NCBI RefSeq assembly: GCF_000024365.1
Contig: NC_013235.1
Location: forward strand, 744,001-808,000
Direction of reading: 5' to 3'
DNA: 64,000 nt
Source: Nakamurella multipartita DSM 44233
GTDB lineage: Bacteria; Actinomycetota; Actinomycetes; Mycobacteriales; Nakamurellaceae
The notes under the pieces are model-generated. The model saw nothing but the letters and a program-made list of their open reading frames with translations. It searched no databases and was not told the origin of the DNA. Each line of letters opens with the position of its first letter. Within the stretch, counting starts at the first letter, position 1. A program made the position numbers and the translations under genes. This document shows, piece after piece, positions 1 to 64,000 of the stretch.

Positions 1-55
1 CGTAGGCCTCCGCGCGGCCGTGCGTGCGAAACGACCAGTCGTCGGGTTGCGTCAT
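1..55 (-). CDS. 5' end of an unidentified gene, cut by the window edge
   Basis: An ATG at 55-53 has an ideal AGGAGG Shine-Dalgarno (65-60) upstream and opens a frame that leaves the window after 18 codons (MTQPDDWSFRTHGRAEAY). That is too short to name a family. It is divergent from the hydrolase starting at 235, so 56-234 would hold both promoters. Confidence 0.55.
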   Translation of the reverse strand, partial: MTQPDDWSFRTHGRAEAY

Positions 56-211
56 TGCACCTCCTGGCGCCCTCGACCGTAAAGGCTGCCGGTCCGGGCG
101 ACAAGGGGGCCCCGCCCGATGGCGCAAACCGGCCGGATCTCGGCACGAATGTGCATGGATTGTGGTCCCGGTCACGTCTTAGGTTGGCGCTGCAGACGAT
201 CACGGAATCCG

Positions 212-223
212 CACACCGGTGTG
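212..223. promoter_or_regulatory. 12-bp perfect palindrome touching the ribosome binding site
   Basis: CACACCGGTGTG is a perfect inverted repeat whose 3' end touches the AAGGAG Shine-Dalgarno (224-229) of the hydrolase gene. A TAnnnT box (TAGGTT, 180-185) lies upstream, so the palindrome would be inside the 5' leader. It could be an operator or a small hairpin that affects RBS access; the sequence alone does not decide. Confidence 0.35.
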
Positions 224-234
224 AAGGAGCCTGA

Positions 235-1113
235 ATGACAAGCACTTTGGACGATCCGACGGCGGCGGTCGCCGACCCGGAGAACCGTCAGGACGTCGAG
301 TTCGACTCGGACGGGGTCACCCTGCGGGGTTGGTACTACCGCGCCGCGGGAGACGCCGAAACGGCCCCGGTGATCGTGATGTGTCACGGGTTCGCCGCGG
401 TCAAGGAGATGTACCTGGACCGCTACGCCGAGCACTTCTCGGCCGGCGGCCTGAACGTCCTGGTCTACGACAACCGCAACCTGGGCGCCTCGGACGGCGA
501 GCCGCGCGGCGAGATCGACCCGCAACGCCAGATCGACGACTTCCGCAACGCGATCACCTTCGCCGAGACGCTGCCGGGGGTGGACCCGGACCGCATCGGC
601 ATCTGGGGCTCGAGCTACTCCGGCGCGCACGTGCTGGTGGTCGCGGCCACCGACCGCCGGGTCAAGGCGGTCACCAGCCAGGTGCCCGTCGTCGACGGCG
701 ACGCCAACTTCCGGCAACTGGTCCGGGCCGACTTCGTCGACGGCGCCCGGGCCGGCTTCGACGCCGACCGGCGGGCCCGGTATGCCGGCCAGCCGCCGGC
801 GATGATCGACGTGGTCAACGAGGATCCGATGGCCCCGTCCGCGCTGCCCACGCCGGACTCCTACGAGTGGTTCATCGGCACCCACAAGCTGCGCGCCCCC
901 AGCTACGTCAACTCTTGCACGCTGCGCAGCGTCGAGCGGTTCTCCGAATACCAGCCCGGGGCCTACATCCGGCTGATCGCGCCCACCCCGCTGCTGATGT
1001 GCGTGGCCCAGAACGACGTGCTCACCCCGACCCGGATCGCGTTGGACGGGTTCGAGACGGCCCGCGAGCCCAAGCAGCTGGTCGTCCTGCCCGGTGGCCA
1101 CTTCGACGCCTAA
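235..1113 (+). CDS. alpha/beta hydrolase, C-terminus cut by an in-frame TAA
   Basis: A 292-aa alpha/beta hydrolase of the dienelactone hydrolase/DUF1100-like type. It has the oxyanion motif HGFAAVKEMY near residue 51, the nucleophile elbow GSSYSG (Ser about 127), an acid in QNDVLTP (about 255) and the catalytic His in PGGHFDA (His 289). ATG 235 has AAGGAG five bases upstream. Translation stops at TAA 1111-1113, only three residues after the His. The same frame then stays open for 25 more sensible codons (VKGFDISAGVQLDWFRRHL...) to TGA 1189-1191, one base before the next gene. A TAC-to-TAA change is the simplest explanation. Residual activity is possible because the catalytic triad is upstream of the stop. 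Substrate unknown. Confidence 0.85.
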   Translation: MTSTLDDPTAAVADPENRQDVEFDSDGVTLRGWYYRAAGDAETAPVIVMCHGFAAVKEMYLDRYAEHFSAGGLNVLVYDNRNLGASDGEPRGEIDPQRQIDDFRNAITFAETLPGVDPDRIGIWGSSYSGAHVLVVAATDRRVKAVTSQVPVVDGDANFRQLVRADFVDGARAGFDADRRARYAGQPPAMIDVVNEDPMAPSALPTPDSYEWFIGTHKLRAPSYVNSCTLRSVERFSEYQPGAYIRLIAPTPLLMCVAQNDVLTPTRIALDGFETAREPKQLVVLPGGHFDA

Positions 1114-1192
1114 GTCAAGGGTTTCGACATCTCGGCGGGCGTGCAGCTGGACTGGTTCCGCCGGCACCTGCTGGTCGGGGCGGGGGTCTGAG

Positions 1193-2005
1193 ATGAGACT
1201 TCGGGACAAGGTGGCCGTGATCACCGGTGCGTCTTCGGGTTTCGGCCGTGCCGCGGCGCTGCTGTTCGCCGCGGAGGGGGCGTCGGTGGTGGTCGCCGAC
1301 ATCATCGACAAGCCGCTGCCCAAGGGCTTCGAGGACGATCTGGAGCACCCCACCGACGAGCTGATCCGCAGCAAGGGCGGGCAGGCGGTCTTCGTCCGCT
1401 GCGACGTCACCCGTAAGGCCGACACCGACGCGGCCGTCGCGGCCGCGGTGGAGAGCTTCGGCCGGCTGGACGTCATGTTCAACAACGCCGGGATCTATCG
1501 CGGCGGCAAGCTGTTCGACGAGTTCACCGAGGAGGACCTGGACGCCTGCTTCAACGTCAACGCCAAGGGCACCTTCTTCGGCACCCAGTCCGCGGTGGTG
1601 CAGTTCCGCCGGCAGGACCCGAACCCGGCCACCGGCCAGCGCGGCACCATCGTGAACCTGGTGTCCACCGCCGGGCTGCAGGGCCACCCGCGGCAGTCGG
1701 TCTACAACATCTCCAAGGGCGCGCAGGCCAACCTGACCCGGTGCGCGGCCATCGAGTACGGACCCGAGGGCATCCGGGTCAACGGGATCTGCCCCACCTA
1801 CGCCAAGACGGCGCTGACCCGGGACCTGTACGAGGACATGGCCTTCATGCAGACCTTCGCCGACAGTGTGCCGCTCAAGCGCTGGGGTGAGATGGCCGAC
1901 GTGGCCAACCTGGCCCTGTACCTGGCCAGCGACGAATCCAGCTACGTGCACGGCGATCTCGTGCGCATCGACGGCGGCGAGACGCTCTGCCGGTACTCGG
2001 TCTGA
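1193..2005 (+). CDS. short-chain dehydrogenase/reductase (SDR)
   Basis: A 270-aa classical SDR, an NAD(P)-dependent oxidoreductase. The cofactor motif TGASSGFG is at residues 11-18, NNAG at 97-100, the catalytic Ser at about 148, and YNISK (Tyr161, Lys165) completes the active site. ATG 1193 lies one base after the TGA (1189-1191) that would end the full-length hydrolase, so the two genes form an operon and were probably translationally coupled before the TAA arose. The acidic residue after beta-2 (VVAD) suggests NAD preference. The substrate cannot be read from sequence. Confidence 0.9.
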   Translation: MRLRDKVAVITGASSGFGRAAALLFAAEGASVVVADIIDKPLPKGFEDDLEHPTDELIRSKGGQAVFVRCDVTRKADTDAAVAAAVESFGRLDVMFNNAGIYRGGKLFDEFTEEDLDACFNVNAKGTFFGTQSAVVQFRRQDPNPATGQRGTIVNLVSTAGLQGHPRQSVYNISKGAQANLTRCAAIEYGPEGIRVNGICPTYAKTALTRDLYEDMAFMQTFADSVPLKRWGEMADVANLALYLASDESSYVHGDLVRIDGGETLCRYSV

Positions 2006-2092
2006 GCCCAGCGGCGTATACCGAGGGAGGCGCTCGTCGGGGGCGTCTCCCCCCGCCGCCACCCAAGCCCACCGCCGGCCGGCAGTGTCGAT

Positions 2093-2158
2093 CTCGCCGG
2101 CTGGCGGTGGCCGGTCGTCCTGGACGGCTGGCCGACGACGGCCACCGTGACCGGCGAG
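2093..2158. terminator. long imperfect hairpin between convergent genes
   Basis: Arms 2093-2119 and 2134-2158 are nearly complementary (CTCGCCGG pairs with CCGGCGAG at the base; CGGTGGCCG pairs with CGGCCACCG inside) around a 14-base loop. It lies between the SDR gene (ends 2005) and the convergent ANTAR gene (ends 2248), a natural place for a bidirectional terminator. There is no U-run, as usual in high-GC actinomycetes. Confidence 0.55.
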
Positions 2159-2247
2159 TCGCGGTGGATGTCGGGTTCGACGTCGACCGAGGACGGTGGG
2201 TGCACCGCACGATGAGTCGGGCGTGGGCCGGACGGCCCGGCCGCAGG

Positions 2248-2979
2248 TCAGGAGGCGGCGCTGATGGGTGCGCGGTCGAACTCGGCGATCACCTGGGTGG
2301 CGACGGCCGCGGAGCTCTTGCGCCGGTCCATCGCGGTGCGTTGGATCCAGCGGAAAGCCTCGGGCTCGGTCATGCCGCGGTGCGTCATCAACAGACCCTT
2401 GGCCCGATCGATGAGCTTGCGGGTCTCCAGCCGCTTGGCGGCCGCCTCGACCTCGGCGGTGAGCCCCGCGATCTCGGCGAAGCGGGCCACCGCCAACTCG
2501 ACCGCGGGGGCCAGCAACGACCGGCTCGGGAAGGCCGGCAGCAGGGCATGGACGCCCGCGTCCCGGACGGCGGCCAGCAGTGGCCGGTCGGTGTCGTCGG
2601 TGAGCACGATCACCGGACCGGTGCGCTCGGCCGTGACCTCGGCGACGGCCGGCAAGTCGTCGGGTCCGGGGGCCAGGGCGAGCACGATCAGATCCGGCCT
2701 CACCTCCCGGGTCACCGCACCCGCCTGGGCCGGGTCATCGGTCTCGGCCACGATGCGGAACCCGTGATCGGCCAGCACCCGGGCCACCGCAGCGCGGGTC
2801 GGAGCATCTCGGTCGACGAGCACGGCGGTGCGCGTCGGCTCCGGTTTCGGCTCGCCGATCAGGCTGGGGAACCGCGACGCGTCGCTGGGTCCTGACCCGC
2901 CGTCGCGGGTCAGGCCACCGTCGCCGGGGGCGTCCTGGTGGCCCCGGTCTCCGGCGGCCACATCCGATCGTGATGTCAT
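2248..2979 (-). CDS. ANTAR-domain regulator with a degenerate receiver domain
   Basis: A 243-aa two-domain protein. Residues about 50-165 look like a response-regulator receiver (TAVLVDRDAPTRAAVARVL...). The expected phospho-acceptor Asp is replaced (LIVLALAPG where LLDxxMP is usual) and the KP motif is missing, so classical phosphorylation is unlikely. The C-terminal part (KLIDRAKGLLMTHRGMTEPEAF) is a good ANTAR domain; ANTAR proteins bind paired RNA hairpins and act as antiterminators. ATG 2979 is chosen because a TTGAGC/TAGACT promoter puts the transcript start on it; a TTG at 3015 in the same frame lies inside the -35 box. Transcribed alone, convergent to the SDR. Confidence 0.85.
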   Translation of the reverse strand: MTSRSDVAAGDRGHQDAPGDGGLTRDGGSGPSDASRFPSLIGEPKPEPTRTAVLVDRDAPTRAAVARVLADHGFRIVAETDDPAQAGAVTREVRPDLIVLALAPGPDDLPAVAEVTAERTGPVIVLTDDTDRPLLAAVRDAGVHALLPAFPSRSLLAPAVELAVARFAEIAGLTAEVEAAAKRLETRKLIDRAKGLLMTHRGMTEPEAFRWIQRTAMDRRKSSAAVATQVIAEFDRAPISAAS

Positions 2980-2986
2980 GGTGCGT

Positions 2987-3015
2987 AGTCTATCAAGCAC
3001 TGCGTAGTGGCTCAA
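2987..3015 (-). promoter_or_regulatory. promoter of the ANTAR gene (leaderless)
   Basis: On the minus strand TTGAGC (3015-3010), a 17-base spacer and TAGACT (2992-2987) form a good housekeeping promoter. The ATG (2979) begins seven bases after the -10 box, so the mRNA would be leaderless. Confidence 0.6.
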
Positions 3016-3123
3016 GCACGGGTCCGGTTCGCGGCCGTCGTGGACGGCGGATGCCCCTACGATCGGGAACCACCGCGCATCCCGCGGTCGAGGTCATCTG
3101 CCACCCCGCTCGGAGGCTGTGTC

Positions 3124-4047
3124 TTGTCCGAATTCAACGGCGATGTCGCGCTCGCGATTGACGTGGGAGGGACCAAGGTCGACGCCGCGCTCATCACGCT
3201 CGACGGCGAGGTCCTCCGGTCGACCCTGACCCGGCGGCCGACCGGACGTGCGTCCAGCCGGGAACTGATCGGCGATTCGATCAGGGACGCGGCGGCCGGG
3301 GCGCTGGCCGGCCTGGCCCCCGGGCAACGGCTCCTGGGGATCGGGGTGGGGTCGGCCGGACCGGTCGACCTGCGAAACGGTTCGATTTCGCCGCTCAACC
3401 TGCCGACTGCACGCGGTCTGGTCGTGGCGCAGGTGCTGGACGGGTTGCATCCCGGCCTGCCGGTCGTCCTGGCCCTGGACGGCACCTGCATCGCGTTGGC
3501 CGAGCACCGGTGGGGCGAGCTCGCCGGTTGTGCCAACGGACTGGCCATGGTCGTGTCCACCGGCATCGGCGGAGGCTTCATCATCGATTCCCGCCCGGTC
3601 ACCGGAACATCGGGCAATGCCGGGCACATCGGTCAGATCCGGGTCCGGACCAGGGATGGGGCCGACCCGTCGGCCAGCACGCTGGAGGCAATCGCGGCCG
3701 GCCCCGGCACCGTCGCCTGGGCCCGGACGCAGGGCTGGACGGGCAGCACGGGGGAGGAACTGGCCGCCGACTACCGGTCCGGATCGCCGGTCGCCCGGCG
3801 CGCGGTGGCCCGGTCGGCCGAGGCTCTCGGCGAGGCGATTGCCGCCGCGACCACCCTGCTGGACCTGCAGACCGTCGTGCTGGCCGGCGGATTCGTCAAC
3901 GTCGCCGACGATTACGTCGAGCAGGTGGCGGCCGCGGTGCAGGTCAGCGCGTTGCATCCCTACGCCCGGTCCGTTCGGGTGACCCGGTCCGCCCTCGGCG
4001 GGGACGGGCCCCTGCTCGGTGCCGCCGCGCTGATACTGGGTCGCTGA
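3124..4047 (+). CDS. ROK-family sugar kinase lacking the zinc-binding cysteines
   Basis: A 307-aa ROK protein, probably a cytoplasmic ATP-dependent hexose or N-acetylhexosamine kinase. The phosphate-binding motif DVGGTK is near residue 11, the sugar-binding region LALDGTCIALAEHRWGE follows, and the ATP motif VVSTGIGGGFI with GTSGNAGHIGQ closes the core. The CxCGxxGCxE zinc signature normal after this Gly-His block is absent (RVRTRDGADPSASTLEAIAAG). No N-terminal helix-turn-helix is present, so it is a kinase rather than a ROK repressor. The TTG start at 3124 is preceded by GGAGG (3112-3116). The gene end carries a 14-bp tandem repeat that supplies the stop codon. Confidence 0.85.
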   Translation: MSEFNGDVALAIDVGGTKVDAALITLDGEVLRSTLTRRPTGRASSRELIGDSIRDAAAGALAGLAPGQRLLGIGVGSAGPVDLRNGSISPLNLPTARGLVVAQVLDGLHPGLPVVLALDGTCIALAEHRWGELAGCANGLAMVVSTGIGGGFIIDSRPVTGTSGNAGHIGQIRVRTRDGADPSASTLEAIAAGPGTVAWARTQGWTGSTGEELAADYRSGSPVARRAVARSAEALGEAIAAATTLLDLQTVVLAGGFVNVADDYVEQVAAAVQVSALHPYARSVRVTRSALGGDGPLLGAAALILGR

Positions 4048-4084
4048 TATTGGGTCGCTGATACTGCGTCGCTGATCCTGCGTC
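4029..4084. repeat. four 14-bp tandem repeats across the end of the ROK gene
   Basis: Units start at 4029, 4043, 4057 and 4071 with consensus GCTGATACTGGGTC and one or two changes each. The first unit codes for the last residues of the ROK kinase and the TGA (4045-4047) lies in the second. Later units extend towards the convergent permease gene. This looks like recent slippage amplification. Confidence 0.9.
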
Positions 4085-4093
4085 GCTGACCGA

Positions 4094-5520
4094 TCACCCT
4101 CGGGCCGGGCGCGGCGTGAGGATCGCGTAGACCACGGCCGCGGTCACCAGGCCGGCCGGCATCGCCACGTCCACCCCGATCAGCGCGGCCACCGGCCCGG
4201 TGTAGACCGAGTCCACGCCCAGGGCGGCCGCAACCATGCCGGCCAGCAGAGCAACGGCGCCGGCCGGATTGAAACCGCCGCGGAACCAGAACCGGCTGGT
4301 CCGGGTCTCGTCGGACAGCGCGATCCCGTCATACCGGTTGCGGCGCAGCACGATGTCGGTGGCGTAGATGGCCATGCTCGGCCCCAGCAACACCACGGTC
4401 AGCTGCAGGACCGTGCCCACCGTGTCCAGGAAATTCGAGATCAGCAGGCCGTACAGGGTCAGCCCGACGGCCGCCGCCCCGTCCACCAGCACGCTGCGCG
4501 AGCGGCTGATCCGCACCCCGATCGCCTGCAGGGCCAGGCCGGCCGAATACGCGGTCAGCGCGCTGACCGAGATGGTGCCCAGCACCAGGGCCAGCAGGAA
4601 CACCGGTGCGAACCAACCGGGCAGGATCTGCTGCAGGGCGTTCTGCGGGTCGGACATGTCCACCGCGGTCGCGGCCAGGGCCCCGATCGAGCAGACCAGC
4701 ACGCTGGGCAGAAAGCCGCCCAGTGCGGTCCAGGCGGCGGTCGCGACCTTGCTCGAGGTGCGGGGCAGGTAGCGGGAGAAGTCCGCGCTGTTGGTGTACG
4801 ACATCGGCCCGCGGCGATCAGCGTGACACCGGCGGCGATGGTGGCCCACAACTCGATCCCGCTCATCTTCTCGGCCGGAGCGGCCGAGAAGTCAGCGACC
4901 GTCAGCACACTCGTGCCGACCACGGCGAACGCCGCGATCAACGCGATGGTGATGGGCAGGTACAGCCGGACGATCGTGGCGTGCCCGAACACGCTGATGG
5001 CCAGGGTGATCGCGGCGATCGCCACCACCACGACGATGGTCTCGATCGGGTTCGGTTCGATGCCGATCCGCTCCAGCAGGGCGAACGCGGCCACCGACGC
5101 GGCGGCCAGGTTCAGCGCGAAATAGCAGACCGAGATCACCCAGCCGCTGATCGCGGTGTAGACCCGATTGCCGCGCACCCCGTACATCGCGCGGGTGATC
5201 ACCTCGCTGGGTGCGCCGGCGGCCGGTCCGGACACCGACAGGAACCCGGGCAGCAGCCAGCCCAGGTTGCCGATCACGATCACCGCCAGGGCCTGCGGCA
5301 GGCTCAGCCCCATCAGCACCAGCGTGCCGCCGACGACCAGGCTCAGGTAGTTGACGTTCGCCCCGGCCCACACCCAGAACAGTTCGATCGGCCGGCCGTG
5401 CCGTTCGGCGTCGGGAATGTGGTCGATGCCGTGGGTCTCGATCCGGCCGACGCGGTCGGGAGCCGCGACTGCGGGTGCGGCCGGCGGCCGATCGGCGTGG
5501 GTGGGGTCGGTCAGCGTCAT
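4094..5520 (-). pseudogene. NCS1-family nucleobase/cation permease with a 1-base frameshift
   Basis: Two frames together encode one NCS1 permease of about 475 aa, the usual length for cytosine/purine/hydantoin transporters with 12 membrane helices. The first part (from ATG 5520) includes ELFWVWAGANVNYLSLV and ends in GVTLIAAG. The second resumes with PMSYTNSADFSRYLPR, a signature NCS1 segment. The break lies at 4805-4811, where CGGCCCG should read CGGGCCCG; restoring one base joins both halves perfectly. ATG 5520 has GGAGG six bases upstream. It is divergent from the TetR gene, which probably represses it. Either a young pseudogene or a sequencing error. Confidence 0.85.
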
Positions 5521-5563
5521 GGGGGCCTCCAGATCGGGCGGGGCGGTCGGGGAGTGGGCGGCT

Positions 5564-5604
5564 ATTGGTCGGGCGCCCAATTGCTTATTGGTCACGTAGT
5601 CAAT
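5564..5604. promoter_or_regulatory. twin palindromic operators between permease and TetR gene
   Basis: Two 18-bp imperfect palindromes, 5564-5581 (ATTGGTCGGGCGCCCAAT) and 5587-5604 (ATTGGTCACGTAGTCAAT), share the half-site ATTGGTC and start 23 bp apart, about two helical turns. The second exactly fills the spacer between TTGCTT (5581-5586) and TAGCAT (5604-5609), a plausible promoter for the TetR gene. The arrangement suits autorepression plus control of the divergent permease. Confidence 0.6.
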
Positions 5605-5616
5605 AGCATGGTGGGC

Positions 5617-6261
5617 ATGACGTCAACCCTCGATCGCAAACGAATTCGCAAGGACCCGGCGACCCGCCGGGCGGAGATCGTCGCCGCCGCCGGCACGATC
5701 GCGCTGGCCGAGGGGCTGGAAAGTGTGACGCTGCGCCGGGTGGCCGACGACCTGGCCGTGCGACCCGGGCTGATCAGTCACTACTTCCCCTCGGCCGACG
5801 ACCTGGTGGCCGAGGCTTACGGCAGCGCGGCGGGGGCGGAACTGGACATCCTGATGCCGGCGGCCGATCGGGACGAGTCGCCGACGGTCCGGCTGGGCCG
5901 GTTCTTCAGCCGGACCATGCTCGCGCCCTACGACGAGATGAGCCGGCTCTGGGTCAACGTCCGGCACCTGGCCCGCTACCGACCGCTGCTGGCCGAGCGG
6001 GTGGCGCAGCAGGAGACGGCCTGGCGGGACCGGTTGGGCGGTCTGATCGCCGACGGCATCGCGGCCGGCGAGTTCACCACCGACGACCCGGAGGTCGTGG
6101 TGATGATGATCCTGGTCGTGCTGGACGGGTTGAGCGCGCACGTCAACACCGGCACGATCCAGCGGCCGGAAAGGGTGCTCACCATGCATGCCGCCCTGGC
6201 CGAACGCGAGCTCGGGCTGGCACCGGGCACGCTCGCCCGGGGCGGTGCTCTTCCCGGCTGA
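5617..6261 (+). CDS. TetR-family transcriptional repressor
   Basis: A 214-aa TetR regulator. The N-terminal helix-turn-helix covers about residues 12-60 (TRRAEIVAAAGTIALAEGLESVTLRRVADDLAVRPGLISHYF, read in parts); the C-terminal ligand domain is typical in length and resembles BetI/RutR-type regulators. ATG 5617 is chosen over the in-frame ATG 5608 because a TTGCTT-N17-TAGCAT promoter ends seven bases before it, giving a leaderless mRNA. It is divergent from the NCS1 permease with two matching palindromes between them, so the permease substrate (a nucleobase or hydantoin) is the likely inducer class. The ligand itself is unknown. Confidence 0.88.
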   Translation: MTSTLDRKRIRKDPATRRAEIVAAAGTIALAEGLESVTLRRVADDLAVRPGLISHYFPSADDLVAEAYGSAAGAELDILMPAADRDESPTVRLGRFFSRTMLAPYDEMSRLWVNVRHLARYRPLLAERVAQQETAWRDRLGGLIADGIAAGEFTTDDPEVVVMMILVVLDGLSAHVNTGTIQRPERVLTMHAALAERELGLAPGTLARGGALPG

Positions 6262-6279
6262 CCTCCGGCCGGTTGTTCC

Positions 6280-6346
6280 GGGGTTCGCTGATCTTTCCCG
6301 CGCGGGGAGCCCGGGATCCTGGTTTTGGCGCGGCTTTGATCAGCGA
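6280..6346. repeat. REP-like palindromic repeat, copy 1
   Basis: A 64-bp unit (6280-6343) recurs at 6363-6426 with two C/T differences. Its ends are inverted: TCGCTGATC (6285-6293) pairs with GATCAGCGA (6338-6346), and the interior contains smaller GC palindromes. It is an intergenic REP-like hairpin element downstream of the TetR gene. Confidence 0.8.
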
Positions 6347-6362
6347 TGTCTGGGGGCGTGCT

Positions 6363-6426
6363 GGGGTTCGCTGATCTTTCCCGCGTGGGGAGCCCGGGAT
6401 TCTGGTTTTGGCGCGGCTTTGATCAG
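6363..6426. repeat. REP-like palindromic repeat, copy 2, interrupted by the IS
   Basis: The left end GGTTCGCTGATC (6365-6376) should be answered by GATCAGCGAACC. GATCAG is present at 6421-6426, but the missing CGAACC lies at 8143-8148, directly after the IS110 element. Removing 6427-8142 restores a perfect 12-bp inverted end. Confidence 0.75.
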
Positions 6427-6439
6427 TCACCCTGTCCCT

Positions 6440-6662
6440 TCCGGTGACGCCACGACGGCGTGAAAATGGGTGGTGGGTTGCCTGTCGACGCCGATTCGTT
6501 CGCTTGAGCTTCGAGCCCGTTGATCAGTCTGGCGCCGGGGCCCGACCTTGACGGGTCACGCACTGTTGCTTCGAGCACGCCGGTCAGATTTTCGGTTCCC
6601 GACCGAGGCCCCCGGGCAGCCCGCCGTGGCGGTGGTGCACCTCAGGGAAGGAGCGACGCGGT
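6440..6662 (+). ncRNA. candidate bridge RNA (seekRNA) of the IS110 element
   Basis: IS110 elements encode a non-coding RNA next to the transposase whose two loops pair with target and donor DNA. Here two segments exactly 60 nt apart share the layout guide-CT, GCTTCGAGC, guide-AG. Loop 1: GTTCG-CT (6498-6504), GCTTCGAGC (6508-6516), TTGATC-AG (6520-6527). Loop 2: CT (6563-6564), GCTTCGAGC (6568-6576), CCGGTC-AG (6580-6587). TTGATCAG equals the left target flank (6419-6426), GTTCGCT is complementary to the right flank (8141-8147), and CCGGTCAG equals the right element end (8135-8142). The fourth guide (before CT 6563) shows no clear match to the left element end. A small hairpin TCGGT/ACCGA lies at about 6592-6606. 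RNA ends are unknown. Confidence 0.55.
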
Positions 6663-8063
6663 GTGATGACCAAACAGGTCGAGGAGATCCTCGACGAACC
6701 CCATGAACAGATCGTGCAGCGGGTCTGCGCGATCGACGTGGGCAAGGACTCGGGCACAGTCTGCGTTCGCGTACCAGCCGCGTCCGGGACGGGTCGGCGA
6801 GTGAGCAAAGTCTGGGACGTCCCGGCCCGAACCAGAGCGGTCCTGGGCCTGGCCGCACAGCTGTCAGACCAGGGCATCGAGAAGGTGACCCTGGAATCGA
6901 CCTCGGACTACTGGCGGATCTGGTTCTATCTGCTGGAAGCTCATGGCCTGGACGTGCAGTTGGTCAATGCCCGCGATGTCAAGAACGTCCCCGGTCGCCC
7001 CAAAACGGACAAGCTGGACAGTGTGTGGTTGGCCAAGCTCACCGAGAAGGGGCTGTTGCGTCCATCGTTCGTGCCATCAGCGCAGGTCCGGCAGTTGCGC
7101 GACTACACCCGGATGCGGGCCGATCTGACCGGCGACCGGACCAGGTACTGGCAACGGCTGGAGAAGCTGCTGGAGGACGCCCTGATCAAGGTCACCTCCG
7201 TGGCGAGCAGGATCGACACCCTGTCCGTCCGGGACATGATTGAGGCCCTGATCGCGGGCCAGCGGGACCCGCGGGTTCTGGCCGGCATGGCCCGCGGCCG
7301 GATGCGGCTCAAGCACGCCGACCTGGTCGAGTCGCTGACCGGTCAGTTCGACGATCATCACGCCGAGCTGGCCCGGATGCTGCTGCATCAGATCGACACG
7401 CTGACCGATCAGATCGACGTCCTGACCGCACGCATCGAGGCACTCCTGGCCAGGTTGCCGGCCGGTAACACCCCCGATCCGGACCGCCCCGCACCGGATG
7501 GCCAAACTCGGCCCGGTACGAGGGCGAACGCACCCGCCGACGAGGCGGCCCAGCGCCGGACACCGCCGACGGCCGCAGACATGATCAAGATCCTGGACCA
7601 GATACCCGGGATCGGCCCAAGCAACGCACAGGTCATCATCGCCGAGATCGGGCTGGACATGAGCCGGTTCCCGACCGCTGGCCATCTGGTGTCCTGGACC
7701 CGGCTGTGCCCCCGCACGATCCAGTCCGGGAAACGATCAACAACCGGTAAGACCGGCAAGGGCAACCGTTACCTGCGCGCCGTGCTCGGTGAAGCGGCCG
7801 CGACCGGCGGCAAGACCCAAACCTTCCTGGGAGAACGCTATCGACGCCTGATCAAACGCCGCGGCAAACTCAAAACGATCGTCGCCATCGCCCGATCCAT
7901 CCTTGTCATCATCTGGCACCTGCTCGCCAACCCCGGCACGACCTTCCACGACCTCGGCGTCGACTTCAACGACCAACGCATCGACATCGGACGCCGAACC
8001 CGTAACCACGTCCGGCAACTCGAAGCCCTCGGCTTCAACGTCACCCTGACCGCGGCCGCCTAA
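6663..8063 (+). CDS. IS110-family transposase (DEDD recombinase)
   Basis: A 466-aa intact IS110 transposase. The N-terminal RuvC-like DEDD domain shows CAIDVGKDSG (Asp about 25), the LES segment, and KTDKLDSVWLAKL. A helical region with an extra Pro/Gly-rich linker (about 265-300) follows. The C-terminal Transposase_20 domain has IPGIGPSNAQVIIAEIG and LVSWTRLCP...SGKRSTTGKTGKGNRYLR, containing the candidate catalytic serine. The start is GTG 6663 or ATG 6666, after AAGGAG (6648-6653). IS110 enzymes recombine through a circular intermediate guided by an element-encoded RNA. No internal stop, so possibly active. Confidence 0.92.
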   Translation: MMTKQVEEILDEPHEQIVQRVCAIDVGKDSGTVCVRVPAASGTGRRVSKVWDVPARTRAVLGLAAQLSDQGIEKVTLESTSDYWRIWFYLLEAHGLDVQLVNARDVKNVPGRPKTDKLDSVWLAKLTEKGLLRPSFVPSAQVRQLRDYTRMRADLTGDRTRYWQRLEKLLEDALIKVTSVASRIDTLSVRDMIEALIAGQRDPRVLAGMARGRMRLKHADLVESLTGQFDDHHAELARMLLHQIDTLTDQIDVLTARIEALLARLPAGNTPDPDRPAPDGQTRPGTRANAPADEAAQRRTPPTAADMIKILDQIPGIGPSNAQVIIAEIGLDMSRFPTAGHLVSWTRLCPRTIQSGKRSTTGKTGKGNRYLRAVLGEAAATGGKTQTFLGERYRRLIKRRGKLKTIVAIARSILVIIWHLLANPGTTFHDLGVDFNDQRIDIGRRTRNHVRQLEALGFNVTLTAAA

Positions 8064-8227
8064 ACCCGACACCCACTCAACCCGATGGTCACCACCACGG
8101 GTCACCCTTGGCTGCCCAACGGCACGTTGATTTTCCGGTCAGCGAACCAACCGGGTCACGCCCTGGCCGGGTCATGCCGTCGCCGGTGCCGGGCGGGGCC
8201 GCTGGCTCGAAGTGTGAGGATCGAGCG

Positions 8228-8998
8228 ATGCTGATCGCTGCGCTGGGCAGTTCGTTCGCGGCCGGACCGACCCTGGAACCGGTGGCCGAACGGGCGGCCA
8301 TGCGGTCGGCGGTCAACTACCCGCATCGGTTGGCCCGGGCGCTGGGAGCCGACCTGGTCGACCTGAGCGTGTCCGGGGCGACCACCGCGACGATCCTGGA
8401 CGACGCGCAGACGATCGCGCCGACGGTGCAGTTCCCGCCGCAGATCGACGGGCTGCCCGCGGACGCCGACCTGGTGACGATCACCGCCGGGGGCAACGAC
8501 CTGCGTTACATCGGTTCCCTGCTGGCCACCGCCTGGCGGCGGCACGATCCGACCGCGCCGATGGCCACCCTGCTCGGGCCGCAGTACCCGCGCATCCCGC
8601 CGGCCACCGAGGACGCGGTCGGCGCGGTGGCCCACGGCCTGGCCCGGATCGTCGACGCGGCCCGGGCCCGGGCGCCGCGCGCGCGGGTCGTGCTGGTCGA
8701 CTACCTGACCGTCCTGGATCCGGGGTCGCGCTCGGCCGTCGTCGACTTCGCCGACGACGAGCTGGCGGCCTTCCGGGCCCTTCAGGACGGGCTCGAGCGG
8801 GCCTACCGGTCCGCGGCGGCCCGGTCGTCGGCCGAGTTGCTCGCGGTGTCCGAACTCAGCCGCGGCCACGGGCTGGGGTCGGCGCAACCCTGGATCGGCG
8901 ATTTCGTGCCCGATGCCCGCCGAACGGCCGGCTCGTTCCACCCGACGGCGGCCGGCATGGCGGCGGTGGCCGACCTGCTGGACATGTCGCTGCGTTGA
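8228..8998 (+). CDS. SGNH/GDSL-type hydrolase
   Basis: A 256-aa SGNH hydrolase, probably an esterase or lipase. Block I reads LGSSFAAGP instead of the classical GDS, keeping the nucleophilic Ser near residue 8. Block III is ITAGGNDLRY (Gly, Asn oxyanion) and block V is SFHPTAAG with the catalytic His. The Asp two or three residues before the His is not obvious. No signal peptide is seen, so it should be cytoplasmic. ATG 8228 has GAGGA seven bases upstream. It lies directly after the IS110 element; the remaining half of the interrupted palindrome is in its leader. Confidence 0.85.
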   Translation: MLIAALGSSFAAGPTLEPVAERAAMRSAVNYPHRLARALGADLVDLSVSGATTATILDDAQTIAPTVQFPPQIDGLPADADLVTITAGGNDLRYIGSLLATAWRRHDPTAPMATLLGPQYPRIPPATEDAVGAVAHGLARIVDAARARAPRARVVLVDYLTVLDPGSRSAVVDFADDELAAFRALQDGLERAYRSAAARSSAELLAVSELSRGHGLGSAQPWIGDFVPDARRTAGSFHPTAAGMAAVADLLDMSLR

Positions 8999-9079
8999 CC
9001 GGCCGCGGCGGGTCCGGCTGGGTATATTCCTCGCACGGTATCGACCTGTCGGGTCGGCGGTCGGTCTCGCTCACACCAC

Positions 9080-9096
9080 GCGCGCCGCAAGCGCGC
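9080..9096 (+). promoter_or_regulatory. perfect GC hairpin just upstream of a ribosome binding site
   Basis: GCGCGC (9080-9085), loop CGCAA and GCGCGC (9091-9096) form a perfect 6-bp hairpin that ends before the GGAGAGGG Shine-Dalgarno (9098-9105) of the small membrane protein. It may tune translation or stabilise the mRNA end. Confidence 0.4.
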
Positions 9097-9110
9097 GGGA
9101 GAGGGATGTC

Positions 9111-9533
9111 ATGACCCTTCCGACCCGGCGACCTGCTCTGGTCACCCTTCTGCTCATCCTGGTCGTCATCGAGGGCCTGTTCTCGATCTTCGTCGGCCTG
9201 GTGCTCGTGTTCACGCGGGACAGCATCAACGTCACCGGTGACGCGCCTCCGTCCGGTGTGTCGGCCTCATCCCTCGCACTGTGGCTCGGCATCCTGTTGA
9301 CGGTCATCGGGCTGGTTTACCTGCTGGTCGCCCGTGGGCTGGCCAACGGCAACAACTTCGCCCGGCTCGTGGTCGCGGTAGTGACCGTCCTGAGCATCGC
9401 CAGCTCCGTGTGGCTGCTGTTCGCGCACCCGGGCGGCGCTCGCTGGTCGACGGTGGGCAGCATCGTCCTCGGGGTGATCGTGCTGGCGATCCTGTACTCG
9501 CCGAAGGCTTCGGCCTTCTTCCGCACGAACTGA
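9111..9533 (+). CDS. small four-helix membrane protein of unknown function
   Basis: 140 aa with four predicted membrane helices at about residues 10-33, 48-72, 82-102 and 110-130, short loops and a Lys-containing tail (SPKASAFFRTN). ATG 9111 follows GGAGAGGG by five bases. I do not recognise the family; it resembles generic actinobacterial integral membrane proteins. The Nudix gene starts four bases after its stop, so the two are co-transcribed. Confidence 0.8.
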   Translation: MTLPTRRPALVTLLLILVVIEGLFSIFVGLVLVFTRDSINVTGDAPPSGVSASSLALWLGILLTVIGLVYLLVARGLANGNNFARLVVAVVTVLSIASSVWLLFAHPGGARWSTVGSIVLGVIVLAILYSPKASAFFRTN

Positions 9534-9536
9534 CCG

Positions 9537-10193
9537 GTGACCCCGGACCGGATCGAGAACACCGACCACGCCGAGGCGGTCCGGCGTGCGGCCATCACCC
9601 TGACCGCCATCGCCCAGAGCGGGTTGCACTATGCGGACGACAGGTACGACGTCGACCGCTACCAGAAGATGGCGGCGTTGGCGCTGGACCTGCTGACGGT
9701 GGTGGGCGGCGGCTCGCGGGATGGCTGGCGACTGCAACTCGGTGACGATCGCGGGTACGCGACGCCCAAGATCGACGTTCGGGGCGCGCTGGTCGATGAC
9801 CGGGAGCGGGTCCTGCTGATGCGGGAGCGGCTGGACGGGTACTGGTCGCTGCCCGGCGGGTGGGCCGATCCGCTGGACACTCCCTCGGTCGCTGTCGAGC
9901 GCGAAGTGCGGGAAGAGACAGGCTACGGCGCGCGGGCGGTCAAGCTCGTCGGCTGCTGGGACCGCGACGCGCGGGGGCATACACCCAAGCTGCCGTTCTC
10001 CATTTACAAACTGTTCTTCCTCTGCGAGGCGACGGGCGAGGTCGGGCCGCCCCAGGCCCTGGAGACGCTGGAGGTCGGCTGGTTCGGCCTCGACGAGCTG
10101 CCGCCACTGTCCTCCGGTCGGATCAACGTGCATGAACTGGGGCGGGTCGTGGCCCACCACCGGGACCGCACCCTGCCGACCGAGTTCGACTGA
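9537..10193 (+). CDS. Nudix hydrolase with N-terminal Nudix_N-type domain
   Basis: A 218-aa protein that would hydrolyse a nucleoside diphosphate linked to another moiety. Residues 1-70 form a helical domain seen in Nudix proteins related to ADP-ribose pyrophosphatases. The Nudix box runs GGWADPLDTPSVAV then EREVREETGYGA; the first conserved Glu of the box is Asp here, while REVREETG is intact. GTG 9537 is four bases after the previous stop and replaces a separate RBS by coupling. Substrate unknown. Confidence 0.85.
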   Translation: MTPDRIENTDHAEAVRRAAITLTAIAQSGLHYADDRYDVDRYQKMAALALDLLTVVGGGSRDGWRLQLGDDRGYATPKIDVRGALVDDRERVLLMRERLDGYWSLPGGWADPLDTPSVAVEREVREETGYGARAVKLVGCWDRDARGHTPKLPFSIYKLFFLCEATGEVGPPQALETLEVGWFGLDELPPLSSGRINVHELGRVVAHHRDRTLPTEFD

Positions 10194-10267
10194 CCGCCGA
10201 GCCGGCATCGGGGCCGGCCATGGACCCGCGGGCAATGGGGTCGACTTCCGGCGGCCCAGGTCGTAGC

Positions 10268-10289
10268 CTGTACCGACTGGTTGGTACAG
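10268..10289. promoter_or_regulatory. 22-bp palindromic operator candidate upstream of the MFS gene
   Basis: CTGTACC (10268-10274), eight bases, then GGTACAG (10283-10289) is a perfect 7-bp inverted repeat in the only gap ahead of the transporter gene, 50 bp before its start. The spacing suits a TetR- or MarR-type dimer. No regulator gene is adjacent. Confidence 0.5.
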
Positions 10290-10338
10290 AAACGATGATG
10301 GTGGCCGGTCCGCCGGCGCAGGGTGTGGGGTAGTTCTC

Positions 10339-11592
10339 GTGTTCGGCTCGTACGCGCAGGTGCTGCGGCGCCCTGGTGCTCTCCGCTTCACGGCCGCCGG
10401 GTTCCTGGCCCGGATGCAGATGTCGATGATGGGCCTGGGCGCCGTCATGCTGCTGTCCGCGGAACGGGGCTCCTACGCGGTGGCCGGCGCCGTCGCGGCC
10501 ATCTACGCCGTCTCCAACGCGATCATCGGACCCCAGGTCAGCCGGCTGATCGACTCGTTCGGCCAGTTCAAGGTGGTGCCGATCCAGCTGGCCATCCACG
10601 TGCCCGCGGTGATCGGGATGATCGCCATCACCCTGTGGACCCCGCTGACCTGGCCGATCTACGTCCTGGCCCTGGTGGCCGGGGCGTCGCAGCCGATCAT
10701 GGGCCCGCTGGTGCGGGCCCGCTGGTCCGCGCAGCTGCACGGCAGCCCGTTGCTGCGCACCGCGTTCGCCTGGGAATCGCTGATCGACGAGGCCGTGTTC
10801 ATCCTCGGCCCGCCGCTGGCCACCATCGTCGCGCTGCAGATCAATCCGAGTGCCGGCCTGCTGCTGGCCACGGCGATGCTGTTGGTCGGCACCGTGCTGC
10901 TGCTCTCGCAGCGGCGCACCGAGCCGACGCCCAGCGGTCGCCACTCGGCGACCAAGGGCCGGCCGGCGATCCTGCTGCCCGGGGTGGCCGCCATCGCCGC
11001 GGTGTTCGTGATGATGGGCGCGCTGTTCGGCTCCTTCGAGGTGACCACGGTGGCCTTCGCCAAGGCCTCCGGGGTGCCGGAGGCGGCCGGGGTGGTGCTG
11101 GCGCTGTACGCGGTCGGCTCGCTGCTGGCCGGCCTGGTCTTCGGGGCGCTGACCCTGCGGGCCTCCCTGCTGCGCCAGTTCGTGCTGGCCACCGCGACGC
11201 TGGCCGTCGTGACCGCGCCGCTGCCGTTCCTACCCCAGGTCTGGCAGATCGCCGTCGGGCTGTTCGTCGCCGGATTGGCCTGCTCGCCCGTGCTGATCTC
11301 GGGCATGGCCTTCGTCGAGCGGGTGGTGCCGGGGGCCCGGCTCACCGAATCGATGGCCTGGGTGACCTCGGGCGTGGCCGTGGGCATCGCCGTGGCCTCC
11401 CCGCTGGCCGGCGTCATCATCGACCGGTTCGGCGCGCACACGGCCTACTGGGTGACCTCCGGGGCGGCGATCCTGGCGATCGTCGTCGCCCTGGCGTTCC
11501 TGCCCTCGCTGCGCCGCGCCCAGGCCGGCGCGGTCGCCCCGGCCGAGCGGGTGCTCGCCGCCGGGGCGCCGGCGCCGCAGATCAGTACATGA
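10339..11592 (+). CDS. major facilitator superfamily transporter
   Basis: A 417-aa polytopic protein with about 12 membrane helices in two six-helix halves, a cytoplasmic loop rich in basic residues near position 200 (SQRRTEPTPSGRHSATKGR) and an Ala-rich tail. The sequence resembles actinobacterial drug/metabolite efflux MFS members (FGSYAQVLRRPGALRFTAAG). The GTG 10339 start fits the first helix. It is downstream of a palindromic site at 10268-10289. Its 3' end overlaps the convergent small gene by 11 bp. Substrate cannot be assigned. Confidence 0.85.
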   Translation: MFGSYAQVLRRPGALRFTAAGFLARMQMSMMGLGAVMLLSAERGSYAVAGAVAAIYAVSNAIIGPQVSRLIDSFGQFKVVPIQLAIHVPAVIGMIAITLWTPLTWPIYVLALVAGASQPIMGPLVRARWSAQLHGSPLLRTAFAWESLIDEAVFILGPPLATIVALQINPSAGLLLATAMLLVGTVLLLSQRRTEPTPSGRHSATKGRPAILLPGVAAIAAVFVMMGALFGSFEVTTVAFAKASGVPEAAGVVLALYAVGSLLAGLVFGALTLRASLLRQFVLATATLAVVTAPLPFLPQVWQIAVGLFVAGLACSPVLISGMAFVERVVPGARLTESMAWVTSGVAVGIAVASPLAGVIIDRFGAHTAYWVTSGAAILAIVVALAFLPSLRRAQAGAVAPAERVLAAGAPAPQIST

Positions 11593-11947
11593 ACCGGCCC
11601 CAGCGGACGTCGTAGGTGGCCAGGACCAGAATCGGCCCGTCGGGGCTGCGCCAGTAGGTCAGTTCGCCGTCCGTGCCCTTCTTGGTGTGCAGGATCGGCG
11701 GACCGGCCGCGTGCAGGCGGGGTCCGTCGGCCGGGTCGAACCAGACCAGGTCGCAGAACCCGCCGAGGCAACCGCAGGAATCCCACGCCACCCGGGCCCC
11801 GGCGCGCACCAGGTCCATCGCCCCGGCCGGAGTGAGCGCGTCGACCCGCCCGAAGACGCGGCCGTCCGGGGCGACCAGCCGGGGCGACGGCGGCTGCGCG
11901 ATCTGGTCGACGGCGGTGACGGTGGAACGGCGGCGGCGACGGACCAT
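11582..11947 (-). CDS. conserved hypothetical protein with a CGCxxxxC cluster
   Basis: A 121-aa soluble protein, basic at the N-terminus (VRRRRRS), with DSCGCLGGFCDLVWF at about residues 56-70 (three Cys) and a Trp/Tyr-rich C-terminus ending DVRWGRFMY. The cysteine cluster could bind metal, but I do not recognise the family. It ends inside the convergent MFS gene (11-bp overlap) and begins 13 bases after the stop of the second MFS gene, so it may be co-transcribed with that transporter. Confidence 0.65.
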   Translation of the reverse strand: MVRRRRRSTVTAVDQIAQPPSPRLVAPDGRVFGRVDALTPAGAMDLVRAGARVAWDSCGCLGGFCDLVWFDPADGPRLHAAGPPILHTKKGTDGELTYWRSPDGPILVLATYDVRWGRFMY

Positions 11948-11960
11948 GCCGGCGAGTGTG

Positions 11961-13196
11961 TCAACGGGGCCCGCCGTCGGCCACGACTTTGTCCCGCGGG
12001 GTGGGTGGCGGCACCCGGCGCGGGATCCAGTAGCCGAGCCAGCCCCCGCCCAGCAGCCCGACGATGCCCATCGCGACGATGCCCGCCCCGAGCGAGGCCA
12101 GCGCGGTCACCCCGGCGATGACGAAGGGTCCGGCTCCGTTCCCGGAGTCGGAGAACACCCGCCAGATGCCCAGGAAGACGGGCCGCTGCCCGGGCGGGGC
12201 GAGATCGGCGCCCAGCGTCATCACCAGGCCGGCGCTCATCCCGTTGCCGATACCCATGATCAGGCCGACCACCATCAGGCCGGTGGCGGTGTCGGTCAGC
12301 GGCAGGACGATCAGTGACAGCCCGAGGACCGTCATCGCCGGAACGGCCACCCACATCCGCCCGAACCGGTCCATCACCTTGCCCGCCGGGTAGAACAGCA
12401 GCATGTCGATGGCGCCGGACACCCCGAAGATCAGCGAGATGGCCGCCGGGGACAGCCCGAGTTCCTGACCCCACAGCGGCAACGCGACCTGCCGCACCGC
12501 GCGGATCGCGCTGACCAGCAGCACCCCCACACCCAGCGTGGCGAACACCGACCGCTGTTCGCTCAGGACGGCCGGGAACCTCGCGCGGGGCTGGGCCGTC
12601 CCGCCCGGGCCGGCCGGGTCGACCTTCGGGTCACCCACGACCAGCAGGGTGCCGGCGGCGACCAGGGCGGCGACCACGTGCACGGCGTAGGCGCCCCACA
12701 GGCCGACCGCGTGCACCGCGGCCGAGCCGACGAACGGGCCGATAAACAGTCCGATCCGGAACACCCCGCCGAGGGTGGACATCGCCCGGGCCCGCAGCCG
12801 GTAGGGCACCACCTCGGTGACGAAGGCCTGCCGGGCCAGCAGCCAGACCGCGGTGCACGCACCGGTGACGAAGATCGCCGCGGCGAACAGGATCAGCTGG
12901 CCGGCGACCATGCAGCCGACGAGGGCGAGCACGGTCAGCAGGGCGGCGCCGATCATCGTCGGTCGCTCGCCGAACCGGTGCACCAGCGACCCGGCCGGGA
13001 TGTCCGCGCAGACCTGGCCCAGGCCGGCCAGCGCCACCACCAGCGCGGCCATGGCCGGACTGGCGCCCAGGTCGGTCGCCGAGATGACGATGACCGGCGC
13101 GATCGCGCCCTGGCCGACGGCGAACACCGCGGGCGGCAGGAACGCGGCGGGCGCGATGTCGCGCAGCGTCACCTCCGCGCCTTCCCCGCTGGGCAC
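11961..13196 (-). CDS. major facilitator superfamily transporter (second)
   Basis: 411 aa and about 12 membrane helices, with the MFS loop motif GSLVHRFGERPTM after helix 2 and GKVMDRFGRMW in the second half. The family is close to multidrug efflux MFS proteins. The annotated GTG at 13196 has a weak RBS; the in-frame GTG at 13172 is preceded by GGAAGG at seven bases and may be the true start (VTLRDIAPAAFLPPAVF). Together with the small gene at 11582 it forms a minus-strand unit. Unrelated in sequence detail to the neighbouring MFS at 10339, so not a recent duplication. Confidence 0.85.
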   Translation of the reverse strand: MPSGEGAEVTLRDIAPAAFLPPAVFAVGQGAIAPVIVISATDLGASPAMAALVVALAGLGQVCADIPAGSLVHRFGERPTMIGAALLTVLALVGCMVAGQLILFAAAIFVTGACTAVWLLARQAFVTEVVPYRLRARAMSTLGGVFRIGLFIGPFVGSAAVHAVGLWGAYAVHVVAALVAAGTLLVVGDPKVDPAGPGGTAQPRARFPAVLSEQRSVFATLGVGVLLVSAIRAVRQVALPLWGQELGLSPAAISLIFGVSGAIDMLLFYPAGKVMDRFGRMWVAVPAMTVLGLSLIVLPLTDTATGLMVVGLIMGIGNGMSAGLVMTLGADLAPPGQRPVFLGIWRVFSDSGNGAGPFVIAGVTALASLGAGIVAMGIVGLLGGGWLGYWIPRRVPPPTPRDKVVADGGPR

Positions 13197-13326
13197 CGGC
13201 CACCGTCCCTTCGTCCGTCGAAAAGGAAGCTACGCGAAGGACTGCCGGCCGGGGCCCGCCGGTGCCGTCAGCCCGGCCAGCGGGAGCCCGGTTCCGCCGC
13301 CGCCGGGTGCCCGATGATCACGCGCG

Positions 13327-13332
13327 TAGGGT
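13327..13332 (+). promoter_or_regulatory. -10 box of a leaderless gene (DUF2236)
   Basis: TAGGGT lies six bases before ATG 13339, and no Shine-Dalgarno is present. This is the same layout as several other genes in the window. No clear -35 box. Confidence 0.5.
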
Positions 13333-13338
13333 GAGTTG

Positions 13339-14229
13339 ATGGACACCAGTTCGGGGGCTGACGTTCGTGCGATCGGGGGCGACCAGGGGGCGGCGGCGCA
13401 GGCCGACCCGCTCTTCGGGCCGGACAGCATGACCTGGCGGGTGCACGCCGATCCGGTCTTCCCGATCGGCGGGGTGCGGGCGCTGATCCTGCAGGCCTTG
13501 CATCCGTTGACCATGGCCGCCGTGTCCCAGCAACGCGGGTTCGACGAGAACTTCTGGGGCCGGCTGGATCGCACCGGCCGGTACGTCTCGACCCTGACCT
13601 ATTCGCCGGCGCCGCAGGCGCACCGGCTCGCCGCGCAGGTCCGCGGGATCCACCGCAAGCTGCGGGGCACCGATCCGGAGACCGGGGAGAGCTTCCGGCT
13701 GGATCGGCCGGACCTGCTGCTGTGGGTGCACTGCTGCGAGGTCGACTCGTTCCTGACCACGGCCCGGCGGGCCGGGGCCCCCATCAGCGACCGTGAGGCC
13801 GACGAGTACCTGCGCGAACAGGTTCGGGCCGCCCGGCTGATCGGGATTCCGGAGGCGATGGTCCCGGCCACCGTCGCCGACATGACCCAGTACTTCCGGG
13901 ACGTGCGGGCCGAGCTCCGGCTCACCGACGCCGCCCGCCGGGGTGTGCGGGTGCTGGCGGTCCCGCCGATGCCCAAACGGGTCCGCCTGCTCACCCCGGC
14001 CCGGCCCGCGTGGGCCGGGCTGGCGGCGATGGCCTTCGCGCTGCTGCCGCGCTGGGCCCGGCGGATGTACCGGTTGCCCGGCCTGCCGACGACCGACCTG
14101 GCCGCGACGGCAACCATCCGCGCGGTCCGCGCCGGCCTGGTGGTGCTGCCGGACAAGTGGACCGGACCGCCGGAGGTCCGCGACGCCCGCGATCAGATCG
14201 ACGCCCTGGCCGAGCAGCGGGCCGGCTGA
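13339..14229 (+). CDS. DUF2236 / MpaB-like oxygenase domain protein
   Basis: A 296-aa member of the DUF2236 family, which includes the rubber oxygenase Lcp and fungal MpaB; members bind heme and act as oxygenases or peroxygenases. The conserved N-terminal segment WRVHADPVFPIGGVRALILQ is followed by LHPLTMAAV with the His expected near the heme, then RDVRAELRLTDAARRG and the C-terminal MPKRVRLLTPARPAW stretch. It is leaderless by its TAGGGT box. It is flanked by MFS genes and leuA and has no pathway partner nearby. The substrate is unknown. Confidence 0.82.
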   Translation: MDTSSGADVRAIGGDQGAAAQADPLFGPDSMTWRVHADPVFPIGGVRALILQALHPLTMAAVSQQRGFDENFWGRLDRTGRYVSTLTYSPAPQAHRLAAQVRGIHRKLRGTDPETGESFRLDRPDLLLWVHCCEVDSFLTTARRAGAPISDREADEYLREQVRAARLIGIPEAMVPATVADMTQYFRDVRAELRLTDAARRGVRVLAVPPMPKRVRLLTPARPAWAGLAAMAFALLPRWARRMYRLPGLPTTDLAATATIRAVRAGLVVLPDKWTGPPEVRDARDQIDALAEQRAG

Positions 14230-14317
14230 CGACCCGCACCGCGGCCGTTGTCCGCGACTCGCGCCGGCCCGGGGCCCGCGCGAGTCGCGCAGCAGTGGCT
14301 CGACCGGGGTCAGGCCG

Positions 14318-16261
<1,944 letters not shown>

Positions 16262-16391
16262 TCATCGCGTCGGTCGCTGCGGTGCGCACCACGCTGGGGA
16301 CTGTACCCCGGGGGCGGCGGTAGGCGCATCCGCTGGGTTCGGCGGGGTGGGCCGCACACCATGGTCGGCCCGGCCGGTCAGGCCGCGGTGG

Positions 16392-16426
16392 GGAGGAAAG
16401 TGCCCGCGCAGCGACACTTTTCCTCC
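16392..16426 (-). terminator. hairpin after the pentapeptide-repeat gene
   Basis: GGAGGAAAGTG (16392-16402) and CACTTTTCCTCC (16415-16426) form an 11-bp stem with one bulged base, 13 bases beyond the stop of the pentapeptide gene. A terminator is the natural reading; it would also insulate leuA. Confidence 0.6.
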
Positions 16427-16439
16427 TGGAGGTGAGCGA

Positions 16440-17234
16440 CTAACGCCAGTGCGCCGGTCGGGTCAGGCCGATCGGCAGGCGGGTGGCGCCGTCGCCGACC
16501 GCGGCCGCCAGCTGACCCTGCCGCACCCACAGCGCGCCGGTCAGGTCGGCCCCGCGCAGGTCGGCCCCGCGCAGGTCGGCGCCGGTCAGGTCGGCCCGCC
16601 GCAGATCGGCCCGGCGCAGGTCCGCGCCGACCAGGGTGGCGCCGCGAAAGGTGGCGCCGCGCAGGTCGGCCCGGCGCAGGTTCGCCCCGAGCAGCATTGC
16701 TCGCCGATGGTCGGCCCCGTGGGGTACCGACGAACGGACCCGGGCGCTGACCCGCTCCAGCAGCTCACCGACCGGCGTCATCGCCGCGGCCACGTCGAGA
16801 TCGACCAGCTCCGCCGGCGCCTGCTCGGCCCAGGCGGCGATCCGGTCGAGGTGGGAGGCCAGCTCGGCGTGGTCCGGGCCGGCGGGCAGGGCCAGCGCCT
16901 GTTCTAGGTGCCACATGATCTCGTGCAGGTCGAGCATGATCATGAAGGCGCGGAAGATGTCTGGGGCGAGCGCGGGGTCGGACCGCCAGGTCCGGCCGCC
17001 GAACGTCGACCGGGTGATCCGCTGCCCGGCGCCGAAGCAGTCGAACGCCACGCAGCCGGGGAAGCCGCGGTCGCGGAGTTGATCGTGGATGCCGCAGCCG
17101 AAATCGGCCAGCAGGTTCGGGCAGGGCCGGCCGGCGGGCCGGTCGAAGGCGAAGTCGGCCGACTTCTTGAAGCTCGTGGCCACGCAGCACAGGGCCGAGC
17201 ACTGCCCGCAGTCGGCCGTCAGCAGCGGCAACAC
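16440..17234 (-). CDS. Cys-rich N-terminal domain fused to pentapeptide repeats
   Basis: A 264-aa protein. Residues 1-75 carry eight Cys (CGQCSALCC, CPNLLADFGCGIHDQL, GCVAFDCFG), a layout like metal-binding YkgJ-type domains. A helical middle follows. The C-terminal part (about 180-240) has at least eleven A(D/N)LRxA pentapeptides forming a right-handed beta-helix. Such repeats occur in DNA-gyrase protectors (Qnr/MfpA) and in many proteins of unknown role. The GTG start is three bases after the upstream DUF2510 gene, so translation is coupled. Function is inferred only at domain level. Confidence 0.8.
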   Translation of the reverse strand: MLPLLTADCGQCSALCCVATSFKKSADFAFDRPAGRPCPNLLADFGCGIHDQLRDRGFPGCVAFDCFGAGQRITRSTFGGRTWRSDPALAPDIFRAFMIMLDLHEIMWHLEQALALPAGPDHAELASHLDRIAAWAEQAPAELVDLDVAAAMTPVGELLERVSARVRSSVPHGADHRRAMLLGANLRRADLRGATFRGATLVGADLRRADLRRADLTGADLRGADLRGADLTGALWVRQGQLAAAVGDGATRLPIGLTRPAHWR

Positions 17235-17237
17235 CGG

Positions 17238-17840
17238 TCAGCGCCAGGAGGTGGCGGCCGGTTGCGGCCCCGACTGGGCGGCGGCCAGGGCGCCCCAGAC
17301 CATCGAGCCGGCCCAGGCCAGCGGCCACAGCAGGAACCAGAACAGGCCGAAGACCAGGAAGCCGACGACGAACAGGACCGCCAGCATGACCAGGGCTCCG
17401 GACACCGTCGAGTACAGCATCCCGAACGGGCCGAAGAAGAAGGTCAACACCAGAGCGACGCCCACGGACTTGCGCGGTGGCGCCGCCGGCGCCCAGACCG
17501 GCGGCGCGGGCAGCGGGGCGGTGTGGGCCGACCACTCCCAGCCGTCCCACCAGCGCAGGGCGGGATGCCCGGCCGGGTCCGGATACCAGCCGGGCGGGAT
17601 GTCCAGCGGGTCCGGCGGCGCCGGCCCGACGACGAGCGGTGCAGAGGGCGGTTCGATCGTGACGAGCGGCTGTTCCTCCGCCGTGGACCAGGCCCGGGGC
17701 GACGATCCGGTGAGGTCCTCCGACGACACCACGCCGACCGCCCGGGTGTGGGTGGTCCACTGCGTGCCGTTCCACCACCGTTCGCCGTCCGGGTCGTCCT
17801 CGTCCGCATACCAACCGGCGGCGCGACGGTCACTGGGCAT
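17238..17840 (-). CDS. membrane protein with two DUF2510 domains
   Basis: 200 aa. Two DUF2510 motifs (GWYADEDDPDGERWWNGTQW at about 9-28 and GWYPDPAGHPALRWWDGWEW at about 88-107) precede a linker and two hydrophobic helices (about 128-150 and 153-185). DUF2510 is an actinobacterial Trp-rich domain, often at the cytoplasmic end of membrane proteins; its role is unknown. ATG 17840 follows a TACTGT box by six bases (leaderless). It is divergent from the CPBP protease gene 36 bp away and coupled to the pentapeptide gene downstream. Confidence 0.82.
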   Translation of the reverse strand: MPSDRRAAGWYADEDDPDGERWWNGTQWTTHTRAVGVVSSEDLTGSSPRAWSTAEEQPLVTIEPPSAPLVVGPAPPDPLDIPPGWYPDPAGHPALRWWDGWEWSAHTAPLPAPPVWAPAAPPRKSVGVALVLTFFFGPFGMLYSTVSGALVMLAVLFVVGFLVFGLFWFLLWPLAWAGSMVWGALAAAQSGPQPAATSWR

Positions 17841-17846
17841 GATTCG

Positions 17847-17852
17847 ACAGTA
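17847..17852 (-). promoter_or_regulatory. -10 box of a leaderless gene (DUF2510 protein)
   Basis: TACTGT on the minus strand lies six bases ahead of ATG 17840 and there is no Shine-Dalgarno. Confidence 0.5.
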
Positions 17853-17876
17853 CCCAGGCCGGGGCACCATGGGGGC

Positions 17877-18776
17877 GTGCATCCGGACCCCCGCGACCCG
17901 CCCACCCAGCCGTTGCCGGTGCCCCGGCCGGCGCTGGCCGAGGCGGTCGGCAACGCCCCGGTCGTCACCGGGCCGGTCGTCGCCGGACCCGTCGTCGCCG
18001 GGCCCGTCACCCTCGACGGCAGGGTCCGGCCGCCGTGGACCTTCGTCGACGTCTTCGTCGGCCTCGGGGTCGTACTGCTGGCCAGCACCCTGCTCTCCGC
18101 CGTGGTCCGGCTGTCCGGGGCCACACCGGGACCGGCGCTGCTGCTGCTGTCCGCGTTGCCGGTCTGGGTCGGGCTGCTGGGCACCGCGATCTGGGCCTGC
18201 CGGCGGCACGGCACCGGGAATCTGGTCGCCGATCTGGCCCTGCGCTTCCGCTGGATCGACCTGTTCATCGGCCTGGGCGCGGGCGTGGGGCTGCGGGTCG
18301 CCATCGGGCTGTGGACGATCTTCTGCGCCCGGGTCACCGGCAGCCTGCCGCAGGGCAACCTGCAGGACGTGCTGGACGGCAACGGGCTGGGGACCGGTGT
18401 CTGGCTTGTGGTCAACATGGCTGCCATTGCCGTGGTCGGGCCGGTGATCGAGGAGATCTTCTTCCGGGGCGTCGGGCTGCGCGGGGCGCTGGCCTCCCTG
18501 TTGCGCCGCAGTGGCACCAACCCCCGGCTGGCCGATCCGCGCCGTCGGGCCCGGCTGGCCATTGCCGCCACCGCGGCGGTGTTCGCCCTGCTGCACGTGT
18601 CCGAGGTGAACGATGCGGTGTCCGCGCTGGCGCTGTTGCCCGGACTCTTCGCGGCCGGGGCCGTCCTGGGCTGGCTGACCATCCGCTTCGGGCGGCTGGG
18701 ACCGGCCATCGTGACCCACGTGGTGTTCAACGGTGTGGCCGTCGTCGCCCTCCTGGTCGTAGCCGGATCGGCCTGA
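17877..18776 (+). CDS. CPBP-family intramembrane metalloprotease
   Basis: 299 aa. A Pro/Val-rich cytoplasmic N-terminus (about 45 residues with [13 protein letters not shown] repeats) is followed by seven or eight membrane helices. The CPBP/Abi signature is complete: VIEEIFFRG (EExxxR), FALLHV (FxxxH) and HVVFN (HxxxB), giving two Glu and two His for zinc. These enzymes are Rce1-like membrane proteases; in bacteria some give bacteriocin self-immunity. GTG 17877 is chosen as the only early start in frame. Divergent from the DUF2510 gene. Substrate unknown. Confidence 0.88.
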
Positions 18777-18858
18777 CGGCCGGGGGACCTTGGTCCTGCC
18801 GGTAAAATCCGTCGGGGCCCGTGGACGCGGGCCTGCGCGCAACAGACTGGGAGTGGCA

Positions 18859-21191
<2,333 letters not shown>

Positions 21192-21256
21192 GGTCAGGCC
21201 CCGCCGCCGGTGGCCACGACGAGGCAGGGTTCGGGACGAGGGCAAAGGAGCCTTCC

Positions 21257-22615
21257 ATGAGCGCATCCCCGGCCGGCTCGCCGGCTCCGTCGGCGGGCCT
21301 GCCGGCGGCGATCGTCGGTGCCGGCCCGGCCGGCCTGGCCATGGCCCGGGCGCTGCGGGTGCGCGGGCTGCCCTACGTGCAGTTCGAGCGACACCGGGAC
21401 CTGGGCGGGATCTGGGACATCGACAATCCCGGGACGCCGATGTACGAGTCGGCGCACTTCATCTCCTCCCGGGACAAGTCGGGCTTCTTCGACTACCCGA
21501 TGCCGACCTCGTTCGCGGATTACCCCTCCCGCACCGAGATCCTGCACTACACACACGCGTTCGCCGACGCCTTCGGGTTGCGGGCGGGCATCGAGTTCGA
21601 CACGGCGGTCGAGCGCACCGAGCAGCACGCCGACGGCAGCTGGACGCTGACCACCACCGCCGGGCCGGTGCGGGCGTCGGCCCTGATCTGTTGCACCGGG
21701 GTCACCTGGGATCCCCGAATGCCAGTCGTGCCCGGACATTTCGACGGCCAGGTCATGCATTCGGTGGGCTACCGGTCGCCGTCGCTGTTCGCCGGGCGGC
21801 GCGTGCTGATCGTCGGCCTGGGCAACTCGGGCGCCGACATCGCCTGTGACGCCGCGGCCGCCGCCGACGCGGCGTTCATCAGCACCCGCCGCGGCTACCA
21901 CTTCATCCCCAAGTTCCTGGCCGGGACGCCGTCGGATCAGACCGAGTGGCTGCCGATCTGGGGGGAGCGGCTGCTCTACTCGGTGGTGCGCCCGCTGGTC
22001 GTGGGCGATGTGCGGCGATGGGGTCTGCCCAAGCCCGACCACAAGCTGTTCGAGACCCACCCGCTGCTCAACACCCAACTGCTGCACTATCTTTCGCACG
22101 GTGACATCGCGGCCAAGCCGGGCGTCGTCCGGTTCGACGGGCCCGAGGTGGTGTTCACCGACGGCAGCCGCGAGCGGGTCGACCTGGTCGTGTGTGCGAC
22201 CGGGTACGACATGTCCATTCCCTACGTTCCACCGGACTACCTGCCCTGGACGCAGGGTCGACCGGAGATGTACCTGAACGCGTTTGCCGCCCGGCCGGGC
22301 CTGTTCGGCGTGAGCTACCTGGAGGTGAACTCCAGCGCGTACACGCTTTTCGACCGCATCGCGAACCTGATCGGCGAGCATCTGGCCGACCTGCGGGACA
22401 ACCCGGCGCGGGCCCGCACATTCCGCGAGCTCGTCCGCACCGACCATCCGGACCTGAGCAGCGGGGTGAAGTTCGTCGACAGTCCGCGCCACACCAACTA
22501 TGTCGAGGTCCGCGCGTACAAGAAGAACCTGCATCGGGTGGCCCGGTTGATGGGCTGGACCGAGCTGCGGGCCGGACGCTTCGACCCCATCCGGATGACC
22601 GGCGCCCATGTCTGA
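21257..22615 (+). CDS. flavin-containing monooxygenase (FMO-like)
   Basis: A 452-aa class B flavoprotein monooxygenase. The FAD motif AAIVGAGPAGLAMARAL is near residue 17, the FMO-type fingerprint is PGHFDGQVMHSVGYR, the NADPH motif VGLGNSGADIACD lies near 190, and the ATGY motif (VVCATGYDM) near 315. Such enzymes oxygenate nucleophilic N or S, or ketones. ATG 21257 follows AAAGGAG at six bases. Its stop overlaps the next SDR gene by 8 bp, so the pair probably acts on the same small molecule. The substrate cannot be inferred. Confidence 0.9.
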   Translation: MSASPAGSPAPSAGLPAAIVGAGPAGLAMARALRVRGLPYVQFERHRDLGGIWDIDNPGTPMYESAHFISSRDKSGFFDYPMPTSFADYPSRTEILHYTHAFADAFGLRAGIEFDTAVERTEQHADGSWTLTTTAGPVRASALICCTGVTWDPRMPVVPGHFDGQVMHSVGYRSPSLFAGRRVLIVGLGNSGADIACDAAAAADAAFISTRRGYHFIPKFLAGTPSDQTEWLPIWGERLLYSVVRPLVVGDVRRWGLPKPDHKLFETHPLLNTQLLHYLSHGDIAAKPGVVRFDGPEVVFTDGSRERVDLVVCATGYDMSIPYVPPDYLPWTQGRPEMYLNAFAARPGLFGVSYLEVNSSAYTLFDRIANLIGEHLADLRDNPARARTFRELVRTDHPDLSSGVKFVDSPRHTNYVEVRAYKKNLHRVARLMGWTELRAGRFDPIRMTGAHV

Positions 22616-23441
22616 GCGGCTGGCCCTGGTCACCGGGGCGGCCGGTGCGATCGGCGGCGGCGTGGCCATCATGCTGCGCAGCAGAGGCTTTCGGGTCATC
22701 GCCGTCGACATCGACGAGGCCGCCGTCGCCCGCGCGGTGACGAACATCGGCGGTGACACCATCGGGATGGCCTGCGACGCCCGCCGCCGGTCGCAGGTGG
22801 CCGCGCTGGCCGACCGGATCCGGGGCGAGTGGGCCGACCGGCTGGAGGTGCTGGTCGCCAACGCCGGGCTGATCGTGCCCGGCCAGGTCGGCTCCGTCGA
22901 CCCGGACCAGCTGTACGACCAGGTGGACGTGATGCTGGCCTGCCCGGTGCAGCTGATGAACGCCGCGGTCCCGGGGATGCGGGCCCGGGGCCGGGGCCGG
23001 TTGCTGGCCACCGTGTCGATGGGTGGGATCATCTCGCTGCCCGGGTCGGCGGCGTACTCGGCGGCCAAGGCCGGCCTGCGGGCATTCTTGACCGCGCTGG
23101 CCGCCGAGCTGGCCGGGTCCGGCGTGCGGGTCGCCGGGGTGTACCCGAGCGGGGTGGACACCCCCATGCTGCGGCTGGAGGCCCGGCACGGCGGCAGCCT
23201 GCTCAACTTCGTCGGCCGGGTCCACTCGGTCCCCGACGTCGTCGCGGCCTACGAAAAGGCCCTGACCGGGCGGCGTCTGGAGGTGTACCTGCCGTACACG
23301 GACAGCATCACCACCCGGCTGGCCCATTCCGTGCCGGGTGCCGCCAACCGGATCATCCCGCTGTTCGAGCGGTTCGGGCGGCGGGGTCACGCGAAGTACC
23401 TGGCCCGGATCGACGCCGAGGAAGCATCTGCTGACGGCTGA
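22608..23441 (+). CDS. short-chain dehydrogenase/reductase partner of the FMO
   Basis: A 277-aa SDR with TGAAGAIGGGVAIML at the N-terminus, VDIDEA after beta-2 (NAD preference likely), VANAGLIVPG, the catalytic Ser in ATVSMGGII and YSAAK. The extended C-terminus (VPGAANRIIPLFERFGRRG) is typical of SDRs acting on hydrophobic substrates. It overlaps the FMO gene by 8 bp and so is translationally coupled. The FMO/SDR pairing fits sequential oxygenation and alcohol or ketone interconversion (inference). Confidence 0.88.
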   Translation: MSERLALVTGAAGAIGGGVAIMLRSRGFRVIAVDIDEAAVARAVTNIGGDTIGMACDARRRSQVAALADRIRGEWADRLEVLVANAGLIVPGQVGSVDPDQLYDQVDVMLACPVQLMNAAVPGMRARGRGRLLATVSMGGIISLPGSAAYSAAKAGLRAFLTALAAELAGSGVRVAGVYPSGVDTPMLRLEARHGGSLLNFVGRVHSVPDVVAAYEKALTGRRLEVYLPYTDSITTRLAHSVPGAANRIIPLFERFGRRGHAKYLARIDAEEASADG

Positions 23442-23460
23442 GTCAAGACCGAAAACGCAA

Positions 23461-23500
23461 TGTGCACAACTATCCTCGGGTCGCCGGGGGCTGTGGACAA
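23461..23500. other. two DnaA-box-like nonamers
   Basis: TGTGCACAA (23461-23469) and TGTGGACAA (23492-23500) lie 31 bp apart in the gap before the lipoprotein gene. The second is the exact complement of the DnaA box TTGTCCACA; the first has one change. Nothing else suggests an origin (no dnaA/dnaN, no cluster), so these could be DnaA titration or regulatory sites. Confidence 0.35.
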
Positions 23501-23527
23501 CCTCGCCCCGGGGTCGGCCGGCTGATC

Positions 23528-23533
23528 TAGTTT
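23528..23533 (+). promoter_or_regulatory. -10 box of a leaderless gene (lipoprotein)
   Basis: TAGTTT lies six bases before ATG 23540, and no Shine-Dalgarno is present. Confidence 0.5.
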
Positions 23534-23539
23534 GCTCCC

Positions 23540-24796
<1,257 letters not shown>

Positions 24797-24805
24797 CCGG
24801 CGGTG

Positions 24806-25783
24806 TCAGCGGCAGGTCGCCAGACCGAGCGAGCCGGCGGAGCCGGTCGGCCCGGCCTCCGAAGCGATGACGTATCCACAGCCGTCGGCGGCGCCGGCGA
24901 TCCCTTCGGCCTGCGGCAGGTCGGGAAACGGCAGGGACCGCGTCGGCCAGTCCGGGAAGTCGCTCAAGGCGGCGGTCGGGTCAGGGGCGGTGTATTCGTG
25001 CACGTCGTCGTAGGTGAGCAGCAGCACGCGGCCGGGGGTGGCGGCCAGGTCGGTGGCCACGTTGCCGGTGAGGATGGTGCGCAGCGGCCGGGTGGAACCG
25101 GGGATCGGGAATTCGCGGACGAAGCTCAGCTCGCCGCCGCCCGGTTGGCCCCGGTACATCCGGTGGGCCGCGCCGTTGCGCGGTTTGGTCACGATGAGCA
25201 CCGAGCCGTCCAGGTCGACCAGCATCGACTCGGCGTTGTGCGGCCCATCGGGGTAGGTGTACCGCCATTCGTCGGCGGCGACCGTGAGATGTGGTCCGGC
25301 GCCGGTCAGGTCCGGTTCGCCGGCCCGGTAGACGACGACGTCGTCCCGCCGTTCCCGGTTGTCGCCGATGTCGCCGACATACAGGCACTGCCGGGCGCCG
25401 TCGATCACCGGGATCGATCCGCAGGGCCCGCCGCCCAGCGCCTCGGCGTTGTCGGCGTCCATTCCGGTCAGGGTGACCCGGGTGACCAGCCTGCCGCGGT
25501 CGTCGACCACCGCCAGCTCGTCGGCCCCGGTGCCGTCGTCGATGAGGAAGAACCGGTCCGGCACCGTGGTCGACGCGGCGATGCCGCTGGCCTCGTCGGA
25601 GACGCCGGGGGCGAGCGGGACCACCCGCACCATCGGCGCGTCGGTGGCGGAGGGGCTCGGACTGGACCTCGGAGTGGACCCGGTCGAGGGTGTGGCCGGG
25701 GCGGGCGCGGATGGCGGGCCGGAAGGCGGCGGGTCGCCGGTCCCGGTACACCCGGCCAGCAGGTTCGTCGCCAGCAGGGTCAT
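24806..25783 (-). CDS. lipoprotein, probably frameshifted in its signal peptide
   Basis: About 325 aa with lipobox LLAGC, a Pro/Ser/Thr linker and a soluble domain resembling beta-propeller or phytase-like proteins (GDIGDNRERRDDVVVYR; QAEGIAGAADGCGYVIASE). The first ATG in frame (25783) leaves a signal peptide without its basic region and has no RBS. Upstream, ATG 25905 has an excellent GGAGGG five bases away and opens an Arg-rich frame (MREPGPPNRARRRVNRP) that stops at 25852. One extra base in the GGG run at 25855-25857 would fuse it to RRARPPVRPG...TATLLSMTLLATNLLAGC, a normal signal peptide. So either a 1-base deletion or an error is likely. Confidence 0.75.
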   Translation of the reverse strand: MTLLATNLLAGCTGTGDPPPSGPPSAPAPATPSTGSTPRSSPSPSATDAPMVRVVPLAPGVSDEASGIAASTTVPDRFFLIDDGTGADELAVVDDRGRLVTRVTLTGMDADNAEALGGGPCGSIPVIDGARQCLYVGDIGDNRERRDDVVVYRAGEPDLTGAGPHLTVAADEWRYTYPDGPHNAESMLVDLDGSVLIVTKPRNGAAHRMYRGQPGGGELSFVREFPIPGSTRPLRTILTGNVATDLAATPGRVLLLTYDDVHEYTAPDPTAALSDFPDWPTRSLPFPDLPQAEGIAGAADGCGYVIASEAGPTGSAGSLGLATCR

Positions 25784-25988
25784 CGACAACAGGGTCGCGG
25801 TCAGCTGGATCGTCGCCCGGCCCGGTCGGACCGGCGGTCGAGCACGGCGGATCAGGGTCGGTTCACCCGCCGGCGGGCGCGGTTGGGTGGGCCCGGCTCA
25901 CGCATCTGGACCCTCCGTCCTCGCCGGTCGCGACGGTCGCCGCCCCCGGGCTGCACGGTATCCCGGGACAACAGGCAGTATCGAGCAG

Positions 25989-26558
25989 GTGAGCATCAGG
26001 GTGGTGGGCATCGGCGGGTCCGTGGACGACCATTCGCAGTCGGATCGCGTGTTACGGGCGGTGCTGGCGCAGGCGGTCGAGTTGGGCGCCGATGTCCAGA
26101 TGTTCACCGGCCTGGATCTGGATCTGCCGCCGTACCACACCGGGGCCGTGCTGCCGGCCCGGGCCACCGGCTACGTGGCCGCGGTCCGGCGGGCCGACGC
26201 CGTGGTGATCAGCTCGCCCGGGTACCACGGGACGGTGTCCGGCCTGGTCAAGAATGCCCTGGACTATCTGGAAGAGCTACGCGAGGACGAGCGGCCCTAC
26301 CTGGACGGTCGCGCCGTCGGGCTGATCGCGGTGGCCCGGGGTTGGCAGGCTGCGGTCTCCACACTGTCCACGCTGCGCCAGGTGGCGCATGCCCTGCGCG
26401 GCTGGCCGACCCCGCTGGGACTGGCCATCAACAGCACCGCGACCCGCTTCGACCAGGACGGGTCGACCACCGACGAGGCCGCCGCCGCGTCGGTGCGCCG
26501 GCAGGCCGAGCAGATGGTCGACTTCGCCCGACGCTGGTCCCGGCTGCCGTCGGCCTGA
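25989..26558 (+). CDS. NADPH-dependent FMN reductase family protein
   Basis: A 189-aa flavodoxin-like protein. GGSVDDHSQSDRVLRAVL near the N-terminus binds the FMN phosphate, and SPGYHGTVSGLVKNALDYLE is the signature of the NADPH-dependent FMN reductase family (SsuE/chromate reductase/ArsH relatives). It would transfer electrons from NAD(P)H to free flavin or quinones. The GTG start at 25989 is supported only by frame and homology of the first strand (SIRVVGIGGS). Divergent from the lipoprotein gene. Confidence 0.85.
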   Translation: MSIRVVGIGGSVDDHSQSDRVLRAVLAQAVELGADVQMFTGLDLDLPPYHTGAVLPARATGYVAAVRRADAVVISSPGYHGTVSGLVKNALDYLEELREDERPYLDGRAVGLIAVARGWQAAVSTLSTLRQVAHALRGWPTPLGLAINSTATRFDQDGSTTDEAAAASVRRQAEQMVDFARRWSRLPSA

Positions 26559-26616
26559 CCGGGCGTTGCACCGGGCTCGTCCGCCGGTCGGCCACGCACG
26601 GGTCCCTCCTCGCGCG

Positions 26617-26688
26617 GGGCTGCGCCCTGACGCCGGGCTGCGCCCTCGCGCTGGGCTGGGCCCTCACGCCGGGCCTCGCCCCCTCGCG
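26617..26688. repeat. four 18-bp GC-rich tandem repeats
   Basis: Units start at 26617, 26635, 26653 and 26671 with consensus GGGCTGCGCCCTSACGCC and increasing divergence. They lie in the 203-bp leader region ahead of the acyl-CoA synthetase gene. Each unit has an internal GGGC/GCCC inverted repeat and could fold. Confidence 0.8.
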
Positions 26689-26761
26689 GGGGGCGCCGGC
26701 CGGTGCCATCCTCGACCCGGGTGGGCGCGCACCGTCGGGCGCCCGGCCGGAGAGGACTGAC

Positions 26762-28492
26762 ATGAGCGCTGTGCCGACTCCCGCGACCGACCAGCTCCGG
26801 GCCGCGCGCGATCTGCTGCTGCAGTACCGGGACGACCGCGACCAGGCCGTCGAACGCTTTCGCTGGCCCCGACCCACCACGTTCAACTGGGGCGTCGAGT
26901 GGTTCGACGTGATCGCCACGGAGCACCCGGACCGGCCCGCGCTGGTCATCGTCGAACCGGACGGTTCGGTGGGCTCCTGGACCTATGGTCAGCTCGCCCG
27001 GCGTACGGATCAGGTGGCCGGCTGGCTGCGGGCCAACGGGGTGCAGCGCGGCGACCGGATCGTGCTGATGCTGGGCAACCAGGTCGAGCTGTGGGAGATC
27101 GTGCTGGCCGCGATCAAGATCGGCGCGGTCATCATCCCGGCCAGCACCCTGCTCACCCCGGACGATCTGGCCGACCGGGTGGGCCGCGGCGGTGCCCGGT
27201 TCGTGGTTGCCCGGGACGTGGACACCGACGGGTTCCGGCACGTGCCCGGCGTCTTCGTGCGGATCGCCGTCGGCCGCCCGGTCGACGGGTGGATCGAGTA
27301 CGAGGACAGCGCCGCCTACCCCGACGAGGGTTTCGTGCCCGAGGGAGTCTCCCGGGCCGGCGACCCGCTGCTGCTCTACTTCACCTCGGGCACCACCGCG
27401 CTGCCCAAACTGGTCGAGCACACCCAGATCTCCTACCCGATCGGGCATCTGAGCACGATGTACTGGATCGGCCTGCGGCCCGGCGACGTGCACCTGAACA
27501 TCTCCTCGCCCGGGTGGGCCAAGCACGCCTGGTCCTGCGTGTTCGCGCCCTGGCTGGCTCAGGCGACGGTGCTCGTCTTCAACTACGCCCGGTTCGACGC
27601 GGTCGAGCTGATGCGGGTGCTCGACGAGCAGCGGGTGAACACCTTCTGCGCACCGCCGACCGTGTGGCGGATGCTGATCCAGGCCGACCTGAGCCGCCTG
27701 ACCACGCCGCCGCGGGAGCTGGTCGGGGCCGGGGAACCGCTCAATCCCGAGGTGATCGAGCAGGTCCAGCGGGCCTGGGGAGTGACCATCCGGGACGGCT
27801 TCGGGCAGACGGAGATGACCCTCGCGGTCGGCAACGCGCCGGGTCAGCCGGTGCGCCCGGGCTCGATGGGTCGGCCGATGCCCGGCTACCGGGTGGAGCT
27901 GCTGGATCCCAGCACCGGAGCGCCGGGGGAGGAGGGCGAGCTGTGCGTCGACCTGTCCGCCGGGACCGTGGGGCTGCTCGCCGGGTATCACGGCGAGCCG
28001 AAGCGGACCGCCGAAGCCACCCGGGGCGGCTACTACCACACCGGTGACCTGGCCTCCCGGGATGCGGACGGGTACCTGACCTACGTCGGCCGGGACGACG
28101 ACGTATTCAAGGCGTCGGATTACCGGATCTCGCCGTTCGCCGTCGAATCGGTGCTGTTGGAGCACCCGGCGGTGGCCGAAGCGGCGGTGGTGCCCTCGCC
28201 GGATCCACTGCGACTGGCCGTGCCCAAGGCCTACGTCGTGCTGGCCGAGGGCTACCACCCGAACAAGGTCGCCGCGCGGCTGATCTTCGAGCACTCCCGG
28301 GACCGGCTCGCTCCCTACCAGCGGATCCGGCGGCTGGAGTTCGGGCCGCTGCCCAAGACCATCTCCGGCAAGATCCGCCGGGTCGAACTGCGCGGGCAGG
28401 AGCAGCAGCGGCACGGCGCCGGCGGCGCCGGTCAGTCCGCGGCCGAAGCCGGCATCGAGTACCGCGTGGAGGACTTCCCCGAACTGCGTTGA
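26762..28492 (+). CDS. AMP-dependent acyl-CoA synthetase (medium-chain type)
   Basis: A 576-aa ANL-superfamily ligase that adenylates a carboxylic acid and forms the CoA thioester. The P-loop is LYFTSGTTALPKLVEH (about 205-220), the A5 motif is GFGQTEM, A7 is YYHTGDLASRD, A8 is YVGRDDDVFKASDYRISP, and the C-terminal catalytic Lys is in PKTISGKIRR. Overall layout matches AcsM-type medium-chain or aromatic acid:CoA ligases rather than acetyl-CoA synthetase. ATG 26762 follows GGAGAGGA. It stands alone, so its substrate is not indicated by context. Confidence 0.92.
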   Translation: MSAVPTPATDQLRAARDLLLQYRDDRDQAVERFRWPRPTTFNWGVEWFDVIATEHPDRPALVIVEPDGSVGSWTYGQLARRTDQVAGWLRANGVQRGDRIVLMLGNQVELWEIVLAAIKIGAVIIPASTLLTPDDLADRVGRGGARFVVARDVDTDGFRHVPGVFVRIAVGRPVDGWIEYEDSAAYPDEGFVPEGVSRAGDPLLLYFTSGTTALPKLVEHTQISYPIGHLSTMYWIGLRPGDVHLNISSPGWAKHAWSCVFAPWLAQATVLVFNYARFDAVELMRVLDEQRVNTFCAPPTVWRMLIQADLSRLTTPPRELVGAGEPLNPEVIEQVQRAWGVTIRDGFGQTEMTLAVGNAPGQPVRPGSMGRPMPGYRVELLDPSTGAPGEEGELCVDLSAGTVGLLAGYHGEPKRTAEATRGGYYHTGDLASRDADGYLTYVGRDDDVFKASDYRISPFAVESVLLEHPAVAEAAVVPSPDPLRLAVPKAYVVLAEGYHPNKVAARLIFEHSRDRLAPYQRIRRLEFGPLPKTISGKIRRVELRGQEQQRHGAGGAGQSAAEAGIEYRVEDFPELR

Positions 28493-28550
28493 CGAGGGGT
28501 TGATCGGGGCTTGATCGGTGGGTTGGTCGGGCCGTGGCAGGATCGGCGGG

Positions 28551-28905
28551 GTGCTGACTCGCGTCGATCACATCGACTTCAAGGTGCCCGATCTGTCCGT
28601 CGCGCTGGAGTTCTTCGCCGGCCTGGGGTTCGTGGAGGTTCGCCGCACGCCGGCCCGGGGCTCGGTCGAGGTGGCCCTGCCGGGTGCGGGCCAGGTGATC
28701 TTCGAGCTCCGGGAGGACACCAGCCTGGACGCCTTCGTGATGGACCACATCGCCTTCGGGCTCCACCGACCAGGCGGCCGACGTGGCGGCGCTGACCGCC
28801 GCCGGCCGCACGTTCAGCCGGGAGAACACCTTCATTCCCGTTACCGGCAAGACCATTTCCGACTTCACCGACCCGCACGGGCAGCGCTGGCAGCTCTCGG
28901 ACTGA
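28551..28905 (+). pseudogene. VOC/glyoxalase-family protein with a 1-base frameshift
   Basis: The first frame (GTG 28551) encodes VLTRVDHIDFKVPDLSVALEFF...AFVMDHIAFG, a clear VOC-fold half with the metal His in VDHI. At GGG 28758-28760 one extra G shifts the frame. Removing it continues STDQAADVAALTAAGRTF...ISDFTDPHGQRWQLSD to the stop at 28905, giving a normal protein of about 117 aa with the second half and its DPHGQRWQL motif. The gene ends two bases before the convergent peptidase gene. Pseudogene or homopolymer error. Confidence 0.8.
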
Positions 28906-28907
28906 CT

Positions 28908-30773
28908 TCAGCCGGCCGCCAGCACCTGCCGGACGAACGCGATCTCGCAGGCCTGCTGGCGGATCCGCTCGGCGGTGACGCCCGAGCCGTGCCCGGCGTC
29001 GTACCGGTAGACCTGATAGGCGGCGCCGCGCGCGGCCAGCGCGTCCAGGTAATTCTCGATCTGCCGAATGGGGCACCGCGGGTCGTTCGCCCCGGCCAGC
29101 ACCAGCACCGGTGCCCGGACGTGGTCCACCCAGGTCAGCGGTGACGAATCGCGGTAGGCCTGCGGTACCTCCTGCGGCGACCCGCCGAACAGGGCCCGGT
29201 CGTAGGCGCGCAGCGGCTCCATCTCGTCCTCGTAGGCGGCCGGGTAGTCGGCGACCGGGACCCCGGCCACGCCCGCGGTCCACCGCTGCGGCTGAGTGCC
29301 CAGCGCGAGCAGCGTCAGAAACCCGCCCCAGGAATACCCGGCGATCACCGAGCGGGCCGGGTCGGCGATTCCGGTCGCGACGACATGGTCGTGCACGGCG
29401 GCGATGTCGGCCAGCTCGGTGTGCCCGATGCGTTCGGTCAGGGCATCCCGCCAGACCGACCCGTAGCCGGTCGACCCCCGGTAGTTGACCTGCACCACCG
29501 CGAACCCGGCGTCCAACCAGGCCGCCCGGGCGGGGTCGAACGCGTCGTCGTCGGCCGCTGCCGGACCCCCGTGCACCGAGAACACGGTCGGCCACGGCGC
29601 GCCCTCCGTCACCGCCGGCGCCGCATCCGGGACGGCCAGGAAGGCATGGATCGGCCCACCCGGGCCGTCCACCCACAGGTCCTGCAACCCGCTGCTGCCC
29701 GGGGCGGGCTCGCCGGGCGGGCGGAACAGCTCCCGCTCGCCGCCGTCGGCGTCGAGCACGCGCAGCCCGGCCGCGGTGCCGCCGTCGGTCCAGCGGTACC
29801 AGATCGACCCGTCGGGGCGCGGGGCGACACCGGTCACCACCCCGCGCGCGGTGGGCAGTGCGCGCAGGGTGCCGGTCCTCAGGTCAACGCGATGCACGGT
29901 GTCCCGGCCGGCATGGCTGTGCCGGACGATCAACGCCGCGGCGTCGTCGGTGAATTCGGCGTCCAGATCGCCGGGCAGGTCCAGGATCAGCTCGGTGGCC
30001 GTCCCGGCGACCGGATCCCACAGCAGCAGCTCGTCCCGGCCCCGCCGCTCATGGCCGATCACCATGCGCTGATCGCCGGCCAGCGGGCTGACCGCCAGCA
30101 CGTGCAGGCCGCGTCCGGGCGCATCCGAGAGCTCGCCGACCACCCGTCCGTCGGCGGTCGAGATCGCCCGCAGCGCTGGGTACCTGGCGTCGCCGTGCTC
30201 GGTGTGGGCGAGGATCCAGATGGACTCGTCGGTGCTCAGCGCGCTGACCGAGGCGTCCTCGGGATGCCGGTAGACGACCGTGCTCGGGCCGCCCGTGACG
30301 CTCCGGTGGATCCGGGTGCCCTCGTCGTCGGCGAACCCGGCCAGCACCAGCTGCCGGCCGACCTCCAGCCCGGCCGGGTAGCCGGCCGGCGCGTCCGGCA
30401 GCGGGTGCCCGGCGGGCGTCGTCGGGTCGGCGCCGAACGGCTGGGTCCGCCAGCAGCCGAACTCGTCGCCGTCGTGGTCGTCGAACCACCACAGCGTCGA
30501 CCCGTCGGCGGACAGGGTGGCCATCGACGTGCCGTCCGGACGGTCGGTGGCCACCACATGACGGTCGGCGCTGACATCCCAGCACCAGACCTCGGTGCGG
30601 CCGGTGGCGTTGGCGGTGTAGTACGCGCGGTTCGGCTCGTCCCGGGCGTGGTGCGGCAGCGAGGTGCGGACCGCGGTGAATCGGCGCTGCCAACGGGACT
30701 CGAGCGCGGGGTCATCGAACAGCCTCGTGGGCGGTGTGGCGATCGGGTGGGCGAGACGGTCGACAGAAGGCAT
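28908..30773 (-). CDS. prolyl oligopeptidase-family serine peptidase (S9)
   Basis: A 621-aa S9 peptidase or acyl-aminoacyl peptidase. Residues about 30-370 form a beta-propeller (repeated WWFDDHDGDEFGCW-like blades). The catalytic alpha/beta domain has VFSVHGGPAAADDDAF (oxyanion), GYSWGGFLTLLAL (Ser about 475), AGANDPRCP (Asp) and DAGHGSG (His). No signal peptide, so cytoplasmic. It would cleave short peptides. ATG 30773 is preceded by AGG; a TTG at 30812 is less likely. Divergent from the secreted protein at 30844 across 70 bp, convergent to the VOC gene. Confidence 0.92.
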   Translation of the reverse strand: MPSVDRLAHPIATPPTRLFDDPALESRWQRRFTAVRTSLPHHARDEPNRAYYTANATGRTEVWCWDVSADRHVVATDRPDGTSMATLSADGSTLWWFDDHDGDEFGCWRTQPFGADPTTPAGHPLPDAPAGYPAGLEVGRQLVLAGFADDEGTRIHRSVTGGPSTVVYRHPEDASVSALSTDESIWILAHTEHGDARYPALRAISTADGRVVGELSDAPGRGLHVLAVSPLAGDQRMVIGHERRGRDELLLWDPVAGTATELILDLPGDLDAEFTDDAAALIVRHSHAGRDTVHRVDLRTGTLRALPTARGVVTGVAPRPDGSIWYRWTDGGTAAGLRVLDADGGERELFRPPGEPAPGSSGLQDLWVDGPGGPIHAFLAVPDAAPAVTEGAPWPTVFSVHGGPAAADDDAFDPARAAWLDAGFAVVQVNYRGSTGYGSVWRDALTERIGHTELADIAAVHDHVVATGIADPARSVIAGYSWGGFLTLLALGTQPQRWTAGVAGVPVADYPAAYEDEMEPLRAYDRALFGGSPQEVPQAYRDSSPLTWVDHVRAPVLVLAGANDPRCPIRQIENYLDALAARGAAYQVYRYDAGHGSGVTAERIRQQACEIAFVRQVLAAG

Positions 30774-30843
30774 CCCTGCATCCTGCCCGGCCGGTCGACC
30801 TGCGGTCGCCAACCGACAGTTTGTGACTTAGCGTAGGCGCATC

Positions 30844-32037
30844 GTGACCAAAGGTCGTCGTCAACACGCGGGGCTGGTGCATATGAGTGTTCGTGGTCGG
30901 GCGCTGGTCGCGGCATTGCTGGTGGCTCTGGCCGCCGGGCTGACCGTAGTGGTCGCCCCCGGCGCGGCCGCGCAGCCGCTGGTCGTCCAGGCGGCGCGGG
31001 CGAACTGCGACGGCGCCAATCCCACCCCGGCCGCGCGGGCGGCGGCGGTACGCACCACCATCGGGGTCGCCAAATCGATGGGCGTGGGCCGGCAGGGACA
31101 GATCATCGCGGTGATGGTGATGCAGCAGGAGTCCTCGCTGCGCAATCTGGCCAACGACGGCACCAGTCAACAAAGTGCGTCGTGGCCGTGGCCGGGCCGG
31201 GCCTATTGGCTGGCCACCACCAAACTGTCCTTGCGGTACCCGCATGACAAGTTCGGCGCGTTCGATGGCGCTCATGACACCGACTCGATCGGCCTCTATC
31301 AGCAGCGTCCCGCCTACGGCTGGGGCGACTACGGGGTGAGCAACGGAAAGACCGATCCTGTCGGGGTGGTCCGGCGTCTGCTCGATCCGCGCTGGCAGGC
31401 CATGGCGTTCTTTGGCGGTCCCCGTAGCGCGGCGCCTACCTCGGGGCTGCTGGACATACCGGGGTGGCAGTACTTGACGCTCAACAATGCCGCCCAGCGG
31501 GTGCAGGGAAGCAACAACCCGACCCTTTACGGGCAGTGGGAATCGCTCGCGACCGCGTACGTAGACGCTAACCAGGACGCTCCGGCGATCGATCTGCCAT
31601 GGTCACCCGGCGGCGGCCGAGACCTGGCCGGCTGTGCCGAGCCGCTGGTGATCAGCCTCAAAGCTCAAGCGAATGGCCGGTGGGTGGTAGCCGAAAACGG
31701 CGGGGCTTCCCCGCTGATCGCCAATCGAACCGCGATTGGCTCCTGGGAGCAGTATGACCTCATCGTCTCCAGTGGCACCCGGGTGACGTTGCGCTCGCAC
31801 GCCAACGGCGCCTTCGTGTGCGCTGAGAACGGAGGGGCCTCCAGCCTCATCGCCAACCGTGGGGCGGCCGACCTGTGGGAGACATTCATCCTGATCCCCA
31901 ATGCGGACTCGACGATCTCGCTGAGATCGGCGGTCAACTACCGGCTGGTCACCGCCGAGAACGGGGGCGGGGCGCCGCTCATTGCCAATCGGACAGCTGT
32001 CGACACCTGGGAGAAGTTTGATCTGGTCGGCTCCTGA
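30844..32037 (+). CDS. secreted lysozyme-like domain fused to a fascin-like beta-trefoil
   Basis: A 397-aa exported protein. A Sec signal peptide (SVRGRALVAALLVALAAGL...APGAAA) comes first. Residues about 55-210 have VMVMQQESSLRNLAN and DSIGLYQQRPAYGWG, patterns typical of lysozyme/transglycosylase-like cell-wall enzymes of actinomycetes, with a candidate catalytic Glu in QQESS. The C-terminus (about 265-397) has three repeats of the form ISLKAxANGRWVVAENGGASPLIANR, characteristic of a fascin-like beta-trefoil that can bind carbohydrate or actin-like ligands. The start is GTG 30844 or ATG 30883. A wall-targeted hydrolase is my inference. Confidence 0.78.
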   Translation: MTKGRRQHAGLVHMSVRGRALVAALLVALAAGLTVVVAPGAAAQPLVVQAARANCDGANPTPAARAAAVRTTIGVAKSMGVGRQGQIIAVMVMQQESSLRNLANDGTSQQSASWPWPGRAYWLATTKLSLRYPHDKFGAFDGAHDTDSIGLYQQRPAYGWGDYGVSNGKTDPVGVVRRLLDPRWQAMAFFGGPRSAAPTSGLLDIPGWQYLTLNNAAQRVQGSNNPTLYGQWESLATAYVDANQDAPAIDLPWSPGGGRDLAGCAEPLVISLKAQANGRWVVAENGGASPLIANRTAIGSWEQYDLIVSSGTRVTLRSHANGAFVCAENGGASSLIANRGAADLWETFILIPNADSTISLRSAVNYRLVTAENGGGAPLIANRTAVDTWEKFDLVGS

Positions 32038-32121
32038 GCTCAGCGACCGTCGCCGGCCTGACGAGCACCTAAGGGTTCGTGCCGCACACTGTTCGCGTGC
32101 TGAACGAGAACCAGGTGTGAC

Positions 32122-33369
32122 GTGACCGCCATCGGTGCGCTGACCGAGGTTGCCGGCCGGGCGGTGCAGGCCGAGGCGACCGTGCGGTCGGCGGCGTGGC
32201 AGGACCAGGGGGCGATCGACGCCGCCACCCAGCGGGTGGACCGGGCCCTGCGGGTCGACCGCGAAGCGCTGTCCCGGCCGGCGCTGGATGCGGTGCAGCC
32301 CTCGGGACGGTGGCGGTATCGGCTCGATCAGATGCTGATGCCGGACCGGGACGTGGTGGGCCAGGCGCCGCCGGAAGACCTTGTCGAGGCCGCGGCGCAG
32401 GCCGCCGCGGACGCCGACGCCGCCGTGGCGACGGCCCGGCTGGCGTTGCTGGAGGCGCATCGGGCGGTGCTGCAGGCCCGGGGGGCGGCGCTGCGGGCCG
32501 GGGACTCCGACGCGGTGGCGGCCACCGTCCGCGGGTACCGGCCACTGGCGGGCAACCCGACGCTGTCCCACGGCAAGGAGCTGGGCACGGGGGTGAGCCG
32601 GGAGATGAGCGCGGTGCTGCGCGCCAAGCCTCGCTCGATCCTGGTCAAGCTCGGCATCAGTCTGGGCCTGGGCCTGGCCTACCTGGGCTTCATCCGGCTC
32701 TACCAGTGGGACGAGAAGAGCGAACTGGCGCCGTTCCTGGCGTTGTACGCGCTGTCCGGGGTGATCGGCGGGGTGGTGTGCACGAACGCCTTGAGCTGGG
32801 ACGCCACCCGGGTCCGGGAGGCGCTGACCAGCGGACGGCGGCTGTGGCACGTCATGCTGAGCAAGAACCTGACCATGTTCGTGCTGGTCGGCGCGGTGGG
32901 GGTGGTGCTCAGCGTGCTGCTGGCCTGGCGCACCGGGGCCTACGGCACCAGCCTGGTCAAGGCGCTCGGCCAGCTGGTCACCATGATGCTGCTGTGGCTG
33001 GGCGTGGGCAATGTGCTGTCGGTCGTCTCGCCGCTGCGCGTCGAGCCGCTCAAGGCCCGCTTCAAGGACGGCACGCTCAAGCCGTTCCTGCTGTCCTTCG
33101 TCGTGTCCTACGTGCTGGGTCTGGGCGTCAACCTGATGCTGACCTGGCGGGTCTGGGCCAAGCAGTCGATGATCGACGAGCTGGGCGGCGTCACCCTGCC
33201 CGTGCTCACGCTGGTGCTCAGCGGGCTGCTGATCTACCTGCTGCTGACGGTGCTCGCGGTGAACCTGGCCGACCAGCCCCGGTTCCGGCGGGCGTTACTG
33301 CGCGAGATGGTCGACTACAAGGCCCTCAAGTCCACTGCTCCGGCGGCATCGGGGCCGGCCGGAGCCTGA
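32122..33369 (+). CDS. membrane protein with coiled-coil N-terminus, ABC-2 permease-like
   Basis: 415 aa. Residues 1-150 are Ala-rich and helical (DLVEAAAQAAADADAAVATARLALLEAHR, read in parts), likely coiled coil. Six membrane helices follow (about 175-395). The block NALSWDATRVREALTSGRRLWHVMLSKNL resembles ABC-2-type permeases, in which a cytosolic stretch precedes a helix. No ATPase gene is adjacent. I do not recognise a named family. GTG 32122 is the likely start. A strong terminator follows its stop. Confidence 0.72.
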   Translation: MTAIGALTEVAGRAVQAEATVRSAAWQDQGAIDAATQRVDRALRVDREALSRPALDAVQPSGRWRYRLDQMLMPDRDVVGQAPPEDLVEAAAQAAADADAAVATARLALLEAHRAVLQARGAALRAGDSDAVAATVRGYRPLAGNPTLSHGKELGTGVSREMSAVLRAKPRSILVKLGISLGLGLAYLGFIRLYQWDEKSELAPFLALYALSGVIGGVVCTNALSWDATRVREALTSGRRLWHVMLSKNLTMFVLVGAVGVVLSVLLAWRTGAYGTSLVKALGQLVTMMLLWLGVGNVLSVVSPLRVEPLKARFKDGTLKPFLLSFVVSYVLGLGVNLMLTWRVWAKQSMIDELGGVTLPVLTLVLSGLLIYLLLTVLAVNLADQPRFRRALLREMVDYKALKSTAPAASGPAGA

Positions 33370-33388
33370 CCGGCGGCACCGACGACAA

Positions 33389-33417
33389 GGGCCCCGCTCG
33401 ATGATCGAGCGGGGCCC
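33389..33417. terminator. 13-bp perfect hairpin between gene end and tRNA-Pro
   Basis: GGGCCCCGCTCGA (33389-33401), loop TGA, TCGAGCGGGGCCC (33405-33417). It lies 20 bp after the membrane protein stop and 12 bp beyond the tRNA 3' end on the other strand, so it can serve both. Confidence 0.8.
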
Positions 33418-33425
33418 TGCCTGCC

Positions 33426-33505
<80 letters not shown>

Positions 33506-33614
33506 AAAGCCTGCAGAAGTCTAGCTGATGCGGGAGGGCCCTTCTGACCACTTTGCCGCCGCGAACCCTCCGCAGTCCCGGCGCGATCCTCAGCCGGCTC
33601 CGGCCACCGAGGGC

Positions 33615-33679
33615 CGCGCTGATCCAAGGACCACCGAACCCGGCAAACCGGGCGCCGAATCATGCTTTGGATCAGCGCG
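33615..33679. repeat. 65-bp palindromic element with nested hairpin
   Basis: CGCGCTGATCCAA (33615-33627) and TTGGATCAGCGCG (33667-33679) are a perfect 13-bp inverted repeat. Inside, CCCGG-CAAA-CCGGG forms a second hairpin. Its ends resemble the REP-like palindromes near 6.3 kb (CGCTGATC/GATCAGCG), though the interior differs. It lies in the gap between tRNA-Pro and the metallophosphoesterase gene. Confidence 0.75.
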
Positions 33680-33712
33680 CCGCCTGCGGGCGCGGCCGGG
33701 CGACCGCCAGGC

Positions 33713-34663
33713 TCAGGCCGGACGGGCCCGCAGGGTCAGCAGGGTGGCCTCGGGGCGGCAGCACAGGCGCATCGGCATATAGGGGCTGGTGCCCAGGCCG
33801 GCGGAGACGTTGAGCATGGTGTGCGAGCCCCAGCGGGACACCCCGCGGGCCCGGGAGCGGTCCAGACCGCAGTTGGTGACCACGGCACCCAGGCCGGGTA
33901 CGCGGATCTGTCCGCCGTGGGTGTGGCCGGCCAGGATCAGGTCGTAGCCGTCCAGCGCGAAGCGGTCCAGGATGCGGGGCTCGGGGGTGTGGGTGACGCC
34001 CAGCCGCAGCACCGCGTCCTGGTCGGCCGGGCCCTCGATCAGCTCGTAGTGATCCCGCTTGGTGTAGGCGTCGTTGACCCCGGCCAGGGCCAGCCGCTGC
34101 CCACGCAGGTCGATCGTGGTCTTGGCGTTGTTCAGGTCGATCCAGCCCCGCTCGGCCATGCCGGCGCGCAGGTCCTGCCAGGGCAGGCTGGTGCCGCGGA
34201 TCGGGGCCGGGCTGCGGGGCATGAAGTAGCGGTGCGGCGACTTGGGCACCGGGGCGTAGAAGTCGTTGTTGCCGAAGACGAACGCCCCGGGCAGGTCCAG
34301 CAGGTCACCGAACGCGGCCAGCGCGGTCGGCACGGCCCGCAGGTGCGAGAGCGTGTCGCCGGTGTTGATGACCAGGTCGGGCCGCAGGTCGGCCAGGGCA
34401 CTGACCCACTCGATCTTGCGCCGCTGATCCGGAACGATGTGCAGGTCGGACAGGTGCAGCACGCGGATCGGCCACGCCCCGTGATCGAGCACCGGCAGGT
34501 CGACCCGGCGCAGCGTGAAGGCCCGTGGTTCCACCAGCGTCGACCAGGCGGCCGTCGCGACACCGGTGAGGGCAAGGCCCCCGGCCGCCGCCGCCAGGGT
34601 CCGTCCGCGGGACGGACGCCCGCCGGCGGAGGGTCCGGGTGCGGGTGCGGTGGATGCAGGCAT
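33713..34663 (-). CDS. membrane-anchored metallophosphoesterase
   Basis: A 316-aa calcineurin-like phosphoesterase with an N-terminal anchor helix (about 25-45). Metal motifs are all present: LHLSDLHIV (DxH), INTGDTL (GDx), FGNND (GNxD/E) and AGHTHGGQI (GHxH). It is YkuE-like and probably acts on a phosphodiester or pyrophosphate outside or at the membrane. ATG 34663 is seven bases after TAGGCT. It follows the PBP gene on the same strand, as its relative does in mycobacteria (Rv3683 next to ponA2, from memory). Confidence 0.9.
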   Translation of the reverse strand: MPASTAPAPGPSAGGRPSRGRTLAAAAGGLALTGVATAAWSTLVEPRAFTLRRVDLPVLDHGAWPIRVLHLSDLHIVPDQRRKIEWVSALADLRPDLVINTGDTLSHLRAVPTALAAFGDLLDLPGAFVFGNNDFYAPVPKSPHRYFMPRSPAPIRGTSLPWQDLRAGMAERGWIDLNNAKTTIDLRGQRLALAGVNDAYTKRDHYELIEGPADQDAVLRLGVTHTPEPRILDRFALDGYDLILAGHTHGGQIRVPGLGAVVTNCGLDRSRARGVSRWGSHTMLNVSAGLGTSPYMPMRLCCRPEATLLTLRARPA

Positions 34664-34670
34664 GATCGGC

Positions 34671-34676
34671 AGCCTA
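34671..34676 (-). promoter_or_regulatory. -10 box of a leaderless gene (metallophosphoesterase)
   Basis: TAGGCT on the minus strand, seven bases before ATG 34663; CTGACC lies about 19 bases further upstream as a weak -35. Confidence 0.45.
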
Positions 34677-34715
34677 ATCATCATGATCGGCTGGCCCGGT
34701 CAGCACCGGCCGGAA

Positions 34716-37010
34716 TCAGCCGCCGGACCCGCCCGCCGAGACTCCCAAGGTGATCTGCCCGCCGGGCAGCGCGGTCGTCTTGGGGTTCTGGTCGACCACG
34801 ATGTTGACCGAGGCGCCGGTGTCCTGCTTGGGGGCGACGGCCACCGTGAAGCCGGCCGCGGTCAGCAGCGTCTTCGCATCGTCCACGTTCTTGCCCACCA
34901 CGTTGGGCACCTGCGTGCTGGCCGAGCCCTTGATGTAGGTGGTCGACGCCGGCCGGAAGAACGTGTCCGGCTGGTTCTCCTTCAGCGGCTTCATGGTGGC
35001 CATCCAGGTGGCGGCCGGGATCGAGCCACCGCCCATCCCGGAGCCGCTCATTGCCTCGTCGGTCGAGCAGGACCGGATCGGGTCCTTGCAGATCGACTGA
35101 GGTCGCGGTTCGGAGTCCCAGGCGATGACCGAGGCGCTCATCTCGGGGGTGAAGCCGAGGAAGGCCGAGGACTTGTACTCCTGGGTGGTGCCGGTCTTGC
35201 CGGCCGCCGTCCAGCTCCAGCCGGCCGCCGACGCGCTGGCCGCCGCGGTGCCGCTGCCGGTGAAGTCACCCTCCATGGCCACGGCCAGGGTCCGGGCCAG
35301 CTCGGCCGGCACGGCCTGCTCACAGGGGGTCTTGTCCCAGGTGACGAACTTGCCGTTGCGGTCGGTGATGGTGTCCACCGGGGTGGGCGGGCACCACTTG
35401 CCGTCCGAGTTCAGCGTCGCTCCGACGTTGGCCAGCTCCAGCGGGCTGACCGGCGACACACCCAGCGTGAACGAGGCCATCTTCTGGGCGGTGACCTGCG
35501 CGGTGTAGTCGGTGCCGGCGCTGGCGAACGCCGGATCGACGTCGCCGGCGTCCAGTTGGTAGCCCTTGAGGCCCAGCCGAACCGCCATCTCGGCGACCTT
35601 TTGCAGGCCGACCTGGTCCTCGAGGGCGACGAAGCCGGTGTTCGGGGAGGTGGCCAGGGCCTGCGCCAACGTCATCGACGTCGGGTAGCTGGTCGCGTTC
35701 TTGAACGTCGCGGACGGCACCAGCGGGCTCTCGTACTGGGCCGGCACGTCGATGGTGGTGTTGGTGCCCAGTCCCATCTCCATCGCGGCGGCCGCGGTGA
35801 AGATCTTGAAGGTCGATCCCGCCCCCAGCGGGGCGAAGGTGGTGGGCAGCCGCTGCACGGTCTCGCCCTTGGTCGGGTCCAGGCCGTAGGGCCGGTTCGC
35901 GGCCAGGGCCAGCACCTTGCGGGGTTCGTCCTTGCCGACGACGGCGACGGTGTTGGCGATGCGCTCGACCCCGGGCACCGACGGGTCGGCGTTGGCAGTG
36001 GCCGCGGCCTTCGCCGCCGCCATCACCGTGGGATCCATGGTGGTCTTGATCGTCCAGCCGGCCTCGGCGACCGTGTCGCTGTCGAAGCCCGCGTTGGACA
36101 GGTAGTCCAGCACGTACTGGCAGAAGTACCCGTTGGTCTGCGAGTTGTCCGCCGGGATGCAGCCGTTGCGGGTCCGCTTCGGGTTCAGCCCCAGGTCCTG
36201 CTGCTTGGTCGCCTCGGCCGTGGCCTTGGACAGCCGGCCGGTGCTGACCATGACGTCCAGCACCAGGTCACGACGGTCCCGTGCGTCCTGCACGTGGTTC
36301 TCGTCGAGCGGGTTGTACTTGGGCGGGTTGTTGACCATGCCGGCCAGCAGGGCGGCCTGGGCCAGGGTCAGCTTGTCCGCGGACGTGCCGAAGAACCACT
36401 GGGACGCCGCCTCGGCGCCGTACTGGGAGGGCCCGAAGGCGACCAGGTTCAGGTACCGCTCGAGGATCTCGGCCTTGCTCAGCGTCTGCTCCACCTGGAG
36501 GGCGAGCTTGGCTTCCTTGAGCTTGCGGATGGGGGTGGTGGCGATCGCGTCGGCCTTCTCGGCCTCGGTCTTGGCCTCCACCAGGTACAGGTAGTTCTTC
36601 ACGTACTGCTGGGTCAGGGTCGAACCGCCCTGGGCGGCCGCGTCGGCCTGCGCGTTGCGCAGCATGGCCCGCACGGTGCCGCGCCAGTCGACGCCCTGGT
36701 GCTGGTAGAACCGGCGGTCCTCCATCGACACGACAGCGACCTGCAGGTAGTCCGAGATCGAGGACAGCGGGACGTACACCCGGTTCTGGTTGTACAGGGT
36801 CGCAATCGGCGCCCCGGTGGCGTCGGTGACGGTGGTGCGCAGGGGGATCTCCGCGGTCAGCGGGTCCGCCTGGGCCCCGTCGATGGCATCGGTCACCGCG
36901 TTCGACGCGATGCCCATCCCCACGGAATAGGGCAACAACAGCCCCGCCACCAGCACCCCGGCCAACAGGGTGCCCAGAATCAAACGCCCCAGACCGCTCA
37001 TCACACGCAC
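34716..37010 (-). CDS. bifunctional penicillin-binding protein with PASTA domain (PonA2-like)
   Basis: A 764-aa class A PBP that polymerises and cross-links peptidoglycan. One N-terminal membrane helix is followed by a GT51 glycosyltransferase domain (EDRRFYQHQGVDWRG with catalytic Glu; QGGSTLTQQYVKN). The transpeptidase domain has GAGSTFKIFT (SxxK), SPNTG (SxN) and AGKTGTTQ (KTG). A single C-terminal PASTA domain (TTYIKGSASTQVPNVVGK...) is at about 690-755. GTG 37010 is six bases after TAGCCT, so leaderless. In M. tuberculosis the equivalent gene is followed by the phosphoesterase, as here. Confidence 0.95.
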   Translation of the reverse strand: MRVMSGLGRLILGTLLAGVLVAGLLLPYSVGMGIASNAVTDAIDGAQADPLTAEIPLRTTVTDATGAPIATLYNQNRVYVPLSSISDYLQVAVVSMEDRRFYQHQGVDWRGTVRAMLRNAQADAAAQGGSTLTQQYVKNYLYLVEAKTEAEKADAIATTPIRKLKEAKLALQVEQTLSKAEILERYLNLVAFGPSQYGAEAASQWFFGTSADKLTLAQAALLAGMVNNPPKYNPLDENHVQDARDRRDLVLDVMVSTGRLSKATAEATKQQDLGLNPKRTRNGCIPADNSQTNGYFCQYVLDYLSNAGFDSDTVAEAGWTIKTTMDPTVMAAAKAAATANADPSVPGVERIANTVAVVGKDEPRKVLALAANRPYGLDPTKGETVQRLPTTFAPLGAGSTFKIFTAAAAMEMGLGTNTTIDVPAQYESPLVPSATFKNATSYPTSMTLAQALATSPNTGFVALEDQVGLQKVAEMAVRLGLKGYQLDAGDVDPAFASAGTDYTAQVTAQKMASFTLGVSPVSPLELANVGATLNSDGKWCPPTPVDTITDRNGKFVTWDKTPCEQAVPAELARTLAVAMEGDFTGSGTAAASASAAGWSWTAAGKTGTTQEYKSSAFLGFTPEMSASVIAWDSEPRPQSICKDPIRSCSTDEAMSGSGMGGGSIPAATWMATMKPLKENQPDTFFRPASTTYIKGSASTQVPNVVGKNVDDAKTLLTAAGFTVAVAPKQDTGASVNIVVDQNPKTTALPGGQITLGVSAGGSGG

Positions 37011-37016
37011 CGGGTC

Positions 37017-37022
37017 AGGCTA
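37017..37022 (-). promoter_or_regulatory. -10 box of a leaderless gene (PBP)
   Basis: TAGCCT on the minus strand, six bases before GTG 37010; no Shine-Dalgarno. Confidence 0.5.
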
Positions 37023-37106
37023 CCGGCGGTCAGGTGTGCCGGAGGTGATCCCGGGATACTCGCCACATGGCCGCCGGGCGGGCAACCTGGCCGGCGGCGA
37101 CGCGTC

Positions 37107-38264
37107 CTATCCGGTTTCGGCCGGCCGGTACGAGGTCCCGTGGGTGAGCCGGAGCCCGATCTCGCGCAGCGCGGGCAGATCGTGCGCGTCCGAGGGCAAC
37201 GCCGGTACCTCGACCACCGGCAGGTCCGAGTGCACCCGGTCGAAGCGGCCCCGCATGTGCAGTTCGGCGGCCCGGACCTCCAGCCGCTGCCGGTGGATGT
37301 CCAGCACCGCGGCCGCCAGCGGCGCCGCATCGCCGAGCTTGTCGGTCGCGAGCTGGGCCGGGCCGGCGGCCAGGTCGGCCAGCGGTGGATGCGTCCGGTT
37401 CAGGATCAGTCCGGCCAGCGGCATGTGCTCGGCCCGCAGCCGGTCGGTGAAGTAGGACGCCTCGCGCAGCGCGTCGCCCTCGCAGATCGAGACCACGACG
37501 AACTTGGTGCCCGGCGCCCGCAGCAGCTCGTAGGTGGCCTGGGCCCGTTCCCGGAAGCCGCCGAACATGTCCTCGAACAACTGCACGAACTGGGCGGCAT
37601 CGGTCAGCAGCTGCCCGCCCAGGACGGTGGTGACCGCCTTGGAGAACAGGGTGAACCCGGCGCCGACGATCTTCATCACGCCCCGGCTGGGGGTGGCCAG
37701 CAGCTTGATCATCCGGCCGTCCATGAAGGAGGACAGCCGCTGCGGTGCGTCCAGGAAGTCCAGCGCCGACCGACTCGGCGGGGTGTCCACCACGATCAGG
37801 TCGAACTGGTTGGTCGCGGCCAGCGTGGCCAGTTTCTCCATGGCCATGTATTCCTGCGTGCCCGAGAACGAGGAGGAGATGACCTGGTAGAAGGGGTTGG
37901 ACAGGATCGCCTGGGCCCGCTCCGGGGTGGAGTGGGCCGAGACCATCTCGTCAAAGGTGCGGCGGGTGTCCAGCATCATCGCCCACAGCTGCCCGTCCGG
38001 ACTGGCCAGCGGGACGTCGACCCGGCGGGGGTCGTTGTCCAGCTCGTCCAGCCCCAGCGACTGGGCCAACCGCTTCGCGGGATCGATGGTCAGCACGGCG
38101 ACGTTGCGGCCGGCGTCGGCCGCCCACAGCGCCATCGCCGCGGCCGTGGTCGTCTTGCCGACGCCACCGGATCCGCAGGTCACCACGATGGTGGTCCGCG
38201 GGTCGGCCAGCAGCGGGGCCAGGTCCAGGACGGGGTTGGCCCCCGCCGCGGAGCGTGTGGGCAT
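37107..38264 (-). CDS. ArsA/GET3-like ATPase, second of a pair
   Basis: A 385-aa deviant-Walker P-loop ATPase: VTCGSGGVGKTTTAAAMALW (about 30-49), switch I DPAKRLAQSLGLDEL, switch II VVDTPPSRSALDFLD. The family includes arsenite pump ATPases and tail-anchored protein chaperones; no arsB is nearby. It is equivalent to mycobacterial Rv3680, one of a heterodimeric pair. Its ATG overlaps the stop of the first ATPase (TGATG), so the subunits are made together. The whiB4 gene that separates this locus from ponA2 in mycobacteria is missing here. Confidence 0.92.
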   Translation of the reverse strand: MPTRSAAGANPVLDLAPLLADPRTTIVVTCGSGGVGKTTTAAAMALWAADAGRNVAVLTIDPAKRLAQSLGLDELDNDPRRVDVPLASPDGQLWAMMLDTRRTFDEMVSAHSTPERAQAILSNPFYQVISSSFSGTQEYMAMEKLATLAATNQFDLIVVDTPPSRSALDFLDAPQRLSSFMDGRMIKLLATPSRGVMKIVGAGFTLFSKAVTTVLGGQLLTDAAQFVQLFEDMFGGFRERAQATYELLRAPGTKFVVVSICEGDALREASYFTDRLRAEHMPLAGLILNRTHPPLADLAAGPAQLATDKLGDAAPLAAAVLDIHRQRLEVRAAELHMRGRFDRVHSDLPVVEVPALPSDAHDLPALREIGLRLTHGTSYRPAETG

Positions 38265-39334
38265 CAGTCCACTCCCTGCTCGGCCAGCCGGTCGGCCAGC
38301 TCGTAGACGCCGCCGAGGTCGCCGCCCTCGACCAGCCGGGGCAGCTCCAGCATGGGCAGCCCGGCGGCGGCCAGCTGCTCGCGGCACTGCTGCTCGTCCA
38401 GCACCCGGATGGCGTGCTCGGTGGCCTGCTCCCGCAGGCCGTCCAGGACGGCGGGGGTCGGCTCGACGCCGGCCGCCCGCAGCGCGTCGGCCAGCCCGTC
38501 GGTGTCCAGCTCGCCGCGGGCCGCCGCGTCCAAGGCCGCGCGGGGCAGCTGCGGGGAGGTGGCCGCGTTCACGATGATCGTGCCGACCGGCAGGCTCTGC
38601 GCCCGCAGCTGTTCGATCGCCTCCAGGGTCTCGGTGACCGGCATGTCCTCGAGCAGGGTGACCAGGTGCACGATCGTGTCCGGCGAGTGCAGCAACCGCA
38701 CGACGCCCTCGGCCTGGCTGTGGATCGGCCCGCGTTTGGCCAGGCCGGACATGGCCTCGGTGACGCCCAGGAAGGTGACTACCCGGCCGGTCGGCGGGGC
38801 GTCGAGCACCACCTCGTCATAGACCGGACGGTTGTCCGAGCCGATCCGGGTGACCGTCTCCTTGACCTTGCCGGTCAGCAGCACGTCGCGCAGGCCGGGG
38901 GCCAGGGTGGTGGCGAACTCCACCGCCCCCATCTTTTTCAGGCTGCGGCCGGCGAAGCCGAGGTTGTAGAACATCTCGAAGTACTCCAGCAGCGCGGCCT
39001 CGACATCGACGGCCAACGCCCGGACCTCGCCGCCGCCGGTGGCGACGGCCACCTTCTTCTCCTGGTAGGGCAGCGGGGGCACGTCGAACAGCCGGGCGAT
39101 GCCCTGGCGTTCCTCCACCTCGACCAGCAGGACGCGGCGCCCGTTGGTGGCCAGCGCCAGGGCCAGCGCGGCGGCCACGGTGGTCTTGCCGGTGCCGCCC
39201 TTGCCGGTGATGACGTGCAGGCGGGCCCGCCGGCAGGCTCCGGTCCACGGCTCGGTGGTTGACGCTGCGGTCGACGGCTCGATCGCGTCGGCATCGGTCG
39301 CCGGGTGGGCGACAGGTGTGGGCAGCGCGCTCAT
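38264..39334 (-). CDS. ArsA/GET3-like ATPase, first of a pair
   Basis: A 356-aa partner ATPase with LHVITGKGGTGKTTVAAALA (deviant Walker A, about 40-59), VEVEERQGIARLF, and VVLDAPPTGRVVTFL (switch II). An unusual Thr/Ala-rich N-terminal 35 residues precede the domain. It is equivalent to mycobacterial Rv3679. The order is OsmC, this ATPase, second ATPase, with ATGA and TGATG overlaps, indicating one translationally coupled operon. Role inferred: a cytosolic heterodimeric ATPase linked to envelope or redox stress. Confidence 0.92.
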   Translation of the reverse strand: MSALPTPVAHPATDADAIEPSTAASTTEPWTGACRRARLHVITGKGGTGKTTVAAALALALATNGRRVLLVEVEERQGIARLFDVPPLPYQEKKVAVATGGGEVRALAVDVEAALLEYFEMFYNLGFAGRSLKKMGAVEFATTLAPGLRDVLLTGKVKETVTRIGSDNRPVYDEVVLDAPPTGRVVTFLGVTEAMSGLAKRGPIHSQAEGVVRLLHSPDTIVHLVTLLEDMPVTETLEAIEQLRAQSLPVGTIIVNAATSPQLPRAALDAAARGELDTDGLADALRAAGVEPTPAVLDGLREQATEHAIRVLDEQQCREQLAAAGLPMLELPRLVEGGDLGGVYELADRLAEQGVD

Positions 39335-39795
39335 GCCGAACCCACCACGGCGAGCGGCACCGGGGTGGCGTGCTCCAGGGTGCGCCCGACGGTGCAGTAG
39401 CGGTGCACGGCCCGGGTCACCACCGCGCGCAATTGCTCCTGGGCCTGCGGATCCAGGCCGGACAGATCGAGGGTCATCGTGGAGGCCAGTCGGGTGAATC
39501 GTCGCTCGACCGGGTCGTGATCGCCGGTCACCGCGATGCTGACCTCGCTCTCGCCGCCCAGCCGGCGGGAGACCACATGATCGGCGGACAGGCCCACGCA
39601 GCCGGCCAGCGCGATCCGCAGCAGCTCGGTGGGCGAGTACGCGCCCGCGGAGCCGGCCAGACCGATCGGAATGGCGGTCGCCCGGCCGTTACCGGCGGCG
39701 TAGCGGCCCGGCCCGGTTCGGTCCACCCGCACCCGTCCGGTGTCGGCGACCGGGTCGAGCGGGTCGACGGGACGGGGGTGGCGGGGGTCGGCCAT
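39331..39795 (-). CDS. OsmC-family protein
   Basis: A 154-aa OsmC/Ohr-fold protein, a family of thiol peroxidases and related proteins. SPTELLRIALAGCVGLSADHVVSRRLGGE holds the first expected Cys; the second lies in HRYCTVGRTLEHATPV, near the usual position. Such proteins reduce organic hydroperoxides, though some have other roles. Its stop overlaps the ATPase start (ATGA), so it heads the ArsA-pair operon. ATG 39795 has a GAGAG nearby. Confidence 0.88.
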   Translation of the reverse strand: MADPRHPRPVDPLDPVADTGRVRVDRTGPGRYAAGNGRATAIPIGLAGSAGAYSPTELLRIALAGCVGLSADHVVSRRLGGESEVSIAVTGDHDPVERRFTRLASTMTLDLSGLDPQAQEQLRAVVTRAVHRYCTVGRTLEHATPVPLAVVGSA

Positions 39796-39854
39796 CTCTC
39801 GATCCTGCCAGGACCGGCGACGGCCCGGCTCGGCGCCCGCTGGACGGAACCCGG

Positions 39855-40109
39855 TCAGTCGGCCAGGGCCATGACCACGATGGCGACGAGCGGAACGAGG
39901 ATGAGGACGCCGCCGACCCACAGCGGCAGCAGCAACGCGGCGGCGAACCCGGCCGGAATGACCAGCGCGCCGGGCAGTGCCCGCTTGGTGGCCATGGCCA
40001 AGGTCCACCCGGGCCGCTCGCGCAGCGAGTCGTACCAGAGCAGGACCAGCACGGCCAGCAGCAGCGCGGCCAGCACCGCCGCGGCCCAGTGCCACCCGTC
40101 GACGACCAC
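39855..40109 (-). CDS. small membrane protein
   Basis: 84 aa with three hydrophobic helices (about 6-22, 40-57 and 62-82) separated by a basic segment (DSLRERPGWTLAMATKR). GTG 40109 is chosen because TATCCT lies six bases ahead (leaderless); an ATG far upstream would add a repeat-encoded Arg/Pro-rich leader without support. No recognised family. It may be co-transcribed with the OsmC operon. Confidence 0.65.
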   Translation of the reverse strand: MVVDGWHWAAAVLAALLLAVLVLLWYDSLRERPGWTLAMATKRALPGALVIPAGFAAALLLPLWVGGVLILVPLVAIVVMALAD

Positions 40110-40115
40110 CGCGCC

Positions 40116-40121
40116 AGGATA
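40116..40121 (-). promoter_or_regulatory. -10 box of a leaderless gene (small membrane protein)
   Basis: TATCCT on the minus strand, six bases before GTG 40109. Confidence 0.5.
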
Positions 40122-40135
40122 GGCCGGACCAGGCC

Positions 40136-40201
40136 TGCGAGGCCGCCATGGAGCACGTCGGCCAAGCTTGCGAGGCCGCCATGGGGCACGGTCGGCCAAG
40201 C
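40136..40201. repeat. two 32/33-bp direct repeats between divergent leaderless genes
   Basis: Copies 40136-40167 and 40169-40201 differ by one substitution and one inserted G (TGCGAGGCCGCCATGG...GGCCAAGC). They sit between the -10 boxes of two divergent genes (40116-40121 and 40206-40211), where tandem binding sites for a regulator would be expected. Confidence 0.8.
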
Positions 40202-40205
40202 CTCC

Positions 40206-40211
40206 TAGAGT
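40206..40211 (+). promoter_or_regulatory. -10 box of a leaderless gene (DUF4177)
   Basis: TAGAGT, then six bases, then ATG 40218. No Shine-Dalgarno. Confidence 0.5.
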
Positions 40212-40217
40212 CAGGGC

Positions 40218-40394
40218 ATGTCATCTCCCACTTCCGGCCGACGCACCTTCGAGTACGCCACCGTTCCGTTGCTCATCCACGCCACCAAGCAGATCCTGGA
40301 CACCTGGGGCGAGGACGGGTGGGAGCTGGTCCAGGTGGTCCCGGGCCCGAACCCGGAGCAGCTGGTGGCCTACCTCAAGCGCGAGCGGTCGTGA
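40218..40394 (+). CDS. small DUF4177-type protein
   Basis: 58 aa: FEYATVPLLIHATKQILDTW followed by GEDGWELVQVVPGPNPEQLVAYLKRE, the DUF4177 pattern (WxYxxVP, GxxGWELVxV). This family of small cytoplasmic proteins has no established function; a copy lies beside the RidA gene in mycobacteria. Leaderless by TAGAGT. Its stop overlaps the RidA gene start (GTGA), giving coupled translation. Confidence 0.9.
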   Translation: MSSPTSGRRTFEYATVPLLIHATKQILDTWGEDGWELVQVVPGPNPEQLVAYLKRERS

Positions 40395-40849
40395 CCAGCC
40401 CGTCCGCCCGCCTGGCCGAGTTGGGCATCACGCTGCCGCAGGTCGCCACCCCGGCCGGTTCCTACCTGCCGACCGCGCGCACCGGGAACCTGCTGTTCAC
40501 GGCGGGCCAGCTGCCCTTCGTGGACGGCCGGCTGCCGGCCACCGGCAAGGTCGGGGCCGAGGTCTCGCCCGAGGACGCCAAGGAGTACGCCCGGCTGGCC
40601 GGGCTGAACGTGCTGGCCGCCATCGACTCGGCCGTCGGCCTGGATGCGGTGGAGCGGGTGGTCAAGATCGTCGGGTTCGTCGCGTCCGCGGAGGGCTTCA
40701 CCGGCCAGCCCGGCGTGATCAACGGGGTGTCCGACCTGATGGCCGAGGTCTTCGGCGAGGCCGGCCGGCACGCCCGGTCCGCGGTCGGGGTGGCCGAACT
40801 GCCGCTCGGCTCGCCGGTCGAGGTGGAAGCGATCGTTCAGGTTCGCTGA
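40391..40849 (+). CDS. RidA/YjgF-family protein
   Basis: A 152-aa RidA-family protein. GNLLFTAGQLPFVDGRLPATGKVG and VSPEDAKEYARLAGLNVLAAI match the family, which deaminates reactive enamine/imine intermediates. The Arg that binds the substrate carboxylate in RidA is not evident in the C-terminal SAVGVAELPLGSPVEVEAIVQV segment, so it is probably a non-RidA subgroup member. Equivalent by position to mycobacterial Rv3678c. Operon with DUF4177. Confidence 0.9.
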   Translation: MTSPSARLAELGITLPQVATPAGSYLPTARTGNLLFTAGQLPFVDGRLPATGKVGAEVSPEDAKEYARLAGLNVLAAIDSAVGLDAVERVVKIVGFVASAEGFTGQPGVINGVSDLMAEVFGEAGRHARSAVGVAELPLGSPVEVEAIVQVR

Positions 40850-40858
40850 CCGGTTCGC

Positions 40859-41713
40859 TCAGCGACCCGGCGGCGGTCCGAGCTCCGCGGCGGCGGTGGC
40901 CAGGTTGGCCGCGTGGGCCTGGGCCATGCCGGGTTGCCGGAGCCGGTCGTCGACCGGCGTCCGGCCGCGGGTCAGGGCGCTCAGATAGGCCTGGTCGGCC
41001 GCCCAGCGGAGCGCCGCGGCCCCGTCCGCGGCGATTCGGCCGTGGCCGGGGATCAGGACCCGGGCCTGCGCCGCCGGCTCGCGCAGCCGGGCCAGCCCGG
41101 CGGCGTACGCGGCCGGGGTCGAGTCCTCCAGCAGCGGCAGCTCGACGTCGCTGAGCATGTCCCCGGCGATCAGGACGCGCTGTTCGGGCAGCCAGAGCGC
41201 GGTGTGGCCGGGGGAATGCGCGTCATGGGTGAGCAGCCGGACCTCCGGTCCGGGCCAATCCAGCGCCGTCCCGGCCACTGCGCCGGGCCCTCCTTCGCGG
41301 AGGCCTCCTGCGTCCGGGCCTCCTGCGCCGAGGCCTACTGCGTCGACCCGTCCGACCAGGTCGGCCAGCTGGGCCGGCCAGTCCGGGCCCAGGCCGGCGA
41401 CGATCGCGTCGCGGTCGGCCGCGCACTGCCGGGCCACGGCAGGCGACGCCAGACGGGGCGCCGAACCCAGGGCCGGGTGCCAGAGCAGGTGGTCGTGGTG
41501 GGCGTGGGTGGCGAACCCGAGCGCGACCTCGATGCCGGCGGCGGCCACGTCCGCGGCCAGCCCGGCCAGCTCGTCGGGATCCCAGGACGGGTCGACCAGC
41601 AGGGCGTGGCCGTCCGCGACGACCAGCGTGCTGGTGGTGCGGTCCCGCCGGCTCGTCGTCACCCCGATCCGGACGTCGCAATCGTCCACCACCCACTGCC
41701 AGCTCCGGTGCAT
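40859..41713 (-). CDS. metallo-beta-lactamase-fold hydrolase
   Basis: 284 aa. The metal motif is FATHAHHDHLLW (HxHxDH), with further ligands in HSPGHTALWL and LIAGDMLSD, and a late His in VLIPGHGRIAAD. Residues about 130-150 are a Gly/Ala-rich repeat (GAGGPDAGGLREGGPGA) that looks slippage-born. ATG 41713 is preceded by AGGAGG (41722-41717), better than the in-frame ATG 41734. The substrate class is unclear. Convergent to the RidA gene, divergent from the Nudix gene. Confidence 0.85.
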   Translation of the reverse strand: MHRSWQWVVDDCDVRIGVTTSRRDRTTSTLVVADGHALLVDPSWDPDELAGLAADVAAAGIEVALGFATHAHHDHLLWHPALGSAPRLASPAVARQCAADRDAIVAGLGPDWPAQLADLVGRVDAVGLGAGGPDAGGLREGGPGAVAGTALDWPGPEVRLLTHDAHSPGHTALWLPEQRVLIAGDMLSDVELPLLEDSTPAAYAAGLARLREPAAQARVLIPGHGRIAADGAAALRWAADQAYLSALTRGRTPVDDRLRQPGMAQAHAANLATAAAELGPPPGR

Positions 41714-41735
41714 CGACCCTCCTCGCTCGGCCATC

Positions 41736-41741
41736 TAGGTT
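41736..41741 (+). promoter_or_regulatory. -10 box of a leaderless gene (Nudix)
   Basis: TAGGTT, six bases, then GTG 41748; no Shine-Dalgarno. Confidence 0.5.
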
Positions 41742-41747
41742 GGCATC

Positions 41748-42491
41748 GTGACTGACACCGAGGCGATCCGGCCCGCGGCGACCGTGATGCTGGTCCGCGA
41801 CGGCGTGGACGGCCTGGAGACGTTCGTGCTGCGGCGGGTGTCGGCGATGGCCTTCGCGGCCGGGATGACGGTCTTTCCCGGTGGCGGCGTCGACCCGGGG
41901 GACCGGGACGAGAGCATCGGCTGGGCGGGCCCGGACCGGCAGTGGTGGAGCGACGCCCTGGGCGAGGACGCCGACCCGGCCCTGGTGGTGGCCGCCGTGC
42001 GCGAGCTGTTCGAGGAGACCGGGGTCCTGCTGGCGAGCCGGGACGGCGGGTCCCCGGAGGTGCTCGGCGAGGACGTCCGGGCCGCCATCATCGACCGTCG
42101 GGCCAGCCTGGCCGGCGTGCTGGCCCGGGCCGGTCTGACCATCCGCACCGACCTGCTGCGGCCGTGGGCGAACTGGTTGACCCCGCCCGGGCAGGGTCGC
42201 CGGTACGACACCTTCTTCTTTGCCGCTGCGTTGCCGGCCGGGCAGCAGGCCCGGATGGTGACCACGGAGGCCGACCTGGGCCAGTGGCGGCGTCCGGCCG
42301 ACATCCTGGCCGATGCAGTGGCCGGCACGACCAAGCTGATGCCGCCGACCCGGGTCATGCTGGCGGACCTGGCCGCATTCGCATCGGTCGAGCAGGTGCT
42401 GGCCGCACCCCGGGTGGTCACCAAGATCCGGGTCCGGCGCGAGGATGTGGCCCGGTTGCTGGCCGGCGCGGATCTGGAGGTCCCCCGATGA
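41748..42491 (+). CDS. Nudix hydrolase with an enlarged box insertion
   Basis: 247 aa. PGGGVDPGDRDES is followed by about 25 residues before AAVRELFEETGVLLASR, a layout like the eukaryotic NUDT19-type enzymes. REx2EExG is intact. It would hydrolyse a diphosphate such as CoA or a nucleotide sugar. Start GTG 41748, leaderless. The stop overlaps the next MBL gene (ATGA), so Nudix, MBL and rRNA methyltransferase form one coupled operon. Confidence 0.87.
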   Translation: MTDTEAIRPAATVMLVRDGVDGLETFVLRRVSAMAFAAGMTVFPGGGVDPGDRDESIGWAGPDRQWWSDALGEDADPALVVAAVRELFEETGVLLASRDGGSPEVLGEDVRAAIIDRRASLAGVLARAGLTIRTDLLRPWANWLTPPGQGRRYDTFFFAAALPAGQQARMVTTEADLGQWRRPADILADAVAGTTKLMPPTRVMLADLAAFASVEQVLAAPRVVTKIRVRREDVARLLAGADLEVPR

Positions 42492-43300
42492 ATGCTGCGA
42501 ATCGTCCGCCCCGGACCGCGTTGACCCCGGTCACCAGTCACGCCGCCGTCCGCCTGGCCCCCAACCCGGGCCCGATGACGCTCGACGGCACCAACAGCTA
42601 CGTGCTGTCTGGCAACGGGGGCCGCTCGTCGGTGATCGTCGACCCCGGGCCGGGCGACCCCGGACACCTGGACGCGCTGGCCGCGGTCGGCGACGTCGAG
42701 CTGATCCTGATCACGCACCGGCACCACGACCACACCGAGGGGGCGGCCGAGCTGGCCGCAGCCACCGGGGCACCGGTGCGGGCGGCCGACCCGGCCTTCT
42801 GCCGGGGCGGCGAACCCTTGCGCGACGGTGAGCTGGTCGCCGCGGCCGGACTGCCGATCGAGGTGCTGGCCACGCCCGGACACACCGCCGACTCCGTCTG
42901 CTTCCGGCTGCCGTCGGACTCGCCGGACCGGCCGCACGGCGCGGTGCTCACCGGGGACACGATCCTGGGTCGCGGCACCACGGTCATCGCACCGCCCGAT
43001 GGCAGCCTGGGCGACTATCTGGGCTCGTTGCGGGTGCTGGCCGCGTTGGGCCGGGCGGCCGTGCTGCCGGCCCACGGCCCGCAGCAGCCCGACCTGCAGG
43101 CCCTCGCCGCCGCTTACCTGGCCCACCGGGAACAGCGGCTGGATCAGATCCGGGCCGCGCTGGTGCAGCTGGGCGCGGACGCCGACGTGGCCGCGGTGAC
43201 GGACTTCGTCTACCACGATGTCGACGTCTCGGTGCGCCGGGCGGCCGAACACTCGGTCGCCGCCCAGCTGGGCTACCTGCGTGCCCCGGGCGGCCGGTGA
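42488..43300 (+). CDS. metallo-beta-lactamase-fold hydrolase (LACTB2-like)
   Basis: 270 aa. NPGPMTLDGTNSYVLSG at the N-terminus, the ITHRHHDHTEGA metal motif, LATPGHTADSVCF, LTGDTILGRG and VLPAHGP are all typical of the group containing human LACTB2 (an RNA endonuclease) and mycobacterial Rv3677c. The C-terminal winged-helix-like segment (AHREQRLDQIRAALVQLG) supports this subgroup. ATGA overlap upstream and GTGA overlap downstream place it mid-operon. Confidence 0.9.
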   Translation: MNAANRPPRTALTPVTSHAAVRLAPNPGPMTLDGTNSYVLSGNGGRSSVIVDPGPGDPGHLDALAAVGDVELILITHRHHDHTEGAAELAAATGAPVRAADPAFCRGGEPLRDGELVAAAGLPIEVLATPGHTADSVCFRLPSDSPDRPHGAVLTGDTILGRGTTVIAPPDGSLGDYLGSLRVLAALGRAAVLPAHGPQQPDLQALAAAYLAHREQRLDQIRAALVQLGADADVAAVTDFVYHDVDVSVRRAAEHSVAAQLGYLRAPGGR

Positions 43301-44142
43301 CCGACCCGCGCCGGGCCGGCCTGGCGGCCGTCCTGCCGGTGCTGGCCTGTCCGCTCTGCGCGCAGCCGCTGGAGCGGGCCGGGGAGAGCGTCGGCTGCGA
43401 GGCCGGGCACCGCTTCGACATCGCCCGGGGCGGCCACCTGACCCTGCTCGGCCGGACCTCCCGGACGGACACCGGCGACACCGCGGACATGGTCGCGGCC
43501 CGGCAACAGTTCCTGGACGCCGGGCACTTCGCGCCGATGACGGCGGCGATCGTGGCCGCCGCCGGCGGCGGGCCGGTGCTCGACCTGGGGGCCGGCACCG
43601 GCCATCACCTGCGGGCCGTGGTCGAGGCCGGCACCCCGGACACGATCGGGGTGGCCGTGGACACCTCGACCTGTGCGGCCCGCCGAGCGGCTCGGGTGCA
43701 TCCACGGGTGGGTGCGGTGGTCGCCGACGCGTGGTCCCGATTGCCGGTGCGCGACGGCTCGATCGGGACCGTGCTCAACGTGTTCGCGCCCCGGGATCCG
43801 GACGAGATCGCCCGGATCCTGCGGCCCGGTGGGCGCCTGGTCGTCCTGACGCCCGACCCTGGGCACCAGGCCGAGCTGCGCGTGCACATCGGGTTGCTGG
43901 CCGTCGACGCGGACAAGGCGGCCCGGTTGCGGGACACCCTGGGCCGGGTGATGCGCCCCGCGGGGACGACCCCGGTCCGGCACCGGATGCGGCTGGGGCG
44001 CCAGGACGTGGACCGGCTGATCCGGATGGGCCCGTCGACCTACCACCTGCCCGAGCCGGCGCGACGGGACGCGGTCGCGCGCATTCCGGAGGTCACCGAG
44101 GTGACCATGGCCGTCACGGTCAGCGTGTTCACCCGGCCGTGA
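43297..44142 (+). CDS. 23S rRNA (guanine-N1) methyltransferase, RlmA-like
   Basis: A 281-aa SAM-dependent methyltransferase with an N-terminal zinc ribbon (CPLCAQPLERAGESVGCEAGH, read as CxxC...CxxxH), the hallmark of RlmA(I)/RlmA(II)/TlrB enzymes that methylate G745 or G748 of 23S rRNA. SAM motif I is VLDLGAGTGHHL and post-motif LNVFAPRDPDEI follows. TlrB-type members give tylosin resistance; whether this one does is not shown. The start GTG 43297 overlaps the previous stop. Confidence 0.88.
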   Translation: MTDPRRAGLAAVLPVLACPLCAQPLERAGESVGCEAGHRFDIARGGHLTLLGRTSRTDTGDTADMVAARQQFLDAGHFAPMTAAIVAAAGGGPVLDLGAGTGHHLRAVVEAGTPDTIGVAVDTSTCAARRAARVHPRVGAVVADAWSRLPVRDGSIGTVLNVFAPRDPDEIARILRPGGRLVVLTPDPGHQAELRVHIGLLAVDADKAARLRDTLGRVMRPAGTTPVRHRMRLGRQDVDRLIRMGPSTYHLPEPARRDAVARIPEVTEVTMAVTVSVFTRP

Positions 44143-44182
44143 GGTGGCCCCGCGTGGGGCCGGTCCGGCCCGGCGGGGTGGT

Positions 44183-44857
44183 TCAGCGGGCCCGGCGGAC
44201 CAGCCGTTCGGTGTCCAGCAGGACCACGCTCTTGCCCTCCAGGCGCAGCCAGCCGCGGTGCCCGAAGTCGGCCAGGGCCTTGTTCACGGTCTCCCGGGAG
44301 GCGCCGACCAGCTGGGCCAGCTCCTCCTGGGTCAGGTCGTGAGTGACGCGCAGGTGGCCGCCCTCCTGCTGCCCGAACTGGCGGGCCAGCTGCAGCAGCG
44401 CCTTGGCCACCCGGCCTGGCACATCGGTGAAGATCAGGTCGGCCAGCGCGTTGTTGGTGCGGCGCAGCCGGCGGGCCAGGACCCGCAGCAGCTGCTCGGC
44501 GATCTCGGGACGCTTGTTGATCCATTCCCGCAGGCCGTCGCGGTCCATGGTGCCGAGCCGGACGTCGGTGACCGCCGTCGCCGACGAGGTCCGCGGGCCC
44601 GGGTCGAACACCGACAGCTCGCCGAACATGTCCGACGGGCCCATCACCGCGAGCAGATTTTCCCGGCCGTCCGGGGAGTGCCGGCCCAGCTTGACCTTGC
44701 CGGACAGGATGATGAACAGCCGGTCCCCGAGCTCTCCCTCGGAGAAGATCGCGCTGCCGCGGGCGTACTCGACCGTCTCCAACTGCGAAGCCAGGGCCGC
44801 CGCTGCATCCGGGTCCACCCCTTGGAAGATCCCGGCCTTCGCGAGCGTTTCTTCCAC
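44183..44857 (-). CDS. crp: CRP/FNR-family cAMP receptor protein
   Basis: 224 aa, the same length as mycobacterial Crp (Rv3676). The cyclic-nucleotide domain contains the phosphate-binding cassette [19 protein letters not shown], and the hinge is [23 protein letters not shown]. The C-terminal helix-turn-helix is [25 protein letters not shown] 44857 is chosen because AGGAGG (44868-44863) lies five bases upstream; an ATG at 44875 would overlap that site. It is a global cAMP-responsive DNA-binding regulator. A TAGACT box at 44938-44933 is a candidate -10. Confidence 0.95.
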
Positions 44858-45047
44858 CCTGTCCTCCTGATTCATTCCCCCGACGGGGCAGCCGGAGACC
44901 AGGTCGGCGGCTCCGGCTGAGACGCACAGCACAGTCTAGGGGGTCGGGGCCGGGCGCTCTCGTTCGACGTGCGGGTGTCCCGGCAGGTGGGATCGATGAT
45001 CACCAACCAGCCCGCGCCGCGGCCGGTGATCAGGGCGGTCGGCCCGC

Positions 45048-45314
45048 TCAGACGTCGGCCGCGCCCGCGTCCTTGACGCCGTCCCGATGCCGGCGACGCA
45101 GCCGCGGGCGGCGGCGCAGGCGGAACTTGGCAAAGGCCTTGGTCCAGCCCTCGCGGATGAAGGTGTTGACCTCTTCGGGCTTGGCCGTGTCCAGGAACTC
45201 CTGCACGTCCGCCTCGCTGACCGTGGCCGTCTTCAGGCGTCGCTCGAGCCGCTCCATCAGCAGGGCGAACACCATCAGCAGGAGCGGGATCAGCAGCACC
45301 AGGAAGACCGTCAT
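45048..45314 (-). CDS. small membrane-anchored protein next to Crp
   Basis: 88 aa: one N-terminal helix ([19 protein letters not shown]), then [34 protein letters not shown] and a basic tail ([14 protein letters not shown]). Position and sequence match mycobacterial Rv3675-type proteins, function unknown. ATG 45314 has GGAG five bases upstream. Confidence 0.75.
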
Positions 45315-45432
45315 GGTGGCTCCATCATTCCCCATCGCCGGGCCGGTTCGCAGCCGGCGCCGCCCCCGCGGGTCGTCGCCGCCCGAGCCGGCGGGAACCG
45401 GACAACCGGCGCGGGCCAGGAACGTCGTACCC

Positions 45433-46287
45433 ATGTGGCAACCTGGCAGCGTGGTCAACAGCGCGCTCAGGACGGACCCGGAACCGGTGGCCGGCGGGTC
45501 GGCCGTGCCGTCCGGACCGTCGGCACGAAAGGCCCCGTCCGGGCGACGGGCCAAGGCCCCGGCCACCCCGCTGGCGCGTACCCGCCGGGCCCGGCAACTG
45601 GCCGGCCAGCTCGCGCTGGGCTATCCGGACGCCCACTGCGAACTGGACTTCACCACCCCGCTGGAACTGGCCGTCGCCACCATCCTGTCCGCCCAGTCCA
45701 CCGACGCCCGGGTCAACCTGGTCACGCCGGCCCTGTTCGCCCGCTACCGCAGCGCGGCCGACTACGCGTCGGCGTCCCGGTCCGAGCTGGAGGAGCTGAT
45801 CAAGTCCACCGGCTTCTTCCGGAACAAGACCTCCTCGTTGATCGGTCTGGGTCAGGCCCTGGTCGAGCGGTTCGACGGCGAACTGCCCTCCACGCTGGCC
45901 GACCTGGTCACACTGCCCGGTTTCGGCCGCAAGACCGCGAACGTGGTGCTGGGCCACGCCTTCGGCGTTCCCGGCATCACCGTGGACACCCACATGGCCC
46001 GGCTGGTCACCCGCTGGGGGCTGACCACCCAGACCGACCCGGTCAAGATCGAGGCCGAGCTGAACGAGCAGCTGCCCCGGGCCCAGTGGACCGCGTTCTC
46101 CGATCGCACGATCTTCCACGGCCGACGGGTGTGCCACGCCAAGAAGCCGGCCTGCGGGGCCTGCTTCCTGGCGCCGCTGTGCCCGGCCTACGGGGCGGGG
46201 GCAGGCGTGGTCGAGCCGGAGGCGGCCGCCGCGTTGGTGGTCGGGGCCGAGCGTCCGCATCTATTGGCGATGGTCGGTCTGGCGTGA
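45433..46287 (+). CDS. nth: endonuclease III
   Basis: 284 aa. A bifunctional DNA glycosylase/AP lyase that removes oxidised pyrimidines. The helix-hairpin-helix [17 protein letters not shown] carries the catalytic Lys; VDTHMARL has the catalytic Asp. The [4Fe-4S] loop is [17 protein letters not shown] (Cx6Cx2Cx5C). The N-terminus is extended by about 60 basic, Pro-rich residues ([20 protein letters not shown]); GTG 45451 is an alternative start. Its stop overlaps the Nudix gene (GTGA). Same neighbourhood as mycobacterial Rv3674c. Confidence 0.95.
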
Positions 46288-46988
46288 ACCAGGACGGCGG
46301 GGCGGGCGAGCCGCGGCTGGTCGGCCGGCGGCTGATCGCCGATCGGGCCGAGGCGACCGGGCTGCCGGCGTGGATGCAGACCCTGATCCAGGCGGTGGAC
46401 GGTCGCCGGTTGCCGGGGCCGATCGCCCGGCTGGGCGGGGCGGCCCCGGCGTCGGCGCGGCGCGGCGCCGTGTTGATGCTGTTCGCCGACGGCCCGGCCG
46501 GGCCGGATCTGCTGCTCACGCAGCGCTCGGCGACCATGCGCTCGCACGCCGGCCAGCCGGCGTTCCCGGGCGGGGCCAACGACCCGGGCGAGGACGCGGT
46601 GACCGCCGCGCTGCGCGAGAGCTTCGAGGAGACCGGGGTCGACCCGGCCTCGGTGCTGCCGGTCGCGCTGCTGCCCGAGCTGTTCCTGGCGCCGTCGAGC
46701 TTCCTGGTCAGCCCCGTGCTGGCCTACTGGCGCGAACCCGGCGAGGTGCGCGCGGTCGACCCGGCCGAGACGGCCACGGTCGCCCGGGTCCCGGTCAGCG
46801 AGCTGTCCGATCCGGCCAACCGCGGCCAGGTCCGGCTGTCCAACGGCTGGATGGGCCCGGCGTTCCGGGTGGCTGACCTGCTGGTGTGGGGTTTCACCGC
46901 CGGGCTGGTGGACTCGCTGCTGGACCTGGGCGGCTGGGCCCGGCCGTGGGACCGGGATCGGCTCTTCGACCTTTCGGACGTCCGGTGA
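46284..46988 (+). CDS. CoA-pyrophosphatase-type Nudix hydrolase
   Basis: 234 aa. [35 protein letters not shown] (read in parts) contains the NuCoA motif LLTxR(S)xxxxxHxGxxxFPGG that precedes the Nudix box GGANDPGED...RESFEETG. The enzyme probably cleaves CoA or acyl-CoA to phosphopantetheine and ADP. Coupled by GTGA to nth and followed 28 bases later by the MarP-like protease. Equivalent to mycobacterial Rv3672c. Confidence 0.92.
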
Positions 46989-47016
46989 GCGGCCCGGGCC
47001 AGTCGGTGGGCCGGTC

Positions 47017-48210
47017 ATGACCGGCTTCACCGTCGTCGACGTGATCGTCGTGCTGCTGGTGGTCGCCGCGGCGATCGCCGGCTACCGGCAGGGCTTCATC
47101 ACCGCGATGTTCACCCTGGTCACCGCGGTGGCCGGGGCGATCGTGGCGATCTGGCTGGCGCCGATGGTGATGGACCTGGTCCAGGACTCGACGGCCAAGA
47201 TCGCCATCGGCATCGCCTGCGTGATCGTCGGGGTGGGCGTCGGCGAGATCGCCGGGGCCACGGTCGGCCGGGCGATCTCGCGCAAGATCAGCTGGCGGCC
47301 GGCGCAGGCCGTCGACCGCACGCTCGGGCTGTTCGGCAACGCGCTGGCCGTGCTGCTGGTGATCTGGCTGATCGCGGTGCCGCTGGCCGCCGTGCCGTTC
47401 CCCTGGCTGTCCTCGGCCATCCGCGGCTCGGCCGTGCTCGGCAAGGTCGATGAGGTCATCCCGAGCCAAGCGCAGGACCTGTCCATCCGGCTGCGCGAGG
47501 TGTTCAACGGGTCCGGGTTCCCGGCCATCCTGGATCCGCTCGCGCCCACCCCGAACACCGCGGTCGACCCGCCCGACCAGCAGGTGGTCGCCGCCAGCGG
47601 GGTGGCAGCCGCCGCGAACTCGATCCTGAAGGTGCGGGCGACAGCCGAGTCGTGCGCGCGCCGGATGGAAGGCACCGGTTTCGTCATCGGACCGGGCAAG
47701 GTGCTGACCAACGCGCACGTCGTGGCCGGCTCCGACCGCGCGGTGGTGGAATCGGCCGACGGCAATCTGCGGGCCACGGTCGTGCTGTACGACCCGCAGA
47801 CCGACCTGGCCGTGCTGGACGTGCCCGACCTGAGTGCCCCGGCCCTGCCCTGGGCGGAGCAGCCGGCGGCGTCCGGCTCGGACGCCGTGGTCGCCGGGTT
47901 CCCGCTGGACGGCCCGTACACACTGGTCCCGGCCCGGGTGCGGTCGGTGATCCAGCTGCGCGGGCCGAACATCTACTCCAACGCCACGGTGACCCGTGAG
48001 GTCTACACGCTGCGGGCGCAGGTGCAGCCGGGCAACTCCGGGGGCCCGTTGCTGGCCCCCGACGGCAGCGTGCTCGGGGTGATCTTCGGCGCGGCGATCG
48101 ACGAGACCGACGTCGGGTTCGCGCTCACCGCGGCCGAGGTGGCTCCGGTGGTGCAGGCCGGGCTGGTCGACGACACCGCCGCCTCGACCCAGAGCTGTAC
48201 GGCCGCCTGA
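47017..48210 (+). CDS. MarP-like membrane serine protease
   Basis: 397 aa, the same length as MarP (Rv3671c) as I recall it. Four N-terminal membrane helices form a CvpA-like domain (about 5-120). The periplasmic chymotrypsin-like domain has VLTNAHVVAGS (His), DPQTDLAVLDV (Asp) and VQPGNSGGPLL (Ser). Cysteines at about 214 (AESCARR) and 395 (QSCTAA) match the redox disulfide of MarP. In M. tuberculosis MarP is needed for acid resistance. The ATG 47017 start fits the first helix. Confidence 0.93.
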   Translation: MTGFTVVDVIVVLLVVAAAIAGYRQGFITAMFTLVTAVAGAIVAIWLAPMVMDLVQDSTAKIAIGIACVIVGVGVGEIAGATVGRAISRKISWRPAQAVDRTLGLFGNALAVLLVIWLIAVPLAAVPFPWLSSAIRGSAVLGKVDEVIPSQAQDLSIRLREVFNGSGFPAILDPLAPTPNTAVDPPDQQVVAASGVAAAANSILKVRATAESCARRMEGTGFVIGPGKVLTNAHVVAGSDRAVVESADGNLRATVVLYDPQTDLAVLDVPDLSAPALPWAEQPAASGSDAVVAGFPLDGPYTLVPARVRSVIQLRGPNIYSNATVTREVYTLRAQVQPGNSGGPLLAPDGSVLGVIFGAAIDETDVGFALTAAEVAPVVQAGLVDDTAASTQSCTAA

Positions 48211-49191
48211 TCAGGGCTGTTGCGCCCGGGTGGCGTGGGCGATGATCAGCCGGGTCACCAGGTCGGGGGCCTCCTCGGCCGGGTAGTGGCCCACCCCGCG
48301 CACGGTGGACAGGGTGTACCAACCGGTGCACTGCTCGCGGGCGTCGGTCAGCGACGAGGCCGGCGTGAACCGGTCGGCGTCACCGACCATGTGCAGGACC
48401 GGCGCGGTGACCGGCCGGGTCAGCGCCTCGCGGTGCTGGTGGCCGTCATGGCGCAGCGGCGAGCGGGCCACCCACCGCAGGTGCTCGACCGCGCCGCGGG
48501 CCGCCCCCGGGATCCGGATCGCCAGCCGCATCTTGGCCATCGTCTCGCCGAAGTCGCGCGAGGCCTTCCAGACCGGCCCGGACTGCGAGCGCACGATGCG
48601 TTCCAGCAGGGCACCGTTCGCCGCGGCCAACCGGTGCTCGGGGTAGAAGGGAATGGACGCCCAGGACAGCAGTCGCCCGTACCGGTCGGAGCGGACGGGC
48701 CGGCGCACCTTGGCCATCCGGATCGGGTGCGGCGCCGCGATCGCGACCACGCCGCGCACCTGGTCCGGCTTCATCACCGCGGTGTTGAACGCGGTCACGC
48801 CGCCGTAGCCGTGCCCGACCAGCACCGCGTCCCGCTCACCCAGCGAACGGACCAACCCGGCGACGTCGTCGGCCAGGGTGAAGGCGTCGTACCCGCGGGG
48901 GGTCTTGTCGCTGTCCCCGTAGCCGCGCAGGTCCGGGGCGACCACCCGGAAGCCGGCCTGGGCCAGCCCGGGGATCTGATACCGCCAGGACCGCCAGTAC
49001 TGCCCGAACCCGTGCAGCAGCACGACCAGGGGCCCGGTACCGGCCTCGGCGATGTGAAAGCGGATGCCGTTGGCGCTGATGTCCCGGTGCTCCCACGGCC
49101 CCTCGTCCCGGATGGACGAGCCGATGGGTTTCGGCGCGGTCGGATCGGCCGCGGCCGAGCCGGCCTCATCGGGTTCGGGAGCGCTGGACAG
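48211..49191 (-). CDS. alpha/beta hydrolase (EphE-like) with Gly at the nucleophile position
   Basis: About 326 aa if started at CTG 49191. HFHIAEAG-type strand, VVLLHGFGQYWRSW (oxyanion), then VLVGHGYGGVTAFN. In the elbow G-x-Nu-x-G the third residue should be Asp or Ser but is Gly, so classical catalysis looks lost. The late His is in VRGVGHYPAEEAP. The first canonical start in frame, GTG 49023, falls inside the beta-strand before the oxyanion motif; sensible coding (DEGPWEHRDISANGIRFHI) extends at least to 49190 without ATG, GTG or TTG. So a CTG start or a lost start is likely. Equivalent to mycobacterial Rv3670. Confidence 0.8.
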   Translation of the reverse strand: MSSAPEPDEAGSAAADPTAPKPIGSSIRDEGPWEHRDISANGIRFHIAEAGTGPLVVLLHGFGQYWRSWRYQIPGLAQAGFRVVAPDLRGYGDSDKTPRGYDAFTLADDVAGLVRSLGERDAVLVGHGYGGVTAFNTAVMKPDQVRGVVAIAAPHPIRMAKVRRPVRSDRYGRLLSWASIPFYPEHRLAAANGALLERIVRSQSGPVWKASRDFGETMAKMRLAIRIPGAARGAVEHLRWVARSPLRHDGHQHREALTRPVTAPVLHMVGDADRFTPASSLTDAREQCTGWYTLSTVRGVGHYPAEEAPDLVTRLIIAHATRAQQP

Positions 49192-49210
49192 ATTGCCGGT
49201 CCGATCGGGG

Positions 49211-49687
49211 TCAGGAACCGGTGGCCGCGGTCTTCAGGGCGGCCGCCGTGGCTTCCAGGGAAGCGATCGTCTTCTCCGGCTTGCGCACCTTCTTGACCTT
49301 GCGCAGGCCCAGGAACGCGAACAGCCCGGCCATCAGCACCATGACCACGAACACGATGGTGAACGCGGCCCAGACCGGCAGCCAGATGGCCAGGATCCAG
49401 GCGACCATGAACCAGAAGAAGAACATCGAGAACGCCCCGATGACACCGGCGACGGCGAAGAACGCGCCGCCGGTGGCCCCGGTCTTGACCGTCTGGGTGA
49501 TCTCCAGCTTGGCCAGCTCGATCTCCGAGCGGACCAGGGTCGACATGTGCGTGGTGACGTCTTTGACCAGTTCACCCATCGACGCGTTGCGGTCGATGGT
49601 GGGCTCGGTGACCAGCGGGATCTGCGCCCCGGTCGAACCGGGAACGGTGAACTGGTTCGGCGGCGTCGGGCTCCCCGGAGTCGTCAC
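49211..49687 (-). CDS. phage-holin-family / DUF1469-like membrane protein
   Basis: 158 aa. A soluble N-terminus, MGELVKDVTTHMSTLVRSEIELAKLEI, typical of the actinobacterial phage-holin superfamily/DUF1469, precedes two helices (about 73-97 and 103-127) and a basic tail. It matches mycobacterial Rv3669 in position. GTG 49687 has AGGAGAGGG upstream. Its stop is 19 bases before the start of the EphE-like gene. A stem CGACCGG/CCGGTCG at 49716-49733 lies in its leader. Confidence 0.82.
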   Translation of the reverse strand: MTTPGSPTPPNQFTVPGSTGAQIPLVTEPTIDRNASMGELVKDVTTHMSTLVRSEIELAKLEITQTVKTGATGGAFFAVAGVIGAFSMFFFWFMVAWILAIWLPVWAAFTIVFVVMVLMAGLFAFLGLRKVKKVRKPEKTIASLEATAAALKTAATGS

Positions 49688-49949
49688 AAACCCTCTCCTA
49701 CACTCCTCGACGGTCCGACCGGTCACCCGGTCGGGGCTGGCGTCCTGCCCGCGGTCCGGGGCTGCTGTTCAGTCCCGGGTCGCGCAGGGTCACCGATCTG
49801 CTGGTACCCCGGCCCGGCTCCGATCACCCGTGGGTGGGCCGGAAGCGGCCGTGGCGGGGTTCATCGTGCCATGCCCGGGCCGGGCCGGTGCGCCGCAGGG
49901 CCGCCGATTCCACCCAGGGGCAGTTTGGCGGCCACGATCGGCGACCGGA

Positions 49950-51359
49950 TCACTGGCCGAGCAGCCACCGTCCGGGGGCCGCCAGCTGCGCCGCCGCGGC
50001 CGGTCCCCAGCTGCCCTGCGGGTACGGCTGCACGGCCGGTCGATGGTCCAGCACCGGTTGCAGCACGTTCCAGGCGCTGGCCAGCCCGTCCGGCCGGGTG
50101 AACAGCGACCGGTCGCCGATCAGCACGTCGTGGATCAGCCGGACGTACGGCGGCAGCGCGTCGGCGCCCTCCACGTCCCCGAGCACGATGGAGGCGTCAC
50201 TGATCACCAGGGACAGCCCCGGTCCGGGCTCCTTGACCACCATGGACAGATCGACCGCGCCGTTGCCGGCCAGCGAGAACGACAGCACGCCGCCGTCGGC
50301 CGGGATCGGGAACGGGGTGCTGGCCGGCGCCTTGAAGACCACGCTCACCCGCTGGGTGGACGCGGCCATCCGCTTGCCGGTGCGCATCAGGAACGGCACC
50401 CCGCGCCAGCGGTCGTTGTCCACCCACATCCGGGCGGCGACGAAGGTGTCGGTGGTCGAGTCGGGGGCGATCCCCTTGACCTCGCGGTACCCGTCGTACT
50501 GGCCGAGCACGACCTCGGCCGGGTCCAGCGGCCGGAAGCAGCCGATGACCTCCTCGCGGGCGGACTGCAGGTCGTCCGCGTCCATGCTGGCCGGCTGTTC
50601 CATGGCCACCTCGGCGGCCACCTGGAACAGGTGGGTGATCATCATGTCGAGCATGGCGCCGGTCGCGTCGTAGAAGCCGGCCCGGTCGTCGATGTCCAGG
50701 TTCTCCGGCGCGTCGATCTGGACCGACTCGATGTGCTCGGCGTTCCAGGCACCCGCGAACAGGCTGTTGGCAAAGCGCAGCACATGCAGGTCCTGGGTCG
50801 CCTCCTTGCCCAGGAAATGATCGATCCGGTACACCTGCGACTCGTCCAGGACCTCGTGCACCGCGGCGTTGAGCGTGCGGAAGTCGCTGGGGGAGCTGCC
50901 GAACGGCTTCTCGTAGACGGCCCGGCAGCCCTTGGCCAGCCCGTGCGCGCCGATGGCCGCGGTGAACCCCTGGAAGGCGACCGGTGGCACCGCGAGATAG
51001 TTGATCAGCTGAGCGTTCTCGCCCAGGTCCTGGCGGGCCCGGGCGACTGCGTCGACCAGCTCGCCCGGATCGTCGACGGTGAACCCGCCGCCGGCGAACC
51101 GCACCCGGGAGCTGAACCGGGCCCACTCGTCCGGCTGGGGGGCGGTGGCGAACTCGGTGAGGGCGTCGTGGATGTGCTGGGCGAACTGCTCGTCGGAGAC
51201 CTGACCGCGGCCGGTGCCGATCAGCAGGTAGTTCTCGGGCATCAGGTGCTGCTCGGCCAGCGTGTAGAACGCCGGCAGCACCATTCGTTTGGCCAAGTCC
51301 CCGGTTGCTCCGAAAAGCACGATGATCACCGGGGCGTCGGGGGCGGTCAGCTGGGCCAT
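49950..51359 (-). CDS. zwf: glucose-6-phosphate dehydrogenase
   Basis: 469 aa. It oxidises glucose-6-phosphate to 6-phosphogluconolactone with NADP, the entry to the pentose-phosphate route. The cofactor motif is VLFGATGDLAKRMVLPA and the active site is VYRIDHFLGKEATQDL, with EKPFG before it. It stands alone, without the usual tkt-tal-opcA neighbours, so the genome may have a second copy there. ATG 51359 lies seven bases after TACCGT (leaderless). Confidence 0.95.
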   Translation of the reverse strand: MAQLTAPDAPVIIVLFGATGDLAKRMVLPAFYTLAEQHLMPENYLLIGTGRGQVSDEQFAQHIHDALTEFATAPQPDEWARFSSRVRFAGGGFTVDDPGELVDAVARARQDLGENAQLINYLAVPPVAFQGFTAAIGAHGLAKGCRAVYEKPFGSSPSDFRTLNAAVHEVLDESQVYRIDHFLGKEATQDLHVLRFANSLFAGAWNAEHIESVQIDAPENLDIDDRAGFYDATGAMLDMMITHLFQVAAEVAMEQPASMDADDLQSAREEVIGCFRPLDPAEVVLGQYDGYREVKGIAPDSTTDTFVAARMWVDNDRWRGVPFLMRTGKRMAASTQRVSVVFKAPASTPFPIPADGGVLSFSLAGNGAVDLSMVVKEPGPGLSLVISDASIVLGDVEGADALPPYVRLIHDVLIGDRSLFTRPDGLASAWNVLQPVLDHRPAVQPYPQGSWGPAAAAQLAAPGRWLLGQ

Positions 51360-51366
51360 GGCGGTG

Positions 51367-51372
51367 ACGGTA
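51367..51372 (-). promoter_or_regulatory. -10 box of a leaderless gene (zwf)
   Basis: TACCGT on the minus strand, seven bases before ATG 51359. Confidence 0.45.
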
Positions 51373-51454
51373 CCGCTGCGACGATCGGCGCGTGCTGCGA
51401 CCGGCGCACGTGTCACCCGCGCGGGGTGATCGTGCGCCGGTCGGTCACCTCAGG

Positions 51455-53422
51455 TCAGGACTTGCCGCCGGACAGGCCCGACGAGATCAGGTTCAGCACG
51501 TTGGAGTCCTGCAGAGTGGTCGCATCGCCCACGGCCCGGTTCTCGGCGATGTCGCGCAGCAGCCGGCGCATGATCTTGCCGGAGCGGGTTTTGGGCAGCT
51601 CGGGCACCACCAGGATCCGCTTGGGCTTGGCGATCGGCCCGATCTCCTTGGCCACGTGCTTCTTGAGCGTCTCGACCAGGGCCTCGGTATCGGCGCTGTC
51701 GGTGGCCCCGCGCAAGATCACGAACGCGACGATGCCCTGGCCGGTCATCTCGTCGGCCGCGCCGACCACGGCGGCCTCGGCCACCGATTCGTGGGAGACC
51801 AGCGCGGATTCCACCTCGGTGGTCGAGATGCGGTGCCCGGACACGTTCATCACGTCGTCGACCCGGCCCAGCAGCCACAGGGCGCCGTCACTGTCGTACT
51901 TGGCGCCGTCGCCGGCGAAGTAGTACCCGTGGCTGGCGAACCGGGACCAGTAGGTGTCGCGGTAGCGCTCGTCGTCGCCGAAAATCGTGCGCAGCATGGA
52001 CGGCCACGGCCGGTCGACCACCAGGTAGCCGCCCTCGCCCTTGCCGACCGGCACACCCTCGTCGTTGACGATGGTGGCGCTGATGCCGGGCAACGGGGTC
52101 ATCGCCGACCCCGGCTTGCTGGCGGTGACGCCGGGCAGCGGCGAGATCATGATGGCCCCGGTCTCGGTCTGCCACCAGGTGTCCACGATCGGGCAGCGGT
52201 CGTGGCCGACGTGCAGCCGGTACCACATCCAGGCCTCGGGGTTGATCGGTTCGCCGACGCTGCCCAACACCCGCAGCGAACCCAGGTCGTATTTGGCCGG
52301 GATGTCCGCGCCCCACTTCATGAACGTGCGGATCAGGGTGGGCGCGGTGTAGTAGATGGACACGCCGTACTTGTTGATGATCTCCCAGTGCCGGCCCTCG
52401 TGCGGAGAGTTCGGCGTGCCTTCGTAGATGACCTCGGTCGCCCCGTTGGCCAGCGGCCCGTAGACGATGTACGAGTGGCCGGTCACCCAGCCGATGTCGG
52501 CGGTGCACCAGTAGACGTCGCCGGGCTTGTAGTCGAAAACGGCCCAGTGGGTGTACGCCGCCTGGGTGAGGTAGCCGCCGGAGGTGTGCAGGATCCCCTT
52601 GGGCTTACCGGTGGTGCCCGAGGTGTACAGGATGAACAGCGGTTGCTCGGCGTCGAACGCCTCCGGCGTGTGCTGCTCGCCCTGCCCGTCGACCAGCTCG
52701 TCCCACCACAGATCCTTGCCGGTCCAGGCGATGTCCAGGCCGGTGCGGCGAACCACCAGCACGTTCTCCACCGGCGAGTCGTCGGCCGCGACCGCTTCGT
52801 CGACGGCGTTCTTCAGCGGCACCGCGGTGCCGCGCCGGTACTGGCCGTCGGCGGTGATGACCAGCCGGGCCTGCGCGTCGCCGATTCGCGAGCGCAGGGC
52901 CTCGGCGGAGAAGCCGGCGAAGACCACCGAGTGGGCCAGGCCCAGGCGGGCGCAGGCCAGCATGGAGAAGATCGCCTCGGGAATCATCGGCAGGTAGATG
53001 GCCACCCGGTCGCCGGCCTGCAGACCGAGCGAACTCAGCGCGTTGGCGGTCTTGGCCACCTCGACCTGCAGCTGGGCGTAGGTGATGGTCCGGGTGTCGC
53101 CGGGCTCGCCCTCCCAGTGAATGGCCACGGTCTCGCCGTTGCCGGCCTCGACGTGCCGGTCGACGCAGTTGTAGGCCACGTTGAGCTTGCCGTCGGCGAA
53201 CCACTTGGCGTGTGGGGCGTCCGACCAGTCCAGCACGGTGCTGAACGGGGTGCTCCAGGACAGGCGGTTGGCCTGCTCGGCCCAGAAGGCGTCGGGGTCG
53301 GCGGCTGCGCGCTCGTAGGCTTCGGCCTGCAGATTGGCCTGCGCGGCGAACTCCGCCGATGGCGGGAACGTCCGGTCCTCGGCCAGCAGGTTGTCCAGGG
53401 TCTGGGAACTCGTGTCGCTCAC
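51455..53422 (-). CDS. acsA: acetyl-CoA synthetase
   Basis: 655 aa, the expected Acs length. It activates acetate to acetyl-CoA through acetyl-AMP. Motifs: LFILYTSGTTGKPKGILHTSGGYL (read in parts), the acetate-pocket region TADIGWVTGHSYIVYGPL, VDTWWQTETGAIMISPLPG, GRVDDVMNVSGHRIST, and PKTRSGKIMRRLLRDIA with the Lys acetylated by Pat-type enzymes. GTG 53422 has GAGGAG eight bases upstream. Equivalent to mycobacterial Rv3667. Confidence 0.97.
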   Translation of the reverse strand: MSDTSSQTLDNLLAEDRTFPPSAEFAAQANLQAEAYERAAADPDAFWAEQANRLSWSTPFSTVLDWSDAPHAKWFADGKLNVAYNCVDRHVEAGNGETVAIHWEGEPGDTRTITYAQLQVEVAKTANALSSLGLQAGDRVAIYLPMIPEAIFSMLACARLGLAHSVVFAGFSAEALRSRIGDAQARLVITADGQYRRGTAVPLKNAVDEAVAADDSPVENVLVVRRTGLDIAWTGKDLWWDELVDGQGEQHTPEAFDAEQPLFILYTSGTTGKPKGILHTSGGYLTQAAYTHWAVFDYKPGDVYWCTADIGWVTGHSYIVYGPLANGATEVIYEGTPNSPHEGRHWEIINKYGVSIYYTAPTLIRTFMKWGADIPAKYDLGSLRVLGSVGEPINPEAWMWYRLHVGHDRCPIVDTWWQTETGAIMISPLPGVTASKPGSAMTPLPGISATIVNDEGVPVGKGEGGYLVVDRPWPSMLRTIFGDDERYRDTYWSRFASHGYYFAGDGAKYDSDGALWLLGRVDDVMNVSGHRISTTEVESALVSHESVAEAAVVGAADEMTGQGIVAFVILRGATDSADTEALVETLKKHVAKEIGPIAKPKRILVVPELPKTRSGKIMRRLLRDIAENRAVGDATTLQDSNVLNLISSGLSGGKS

Positions 53423-53658
53423 AGAGTGTCTCCTCGGGTGACGGCGATGTCGGGTGACGGCTGTCCTGTTCCAGCACGCAGCCGAGGGCTGGTCATCAGG
53501 TCGTCCGAGAGGTGCAAAATGCCGCTCGAACGTAACCGTGCGCGGACCAGGGTGCCACGTCCCGTCGCTGGGCGGCAGGTGTGGTGCGGTAGACGGCAGC
53601 TCCGGCACGACGGGCGTGCCCGCCGGGCCGCCCGGCCGGCCCGCAGGCAGGAGAAACG

Positions 53659-54423
53659 ATGACGGCACCGTGGGTGCAGGCGGCGGCGGCCGACCCGTCC
53701 TGGCCGGCCGCGGAGGGTCCGGTGGCGGCGGCCGTGGACGCGGCCCGGTCGGCGCTCGCGCGGCTGAACGGACCGCGGGGGGTGCGTGACCGGACCGGAC
53801 GGGTGGCGGCCGCCGCGGCGATGCGGGCGGCCCGGGCGTCGGCGGCGTTGGAGGGGGTGCCGCTGGCCCTGGATCCGCAGGACGTCGCGATCACCGACCC
53901 GGTGCTGGCCGGCGCCGTGCGGGTGGCCGCCGGGCTGGGCGGTCTGTCCGGGACCTGGCGGCGTGCCCCGCGGCAGGTGCTGGCCCGGTTGCATACCCTG
54001 GCCGCCGCCGATCTGGTTGCCGAGCCCGAGCTCGGGCGCCCGCGGGTCGACCCGGCCCGGCCCGACCTGGTCAGCGGCCGGCTGGCGGCCCTGTCGGATC
54101 TGGTGGTGCGTTCGACGTGGCCGGCCCCGGTGCTGGTGGCGATCGTGCACGGCGAGTTGGCCACCCTGGCCCCGTTCGGCTCGGCCGACGCCGTCGTCGC
54201 CCGGGCGGCGGCCCGGCTGACGATGGTGGCCACCGGGCTGGACCCCGCCGGGTTGGCCGTGCCCGAGGTGGCCCACCTGCGGTCGATCGCCCGCTACCGG
54301 ACCGGGCTGCGCGACTATGCCGAGGGCGGCTCGGCCGGCCTGGACGCCTGGGTCGTGCAGGTCTGCGCCGCACTGACCCAGGGGGCCGCCGAGGCCGGGA
54401 CGCTGGCGTCGACCGCGTCGTGA
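53659..54423 (+). CDS. Fic-like protein with a degenerate active-site motif
   Basis: 254 aa, Ala-rich. AARASAALEGVPLAL resembles the N-terminal part of Fic proteins, and IVHGELATLAPFGSADAVVARAAARL aligns with the Fic core HPFxxGNGRxxR, keeping the PF and final Arg but losing the catalytic His. Actinobacterial relatives are often called oxidoreductase, without good reason. It corresponds by position to mycobacterial Rv3662c. ATG 53659 has AGGAG five bases upstream. AMP transfer activity is doubtful. Confidence 0.7.
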   Translation: MTAPWVQAAAADPSWPAAEGPVAAAVDAARSALARLNGPRGVRDRTGRVAAAAAMRAARASAALEGVPLALDPQDVAITDPVLAGAVRVAAGLGGLSGTWRRAPRQVLARLHTLAAADLVAEPELGRPRVDPARPDLVSGRLAALSDLVVRSTWPAPVLVAIVHGELATLAPFGSADAVVARAAARLTMVATGLDPAGLAVPEVAHLRSIARYRTGLRDYAEGGSAGLDAWVVQVCAALTQGAAEAGTLASTAS

Positions 54424-54975
54424 CGCGGGCGGTCATCAACCCGCACCCACCGGGGCACCAGTTCGGACGAATCAGCCACGATCGGGCGAACCGGACAGGC
54501 GACGATCCGAATTGCGCAACCCGGAAATCGTTCCCTCTGCAAATGAAAATGCCAATGCCGTTGGCCGGCGCGGGTCCATGCGGGCGAAAAGGGATTCGCC
54601 CATTTCCCGGCACGGACAATCGGCACGCCGATGCGCATGCATAGGGTCACTCATTGTCACTCCGTGTGGTGACGCGACCCCGGAAAGGCGTGATGAGGGC
54701 TACGTCTGTTCGGGTGAATTTCTCGTGGGTGATGAGGATGACTTGTCGTTTCGTGACGATCACTCCGACGGCGGGCGCAGGAAAACCACCGGTTCCGGCG
54801 GCCCCGATCGGGTCGGGTCGGGTCGGGTCGGGCGACCGCCGGAGAAACGTTTCCCGGGGCCGCGGCTGGGCCTGCTCGCTCGTCGCCCGGGGCCGACCGC
54901 CGGGCCGGCGGCGACCCTTCGGTGGTGCTCACCCGGGAGGTCCGCGGGGTCGGTTCGCAGGATCGAAGCCGGAGA
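54424..54975. other. gene-free region with an AT-richer block and a G-quadruplex motif
   Basis: I see no convincing gene here. 54490-54560 is clearly less GC-rich than the rest of the window. An inverted repeat GTCAC-N8-GTGAC lies at about 54654-54671. At 54810-54832 five GGG runs are each separated by TC, an ideal G-quadruplex pattern on the plus strand. The next feature is the Ms1-type RNA terminator at 54981. Confidence 0.5.
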
Positions 54976-54978
54976 CGA

Positions 54979-55345
54979 AAGACGGCGCCCGACCTAGGGT
55001 CGGGCGCCGTCTGCGCAGGCTGACCAGCTACCAAGCTTCACCACAACTCGTCGTGAACGGGCCCCACGTCCTTCGTGGAGGTCCCTGACGACGTACCTCC
55101 CGCGGCTTATAGCGGTGAGTGGGTTCCGGGGTCTGCGCGGGGAGCTCCGGAGGGGGTTGACCGGGTTTCTCTTCACCTGGCCCTTGGCCCTTCGGGGGTC
55201 CCTGAGTCAGTGATACCCGGGTGGGCGAGCCACGGCAACCTGCCATCCACCCGTGGACGGCCCTGACCGATTCAGATGCACCCGATTGAGTCTGGCGGTA
55301 TCGGGAATGAAGATCTTCTGACACATGCCCGGAGCGAACACGTGA
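54979..55345 (-). ncRNA. probable Ms1-type (MTS2823/scr3559-like) small RNA
   Basis: Ms1 is an abundant actinobacterial RNA of about 300 nt that binds core RNA polymerase; in mycobacteria and Streptomyces it lies between the Rv3662c-type gene and the CpaE-type gene, transcribed away from the latter. This gap, strand and spacing match. The minus strand here shows many local stems (for example GACCTCCACGAAGGACGTGGGG), no coding pattern, and ends in a very strong hairpin terminator. Identification rests on position and structure; the 5' end is uncertain (about 55280-55355). Confidence 0.55.
54981..55011 (-). terminator. 14-bp-stem terminator of the Ms1-type RNA
   Basis: GACGGCGCCCGACC (54981-54994) pairs perfectly with GGTCGGGCGCCGTC (54998-55011). 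On the minus strand it is followed by TTTCGT. No gene ends nearby, which implies a separate RNA upstream on the minus strand. Confidence 0.8.
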
Positions 55346-55371
55346 CGAACCGGCGTTCACGGGTCTACAGT
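55342..55371 (+). promoter_or_regulatory. 6C RNA promoter overlapping a minus-strand -10 box
   Basis: GTGACG (55342-55347), an 18-base spacer and TACAGT (55366-55371) would start transcription near 55378. On the opposite strand TAGACC (55367-55362) overlaps the same bases and could drive the Ms1-type RNA, so the two RNAs may compete for polymerase. Confidence 0.45.
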
Positions 55372-55377
55372 GAGGGA

Positions 55378-55475
55378 GTCGGTTTCCACCCCCCCGGAAC
55401 CGACTTCGGTTCAGCTCAACCCCCCGGAGCTGAACCCTTGCGGCCCCCGCCCTCCCCCCTGGCGGGGGCCGCCCT
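55378..55475 (+). ncRNA. 6C RNA
   Basis: The 6C family is an actinobacterial RNA with two stem-loops, each carrying six or more C in the loop. Here stem 1 (about 55379-55405) pairs GTCGGTTTCC with GGAACCGAC around ACCCCCCC. Stem 2 (55409-55435) pairs GTTCAGCTC with GAGCTGAAC around a loop with six C. A 12-bp GC terminator hairpin follows (55440-55472). In mycobacteria the 6C RNA (B11) also lies just upstream of the CpaE-type gene on the same strand. Confidence 0.85.
55440..55472 (+). terminator. terminator of the 6C RNA
   Basis: GCGGCCCCCGCC (55440-55451), 9-base loop, GGCGGGGGCCGC (55461-55472). It directly follows the second C-loop hairpin and separates the RNA from the tad cluster. 55476-55595 shows nothing else. 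Confidence 0.75.
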
Positions 55476-55595
55476 CTAACTCCGGCCGTTTCGTCGGCCG
55501 TCGGGCACGCCAGGACAGCTGATCTCGCGCCGCGGTTCGCGGCGGTCTGGCCGATCGGCTCGGTGATCCAATCCACGCGGTGGCCGGTCCATCCA

Positions 55596-55629
55596 CATGT
55601 CCGAATTCTGTCCACATTCTCGCGCTGGG
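55596..55629 (+). promoter_or_regulatory. 34-bp element shared with the pilin gene, copy 1
   Basis: This element matches 59715-59748 at 28 of 34 positions, with blocks CATGTCCGAAT, TCCACATT and CGCGCTGGG at identical spacing. Each copy lies about 110-125 bp before a start codon (cpaE here, the pilin-like gene there). Both carry TGTCC/ATCC direct repeats. A common activator or promoter is the likely explanation. Confidence 0.6.
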
Positions 55630-55720
55630 TCGGTGTCGCCGGCCACGCGCGAGCCACGCTGGCTCCGACCGGACGGCGGTTCCGGACGTTGGGCCCAGGG
55701 CCCGGTGGGAGAGCGCAGCG

Positions 55721-56812
55721 GTGGACGACCTGATGGACGGCGTGGTGGACGGCGGGCGGGCGCTGATCGTGACGGCCGACGAGGGACTGCTGGACGAGGT
55801 GCTGCGGATCGCGGCGGCGGCCGGAGTCGAGATGGCGCACTGCCGGGAGCCGACATCGCGCACGCTGTGGCGCACCGCGCCGGTGATTCTGCTTGACGCA
55901 GCACAGGTTCGGGCGGCGGCCGAGGCTCGGCCGGCCCGCCGCCCCGGCATCGTGGTGATCGTCGACGCGGACCCGCCGGAGGCGATGTGGGAGCTGTGCG
56001 TGCGGCTGGGCGTGGACCGGACCCTGCACGTGCACCGCGACGAGGTCGAGCTGATCGAGTTGCTGGCCGACTCCGTGCGCGACGGACCGGCCGACGGCCG
56101 GTGTGTCGCCGTCGTCGGGGCCTGCGGCGGGGCCGGCGCCTCGGTCTTCGCCGGGGCGGTCGCCTTCGCCGGTGCTCGGTCGGGGCGGCCGGCCCTGCTG
56201 CTCGACTGCGATCCCTGGGGCGCCGGACTCGACGTGATCCTCGGCGTCGAGCACAGCCCGGGTCTGCGATGGAGCGACCTGTCCGCGACGGCCGGCCGGC
56301 TCCCCGTCGGTGAACTGGTCCGGGCACTGCCCCGGATCCGCCTCGGGCCGGCCGGGATCTCGGTCCTGGCCCACGACCGGGAGACGGTGCACGACCTGGA
56401 CCCCGACGTGGTCGACGTGGTGATCGACGCCGGCCGCCGGTCCGGGGCGGTCACGGTGGTGGACCTGCCGCGGCCGCCCGGGCCGGCGGCCGACCGGGTG
56501 CTGGAACGTTGCGACCTGGTCGTGCTGGTCGTGCCGGCCGACGTCCGGGGCTGCTGGGCGGCCGACCGGATCTGCCGGCGGCTCAGCGGGTTCGACGTCG
56601 CGGTCGGGTTGGTCGTCCGCGGGCCCTCGCCCTGCGGGATCGGCGCCGACGACGTCGCCGGATCGCTCGGACTGCCGCTGCTGGCGCAGATGCGGGCCGA
56701 GTCCGGGCTGGCCAACGAGCTGGAATTTGGGCTGTCGCTGGCCAGTGGGGGCCGGCGTCCGCTGCTGAAGGCGGCCCGGCGAGTGCTCGCCGAGCTCGAC
56801 CGCCCGGCATGA
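55721..56812 (+). CDS. CpaE-like / septum-site-determining protein
   Basis: 363 aa. An N-terminal receiver-like domain (about 12-115) without clear phosphorylation residues is followed by a MinD/ParA-type ATPase domain. Its P-loop is degenerate (CVAVVGACGGAGASVFAGAV where KGGxGKT is usual), while LLLDCDPWGAGLDVILG and TVVDLPRPPGPAADRVL are well kept. CpaE proteins position Tad pilus machines. GTG 55721 has GGGAGAG upstream. It is the first gene of the tad cluster and overlaps cpaF by ATGA. Equivalent to mycobacterial Rv3660c. Confidence 0.88.
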   Translation: MDDLMDGVVDGGRALIVTADEGLLDEVLRIAAAAGVEMAHCREPTSRTLWRTAPVILLDAAQVRAAAEARPARRPGIVVIVDADPPEAMWELCVRLGVDRTLHVHRDEVELIELLADSVRDGPADGRCVAVVGACGGAGASVFAGAVAFAGARSGRPALLLDCDPWGAGLDVILGVEHSPGLRWSDLSATAGRLPVGELVRALPRIRLGPAGISVLAHDRETVHDLDPDVVDVVIDAGRRSGAVTVVDLPRPPGPAADRVLERCDLVVLVVPADVRGCWAADRICRRLSGFDVAVGLVVRGPSPCGIGADDVAGSLGLPLLAQMRAESGLANELEFGLSLASGGRRPLLKAARRVLAELDRPA

Positions 56813-57981
56813 TCACCCACCCGGTGCTGTCCGACGAGGTCATCGGGCGGGTCCAGCGCCGTCTGGTCGACCGCGGCCAGTCGCCGGATCCGCAGGCCCT
56901 GGCCCAGGCGCTGCGCGCGGAATCGTCGATGCTGATGAGCGACGCCGAGATGCTGGGCCTGATCAGGGAACTGCAGCGCGAGCTGGTCGGGGCCGGACCG
57001 CTGGCCGACCTGCTGGCCGACCCGTCGACCACCGACGTGGTGGTGAACTCGCCCACCGACGTGCGGGTGGACCGGGGCGCGGGCTGGGAGCCCGCGCCGG
57101 TGCGGTTCGCCGACGAGGCGGCCGTGCAGCGGCTGGCCCGACGCCTGGCCACCGCGGCCGGGCGCCGGTTGGACGACGCGCACCCGCACGTCGACGCGCG
57201 GCTCGCCGACGGCACCCGCCTGCATGCCGTGCTGGCGCCCGTCGCCGCGTCGGGCACCTGCCTGTCGCTGCGGGTGCTGCGGCCGGTCCGGCACGATCTG
57301 GCCGCCCTGGTCGACGCCGGCAGCCTGCCCGGGGCGACCCTGCCGGCCGTGACGGCGATGCTGCGAGCCCGGTTGGCGTTCCTGGTCTCCGGCGGGACCG
57401 GTTCGGGCAAGACCACTTTGCTGTCCGCGCTGCTGACCGCCGTGCCGGCGCACGAGCGGGTGGTCACCGTCGAGGACGCCGAGGAGCTGCGCCCGCCGCA
57501 CCCGCATGTGGTCCGGCTGGTCGCGCGCCAGGCCAACGTCGAAGGGGCCGGGACGATCTCGATGCGCGATCTGGTTCGGCAGGCCCTGCGGATGCGGCCG
57601 GACCGGCTGGTCGTCGGCGAGGTCCGCGGGGCCGAGGTCGTCGACCTGCTGGCGGCGATGAACACCGGCCACGAGGGCGGCGCCGGCACGGTGCACGCCA
57701 ACACGGCCGCCGACGTGCCGGCCCGGCTGGAGGCGTTGGCCGCGCTCGGCGGCATCGAGCGGGCCGCGCTGCATTCCCAGCTGGCCGGCGCCGTGCGGGT
57801 GGTGCTGCACGTGCGGCGCCGCGGCGCGCAGCGCGAATTGGCCGAGATCGCCCTGCTGGGTAGGGGTTCGGACGGGTGGGTGTCGGCGCAGCCGGCCGTG
57901 ATCGCGGGCCGGCCGCAGGAACCGGGAGCCGCCCGGTTGGCGGCGCTGCTCGCCGAGCGGGGCGAGCCGTGCCCGTGGTGA
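56809..57981 (+). CDS. CpaF/TadA-type secretion ATPase
   Basis: A 390-aa type II/IV secretion ATPase that powers Flp pilus assembly. N-terminal domain to about 165; Walker A FLVSGGTGSGKTTLLSAL, Asp box VVTVEDAEEL, His box NTGHEGGAGTVHANTA, and Walker B RPDRLVVGEVRG. ATG 56809 overlaps the cpaE stop (ATGA). The stop overlaps tadB. Equivalent to mycobacterial Rv3659c. Confidence 0.94.
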   Translation: MITHPVLSDEVIGRVQRRLVDRGQSPDPQALAQALRAESSMLMSDAEMLGLIRELQRELVGAGPLADLLADPSTTDVVVNSPTDVRVDRGAGWEPAPVRFADEAAVQRLARRLATAAGRRLDDAHPHVDARLADGTRLHAVLAPVAASGTCLSLRVLRPVRHDLAALVDAGSLPGATLPAVTAMLRARLAFLVSGGTGSGKTTLLSALLTAVPAHERVVTVEDAEELRPPHPHVVRLVARQANVEGAGTISMRDLVRQALRMRPDRLVVGEVRGAEVVDLLAAMNTGHEGGAGTVHANTAADVPARLEALAALGGIERAALHSQLAGAVRVVLHVRRRGAQRELAEIALLGRGSDGWVSAQPAVIAGRPQEPGAARLAALLAERGEPCPW

Positions 57982-58853
57982 GCCTGGGCGGTGCCACCGC
58001 TCTGGGGGAGATAGGTCTGGGGGCGATGGGTCTGGGGGCGATGGGTCTCGGGGCTCCGGCCGGTTGCCTGGTCCTGGCGGTCGCGCTCGCCGCGTGGCCG
58101 ACGCCCGCCCGGACCGCCCCACCCGGACCCACCGCCGGCCGGCCACGGTGGGCCTGGTCGGCCCGGCCGTCGGCGGTGGCCGGCCTGATCACCGCCGGCG
58201 CCGCCGCGCTCGGCCCGATGGCGGCCGCGACGGTGGTGGCCGGCCCGAGCGGGTTGCTGGCCGCGGCCATGCTGGCCTCCACCGTCGCCCTGCTGGCCAG
58301 CCGGATGCTGGACCGCCGGCGCCGGCGGCGGGGGATGCCCGAGATCCTGCGGGGATTGCGGGCTCTGGGACGCGAGCTGCGCTCGGGGGCGGACCCGCTG
58401 ACCGCGGCCCGGGGCGCGGCGGCGGCCGCAACCGGCGCCGGCGGGCTGCTGCTGGATTCGCTGGTCGTGCTGATGCGCACCGTCGACGAGAGCCCCGCGC
58501 GGGCGGCCCGGTCGCCGGACGACCCGGCCGGGGTGCTGGCGTTCCTGAGTAGCGGGTGGTTGCTCAGCCGCCGGCACGGGGTCGCGTTCGGGCGGGTGGT
58601 CACTGCGGTCGCCGACGAGTTGTCCGATCAGCTGGCCGCCGATCAGACCCGGACCGCCCAGCTGGCCGGCCCGCGGATGTCCGGGTACGTGATGGCTGCC
58701 CTGCCGCTGATGGGGGTGGTGCTGGGCGCGGGTATGGGGGTCGACCCGGTGGCCGTGCTGCTCGGGTCCCCGCTGGGCAACCTGCTTCTGGTCATCGGGG
58801 TGGCGCTGCTGTGCGCCGGCCTGCTCTGGTCGGCCCGGATCGTGGGCCGATGA
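57978..58853 (+). CDS. TadB-like inner-membrane platform protein
   Basis: About 291 aa. N-terminal helices include an odd Gly/Leu/Met repeat (GLGAMGLGAMGLGA, residues about 14-27), then a cytoplasmic T2SSF-like domain (EILRGLRALGRELRSGADPL...ARGAAAAATG) and two C-terminal helices (SGYVMAALPLMGVVLGAG; LLLVIGVALLCAGLL). GTG 57978 overlaps the cpaF stop (GTGA); GTG 57969 is an alternative. It forms the pilus base with TadC. Confidence 0.85.
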   Translation: MSLGGATALGEIGLGAMGLGAMGLGAPAGCLVLAVALAAWPTPARTAPPGPTAGRPRWAWSARPSAVAGLITAGAAALGPMAAATVVAGPSGLLAAAMLASTVALLASRMLDRRRRRRGMPEILRGLRALGRELRSGADPLTAARGAAAAATGAGGLLLDSLVVLMRTVDESPARAARSPDDPAGVLAFLSSGWLLSRRHGVAFGRVVTAVADELSDQLAADQTRTAQLAGPRMSGYVMAALPLMGVVLGAGMGVDPVAVLLGSPLGNLLLVIGVALLCAGLLWSARIVGR

Positions 58854-58872
58854 ACCACCGCGGGGCCGCACC

Positions 58873-59676
58873 GTGAGTCTGGCCGCCGGGCTGGGGGTCG
58901 TTGAGCTGGAAGCGATCCGGGATGCCCGTCAGATCCTGCTGGCCCTGGCGGCGCTGGCCTTGGCCGCCGCCGTGATGGTCGCGCCACCGGCCGCTCGGCG
59001 GGTCCGCCCCCGACCCGGCCCGGCCGCGCGCGACCCCCGGCTGCGGCAATGGGTGCGGCAATTGGTGCGGCCGATCGCGGCCTTCCTCGCCGTCACGGTG
59101 ATCGCGCCCGGCCTGTGGTGGGCCGGTCTGGGGCTGGCCGCGGGGCTGGCGCTGCTGCGGGCGGACCGGGCCCGCTGGCCGACCCGGGGCTCGGCGCGAC
59201 GGCGGGCGCTGCGGCGCCGGTGGCTCATCGTGCACGCGGAACTGCTGGCCGCGGCGCTGGACTCGGGTCTGGCCATGGCGACCGCCCTGCGCGCGGTCAG
59301 CGAGGTGCTGGGTGATCAGGGCCCGTCGGCGGGCCAGCAGCAGTCGGCGCTGGCCGCCCTGGACTCGGTCGCGGCCATGCTGGCCCTGGGCGCGGACACC
59401 GATACCGCCTGGCGGGCCGTGGATGCCGATGCGGACCTGGCCCCATTGGCTGCGGCCGCGCGCCGCTCCGCGGTCGGCGGCACCACCCTGGCCGACGCAG
59501 TCCGGGAACATGCGGCCCAGCTGCGGGAGCAGGCCCGGGATGAGTCCGTCCGGTCGGCCGGGCGGGCGGGCGTGCTGATGACGGCGCCGCTGGGCGTGTG
59601 CTTCCTGCCCGCCTTCCTGTGCCTGGGCCTGGCTCCGGTCGTTCTGGGCCTGCTGGGCCGGCTGACGATCCACTGA
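58873..59676 (+). CDS. TadC-like inner-membrane platform protein
   Basis: 267 aa with helices near 20-37, 70-93 and 237-262 and a T2SSF-type cytoplasmic domain (HAELLAAALDSGLAMATALRAVSEVLG; REHAAQLREQARDESVRSAG). The final helix LMTAPLGVCFLPAFLCLGLAP is typical of TadC. GTG 58873 lies 19 bases after tadB. Equivalent to mycobacterial Rv3657c. Confidence 0.87.
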   Translation: MSLAAGLGVVELEAIRDARQILLALAALALAAAVMVAPPAARRVRPRPGPAARDPRLRQWVRQLVRPIAAFLAVTVIAPGLWWAGLGLAAGLALLRADRARWPTRGSARRRALRRRWLIVHAELLAAALDSGLAMATALRAVSEVLGDQGPSAGQQQSALAALDSVAAMLALGADTDTAWRAVDADADLAPLAAAARRSAVGGTTLADAVREHAAQLREQARDESVRSAGRAGVLMTAPLGVCFLPAFLCLGLAPVVLGLLGRLTIH

Positions 59677-59714
59677 CCCGGCACCGGCCCGGACGCCCCT
59701 GCTGCGGTTGTCCC

Positions 59715-59748
59715 CATGTCCGAATCTCATCCACATTGGCGCGCTGGG
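59715..59748 (+). promoter_or_regulatory. 34-bp element shared with cpaE, copy 2
   Basis: See copy 1 at 55596-55629. This copy sits in the 148-bp gap that separates tadC from the pilin-like gene, 77 bp before its GTG, and suggests that the pilin has its own promoter, co-regulated with the start of the cluster. TCATCCACA inside it is one base from a DnaA box. Confidence 0.6.
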
Positions 59749-59824
59749 CATGTCGCCGTCGAATGGTCTGCGCCAGGCTGGCCGGTAGACGGCAGGGTGC
59801 CGCCGGGAAGGTTGGGAGGCTGTT

Positions 59825-60124
59825 GTGGGACAACATGTTTCGCTGAGCAAGATCGTGATTCGGGGCCCGTGGGAGCAGCCCCCGCCGGCCGAGGCCGAGC
59901 CGGCCGATCCGGAGCCGGCGGGTGGCGTGCCCGGTGATGCCGCGGCGGCCGACCGGCCCCTCGAGCCGCGGTCGCGGGACGCCGGGATGAGCACCGTGGA
60001 GTACGCGGTCGGCACGGTGGTGGCGGCCGCGTTCGCGGCGGTGCTGTATCAGATCGTCACCGGGGGCTCGGTGATCTCGGGGTTGACCGACCTGATCAAC
60101 CGGGCGTTGTCGACGTCGTTCTGA
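59825..60124 (+). CDS. DUF4244 Flp-pilin-like protein
   Basis: 99 aa. A long hydrophilic leader (about 53 residues, Pro/Glu-rich) ends in RDAG, followed by MSTVEYAVGTVVAAAFAAVLYQIV. The G/M junction with Glu at +5 and a hydrophobic helix is the prepilin pattern cleaved by TadV-type peptidases. Its tail is short (GGSVISGLTDLINRALSTSF). GTG 59825 has GGGAGG upstream. It is the likely major pilin of the cluster. No prepilin peptidase gene is present in the window. Confidence 0.88.
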   Translation: MGQHVSLSKIVIRGPWEQPPPAEAEPADPEPAGGVPGDAAAADRPLEPRSRDAGMSTVEYAVGTVVAAAFAAVLYQIVTGGSVISGLTDLINRALSTSF

Positions 60125-60125
60125 C

Positions 60126-60476
60126 GTGCCCGGGCGCGGACGGGACCGGGGCAGCGTGACGATCGAGGCGGCGTTGGGGCTGGTGGTGCTGGTGCTGGTG
60201 GTGGCGATGTGCCTGACCGGCATCGGCTGCCTGCTGGCGCAGCTGCGGTGTGCTGACGCCGCCCGGGAGGCCGCCCGGTTGGCCGCGCGGGGTGATGAGG
60301 CGGCCGCCGCGGCGGCGGTGGCCGCGCTCGCCCCGGCCGGTGCCTCGTTGAGCCTGGCCGACGGCGAGCTGGTCACGGCCACCGTGACGGCGGTCCCGGT
60401 CGGTGGTCTGTTGCCTGGGGTGCGGATTCAGGCGTCGGCGGCGGCGGCCCGGGAACCGGCCGGGGCCAGCCCGTGA
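60126..60476 (+). CDS. TadE-like minor pseudopilin
   Basis: 116 aa: DRGSVTIEAALGLVVLVLVVAMCLTGIGC is the TadE motif (Glu after a short basic start, then a helix), and CADAAREAARLAARGD follows. GTG 60126 begins four bases after the end of the pilin coding sequence's last sense codon region. TadE/TadF/TadG proteins are minor pilus components. Its stop overlaps the next gene. Confidence 0.87.
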   Translation: MPGRGRDRGSVTIEAALGLVVLVLVVAMCLTGIGCLLAQLRCADAAREAARLAARGDEAAAAAAVAALAPAGASLSLADGELVTATVTAVPVGGLLPGVRIQASAAAAREPAGASP

Positions 60477-60853
60477 GCGCCCGGAACGCGCGTGAGCGGG
60501 ACCGCGGCACCGCGACCGTGTTCGCCTGCGTCGGGGTGGTGGTGCTGCTGCTGGTCACCGGGGTCGGGGTGCATCTGGGGTCGGCGGTGCTGGCTCGGCA
60601 GCGGGCCGAGACGGGTGCCGATCTGGCCGCTTTGGCCGGGGCGGCGGTGCTGCTCCGGGGCGTCGCGGCCGCGTGTGCGGCGGCCACGCAGGTGGCCCGG
60701 GCCAACCAGGTGGAGCTGCGCAGTTGTGCGGCGGACGGGCTGGACCTGCTGGTCGAGGTCTCGGCCGAGGTGGCCGGCGGAACGGGGGTGGGTGGGTCGG
60801 CCATCGGCCGGGCCCGGGCCGGCCCGGTGCAACGGGCCGGCGTCAGCGGGTGA
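60473..60853 (+). CDS. TadG-like / Rv3654c-type secreted minor component
   Basis: 126 aa. DRGTATVFACVGVVVLLLVTGVGVHLGSAVLARQRAETGADLAALAGA (read in parts) matches the Flp-assembly TadG N-terminal pattern, with one membrane helix then a short Ala/Gly-rich domain with two Cys. GTG 60473 overlaps the TadE stop (GTGA). Last gene of the cluster, convergent to the helicase gene 19 bp away. Equivalent to Rv3654c. Confidence 0.82.
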   Translation: MSARNARERDRGTATVFACVGVVVLLLVTGVGVHLGSAVLARQRAETGADLAALAGAAVLLRGVAAACAAATQVARANQVELRSCAADGLDLLVEVSAEVAGGTGVGGSAIGRARAGPVQRAGVSG

Positions 60854-60872
60854 GCGCGATCGGGCGAGCTGC

Positions 60873-63317
60873 TCAGGCCCCGACCGACTCGGCCGGGGCG
60901 GTGCGCAGCGCGTCGACGACCAGGTTCAGCACGGTGATCGCGCCGGTCTTGTCCAGCGGGTGATTGCCGTTGCCGCACTGGGGCGATTGCACGCAGGACG
61001 GGCAGCCGGCCTCACACGGGCAGCCGGCGACGGTGTCCCGGACGGCGCCGAGCCAGCCGGGCAGCGCGTCGTAACCGCGGTCGGCGAAGCCGGCGCCGCC
61101 CGGATAGCCGTCGTAGACCAGGACCGTCGGTTCGCCGGTGTCCGGGTGGGCGGCGGTGGACAGCCCGCCGATGTCCATCCGGTCGCAACCGGCGAACAGC
61201 GGCAGCAGACCGATCGCGGCGTGTTCGGCCGCGTGCAGGGCGCCGGGGATCGCCGCATCCCGCACTCCGGCGGCGCGCAGGGCCGCTCGGCTGACGGTGT
61301 ACCAGACCGCCCGGGTCGGCAGGGTGTGCTGCGGCAGCTCGAGCGGGACCTGGTCCAGGACCTCCCCGGTGGGCCGGCGCCGCAGGTAGCCCACTACCTG
61401 GGTGGTCAGCGCGACCGGCCCGACGCCCACCCGCACCTGACGTCCGGCCGGCCGGGACCGCTGCGGGCCGACCATCGACACCGAGCTCACCGAGCGGGCG
61501 ACCGTGGTCCAGTCCGGTCGCCCCGCGCGCACGGTGGCCACGCCGGCCTGAAGATCGAGCTCGTCCACGACGTAGGACTCGCCGCGGTGCAGGTGCACCG
61601 CACCGGTGTGCACGCAGGACGGGGCCCGGTGCGCGTCGACCGTGCCCAGCAGCCGCCCACTGTCGGCGTCGACGATCGCGATCTGCCCGGCGCCGGAGCC
61701 GCGCAGGTCCACCCGCTGCGCCGGATGCCCCGGGTTCACCCAGAACCAGCCGCTCGGCCGGCGGCGCAGGATCCGCCGGTCCAGCAGCTGGTCGAGCACC
61801 GGCCGGGCGGCCGGGCCACCGAACAGGTCCAGGTCCTCCGGCGTCAGGTGGTGTTCGGCCGCGGCACAGGTCAGATGCGGCCCGAGGACGAACGGGTTGG
61901 TCGGATCGATCACCGTGCTCTCGACCGGACGGTCGAAGACCGCCTCCGGGTGCCGGACCAGGTAGGTGTCCAGCGGGTCCTCCCGCGCCACGAAGATCAC
62001 CAGTGCCCGCCGGCCGCTGGCCCCGCCCCGACCGGCGCGACCGGCCTGCTGCCACAGCGCGGCCAGGGTGCCGGGGTAGCCGGTGATGATGGCCGCGTCC
62101 AGCCCGGCGATGTCGATACCCAACTCGAGGGCGTTGGTGCTGGCCAGGCCCAGCAGCTCCCCGGAGTCCAGCGCCCGCTCCAGTTCGCGCCGGTCCTCGG
62201 GGAGATACCCGCCGCGGTAGGCGGCGACCCGGGAGGCCAGGTCGGGCGCGATCCGGCGCAGCCGCCGGCGCGCGGCCAGCGCGACCTGCTCGGCGCCCTG
62301 CCGGGACCGGACGAAGGTCAGCGTGCGGGCGCCGCCGGCGACCAGATCGGCCATCAGCCGCGCGGCCTCGGCCGGCGCGGACGTCCGGCGGCTTGGCTGC
62401 GCGGCTTGCTCGATGCCTGATTCGGGTGTGTCTGATCCGGTGCTGTCCGAGTCGGCGCTGTCTGATCCGGCGCTGTCCGAGTCGATGGGGTCCGAACCGG
62501 CCGCGCCCGGTGTCCAGAGCACGAAGTCGGCCGCGGGCCGGGCCGAGCCGTCCTGGGTGACGGCCCGGACCGGCCGGCCGATCAGCCGCTGCGCCGACAC
62601 CTGCGGCTCGGCCGCGGTGGCCGAGGCCAGGACGAACACCGGGCTTGACCGGTACAGCCGGGCGACGCGGATCAGCCGGCGCAGGACGAGCGCAACATGC
62701 GAGCCGAACACCCCGCGGTAGGCGTGGCATTCGTCGACCACCACGAAGGCCAGCCGCCGCCAGAACCGGTCCCAGGCCGAATGATGGGGGAGCAGCCCCA
62801 GGTGCAGCATGTCCGGATTGGTCAGCAGCCAGTTCGCGTGCCCGCGGGCCCAGTCCCGGTCGTCCCGCGGGGTGTCTCCGTCATAGACTGCCGGACGCAG
62901 CCCGGGCACCGCCAGGCCGGTCAGCACCCCGAGCTGATCGGCGGCCAGGGCCTTGGTCGGGGCGAGGTAGAGAACGGTGGTCCGCGGGTCGTTCTCGATC
63001 GCGGTCAGGGCCGGCAGGTGATAGCCCAACGACTTGCCGGATGCGGTGCCGGTGGACAGCACCACGTCGTGACCGTCGTGGGCAAGCTGCGCCGCCGCCA
63101 CCTGATGCGTCCAGGGCTGTTCGATGCCCGCCGTCCTCAACGCGTCCCGGACACCCGGAGGCGTCCATCCCGGCCACTGGGCCGGCGACCCCGCCGCCCG
63201 CGGCAGCCGGCGCACATGAGACGCACAGGATGTGACCGAACTCACGTCAAGAAAGCTGGACCGATTTAGCAGAACCGATCCGTCAGCCGGGGCCGGCCAG
63301 GGGTTCGGTGTGGTCAC
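60873..63317 (-). CDS. DEAD/DEAH-box helicase with C-terminal DUF1998 zinc cluster
   Basis: 814 aa. RecA domain 1 has VVLSTGTASGKSLGYHLPAL (Walker A), VVVDECHAYRG (DECH) and LASATAAEP. RecA domain 2 has TLTFVRSRQGAEQVA, LASTNALELGIDI and QQAGRAGRGG. The C-terminus ends in CPCEAGCPSCVQSPQCGNGN, a probable zinc site. Between the domains is a Ser/Asp-rich repeat insertion (about 340-372). GTG 63317 is chosen because GACAAT lies six bases ahead; a frame extending to 63515 is probably not used. An MrfA/Hrq1-like repair role is possible; equivalent to mycobacterial Rv3649. Confidence 0.9.
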   Translation of the reverse strand: MTTPNPWPAPADGSVLLNRSSFLDVSSVTSCASHVRRLPRAAGSPAQWPGWTPPGVRDALRTAGIEQPWTHQVAAAQLAHDGHDVVLSTGTASGKSLGYHLPALTAIENDPRTTVLYLAPTKALAADQLGVLTGLAVPGLRPAVYDGDTPRDDRDWARGHANWLLTNPDMLHLGLLPHHSAWDRFWRRLAFVVVDECHAYRGVFGSHVALVLRRLIRVARLYRSSPVFVLASATAAEPQVSAQRLIGRPVRAVTQDGSARPAADFVLWTPGAAGSDPIDSDSAGSDSADSDSTGSDTPESGIEQAAQPSRRTSAPAEAARLMADLVAGGARTLTFVRSRQGAEQVALAARRRLRRIAPDLASRVAAYRGGYLPEDRRELERALDSGELLGLASTNALELGIDIAGLDAAIITGYPGTLAALWQQAGRAGRGGASGRRALVIFVAREDPLDTYLVRHPEAVFDRPVESTVIDPTNPFVLGPHLTCAAAEHHLTPEDLDLFGGPAARPVLDQLLDRRILRRRPSGWFWVNPGHPAQRVDLRGSGAGQIAIVDADSGRLLGTVDAHRAPSCVHTGAVHLHRGESYVVDELDLQAGVATVRAGRPDWTTVARSVSSVSMVGPQRSRPAGRQVRVGVGPVALTTQVVGYLRRRPTGEVLDQVPLELPQHTLPTRAVWYTVSRAALRAAGVRDAAIPGALHAAEHAAIGLLPLFAGCDRMDIGGLSTAAHPDTGEPTVLVYDGYPGGAGFADRGYDALPGWLGAVRDTVAGCPCEAGCPSCVQSPQCGNGNHPLDKTGAITVLNLVVDALRTAPAESVGA

Positions 63318-63529
63318 GACACCATTGTCCCGATCCGGTCCGACAGCCGGCCCGGAAGGCGAGCGGCCCGGCGACATTGCTGCTATGCCGGGCGTCTCGG
63401 GGCTGTGCTCTACAGTACTGACCGTCAACGTCGGACCGCGGGGGAACGACGAAAAGTAGACCAGCGCCGGTCGCATCGAGTTGACCGGTACACACGTATC
63501 TGCACCTTTGTGCATGGATCAGGAGCTCG

Positions 63530-64000
63530 ATGTCCACCAGTGCCGCCGCTGCGGAAGTCGTCATTACCGGTAGTGATCAAGTCATCGTCATTGGTGTCGC
63601 CGTCGTTGCCCTGATCGCCCTGGTCATCGCGTTCGTGCTGCGGGCCGGGGTACTGGCCGCGGGCACGGGCACACCGAAGATGCAGGAGATCTCGGCCGCG
63701 GTCCAGGAAGGTGCGGCCGCCTATCTGGCCCGCCAGTTCCGCACCCTGGGCATCTTCGTCGTCATCGTCTTCGTGCTGCTGTTCGCCCTGCCGGCCACCA
63801 CCACCGGTGAGCGGATCGGCCGATCGATCGCCTTCCTGTTCGGTGCCGCGTTCTCGGCCTCGATCGGGTACTTCGGCATGTGGCTGGCCACCCGGGCCAA
63901 CGTCCGGGTCGCGGCCGCGGCCAACGGCGACGGCGGCCGGGAGAAGGCCATGCAGATCGGCTTCCGGACCGGTGGCGCGGTCGGCCTGGCCACCACCGGC
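63530..64000 (+). CDS. hppA: membrane-bound proton-translocating pyrophosphatase, 5' part
   Basis: The first 157 codons of an H+-PPase, which pumps ions using pyrophosphate. Helix 1 (VIVIGVAVVALIALVIAFVL) is followed by GTPKMQEISAAVQEGAAAYLARQFRTLG, a signature segment of the family, then helix 2, then VAAAANGDGGREKAMQIGFRTGGAVG near the start of the substrate region. ATG 63530 has AGGAG (63521-63525) upstream. The gene runs out of the window. A CAGTACTG palindrome overlaps a TACAGT -10-like box at 63411 in its upstream gap. Confidence 0.95.
   Translation, partial: MSTSAAAAEVVITGSDQVIVIGVAVVALIALVIAFVLRAGVLAAGTGTPKMQEISAAVQEGAAAYLARQFRTLGIFVVIVFVLLFALPATTTGERIGRSIAFLFGAAFSASIGYFGMWLATRANVRVAAAANGDGGREKAMQIGFRTGGAVGLATTG

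Follow-up and report, generated by a model that had tools for sequence, protein, structure and literature searches.

In IS621, according to the text of the two papers describing it (PMC11208160, PMC11208158), the gene of the bridge RNA lies upstream of the recombinase gene, the RNA has two guide loops whose guides have a CT/AG core in common, and the recombinase is of the DEDD plus serine type. The handshake bases come after the 3' target guide and form pairs with the donor (text of PMC11208158). A further paper deals, in its text, with the seekRNAs of IS1111-type elements such as IS4321, ISEc11 and ISPa11, whose RNA gene is downstream, and with ISEc21, an IS110-type element with an upstream RNA gene and two target-matching segments (PMC11187229). 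Namely, the top-strand match comes first in the IS1111-type RNAs and the order is the reverse in ISEc21; the text ties this order to family and generalises that of ISEc21 to the IS110 type (PMC11187229). Bridge RNAs are under development for use in DNA insertion, and what has been published on how their guides are to be read comes from few elements.

The element described here was found in a window of 64,000 nucleotides, i.e. positions 744,001-808,000 of the 6,060,298-bp single-contig genome of Nakamurella multipartita; unless the genome is named, positions are those of the window, and all features lie on its plus strand. It is an IS110-type insertion sequence of 1716 bp (6427..8142, one copy of the AG core counted), as delimited by inspection of its ends, and its gene (6663..8063) encodes an IS110-family RNA-guided recombinase of 466 amino acids, as judged from domains, an NCBIfam model and catalytic columns. 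In particular, the protein contains PF01548 (86 bits) and PF02371 (69 bits), scores 239 bits against the NCBIfam model 'IS110 family RNA-guided transposase' (NF033542, cut-off 140), and has D25, E78, D116, D119 and S355 in the DEDD and serine columns of an alignment with IS621, whose catalytic residues we take to be D11, E60, D102, D105 and S241. A phmmer sequence search of solved structures matched only ISCro4 and IS621, weakly and chiefly over residues 306-420, the best stretch with IS621 spanning no more than residues 306-418; the IS621 recombinase is also the shorter of the two, with 326 amino acids. Judging from sequence, we consider it very probable that the element belongs to the IS110 family, is mobilised through recombination guided by a bridge RNA and is mirrored about its core; its left end may be recognised mainly without a guide.

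The putative bridge RNA gene (6475..6623) lies upstream of the recombinase gene, as it does in IS621, and its limits are those of a covariance-model match rather than transcript-mapped ends. The model was built by a motif scan of homologous loci, which led to an alignment of 24 RNAs; the window RNA scores 140 bits against it, being itself one of the 24 rows. With this model, 91 matches were found across 99 sources and then 9 across 9 further sources, the latter being left out of the guide counts, and positive genomes numbered 14 of 396 in a phylum sample, 3 of 17 in a family sample and 20 of 394 in a class sample, the home genome being within each. When folded alone, the window RNA is not more stable than its shuffles, 141 of 200 of which did as well (z 0.53), and alignment support for the structure is weak, with double changes in 5 of 19 pairs. 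Since the single-RNA fold has no excess stability, the structure rests on comparison. A search of the region 5800-8300 gave no Rfam match up to an E value of 0.1.

The layout of the RNA around its cores resembles that of IS621, i.e. a 5' guide ending in CT, a 3' guide running into AG, and handshake bases next to it. In loop 1, the 5' guide GTTCG-CT (6498..6504) is the reverse complement of the right junction AG-CGAAC (8141-8147), a match that is also borne out by covariation, and the 3' guide TTGATC-AG (6520..6527) equals the left flank (6419-6426), with whose other strand it would pair. In loop 2, the 3' guide CCGGTC-AG (6580..6587) equals the right end (8135-8142), as is further supported by a comparison of own with other ends in homologues, and the 5' side TCACGCA-CT (6556..6564) occupies the position at which the fourth (donor) guide is expected. 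The original prediction, which was made from the sequence of the window, had pointed out the three word matches to the left flank, the right flank and the right end, and all three are exact in the window sequence; it had overlooked the handshake pair TC (6528..6529) directly after TTGATC-AG, which equals the two bases with which the left end begins, a match supported by agreement among homologues. It had also remarked that CT (6503-6504 and 6563-6564), GCTTCGAGC (6508-6516 and 6568-6576) and AG (6526-6527 and 6586-6587) recur 60 nt apart. The coordinates are right, but among 80 homologous RNAs, GCTTCGAGC lies in loop 1 of a single RNA, in loop 2 of 24 and in both loops of one, and a register of 60 nt as a family rule must be rejected, the core-to-core distance being 54-61 nt in 78 of the 80 and exactly 60 in 11. 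That part of the argument is, in other words, largely coincidental and a peculiarity of the window copy. The core itself is the same in both loops in 72 of the 80 homologues (69 AG, 3 TG) and differs between them in 8, of which at least one, L011, is out of register.

That the loop words are beyond chance follows from the fact that in homologues they change with the insertion site, which is how the original prediction had proposed that its guides be checked. For this comparison, 80 distinct RNAs were kept of the 91, the other 11 being dropped for having fewer than 60 nt upstream or more than 95% identity; L011, from family F450, stayed among them though its loop 1 is out of register. For the 3' target guide, a 10-mer consisting of six guide bases, the core and the two following bases was sought in the at most 160 bases upstream, with the RNA's own upstream sequence compared to those of the others. 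The mean match was 8.51 of 10 in own and 6.31 in others' sequences, and none of 20,000 shuffles, which ignore relatedness, reached the observed sum of 681 (shuffle maximum 536); the six guide bases alone gave a sum of 371 against a shuffle maximum of 263. There are 71 different six-base guide words among the 80 RNAs, 48 of the 80 match at 9 or more of the 10 positions, and 68 of the 80 have a best site with 7 or more of the 10 positions matching at a distance of 40-65 bases upstream from the RNA. A position map of the left junction in these 68 shows z-scores of 10-12 at guide positions -5 to -1, of 8-10 at the core and of 8-10 at the next two bases, values that are inflated and partly circular because the junctions were placed with the same guides.

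The own-versus-other tests, i.e. those of the 3' target guide, the 3' donor guide and the handshake, avoid this circularity, while the lines for the 3' guide, the handshake and the donor that come from placed junctions share it in part. The test of the 5' target guide is free of it as well, because the right ends were placed by loop 2. Namely, 33 of the 80 elements are without a clear right end and L011 was removed from the remaining 47, and in the resulting 46 elements the 5' target guide matches the reverse complement of the right flank 120 times over 5 positions, where 75 +/- 6.4 would be expected; a total as high was seen in none of 20,000 shuffles, which again ignore relatedness. When the 5' guide was instead compared with the left flank and the 3' guide with the right flank, the same 46 elements gave no signal. 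The 3' donor guide matches its own right end at a mean of 7.58 of 8 against 6.51 for others (38 of the 80 RNAs), with a sum of 288 and a maximum of 264 in 5,000 shuffles. As for the handshake, a set of 53 of the 80 elements was used that have a unique best site of at least 7 of 8 and junctions placed without the handshake bases; in 47 of the 53, both bases after the loop-1 core equal the first two of the left end (shuffle mean 11, maximum 23). The corresponding bases of loop 2 agree with the right flank in 29 cases where 21 are expected, a slight excess that 212 of 20,000 shuffles equal. The earlier impression of a bridge RNA with three readable guides that converge on one core is sustained.

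The two target guides do not seem to weigh equally. In 14 copies from Kibdelosporangium (L095-L108), the left flank reads GCGTT-AG or GCATT-AG and the right flanks have no common word (AACAC in 3 of the 14), so that the 5' guide seems unused there; what is more, a copy in the home genome, L031, is inserted at CTTGATC-AG/CACCAT, with the 5' guide ignored. These sites together suggest that the 3' guide with the core dominates the reading of the target. In this the window element is unlike IS621: the target is read mainly through the 3' guide, i.e. some 5 nt and the core, and for its RNA-bearing end no donor guide was found.

This last point concerns the fourth guide, for which the original prediction could see no clear match. 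None was found in the window, and across 46 homologues, compared in three registers and at three lengths, complementarity between the left end and the 5' side of loop 2 is not in excess; likewise, in the left-junction map (68 RNAs), positions 6556-6564 against the left end nowhere exceed a z of 4.2. Agreement in register 0 falls below that of nearly all shuffles, a candidate signal that we rejected and read as relatedness instead. Of the four guides of the IS621 type, two per loop, only three were thus found, and another kind of contact is possible. The left end (LE, 6427..6468) begins with TC, has a hairpin ACGCC-5-GGCGT at 6447-6461 and then GAAAATG, and the right end (8130..8142) reads ATTTTCCGGTC-AG, its ATTTTC (8130-8135) being inverted relative to GAAAAT (6462-6467). 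GA[A/G]AA occurs in 61 of 68 left ends, and a 4-bp hairpin stands directly before it in 41 of the 68. From these features we infer that the left end may be marked mainly by protein or by DNA structure (hairpin plus GAAAAT) and not by a fourth guide. The apparent natural lack of one guide, together with a handshake agreement of 47 in 53, allows the role of the fourth guide to be tested directly.

The home genome also contains seven identical 89-bp mini-elements (at genome positions 1694661, 2252398, 2264368, 2319382, 2460680, 5307359 and 5307532, L034 and L035 among them), each of them made of the two ends of the element: the initial 42 bases of the left end are kept at 93% identity, hairpin and GAAAATG included, and so are the final 13 of the right end. 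They are a non-autonomous IS110 derivative, and as they contain neither the RNA loops nor the gene, they have probably been moved in trans. Six of the seven lie at TTTGATC-AG/CGAA and one at TTTCATC-AG/CGAG, and this presence in the same target class suggests mobilisation in trans as well. The mini-elements thereby hint at what minimal ends may be. A separate observation concerns L111, where about 160 bases lie between an outer boundary that two copies have in common and the guide-matched left end, flanked by the near-perfect inverted repeat TGACTAATTCC / GGAATTACTCA.

Turning to the order of the guides, in the window RNA it is the 3' sides of the loops that equal the left flank and the right end, and not the 5' sides as in the IS621 type. 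The order is thus inverted relative to the element when compared with the text of the IS621 papers, and the reversal suggested in the original prediction holds against two actual IS621 copies. Namely, L285 has ATCAGGC-CT as its left flank at the RNA-bearing end, close to the ATCGGGC-CT on the 5' side of its loop 1, and L203, which is inserted in the RNA gene of another copy, has ATCGGGC-CT as its left flank; the IS621 authors describe the same guide order (text of PMC11208160). The order found here is instead that of the IS1111-type seekRNA elements, with the right-flank complement first and the left-flank match second (text of PMC11187229), and in the window RNA, too, the top-strand match lies 5' of the bottom-strand match. 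That said, the RNA gene of IS1111 elements is downstream (text of PMC11187229) and that of the window is upstream. The window clade consequently has the polarity of IS1111 together with an RNA placed as in IS110, and is an exception to the ISEc21 order that the same text generalises to the IS110 type. Of the variant architecture that had been suspected, the reversed order in itself is not new, being published for IS1111 elements with downstream RNA (text of PMC11187229), and it is the combination with an upstream RNA that stands: within the running texts of PMC11208160, PMC11208158, PMC11187229 and PMC12045711, as distinct from figures (such as Fig. 6d with ISAar29 and ISHne5), preprints and supplements, an IS1111 order with upstream RNA is not described. 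The window clade breaks the generalisation of a fixed IS110-type order, and the position of the RNA is by itself insufficient for reading guides.

We lean, if only slightly, towards a third bridge-RNA layout, in which IS1111-like polarity would be combined with an RNA at the IS110 end and with three guides, the RNA-bearing end, unread by any guide before strand exchange, would be accepted by core, handshake and a conserved hairpin, and the RNA gene would have changed ends within the clade with its polarity kept, being downstream in Bacteroidota and upstream in Actinomycetota. A tree of recombinases (56 rows; 4 of 64 loci were without an open frame, and 5 of 61 rows, including L137 and L138, were omitted) assigns the window element to a 36-row group on a long stem with support 100/99, separate from the remaining IS110 families in these genomes. 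This clade includes loci from Prevotella (L130), Olivibacter (L132) and Desulfopila (L135), where the RNA match of the last is partial and insignificant (E 0.15), as well as ISArsp3 from a plasmid of Arthrobacter sp. FB24 (L224), which has an upstream RNA according to the model (36 bits). In five Bacteroidota loci (L130, L132, L133, L137 and L138), the RNA lies downstream of the gene and has the polarity of the window; of the five, only L130 and L132 are in the tree, both in the window clade, and L131, whose sequence is cut off downstream, is not counted with them. The RNAs of these loci were located by words picked by eye and comprise just two different guide words: the 3' guide, core and two following bases equal the left flank at 9 or 10 of 10 positions (ATTATG-AA-AC in four, TAGAGG-AA-AC in Olivibacter), and the right end matches the 3' donor guide at 7 or 8 of 8, although in two of the five another site scores 7 of 8 as well. 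Downstream in Bacteroidota and upstream in the window, the RNA gene appears to occupy different ends within one clade at constant polarity. In four of the Bacteroidota loci (L130, L133, L137 and L138), the insertion is at TATG-AA, a sequence that resembles gene start codons (ATG-AA...).

The same relatives can be read in another way, namely that the window element belongs to the IS1111 group and that its RNA gene shifted from the downstream to the upstream end. We regard this as possible, albeit rather doubtful. The five Bacteroidota loci with downstream RNA and the same polarity, two of them in the window clade, fit such a shift, and so does IS4321 on R751, inspected by eye with an insertion point that we set from a presumed target. 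There, AAAACGG-AA complements the right flank TT-CCGTTTT and precedes TATA-TT, which resembles the left flank TTTA-TT (by eye), and the RNA is downstream, so that the guide order is the same as in the window. The tree, too, joins the clade with IS4321, but weakly, at a support of 96/63 that was flagged as a meeting of long branches, and the deep position relative to IS1111 is unsettled. What is more, the subterminal inverted repeats of 7-17 bp of IS1111 were not seen on reading the window ends, where there is only the 6-bp GAAAAT/ATTTTC at unequal distances, and the recombinase has 466 amino acids against 334 in IS4321, which has T where the window protein has its catalytic S. Should the third layout be true, the clade would record the step that separates IS110 from IS1111. 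With RNA genes at one end in some members and at the other end in others, the clade allows the IS110/IS1111 split to be tested.

It is considerably less likely that we are dealing with an ordinary IS621-like element and that the reversal is nothing but the choice of the top strand. If the strand with CT is read, the target GGTTCG-CT-GATCAA does give the exact IS621 order, the 5' guide standing ahead of CT and the complementary 3' guide behind it, with the handshake in the IS621 place, but the gene and the RNA leave no choice of strand, and at the RNA-bearing end it is the 5' side that matches the left flank in IS621 and the 3' side in the window. Moreover, three families with upstream RNA in the same genome show the IS621 donor order, as judged by word match: the right-end word precedes the left-end complement in F416 (ACAGAGGG, CAGTGACCG), F443 (ACAGGGCT, CAGTGAGCG) and F395 (ATAGGAGC, TCACTGTC), and G007_355 from another genome has the same order (ATAGGAG, then CACTGAG). 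This comparison used common words of at least 7 bases with no shuffle control, and chance words occur in the same lists. In G004_422, G002_401 and G002_363, the right-end word is present and the left end gives only low-complexity words or none, and a search for clean ends in the G007_426 and G019 sets found none. An inverted order in all IS110 families of the home genome was hence rejected, and both polarities seem to occur side by side in this genome. Given the fixed strand and these controls, the chemistry may be that of IS621, with the layout of the element mirrored, which also makes the RNA-bearing end the 'left donor' rather than the right one. On a side note, these three families (loci L001-L010 and L017-L024) are multi-copy, with open frames of 416, 443 and 395 amino acids and complements of 8-9 nt to the left end, and L011-L015 (F450, home genome) form a related family in which, by eye, the core is AT, the target is the palindromic GTTG-AT-CAAC and the loop-2 motif is the same.

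Finally, it is highly improbable that the words are relics, with the 5' region being a promoter or mRNA leader and the identity to the flanks coming from self-insertion or sequence capture: self-insertion into an RNA gene does occur (Kibdelosporangium L097, IS621 copy L203), but it cannot account for 71 different guide words that follow their own sites, for a loop-1 5' side complementary to the right flank or for a second loop with a match to the right end, and this reading is largely refuted by covariation. In L097 and in the E. coli IS621 copy L203, the left flank is the RNA gene of another copy, broken at its target guide; as the guide is itself a target sequence, self-insertion can break RNA genes.

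Returning to the mirrored, bridge-RNA-guided element that we favour, the following sequence of events can be envisaged. The recombinase would bring together the target and a circle junction (right end-AG-left end). By sequence, loop 1 can read the target through its 5' part, on the right flank's coding strand, and through its 3' part, on the opposite strand of the left flank. The right end of the element can be read by loop 2 with its 3' part, and the core CT/AG is common to both loops. The DEDD/serine site may then cut beside the shared dinucleotide, the strands would be exchanged, and the strand that meets loop 1 after the exchange would be checked by the handshake bases TC against the left end. 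The words, the way they covary, the agreement of the handshake bases and the polarity with its controls are observed in sequence, and transcription of this RNA, its binding by the recombinase, strand exchange and recognition of the left end are steps that we infer.

The target region (6275..6426) consists of two REP-like repeat copies spaced by 83 bp, whose ends are the inverted repeats TCGCTGATC / GATCAGCGA; both copies lie just left of the element, which is inserted in the right arm of the second one. Target duplication is limited to the common core, as in IS110: there is one AG per junction (left copy at 6425..6426, CT on the other strand, from sequence and end inspection), and empty sites read TTTGATCAGCGAACC. 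This empty site, which is part of REP-like palindromic repeats, is found elsewhere in the home genome 14 times exactly and 25 times at no more than one mismatch, and the reversed control pattern gave 0 matches there. Ten full-length copies and one split copy of this element were found in the stretches of the home genome examined, the covariance model finds 11 copies of its RNA in the entire genome, and PF01548 has 41 matches in it. The left ends of the 11 copies read TTTGATC-AG in nine, CTTGATC-AG in one and, in a tandem dimer, the right end of the neighbour in one; the right ends read AG-CGAACC in eight, AG-CGAAGC in one and AG-CACCAT in one, and the remaining one is that of the tandem.

Among elements of other genomes, those of Nocardia (L074), Nonomuraea (L075) and Streptomyces (L126) have the guide CAAAAA-AG in common. 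The flank TTGAAAAA-AG was read directly in L075 and L126, and the left flank of L074 is cut off; the right flanks of the three look similar, which suggests one conserved gene as a target. In the home genome, L037 (genome positions about 4,880,200-4,883,640) is a tandem pair of copies with one common AG, so that the chromosome there contains a junction of right end, AG and left end that resembles that of a circle. In L033 (genome positions about 1,403,800-1,415,500), two full-length copies lie in opposite orientation, and a third is in halves about 3.3 kb apart, with other DNA between them.
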